Assembly: GCA_018830405.1 (NCBI GenBank)
Contig: JAHJSF010000025.1
Location: 1 to 7,002 of the forward strand
Reading direction: 5' to 3'
From: Nitrospinota bacterium
GTDB lineage: Bacteria; Nitrospinota; Nitrospinia; UBA9942; JAHJSF01
Length of the DNA: 7,002 nucleotides
Shown here: piece by piece, positions 1-7,002 of the stretch
How positions within the stretch are numbered: position 1 is the stretch's first letter
How the letters are laid out: every line of letters begins with the position of its first letter
Notes under the pieces: generated by a model
Seen by the model: only the letters and a program-made list of their open reading frames with translations
Database searches by the model: none
Told to the model about the DNA's origin: nothing
Position numbers and translations under genes: made by a program

Positions 1-2
1 AG

Positions 3-545
3 ATGAACGAAGAAATAAAAACAGAGTTAGAAGAGAGTAATAGCAGTGCGAAAGTATCAAGAAGAAATTTCGTTAAATTGATGTCTGCCGGATGGGTTCT
101 TTTGGCCGCAGCAGCAGGAGGGACTACCTTGGCGGCCTTGCGTTCTTTTATCCCTAATACATTAAAAGAGCCGTCAAAAAAACGAAAGGTAGGCTTTTTA
201 GAGGAATTCAAGATTGGGGTAGATGAAAGGTTTCTGAAAGATTTTAGGGTCTTTGTTGTCCGTGAGGATGAGCAAATGTATGCCTTAGAGGCCTCATGTT
301 CTCACTTGGGCTGTACACCAAAATGGTTGCCGGATCAGGAAATGTTTGATTGTGCCTGCCATGGAGGTAGATTCAGCAAAGATGGCATGAATGTGGCGGG
401 CCCTCCCCCGAGAGCGTTAGACAGGGTCAAGATTACCCTGGCCGATGATGGTCAGATAATGTTAGACAAGGCAACCCTCTTTGTCCGTGATACAGCCAGG
501 GGCAAAAATGAGTGGGGTAAAGAAGGGGCATATTTGGAGGTGTAG
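3..545 (+). CDS. Rieske [2Fe-2S] iron-sulfur protein of a bc-type complex
   Basis: This 180-residue protein is the Rieske subunit, which takes an electron from quinol at the outer face of the cytochrome b complex and passes it to cytochrome c. A twin-arginine motif (S19-R20-R21-N-F-V-K25) is followed by a hydrophobic stretch (about 29-50), so the protein is probably Tat-exported and held by an uncleaved membrane anchor. The cluster boxes are C99-S-H101-L-G-C104 and C117-A-C119-H120-G-G. By family knowledge C99, H101, C117 and H120 bind the cluster and C104-C119 form the disulfide. The Ser and Tyr that hydrogen-bond the cluster in high-potential Rieske proteins are G122 and F124 here, which suggests a low-potential, menaquinone-type centre. 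The start lies two bases from the window edge, so its ribosome-binding site is not visible, but the Tat motif at residue 20 fits this start. The stop is 3 bases before the next gene. Confidence 0.95.
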   Translation: MNEEIKTELEESNSSAKVSRRNFVKLMSAGWVLLAAAAGGTTLAALRSFIPNTLKEPSKKRKVGFLEEFKIGVDERFLKDFRVFVVREDEQMYALEASCSHLGCTPKWLPDQEMFDCACHGGRFSKDGMNVAGPPPRALDRVKITLADDGQIMLDKATLFVRDTARGKNEWGKEGAYLEV

Positions 546-548
546 ATA

Positions 549-941
549 ATGTTTCCAGTAAAAAAGATTATGAGCAAGAATGTGACTAAACTGCCGGCTG
601 ATAAACCGGTAAGTGGTGTAGTCGTTTCAATGCAGACCTCCCACTGTGGAAGCGTTGTTATTGCTGAGGGGGATGAATATGTCGGTATTATTACCGAAAG
701 GGATCTTGTCCTAAAGGTGATGGGCACAGGTAAGGATCTGGAAAAAACCCTGAATAGGGAGATTATGTCTTCACCTGTGATGACAATTGATGAGGAGGCC
801 GGCATCATTGAAGCTAATGATCTGATGGATTTACATCAGATAAGACATCTGGTGGTGGTTAACAAAAAGGGGGAGATGGTTGGGGTTGTTTCTGTCCGTG
901 ACCTGCTTCATCCTGTCTATCTGGGAGATACAACATGGTAA
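549..941 (+). CDS. Two-CBS-domain protein, putative adenylate/NAD-sensing regulator
   Basis: This soluble 130-residue protein consists almost entirely of a pair of CBS domains (about 1-60 and 70-125). Each ends in the usual signature: G-I-I-T-E-R-D-L near residue 47 and G-V-V-S-V-R-D-L near residue 112. CBS pairs (Bateman modules) generally bind AMP, ATP, NAD(H) or S-adenosylmethionine and regulate partner proteins. No catalytic, DNA-binding or membrane segment is visible, so it probably acts through a partner. It lies between the Rieske gene and the flavoprotein gene, 3 bases after the former and overlapping the latter by 7 bases, so translational coupling is likely. A GGAGG at 536-540 lies 8 bases before the ATG. 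The regulatory role over the neighbouring complex is inferred from gene order only. Confidence 0.88.
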   Translation: MFPVKKIMSKNVTKLPADKPVSGVVVSMQTSHCGSVVIAEGDEYVGIITERDLVLKVMGTGKDLEKTLNREIMSSPVMTIDEEAGIIEANDLMDLHQIRHLVVVNKKGEMVGVVSVRDLLHPVYLGDTTW

Positions 942-2683
942 AACCAAGATATCGGGTTAGAAGATTGGACTCGGAATATTGGTTTGAGAATGTCCCCTGT
1001 CAGTCAGCCTGTCCGGTAGGGACAGAGGCAGGTAAATATGTGACAGCTATCGCTAGAAGTGACTATGACGAAGCCGCCCGGATAGCCTCAGAACCAAATC
1101 CATTGGCAGCGATTTGTGGTGTTGTGTGTGCTCATCCTTGCGAGAAGTCTTGCCGAAGAGGAAACATTGATGAACCTGTGGCGATTAGAGCCTTGAAGCG
1201 AACTGCATTAGAATCTGGAATCCAGAAAGCATTGAATCGCTCCTCAGGTAAAGAAGGAAAAAGAATAGCCATTATTGGGGCAGGCCCGGCCGGACTAGCC
1301 GCGGCTTCGGAGTTGGCCAAGATCGGACATCAGCCTGTTATATTTGAGAGCTCTGACAGGGTTGGTGGCATGACCGCCTTTGGAATACCACGGTATCGGC
1401 TTCCAATGAATGTAATTTCCGAGAATGGAAAGCTTATCCTAGATAATTTGAGCATAGAGCTCCGAACCGATGTCGTCATTGGGCGGGATATCTTGGTAAA
1501 CGATCTCCTTAAGAGAGAAGGCTTTTCGGCTGTCATTGCAGCCGTTGGGGCAAAGCTACCCAGAAAAATTCCACTTTCCGGCATAGATTTACAGGGTGTC
1601 TTCCAAGGAATAGACTTTCTTATGGGAGTTGCTTCAGAAAAAGAGTATGAGATTGTGGGGAAAAAGGTTGTTGTCATCGGAGGCGGCAATGTGGCCATGG
1701 ATGCTGCCAGAAGCGCCGTTCGCCTTGGCCCGGCTGAGGTACATTTAGTCTGTATGGAATCTCGAGCAGAGATGCCGGCCGATAAACTCGAGATCAAGGA
1801 AGCCCTTGAAGAGGGGGTTATCTTTCATAATTCCAAGGGCCCAAGAGAAATTATGGGTCTAAAAGATGTCTCAGGGCTGAAATGTGTCGCGGTTAAATCT
1901 GTTTTTGATCAGGAGGGAAAATTCAATCCCTCCTTCATTGAGGATGAGCAAGTGGTTTTGCCGGCAGACATAGTTATTATGACCATCGGCCAGATGCCTG
2001 ACGATAGCTGGGCTAAAGGTCTTGATGGGATTACCTTTACCCGCTTTGGAACTCCAGTTATAGATAAAGAAACTCTGTCCACTGAGGTAGACGGCATCTT
2101 TGCTGCAGGAGATTTGGCCACCGGCCCCGGAATTGCTATCTCGGCTGTAGAGTCAGGAATAAGAGCGGCCAGATCGGTTGATGCCTGGTTTAGGGGAGAG
2201 AAGGCTGTTCTGAAACGAAAGTTTAGGCAAGAGGTGGTTGATTACGCCACTAACCCAGAGATTGATTCCATTTTACGGCAAGAGCCAGCTGCCCTTTTGC
2301 CTGAGGAGAGAAGAACCAACTTTAATCAGGTAGAGCTTGCCTTCGATCCTGATATTGCCAGAGAACAGGCCAAAAGATGTCTGAACTGCTCTGTTAGCCC
2401 TGTTTTTAACCGGGAGACATGCCTTCTTTGTGGAGGGTGTGTTGATGTTTGTCCCAACTCCTGTTTGAGGTTGATTAGACCGGAAGAGGCTCAAATAGAA
2501 GAGGGGACGAATACCTTACCGGAGGCGCAGTCTCTTGAGGGGAAAACATTACTCATTAAGGATGAGGAACAATGTATTCGGTGTGGGCTATGTGTCAGTC
2601 GTTGTCCTGTTGGAGCCGTAAGTATGGCTCAGTTTACATTTGAAAAGGAGTGGGTCTATTCTGCTCAGGATGCGGGTATTTAG
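935..2683 (+). CDS. GltD-like FAD/NAD(P) oxidoreductase fused to a C-terminal 2x[4Fe-4S] ferredoxin
   Basis: This 582-residue cytoplasmic-type flavoprotein has no signal peptide. Domain order is an N-terminal helical Fe-S domain (C22-x3-C26, then C61, C65, C69, C73), an FAD Rossmann motif (G115-A-G-P-A-G120), a nested NAD(P) Rossmann motif (G249-G-G-N-V-A254), the second FAD signature (A-A-G-D-L-A-T-G-P, about 390-400), and a ferredoxin tail with C496-x2-C-x2-C-x3-C506-P and C547-x2-C-x2-C-x3-C557-P. This is the small-subunit glutamate synthase/NfnL/dihydropyrimidine dehydrogenase architecture, which moves electrons between NAD(P)H and Fe-S centres. There is no glutamate synthase large subunit nearby. 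Its place between Rieske and cytochrome b argues for an electron input or output module of that complex. The N-terminal domain lacks the first C-x2-C pair seen in GltD, but an R-C482-L-N-C485 pair occurs just before the ferredoxin. The start overlaps the CBS gene by 7 bases; GGGAG at 923-927 is the likely ribosome-binding site. Confidence 0.93.
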   Translation: MVKPRYRVRRLDSEYWFENVPCQSACPVGTEAGKYVTAIARSDYDEAARIASEPNPLAAICGVVCAHPCEKSCRRGNIDEPVAIRALKRTALESGIQKALNRSSGKEGKRIAIIGAGPAGLAAASELAKIGHQPVIFESSDRVGGMTAFGIPRYRLPMNVISENGKLILDNLSIELRTDVVIGRDILVNDLLKREGFSAVIAAVGAKLPRKIPLSGIDLQGVFQGIDFLMGVASEKEYEIVGKKVVVIGGGNVAMDAARSAVRLGPAEVHLVCMESRAEMPADKLEIKEALEEGVIFHNSKGPREIMGLKDVSGLKCVAVKSVFDQEGKFNPSFIEDEQVVLPADIVIMTIGQMPDDSWAKGLDGITFTRFGTPVIDKETLSTEVDGIFAAGDLATGPGIAISAVESGIRAARSVDAWFRGEKAVLKRKFRQEVVDYATNPEIDSILRQEPAALLPEERRTNFNQVELAFDPDIAREQAKRCLNCSVSPVFNRETCLLCGGCVDVCPNSCLRLIRPEEAQIEEGTNTLPEAQSLEGKTLLIKDEEQCIRCGLCVSRCPVGAVSMAQFTFEKEWVYSAQDAGI

Positions 2684-2757
2684 GCTGTAGACGATTAGGT
2701 GATGGGGTCGATATGCGACTAACCTCCCTCTGATAATTGATAAAGGATGTGGATAGT

Positions 2758-3555
2758 ATGAATGAAAATATTGATGAGAAGAGATTCGGTTTAATGGCAG
2801 AGGTTGCAGGGGAATCAAACCTTACCGCTAAAAACCCGGATGATTGTGTTCCGACTTGGCCAAATCTGGTCTATCGAGAACTTATCTGTATGATACTGGT
2901 GATGTCGCTTCTTCTTCTCTTGTCTCTTCTCTTCAGGGCCCCCCTGGAAGGGATGGCTAACCCTGCTGTGACACCAAATCCGGCCAAGGCGCCATGGTAT
3001 TTTGTTGGGCTGCAGGAGATCCTCCACTATTTTGATCCATGGATAGCCGGCGTAATTATACCAGGAGCTACTATGCTTGGACTTATGTGCATACCCTATA
3101 TTGACCCAAACAGAAAAGGGACTGGGGAATATAACCTCAAGGTAAGACCTTATGCCTGGATGTTTGTATTTGCATATGCGATGTGGTTTGCCCTGATTTT
3201 TGTCGGCAGGTTTATGCGTGGCCCCAGCTGGCTCCTTTATTGGCCGTGGGAAGCATGGGATATCCATAGGGTTGCAGCTGCTCACGACATTAATTTGTCG
3301 GAGTTGCTTAGAATACCATCTACGATCCCTTGGGTTTTGCGGGAGATTCCCGGCATGGCACTACTTCTACTTCACTTTGTCGGCATTCCTTTGATTATGA
3401 ATAAAAGGATGAAAGGGCCGTATCAATCTCTTGGCATCATCCGCAAGATTATATTTTGGGCAATGGTTATGGGGATGTTCTTTGTGACCTTAAAGATATT
3501 CTTGCGGCAGTTTAACATAGAATACCTCTTGATTACGCCGTGGTTTTCGATATAG
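2758..3555 (+). CDS. Cytochrome b, C-terminal half (subunit IV-like) of a split cytochrome b
   Basis: This 265-residue membrane protein matches the C-terminal portion of cytochrome b, which forms part of the quinol-oxidation site and lacks the two b haems. Helices are seen at about 39-59, 95-113, 133-150, 197-214 and 229-247. Between the first two lies N74-P-A-K-A-P-W-Y-F82, equivalent to the P-E-W-Y quinol-site motif but with Pro replacing the Glu. The segment starting P32-T-W-P-N-L-V-Y-R-E is a typical beginning for the separate C-terminal half. The extra helices after residue 190 make it longer than plant or cyanobacterial subunit IV (about 160 residues). I chose the ATG at 2758 because A-AAGGA at 2742-2747 precedes it by 10 bases; an in-frame TTG at 2737 would add seven residues but lies upstream of that site. 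The N-terminal, haem-carrying half is not in the window and may lie upstream of position 1. Confidence 0.9.
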   Translation: MNENIDEKRFGLMAEVAGESNLTAKNPDDCVPTWPNLVYRELICMILVMSLLLLLSLLFRAPLEGMANPAVTPNPAKAPWYFVGLQEILHYFDPWIAGVIIPGATMLGLMCIPYIDPNRKGTGEYNLKVRPYAWMFVFAYAMWFALIFVGRFMRGPSWLLYWPWEAWDIHRVAAAHDINLSELLRIPSTIPWVLREIPGMALLLLHFVGIPLIMNKRMKGPYQSLGIIRKIIFWAMVMGMFFVTLKIFLRQFNIEYLLITPWFSI

Positions 3556-3564
3556 GTAATAGTT

Positions 3565-3639
3565 CAGGTGTAAAGTAATTCAAGCTTCCGGCTTGATGAT
3601 TTTGTTTACACCTGCAAGCGGAATTCTTGCGTTACTTTT
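3565..3639 (+). repeat. Nested inverted repeats before the cytochrome c gene
   Basis: In the 120-base gap between the cytochrome b and cytochrome c genes, a perfect 10-base inverted repeat (CAGGTGTAAA at 3565-3574 with TTTACACCTG at 3605-3614) encloses a second perfect hairpin, TCAAGC/GCTTGA (3580-3585 with 3591-3596, loop TTCCG). A third hairpin follows at once: GCAAG/CTTGC (3614-3618 with 3626-3630). An alternative pairing exists: AAAGTAATTCAAG (3572-3584) matches CTTGCGTTACTTT (3626-3638) at 11 of 13 positions and would exclude the first stem. The third hairpin is followed by GTTACTTTTC, which is only weakly terminator-like. It could be an attenuator, an mRNA processing or stability element, or a small palindromic repeat. 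The pairing is read directly from the sequence; function is unknown. Confidence 0.6.
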
Positions 3640-3675
3640 CCCCTATCTTAAGCATTAAATATGGAGATTATATAA

Positions 3676-5085
3676 ATGAAAAAATTGCATATCTGGTTTA
3701 TAGTGGCTAGTTTTCTGCTATTTGCTGTTACCTCAATCGCATATTACAATGAACATAACCGTGAGTGGAAGCAATATCAACGGCAATTCAGGGTTGTAGA
3801 ATACGAGAAGACTAAAAAAGATTATGCAGAGTTGTTAGAATCCTTTGCCCAGTCCTCAGAAGGGAAAGATAAAGAAGAGATAGAGATGCTCAGAGAGCAA
3901 TATCGGCTTGATTGGTATGAGTCAAGGCTGTCCAATATTAAACCGGGCCTTTTAGATAGGTTGCGTAACTTTATATTTATTGACTTCCTTTACCCTACGA
4001 ACAAGATTAGAGAGGTATCTCTGCCTGGTCTTGATAATCGGGTTGATAGGTGTACTACCTGCCATCAGGCTATTGACCGCCAGGGTTTTGAACAGGTTGA
4101 TTTTCCGGGCCTTAAAAAGGAGCCAAGGCGGGGGTTTGATAACCAGGGGTTACCCTTTACTACCCATTCTCGTTATGACCTTATTATAAAAAATCATCCG
4201 CCGGAAACATTTGGCTGTACTGCCTGCCATCAGGGGCAGGGTCGGGCTACAGATAGTAAATCTGCTAAGGGAGATGTTCCCCATTGGGAAGAACCTCTTT
4301 TGCCGGCAAAATTTGTAGAATCGTCATGCGCTAAGTGTCATGTAGGATCTGGTGAGCTTGAAGGGGCTAAAAGTCTTTCACTCGGAAAGAAGCTCTTTGT
4401 GGAAAGGGGTTGCTTCGCCTGCCATGCCATAGACAGGGAAGGGTTTAGGGAAATTGCTAAAGGCAGCCTAGGTCCCCCTTTAACCTCTTTCGGCTCAAAA
4501 AGGGTTGAAGACCTGCAGTGGGGAGAGGTGACTGATGTCCCTAGGACAAAATGGGATTGGCATTTTGCCTTTGTCAAAGAGCCGGAGTTGTTTAACCCGG
4601 AAACGCAAATGACCAACTACGGCCTTACAGACGAGGAGGCCGAGGCCCTGACCAATTTTGTCTTAGGTCTTGTTGATGAAGAGGTAGGTAGCCGCTACCT
4701 GGTGAGACCAAAGGTTGAAAAGGCAAATAGTAGCTCTCAACCGGTAAAATCTAAGACTGGAGATGTCACCGCTAAAGGATCTTCGCCGGGAAGAGAACTC
4801 TTTCTGGAAAGGGGATGCATTGCCTGTCATACCATAGACAGGGAAGGTTTAAGAGAGGTTGCTAACGGCACCGTGGGTCCTCCCTTAACCTTTTTTGGCT
4901 CAAAAGGGGTTGATGAACTGGAATGGGGAGAAGTGACAGATATCCCCAGGACAAAACGGGATTGGGTCGTTGCCTATATCAAAGATCCGGCGAGGTTTAA
5001 GCCGGATACGCTAATGAGTGACTATGGCCTTACAGACGAAGAGATAGACGCCTTGGCCGATTTTATGTTAGGTCTTGTTAAATGA
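3676..5085 (+). CDS. Membrane-anchored five-haem cytochrome c with duplicated C-terminal haem domain
   Basis: This 469-residue protein has an N-terminal hydrophobic anchor (about 4-22), a charged, probably coiled-coil stretch (about 26-90), and five C-x2-C-H haem sites at C126, C181, C218, C246 and C381. The first three form a multihaem domain. The last two belong to class I-like monohaem domains (about 237-334 and 372-469) that align without gaps at 63 of 98 residues, each ending in a conserved P-x-T-x-M-x-x-Y-G-L-T-D-E-E segment whose Met is a probable distal haem ligand. The domains should lie outside the cytoplasmic membrane and act as electron acceptor or conduit for the Rieske/cytochrome b complex encoded just upstream. 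GGAG at 3663-3666 sits 9 bases before the ATG. It is last in the cluster. I do not recognise a named family, and the terminal electron acceptor is unknown. Confidence 0.92.
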   Translation: MKKLHIWFIVASFLLFAVTSIAYYNEHNREWKQYQRQFRVVEYEKTKKDYAELLESFAQSSEGKDKEEIEMLREQYRLDWYESRLSNIKPGLLDRLRNFIFIDFLYPTNKIREVSLPGLDNRVDRCTTCHQAIDRQGFEQVDFPGLKKEPRRGFDNQGLPFTTHSRYDLIIKNHPPETFGCTACHQGQGRATDSKSAKGDVPHWEEPLLPAKFVESSCAKCHVGSGELEGAKSLSLGKKLFVERGCFACHAIDREGFREIAKGSLGPPLTSFGSKRVEDLQWGEVTDVPRTKWDWHFAFVKEPELFNPETQMTNYGLTDEEAEALTNFVLGLVDEEVGSRYLVRPKVEKANSSSQPVKSKTGDVTAKGSSPGRELFLERGCIACHTIDREGLREVANGTVGPPLTFFGSKGVDELEWGEVTDIPRTKRDWVVAYIKDPARFKPDTLMSDYGLTDEEIDALADFMLGLVK

Positions 5086-5192
5086 GAAGAGATAAATAGT
5101 AGCAATCATGTTAAAAGCAAAGATTGAAAAGATTGCGGATAATGACTATATGCTCAAGCTTTACCTCCAAGAGTTTATTGGAAGAAGGCCGG

Positions 5193-6619
5193 CTAATTTT
5201 TAAGTATTATCCTATCCGTCTCGTTGACCATATCAATAATCGGAATTTCCGGGCTATTATCTCCCATGAGTTTTTTGGCGAGAGCCGGAGAAATGCTTCT
5301 ATACTTGAGAGTTGTTTCAATCTCTAAAGGGGATTTTGCCCCAGGGGGGATGTCGAAAGAGAAGTTTTCTATTCTATGTCCCTTCGGAGGGATCCTGTAA
5401 TCATGAAGCACCCGATCGGCTAAGGCAACATTTATAGTTGGTTTCCCCTCTTTGTCTCCCAATTGAGTATTGTATAGGACTGCATCTTTGTCCAGATTCC
5501 CCTCTTTATCAAGGTCTCCCGAACTGAAAATAATCTTTCCGGAGGCGTCCTTAACCTTGAGAGTGAGCCACATCTCCCTTATTTCGGTGACACCTGTCGG
5601 GAGATAGTGCCCCGCCCCGGAGTTTATTACCTTAACCTTTATTAGGGCAGGCTGACCGGTACTATAGGAGCCCTCCTTTATTATCTCGAGGTCGGCGGCA
5701 TTTTTTAGTCTCTCTATCGCCATTCCTGCGTTCACCTCACTCCCCAAAAGTTTTGTGACTATGGCGTTTCCTCCGACAAAATAGTGGGTCCAAATATGTT
5801 TTCTATCCGGCCCATCAAAGGCGGCCTTGCCTGGATTGTCCGGTCTTTCCGTTTTGCCTGTAGCAGGTATGCCGGGACGCTGTCTCATGTGACAGTCCTG
5901 ACAGTTGACCGTTGTTTCCGGATTTCCTGAATTATAGGGACTCTCCTTCCACTCGTCATAGGTTGTTTCAAGGGGGAGATTGTTGGCTACGTGAGAGACG
6001 TTGTGGCACAGTCCGCAGAATTCAGACTTGGTATGGAGTTCCGAATATTTTGAGGGATGGAAGGGGGTTTCTGAGTCCTTGAAGGGGCCTAGCATGGTCG
6101 AAGGTTCGGCTAAACCACCTCCCGGAGCCACCTCATAAGCCGCATCACCGATATGCTTTACCTCATTTATATTGTGACACCAGTTGCAAAAAATTCCTTG
6201 GGCAGGTAGAGGCGCAAGTTTGTCGTAGTCTTCCTCTGGAGAGGAAATTGAATGGGATCGAAACCCTAGAGGGGTATGGCACTTTATGCAGGCCTTCATC
6301 TCAAGGAGTTCCCCTTCCTCTTTTGCATCCTTATAATAGAAGAGCTTTGTAGCCGCTCTCCAGAGGGGGTCAACAAATGCCTTGCTGTGCATAGACCCGC
6401 TCCACTGACTGTAAATATCAGTATGACATGCGCTGCACACAGCGGGGTCTATAAACTGATCAATTTCGACCTTTTTAAAATCGAAGATCCCACTTTTTTT
6501 TCCAGGGGGGAGTTTGTCTTCATCTTTTTGTTCTCGGCCACCTTCTCCCTTTTTGTCGAGGCAAAGGAAACGGAAACGAACATGATCAGAGCAACGAGTA
6601 GAAAAAAGGTTTTTTTCAT
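5193..6619 (-). CDS. Secreted five-haem cytochrome c, frame interrupted after the signal peptide
   Basis: The minus strand encodes five C-x2-C-H sites (about residues 62, 111, 145, 202 and 240 of a frame-corrected 475-residue protein) and a C-terminal beta-rich domain (about 300-475, including G-H-Y-L-P-T-G-V). The haem frame is open upstream of 6440, but its only apparent start there is a GTG immediately before the first haem site, giving no signal peptide. The ATG at 6619 starts a good Sec signal (M-K-K-T-F-F-L-L-V-A-L-I-M-F-V-S-V-S-F-A), preceded by AGGGGG at 6625-6630. That frame stops at 6449-6451. A -1 shift anywhere between the signal and that stop joins both parts; the obvious place is the A8 run at 6494-6501. 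The gene may be intact through slippage, damaged, or affected by a sequencing error. The product is a periplasmic or surface electron carrier; its substrate is unknown. The gene is convergent with the Rieske/cytochrome b cluster. Confidence 0.85.
6494..6510 (-). other. Homopolymer site of the apparent frameshift (A8 with A-AAA-AAA heptamer, next to C6)
   Basis: Read on the minus strand in the frame of the 6619 ATG, the codons are GAA-AAA-AAA-GTG, so the run gives the canonical -1 slippery heptamer A-AAA-AAA. A -1 slip, or one extra A from transcriptional slippage or a corrected read, yields GAA-AAA-AAA-AGT and enters the haem-domain frame. A run of six C lies just upstream (minus sense, 6505-6510) and is the other likely position for an indel. 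The sequence cannot distinguish recoding from mutation or sequencing error. Confidence 0.6.
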
Positions 6620-6624
6620 GGGAA

Positions 6625-6684
6625 CCCCCTGCGATAAAGTTTCAAGTGTTGATTTTCCGTTTCACGGCAGGGGACATCCCCCTG
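6625..6684 (-). promoter_or_regulatory. 5' leader with alternative hairpins over the ribosome-binding site
   Basis: On the minus strand the leader of the five-haem cytochrome contains segment a CAGGGGG (6684-6678), segment b CCCCTGC (6673-6667) and segment c GCAGGGGG (6632-6625). Segment c includes the presumed Shine-Dalgarno site, 5 bases before the ATG. Segment b can pair with a (6 bp, loop GATGT) or with c (7 bp), so the two folds exclude each other, and only the second hides the ribosome-binding site. A small CCGT-GAA-ACGG hairpin lies between b and c. This is the layout of a translational switch, but it matches no riboswitch family I know; in particular I do not see the conserved GEMM core that often precedes cytochrome genes. 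Confidence 0.45.
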
Positions 6685-6690
6685 TTTTTT

Positions 6691-6709
6691 GACCACCAGT
6701 TTGGTAGTC
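6691..6709. promoter_or_regulatory. Imperfect 19-bp palindrome, candidate operator
   Basis: GACCACCAG-T-TTGGTAGTC is symmetric about position 6700, with 7 of 9 arm positions matching. It lies about 72-90 bases upstream of the cytochrome ATG at 6619. On the minus strand a TATTAT (6720-6715) sits just upstream and could be a -10 element, which would place the palindrome across the transcription start; no good -35 accompanies it. The form suits a dimeric repressor of TetR or GntR type, but no regulator gene is present here. On the minus-strand RNA it can also fold as a 7-bp hairpin with one G-U pair. Confidence 0.35.
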
Positions 6710-6867
6710 TTTTAATAATACTCTATCACGGTGAAGATGTTTGTTGACAGGGTAATTTCAGAAAAATTTTGCAATGAGGCCCTGATTGTGTTAAATCGTT
6801 CACCCCTCTTTACCTCTTGAACTGATTGGGTCATTAGCCTAAAAAAACATAAAAAAATATTGCTACT

Positions 6868-6895
6868 TTGACACAACTTATGCTAAATTGTTAAT
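6868..6895 (+). promoter_or_regulatory. Candidate sigma-70 promoter with upstream A-tracts
   Basis: A perfect TTGACA (6868-6873) is followed after 16 bases by GTTAAT (6890-6895), a 4 of 6 match to the -10 consensus. Two A7 tracts at 6841-6847 and 6851-6857 lie directly upstream, where an UP element would be. Transcription would begin near 6902 and run through an AT palindrome at 6912-6924 toward the start codon at 6990. The weak -10 is the main doubt. Confidence 0.4.
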
Positions 6896-6989
6896 CCCTA
6901 TAAGTACAATGATAATACTATTATATTATTATTGCCACAATATGGGGGTAATGATACGTAGAAAAAGGTAAAGGAAAGGAGGCGAATCT

Positions 6990-7002
6990 TTGATTATCTT
7001 GA
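6990..7002 (+). CDS. Start of a gene running off the right edge (product unknown)
   Basis: AAAGGAGG at 6975-6982 is close to an ideal Shine-Dalgarno sequence and is followed after 7 bases by TTG (6990-6992), the only start-like codon at the right distance. Only four codons (M-I-I-L if TTG initiates) are visible, so nothing can be said of the product. The promoter-like elements upstream support a rightward gene. Confidence 0.45.

Follow-up and report, generated by a model that had tools for sequence, protein, structure and literature searches.

A flavoprotein-bearing Rieske/cytochrome b gene cluster with a linked CBS-domain gene in a Nitrospinota bacterium

Gene organization of the cluster

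The window analyzed here, a stretch of 7,002 nucleotides, carries five genes for a putative Rieske/cytochrome b complex, followed by a convergent gene for a further cytochrome c (Table 1). In an earlier reading made from the letters alone (the sequence-only reading), the five genes had been described as lying in one direction with tight spacing, and all of them were found on the forward strand, at or near the positions given there. Tight spacing applies to the first three genes, with 3 nt between the Rieske and CBS genes and an overlap of 7 nt between the CBS and flavoprotein genes, but is weaker before the gene of subunit IV (74 nt) and that of the five-haem cytochrome c (120 nt, containing two hairpins). 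In view of these two gaps and the hairpins, one of which is terminator-like, a single transcript that reaches as far as the cytochrome c gene is plausible only. Only 2 nt of the contig precede the ATG of the Rieske gene.

Table 1. Features of the window
Feature	Position	Strand	Basis and remarks
Rieske [2Fe-2S] protein	3..545	+	180 aa; PF00355, 39 bits
Two-CBS-domain (Bateman) protein	549..941	+	130 aa; PF00571, 78 bits, 2 stretches
GltD/NfnB-like flavoprotein	935..2683	+	582 aa; Pfam/NCBIfam matches, homologue alignment
Cytochrome b C-terminal half (subunit IV)	2758..3555	+	265 aa; PF00032, ExtQ
Intergenic stretch with two hairpins	3556..3675	+	one terminator-like, 3580-3596
Five-haem cytochrome c, membrane-anchored	3676..5085	+	469 aa; PF00034 twice, five CxxCH
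ExtKL-like five-haem cytochrome c, convergent	5193..6620	-	NF040886, 79 bits

The Rieske protein has a twin-arginine-like N-terminus (SRRNF) and one membrane helix, and both ligand motifs of its cluster are present (CSHLGC and CACHGGRF). The CBS protein contains both adenosyl-ligand motifs of the form G-h-h-T/S-x-x-D (GIITERD and GVVSVRD), has no membrane helix and ends in the tail HPVYLGDTTW. Its AlphaFold model, calculated for the protein alone, reached a pLDDT of 37 and was not used. The flavoprotein matches the profiles Fer4_20 and Pyr_redox_2 and two C-terminal 4Fe-4S motifs, with PRK12771 as the best NCBIfam family. It has the N-terminal set of Fe-S cysteines, an FAD site (GAGPAG) and an NAD(P) site (GGGNVAMD), and no membrane helix. 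Its relatives in the PDB are NfnA, Nfn alpha, GltD, dihydropyrimidine dehydrogenase and the large subunit of formate dehydrogenase-O.

Subunit IV starts with the ATG at position 2758, in a frame that is open from a TTG at 2737. Five membrane helices are predicted (residues 37-58, 94-115, 133-152, 197-217 and 227-251) from hydropathy and from an AlphaFold model of moderate pLDDT (70), for which a Foldseek search gave no significant match (best E-value 4.4). The Qo motif KAPWYF is common to most homologues. Subunit IV keeps 44 of the 46 positions that are invariant among 26 homologues and the flavoprotein 92 of the 103 that are invariant among 10, which indicates that these genes are maintained. 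The five-haem cytochrome c has its CxxCH motifs at residues 126, 181, 218, 246 and 381, an N-terminal membrane helix (residues 4-22) and two mutually similar C-terminal class I domains.

The b6 half of cytochrome b, which is N-terminal and provides the four haem-ligating histidines, was found neither in the window nor in its usual operon place, and a search of the whole 87%-complete assembly with two Pfam models and two homologues as queries did not reveal it either. Same-order genomes of similar completeness carry several b6 genes. Since the contig begins at the Rieske ATG, the b6 gene probably escaped assembly; its most likely place is directly upstream of the contig or in another part of the genome.

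Comparison with related gene clusters

The comparison with anammox bacteria drawn in the sequence-only reading is correct and can be made more exact, as the gene set Kustd1480-1485 of Kuenenia stuttgartiensis matches. Both clusters contain a Rieske protein, the five-helix subunit IV of a split, b6f-type cytochrome b, an FAD/NAD(P)/Fe-S flavoprotein and a multihaem cytochrome c. In Kustd1480-1485, however, the second gene slot is occupied by b6 instead of the CBS gene, the cytochrome c has eight instead of five haems and the Rieske protein has CHGS where that of the window has CHGG. The same modules are present in Kuste4569-4574 and in Scalindua loci, with the flavoprotein gene adjoining the Rieske gene, but their order (Rieske-GltD-b6-subunit IV-6-haem c-8-haem HAO-like) differs from that of the window, and unlike the window they have an extra HAO-like octahaem protein and a high-potential Rieske protein with Ser and Tyr. 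The core set is already known from the two Kuenenia clusters; the participation of a CBS protein and the missing b6 half are the differences from it.

Anammox-type loci from named genomes show both kinds of arrangement. The order Rieske-b6-GltD-subunit IV-8-haem c was found in L003 and L006, the general pattern Rieske-X-GltD-(insert)-subunit IV in L003, L004 and L006, and the order Rieske-GltD-b6-subunit IV in L028, L072, L077 and L078, and locus L002 ends at a contig edge. Inspected by eye, the ORFs between flavoprotein and subunit IV in anammox clusters look like a PIN-type protein and other inserts.

Weak matches were obtained to the Geobacter-type ext/cbc genes (selenite/tellurite operon), namely of ExtQ to subunit IV, of ExtS to the cytochrome c and of ExtKL to the convergent cytochrome. 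All of them are far below the family cut-offs, and the flavoprotein matches no Ext family among the matches listed.

That the flavoprotein belongs with the Rieske/cytochrome b genes, as had been supposed, is supported by its nearest relative within the phylum (46% identity; sister in the tree with support 100/100), which is encoded in a GltD-Rieske-b6-subunit IV-9-haem operon. Among the 80 best subunit IV loci of named genomes, nine likewise carry a flavoprotein gene, and these nine all come from Planctomycetota. The neighbourhood check did not place the flavoprotein homologues mostly away from Rieske/cytochrome b genes. In an alignment with anammox and same-order homologues, the C-terminal [4Fe-4S] pair was found in the subunits of the anammox complexes as well.

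Recurrent linkage of CBS domains

The CBS gene had been regarded as an extra twist of the cluster. It is a real feature that recurs in relatives, both beside GltD and fused to subunit IV. In two same-order genomes, a CBS gene is located directly 3' of GltD (at 7 nt in G001 and 24 nt in G003), and the CBS contig of G003 overlaps a contig with Rieske-b6-subunit IV-5-haem c-GltD (361 nt, 96.4%). The CBS protein of the window groups in the tree with GltD-linked CBS proteins of two same-order genomes (support 91/85 to 95/79). Only one further CBS-like protein was found in the window's genome, so that a chance placement of the CBS gene in the operon is unlikely.

Fusions of a CBS pair to the subunit IV N-terminus occur in 2 of 77 same-phylum genomes (G001 and G004) and, among 395 Nitrospirota genomes, in 14, where four of the 14 fusions lie within operons of the order Rieske-b6-(CBS-subunit IV)-cytochrome c. 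These fusions have in common with the window that a CBS pair is linked to the C-terminal cytochrome b half of a Rieske/b6 complex, and their CBS parts belong to the same broad group as the window CBS protein. They differ in that the link is covalent, subunit IV has three helices instead of five, a flavoprotein is missing and the adjoining cytochrome c has 9, 1 or 2-3 haems. A candidate fusion behind a 297-aa open frame in Desulfobacterota (L290) was not confirmed.

The 80 best subunit IV loci from named genomes, anammox loci included, are all without a CBS gene, and no CBS query matched the small ORFs that separate the flavoprotein gene from that of subunit IV in the anammox clusters. Two further same-order genomes (G005 and G006) contain GltD with no CBS gene beside it. 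A CBS link to Rieske/cytochrome b complexes was not described in the literature searched. Subunit IV of the b6f complex has a known control site at its N-terminus, where a deletion of five residues disrupts electron transfer (PMC13287000).

Proposed complex and alternative explanations

With a probability that we put slightly above even, the product of the cluster is a Rieske/cytochrome b complex that bears a flavoprotein, works like that of Kustd1480-1485 and has a regulatory CBS module on the cytoplasmic side. The place of quinol oxidation would be the Qo site formed by subunit IV with b6, for which the b6 half is indispensable. From there, one electron would pass via the Rieske protein to the five-haem cytochrome c on the outer side. 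The other would travel via the b haems to the flavoprotein and its Fe-S clusters, where electrons would be exchanged with NAD(P)(H) (or ferredoxin) in the cytoplasm. Judged from family knowledge and linkage, the CBS protein would be a cytoplasmic regulatory subunit, probably nucleotide-binding. It may tune or gate this exchange from a docking position on the inner face, close to the flavoprotein and to the subunit IV N-terminus. The CBS-subunit IV fusions count against this reading insofar as they come from short three-helix complexes without GltD. The missing b6 gene, the Rieske protein without Ser and Tyr, and the loci and same-order genomes (G005, G006) that have no CBS gene speak against it as well.

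The CBS gene could also be a passenger for a general two-CBS protein, co-transcribed by chance or for co-regulation and without function in the complex. Such proteins are widespread and readily shuffled, most Rieske/cytochrome b clusters do without one, and other CBS genes of the same class occur in many contexts. We nevertheless consider a passenger rather unlikely, as the linkage of CBS and GltD is repeated within the order, the fusion to subunit IV occurs in two phyla and the linked CBS proteins form one group in the tree.

The closest solved structures of the Rieske protein are 9rk3 (E-value 1e-37) and 9rk4 (4e-19). The names given by their depositors agree with those of the two Kuenenia Rieske proteins from Kustd1480-1485- and Kuste4569-4574-type complexes. 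The window protein has CACHGGRF in place of CPCHGS(x)Y/F, with Gly122 and Phe at the sites of Ser and Tyr, and thus lacks a second-sphere Ser that is kept in 22 of 22 aligned Rieske homologues. Because both residues are missing, it is without the two hydrogen bonds that raise the potential; in yeast, loss of Ser or Tyr lowers the Rieske potential by about 130 or 65 mV, respectively (quoted in PMC12954380). Going by these residues, a simple copy of the high-potential Kuenenia scheme of uphill NAD(P)+ reduction appears less tenable. We do not class the window complex as a functional equivalent of the Kuenenia complexes, because the second-sphere Ser, and in comparison with Kuste4569 also the Tyr, is absent. 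The direction of flow and the bifurcation suggested in the sequence-only reading are not established, given this Rieske protein and an assembly without b6.

A Kuenenia-type complex might also run in reverse. The flavoprotein would then take electrons from NAD(P)H or reduced ferredoxin and deliver them to the quinone pool, an input gated by the CBS protein, and quinol oxidation of the usual kind would be left to the Rieske arm. The CHGG-R-F Rieske protein fits such a flow, since it would leave an uphill arm with a smaller driving force than that in Kuenenia. On the other hand, the Kuenenia authors regard flow from NAD(P)H to quinone as wasteful where proton-pumping NADH dehydrogenases exist, and a quinone of lower potential would restore the uphill scheme. 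Reversed flow is, in our estimate, rather unlikely.

It is less probable still that b6 was truly lost and the CBS gene took its operon place, leaving degenerate or repurposed proteins that do not oxidise quinol. The CBS gene does occupy the exact b6 slot of Kustd1480-type operons (Rieske-X-GltD-subunit IV-c), and b6 is missing from the assembly. However, the contig start so close to the Rieske ATG and the incomplete assembly offer another explanation for its absence, and the conservation of subunit IV, of the Rieske cluster ligands and of the flavoprotein sites implies an active complex. In Nitrospirota, moreover, the CBS-subunit IV fusion can lie away from b6 (about 35 kb in G124, for example). 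A role of the CBS protein as a physical stand-in for b6 was rejected, since a protein with no membrane helix could not bind the b haems in the membrane. That the flavoprotein is an ordinary GltD-type small subunit of glutamate synthase or a soluble Nfn-like enzyme, here by chance, would fit its GltD/NfnB-like core but is very improbable in view of the extra C-terminal [4Fe-4S] pair shared with anammox complex subunits, the lack of a GltB gene in the window and the nearest relatives adjoining Rieske/cytochrome b genes.

Possible implications for the control of Rieske/cytochrome b complexes

The proposed flavoprotein-bearing complex with a CBS module would place a type known from anammox bacteria, and modelled only recently, in an unrelated lineage. 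Its altered Rieske sequence makes the hypothesis of NAD(P)H generation testable by comparison. The CBS fusions of relatives suggest a built-in metabolic switch in some Rieske/cytochrome b complexes, and the recurrence of the CBS link, beside the flavoprotein and, in two phyla, as a fusion to subunit IV, points to direct metabolic gating. We tentatively propose, at somewhat less than even probability, that some of the bacterial Rieske/cytochrome b complexes are equipped for nucleotide sensing. A dedicated CBS subunit or domain on the inner side of subunit IV would gate quinol oxidation or the flavoprotein-linked exchange with NAD(P) according to the adenylate or redox state of the cell. Such a complex would represent an allosteric form within the bc1/b6f superfamily, controlled by energy charge, with the window as a three-way form of Rieske/cytochrome b, flavoprotein and CBS protein. 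In the CBS-subunit IV fusions, gating could be tested within a single polypeptide.

The convergent cytochrome

The convergent five-haem cytochrome shows an apparent frameshift between signal peptide and body when the frames are compared. It forms a separate unit outside the operon and is a possible redox partner. In same-class genomes, ExtKL-like genes are found directly upstream of Rieske-b6-subunit IV.

Gene content and layout of the cluster

The window makes up all of contig C155 (7002 nt) that is visible. Its Rieske, CBS and flavoprotein genes are closely packed, with a 3-nt gap followed by a 7-nt overlap. Further downstream the spacing is looser, with 74 nt upstream of the gene for subunit IV and 120 nt upstream of the cytochrome c gene. 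The latter gap holds two hairpins, one of them terminator-like.

Genes identified on contig C155
Feature	Position	Strand	Remark
Rieske protein	3-545	+	
Two-CBS protein	549-941	+	
GltD-like flavoprotein	935-2683	+	
Subunit IV (C-terminal half of cytochrome b)	2758-3555	+	
Five-haem membrane-anchored cytochrome c	3676-5085	+	
ExtKL-like five-haem cytochrome	5193-6620	-	convergent with the + strand genes

The N-terminal, haem-bearing half of cytochrome b (b6) was found neither in the window nor in the whole assembly (1.42 Mb, 185 contigs, 87% complete) by searches with PF13631, PF00033 and the b6 proteins of two relatives. b6 is among the best conserved subunits (about 60-73% identity between relatives), and of six same-order genomes that are about as complete, five hold it in several copies; these genomes are draft MAGs. 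Since the contig begins 2 nt upstream of the Rieske start codon, an assembly gap is the simplest explanation. Separate encoding of the two halves is seen in a Nitrospirota clade, where clpX neighbours the CBS-subunit IV gene and b6 is encoded elsewhere, in one genome (G124) at a distance of about 35 kb. The window subunit IV retains 44 of the 46 positions invariant among 26 homologues and is therefore not decaying. Its AlphaFold model was of moderate quality only, and the CBS protein gave no usable model.

In the ExtKL-like cytochrome gene, the signal peptide MKKTFFLLVALIMFVSVSFA is out of frame with the body. The frame shifts in homopolymer tracts near 6495-6510, which reflects either a true frameshift or a fault in the assembly. 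In same-class genomes a gene for an ExtKL-like five-haem cytochrome lies directly upstream of Rieske-b6-subunit IV (L137, L139, L140, L141, L143 and L243), so the convergent cytochrome may be functionally linked to the cluster.

The flavoprotein in known Rieske/cytochrome b complexes

The sequence-only reading had assigned the flavoprotein to the Rieske/cytochrome b genes. This central association was right, as the flavoprotein is found in Rieske/cytochrome b operons of anammox bacteria, of G008 from the same phylum and of same-order genomes. Its sister in the tree (support 100/100) is encoded in a GltD-Rieske-b6-subunit IV-9-haem operon of G008, and the same-order genomes show the order Rieske-b6-subunit IV-5-haem c-GltD. 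Rieske-b6-subunit IV-octahaem c is the layout at most of the 80 best subunit IV loci in named genomes; nine of the 80, all from Planctomycetota and several from anammox bacteria, also have the flavoprotein gene. In these nine the order is Rieske-b6-GltD-subunit IV in L002, L003, L004, L006 and L009 and Rieske-GltD-b6-subunit IV in L028, L072, L077 and L078.

For two flavoprotein-bearing complexes of Kuenenia, Kustd1480-1485 and Kuste4569-4574, the proposed function is NAD(P)+ reduction through bifurcation of quinol electrons; Fe-S clusters were traced from the b haems to FAD in AlphaFold3 models (PMC12954380). The association is thus already described in outline. The two best PDB matches of the window Rieske protein, 9rk3 (E 1e-37) and 9rk4 (E 4e-19), have depositor names which fit the Rieske proteins of these complexes. 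Like the anammox subunits, the window flavoprotein keeps the Fe-S, FAD, NAD(P) and C-terminal ferredoxin-like motifs in the alignment.

Several neighboring genes were observed at these loci. G008 carries two different Rieske/b6/subunit IV/multihaem operons in tandem (L107, contig C21), with the flavoprotein in the first. In G001 (L232, C94) and G005 (L235, C7), GltD closes a gene run with several c-type cytochromes and a large cytochrome bd-like or oxidase-like membrane protein; the G001 run also holds CBS and an NADH-dehydrogenase-like membrane subunit. These runs may represent a larger respiratory module. A gene for a cupredoxin-like secreted protein, a possible electron carrier, lies directly upstream of Rieske in two flavoprotein-bearing Planctomycetota operons (L009, 5586-6299; L078, 3532-4152). 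In anammox-type operons, a PIN-like toxin-type gene separates the flavoprotein gene from that of subunit IV (L003, 8850-9317; L004, 9242-9730).

Rieske potential and direction of electron flow

The Kuenenia scheme builds on Rieske potentials higher than +300 mV. Whereas the high-potential Rieske protein Kuste4569 has Ser and Tyr, the window motif CACHGGRF carries Gly at the second-sphere Ser and Phe at the Tyr position; this Ser is kept in all 22 aligned Rieske homologues. In yeast, the potential drops by about 130 mV on loss of the Ser and by about 65 mV on loss of the Tyr (values quoted in PMC12954380). Kustd1480 shows that other factors can offset a missing Tyr. The motif therefore weakens the view that the window complex would reduce NAD(P)+ uphill as a plain copy of the Kuenenia scheme. 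NAD(P)H may feed electrons in, or a lower-potential quinone may be used.

CBS genes and fusions linked to Rieske/cytochrome b clusters

The flavoprotein-bearing complex is known and the CBS module is the addition. A search of the PMC literature, which covers few subscription papers, gave no relevant paper on CBS domains with Rieske/cytochrome b, and none of the 80 named subunit IV loci contains a CBS gene. Three independent kinds of CBS linkage occur near the window: a GltD-adjacent gene, a fusion in G001 and G004, and a fusion in Nitrospirota.

The CBS gene starts 7 nt past the GltD stop in same-order G001 and 24 nt past GltD in G003. The end of this G003 contig overlaps (361 nt, 96.4%) the contig with Rieske-b6-subunit IV-5-haem c-GltD, so CBS is very probably the last gene of that operon. 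The CBS trees place the window protein together with the two GltD-linked proteins (95/79 and 91/85), near the fused CBS; these groupings have moderate support, the branch of the window protein is long and sequences were sampled by similarity. The search of the window's genome gave just one further CBS-like protein, which makes a chance position inside the operon unlikely.

G001 and G004 encode a three-helix subunit IV that carries a CBS pair at its N-terminus, and the next gene is for a 9-haem cytochrome c. A Rieske-b6 pair converges on the fusion gene in G004. The 14 best Nitrospirota matches to this subunit IV (395 genomes sampled) are all CBS-subunit IV fusions; four lie within Rieske-b6-[CBS-subunit IV]-cytochrome c operons, and the other ten are clpX-linked or from the same clade. 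No fusion was confirmed among the best Desulfobacterota matches. In G115 and G124 (L276, L279), fusion and one-haem cytochrome c genes are flanked by tig-clpP-clpX on one side and a U32-peptidase-like pair resembling UbiU/UbiV (quinone biosynthesis) on the other; b6 is encoded at a different site.

Both G-h-h-T/S-x-x-D motifs, which bind adenosyl ligands in CBS domains, are present in the soluble CBS protein of the window. Fusion to the subunit IV N-terminus would place CBS at the inner membrane face, where the flavoprotein would also have to dock. Electron transfer and kinase feedback in algal b6f depend on the first residues of subunit IV (PMC13287000), so by analogy this N-terminus is a plausible control point. 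The role proposed for CBS is that of a regulatory subunit, which would sense an adenine nucleotide or dinucleotide and gate the exchange of electrons between b haems and flavoprotein. That CBS-gated Rieske/cytochrome b complexes form a general class is a tentative suggestion from sequence, somewhat more doubtful than probable. In G043 (L145, 9919-10302) a two-CBS gene lies directly downstream of a Rieske-cytochrome b-octahaem operon; its product falls in another CBS group than the window protein and possibly represents an independent association.
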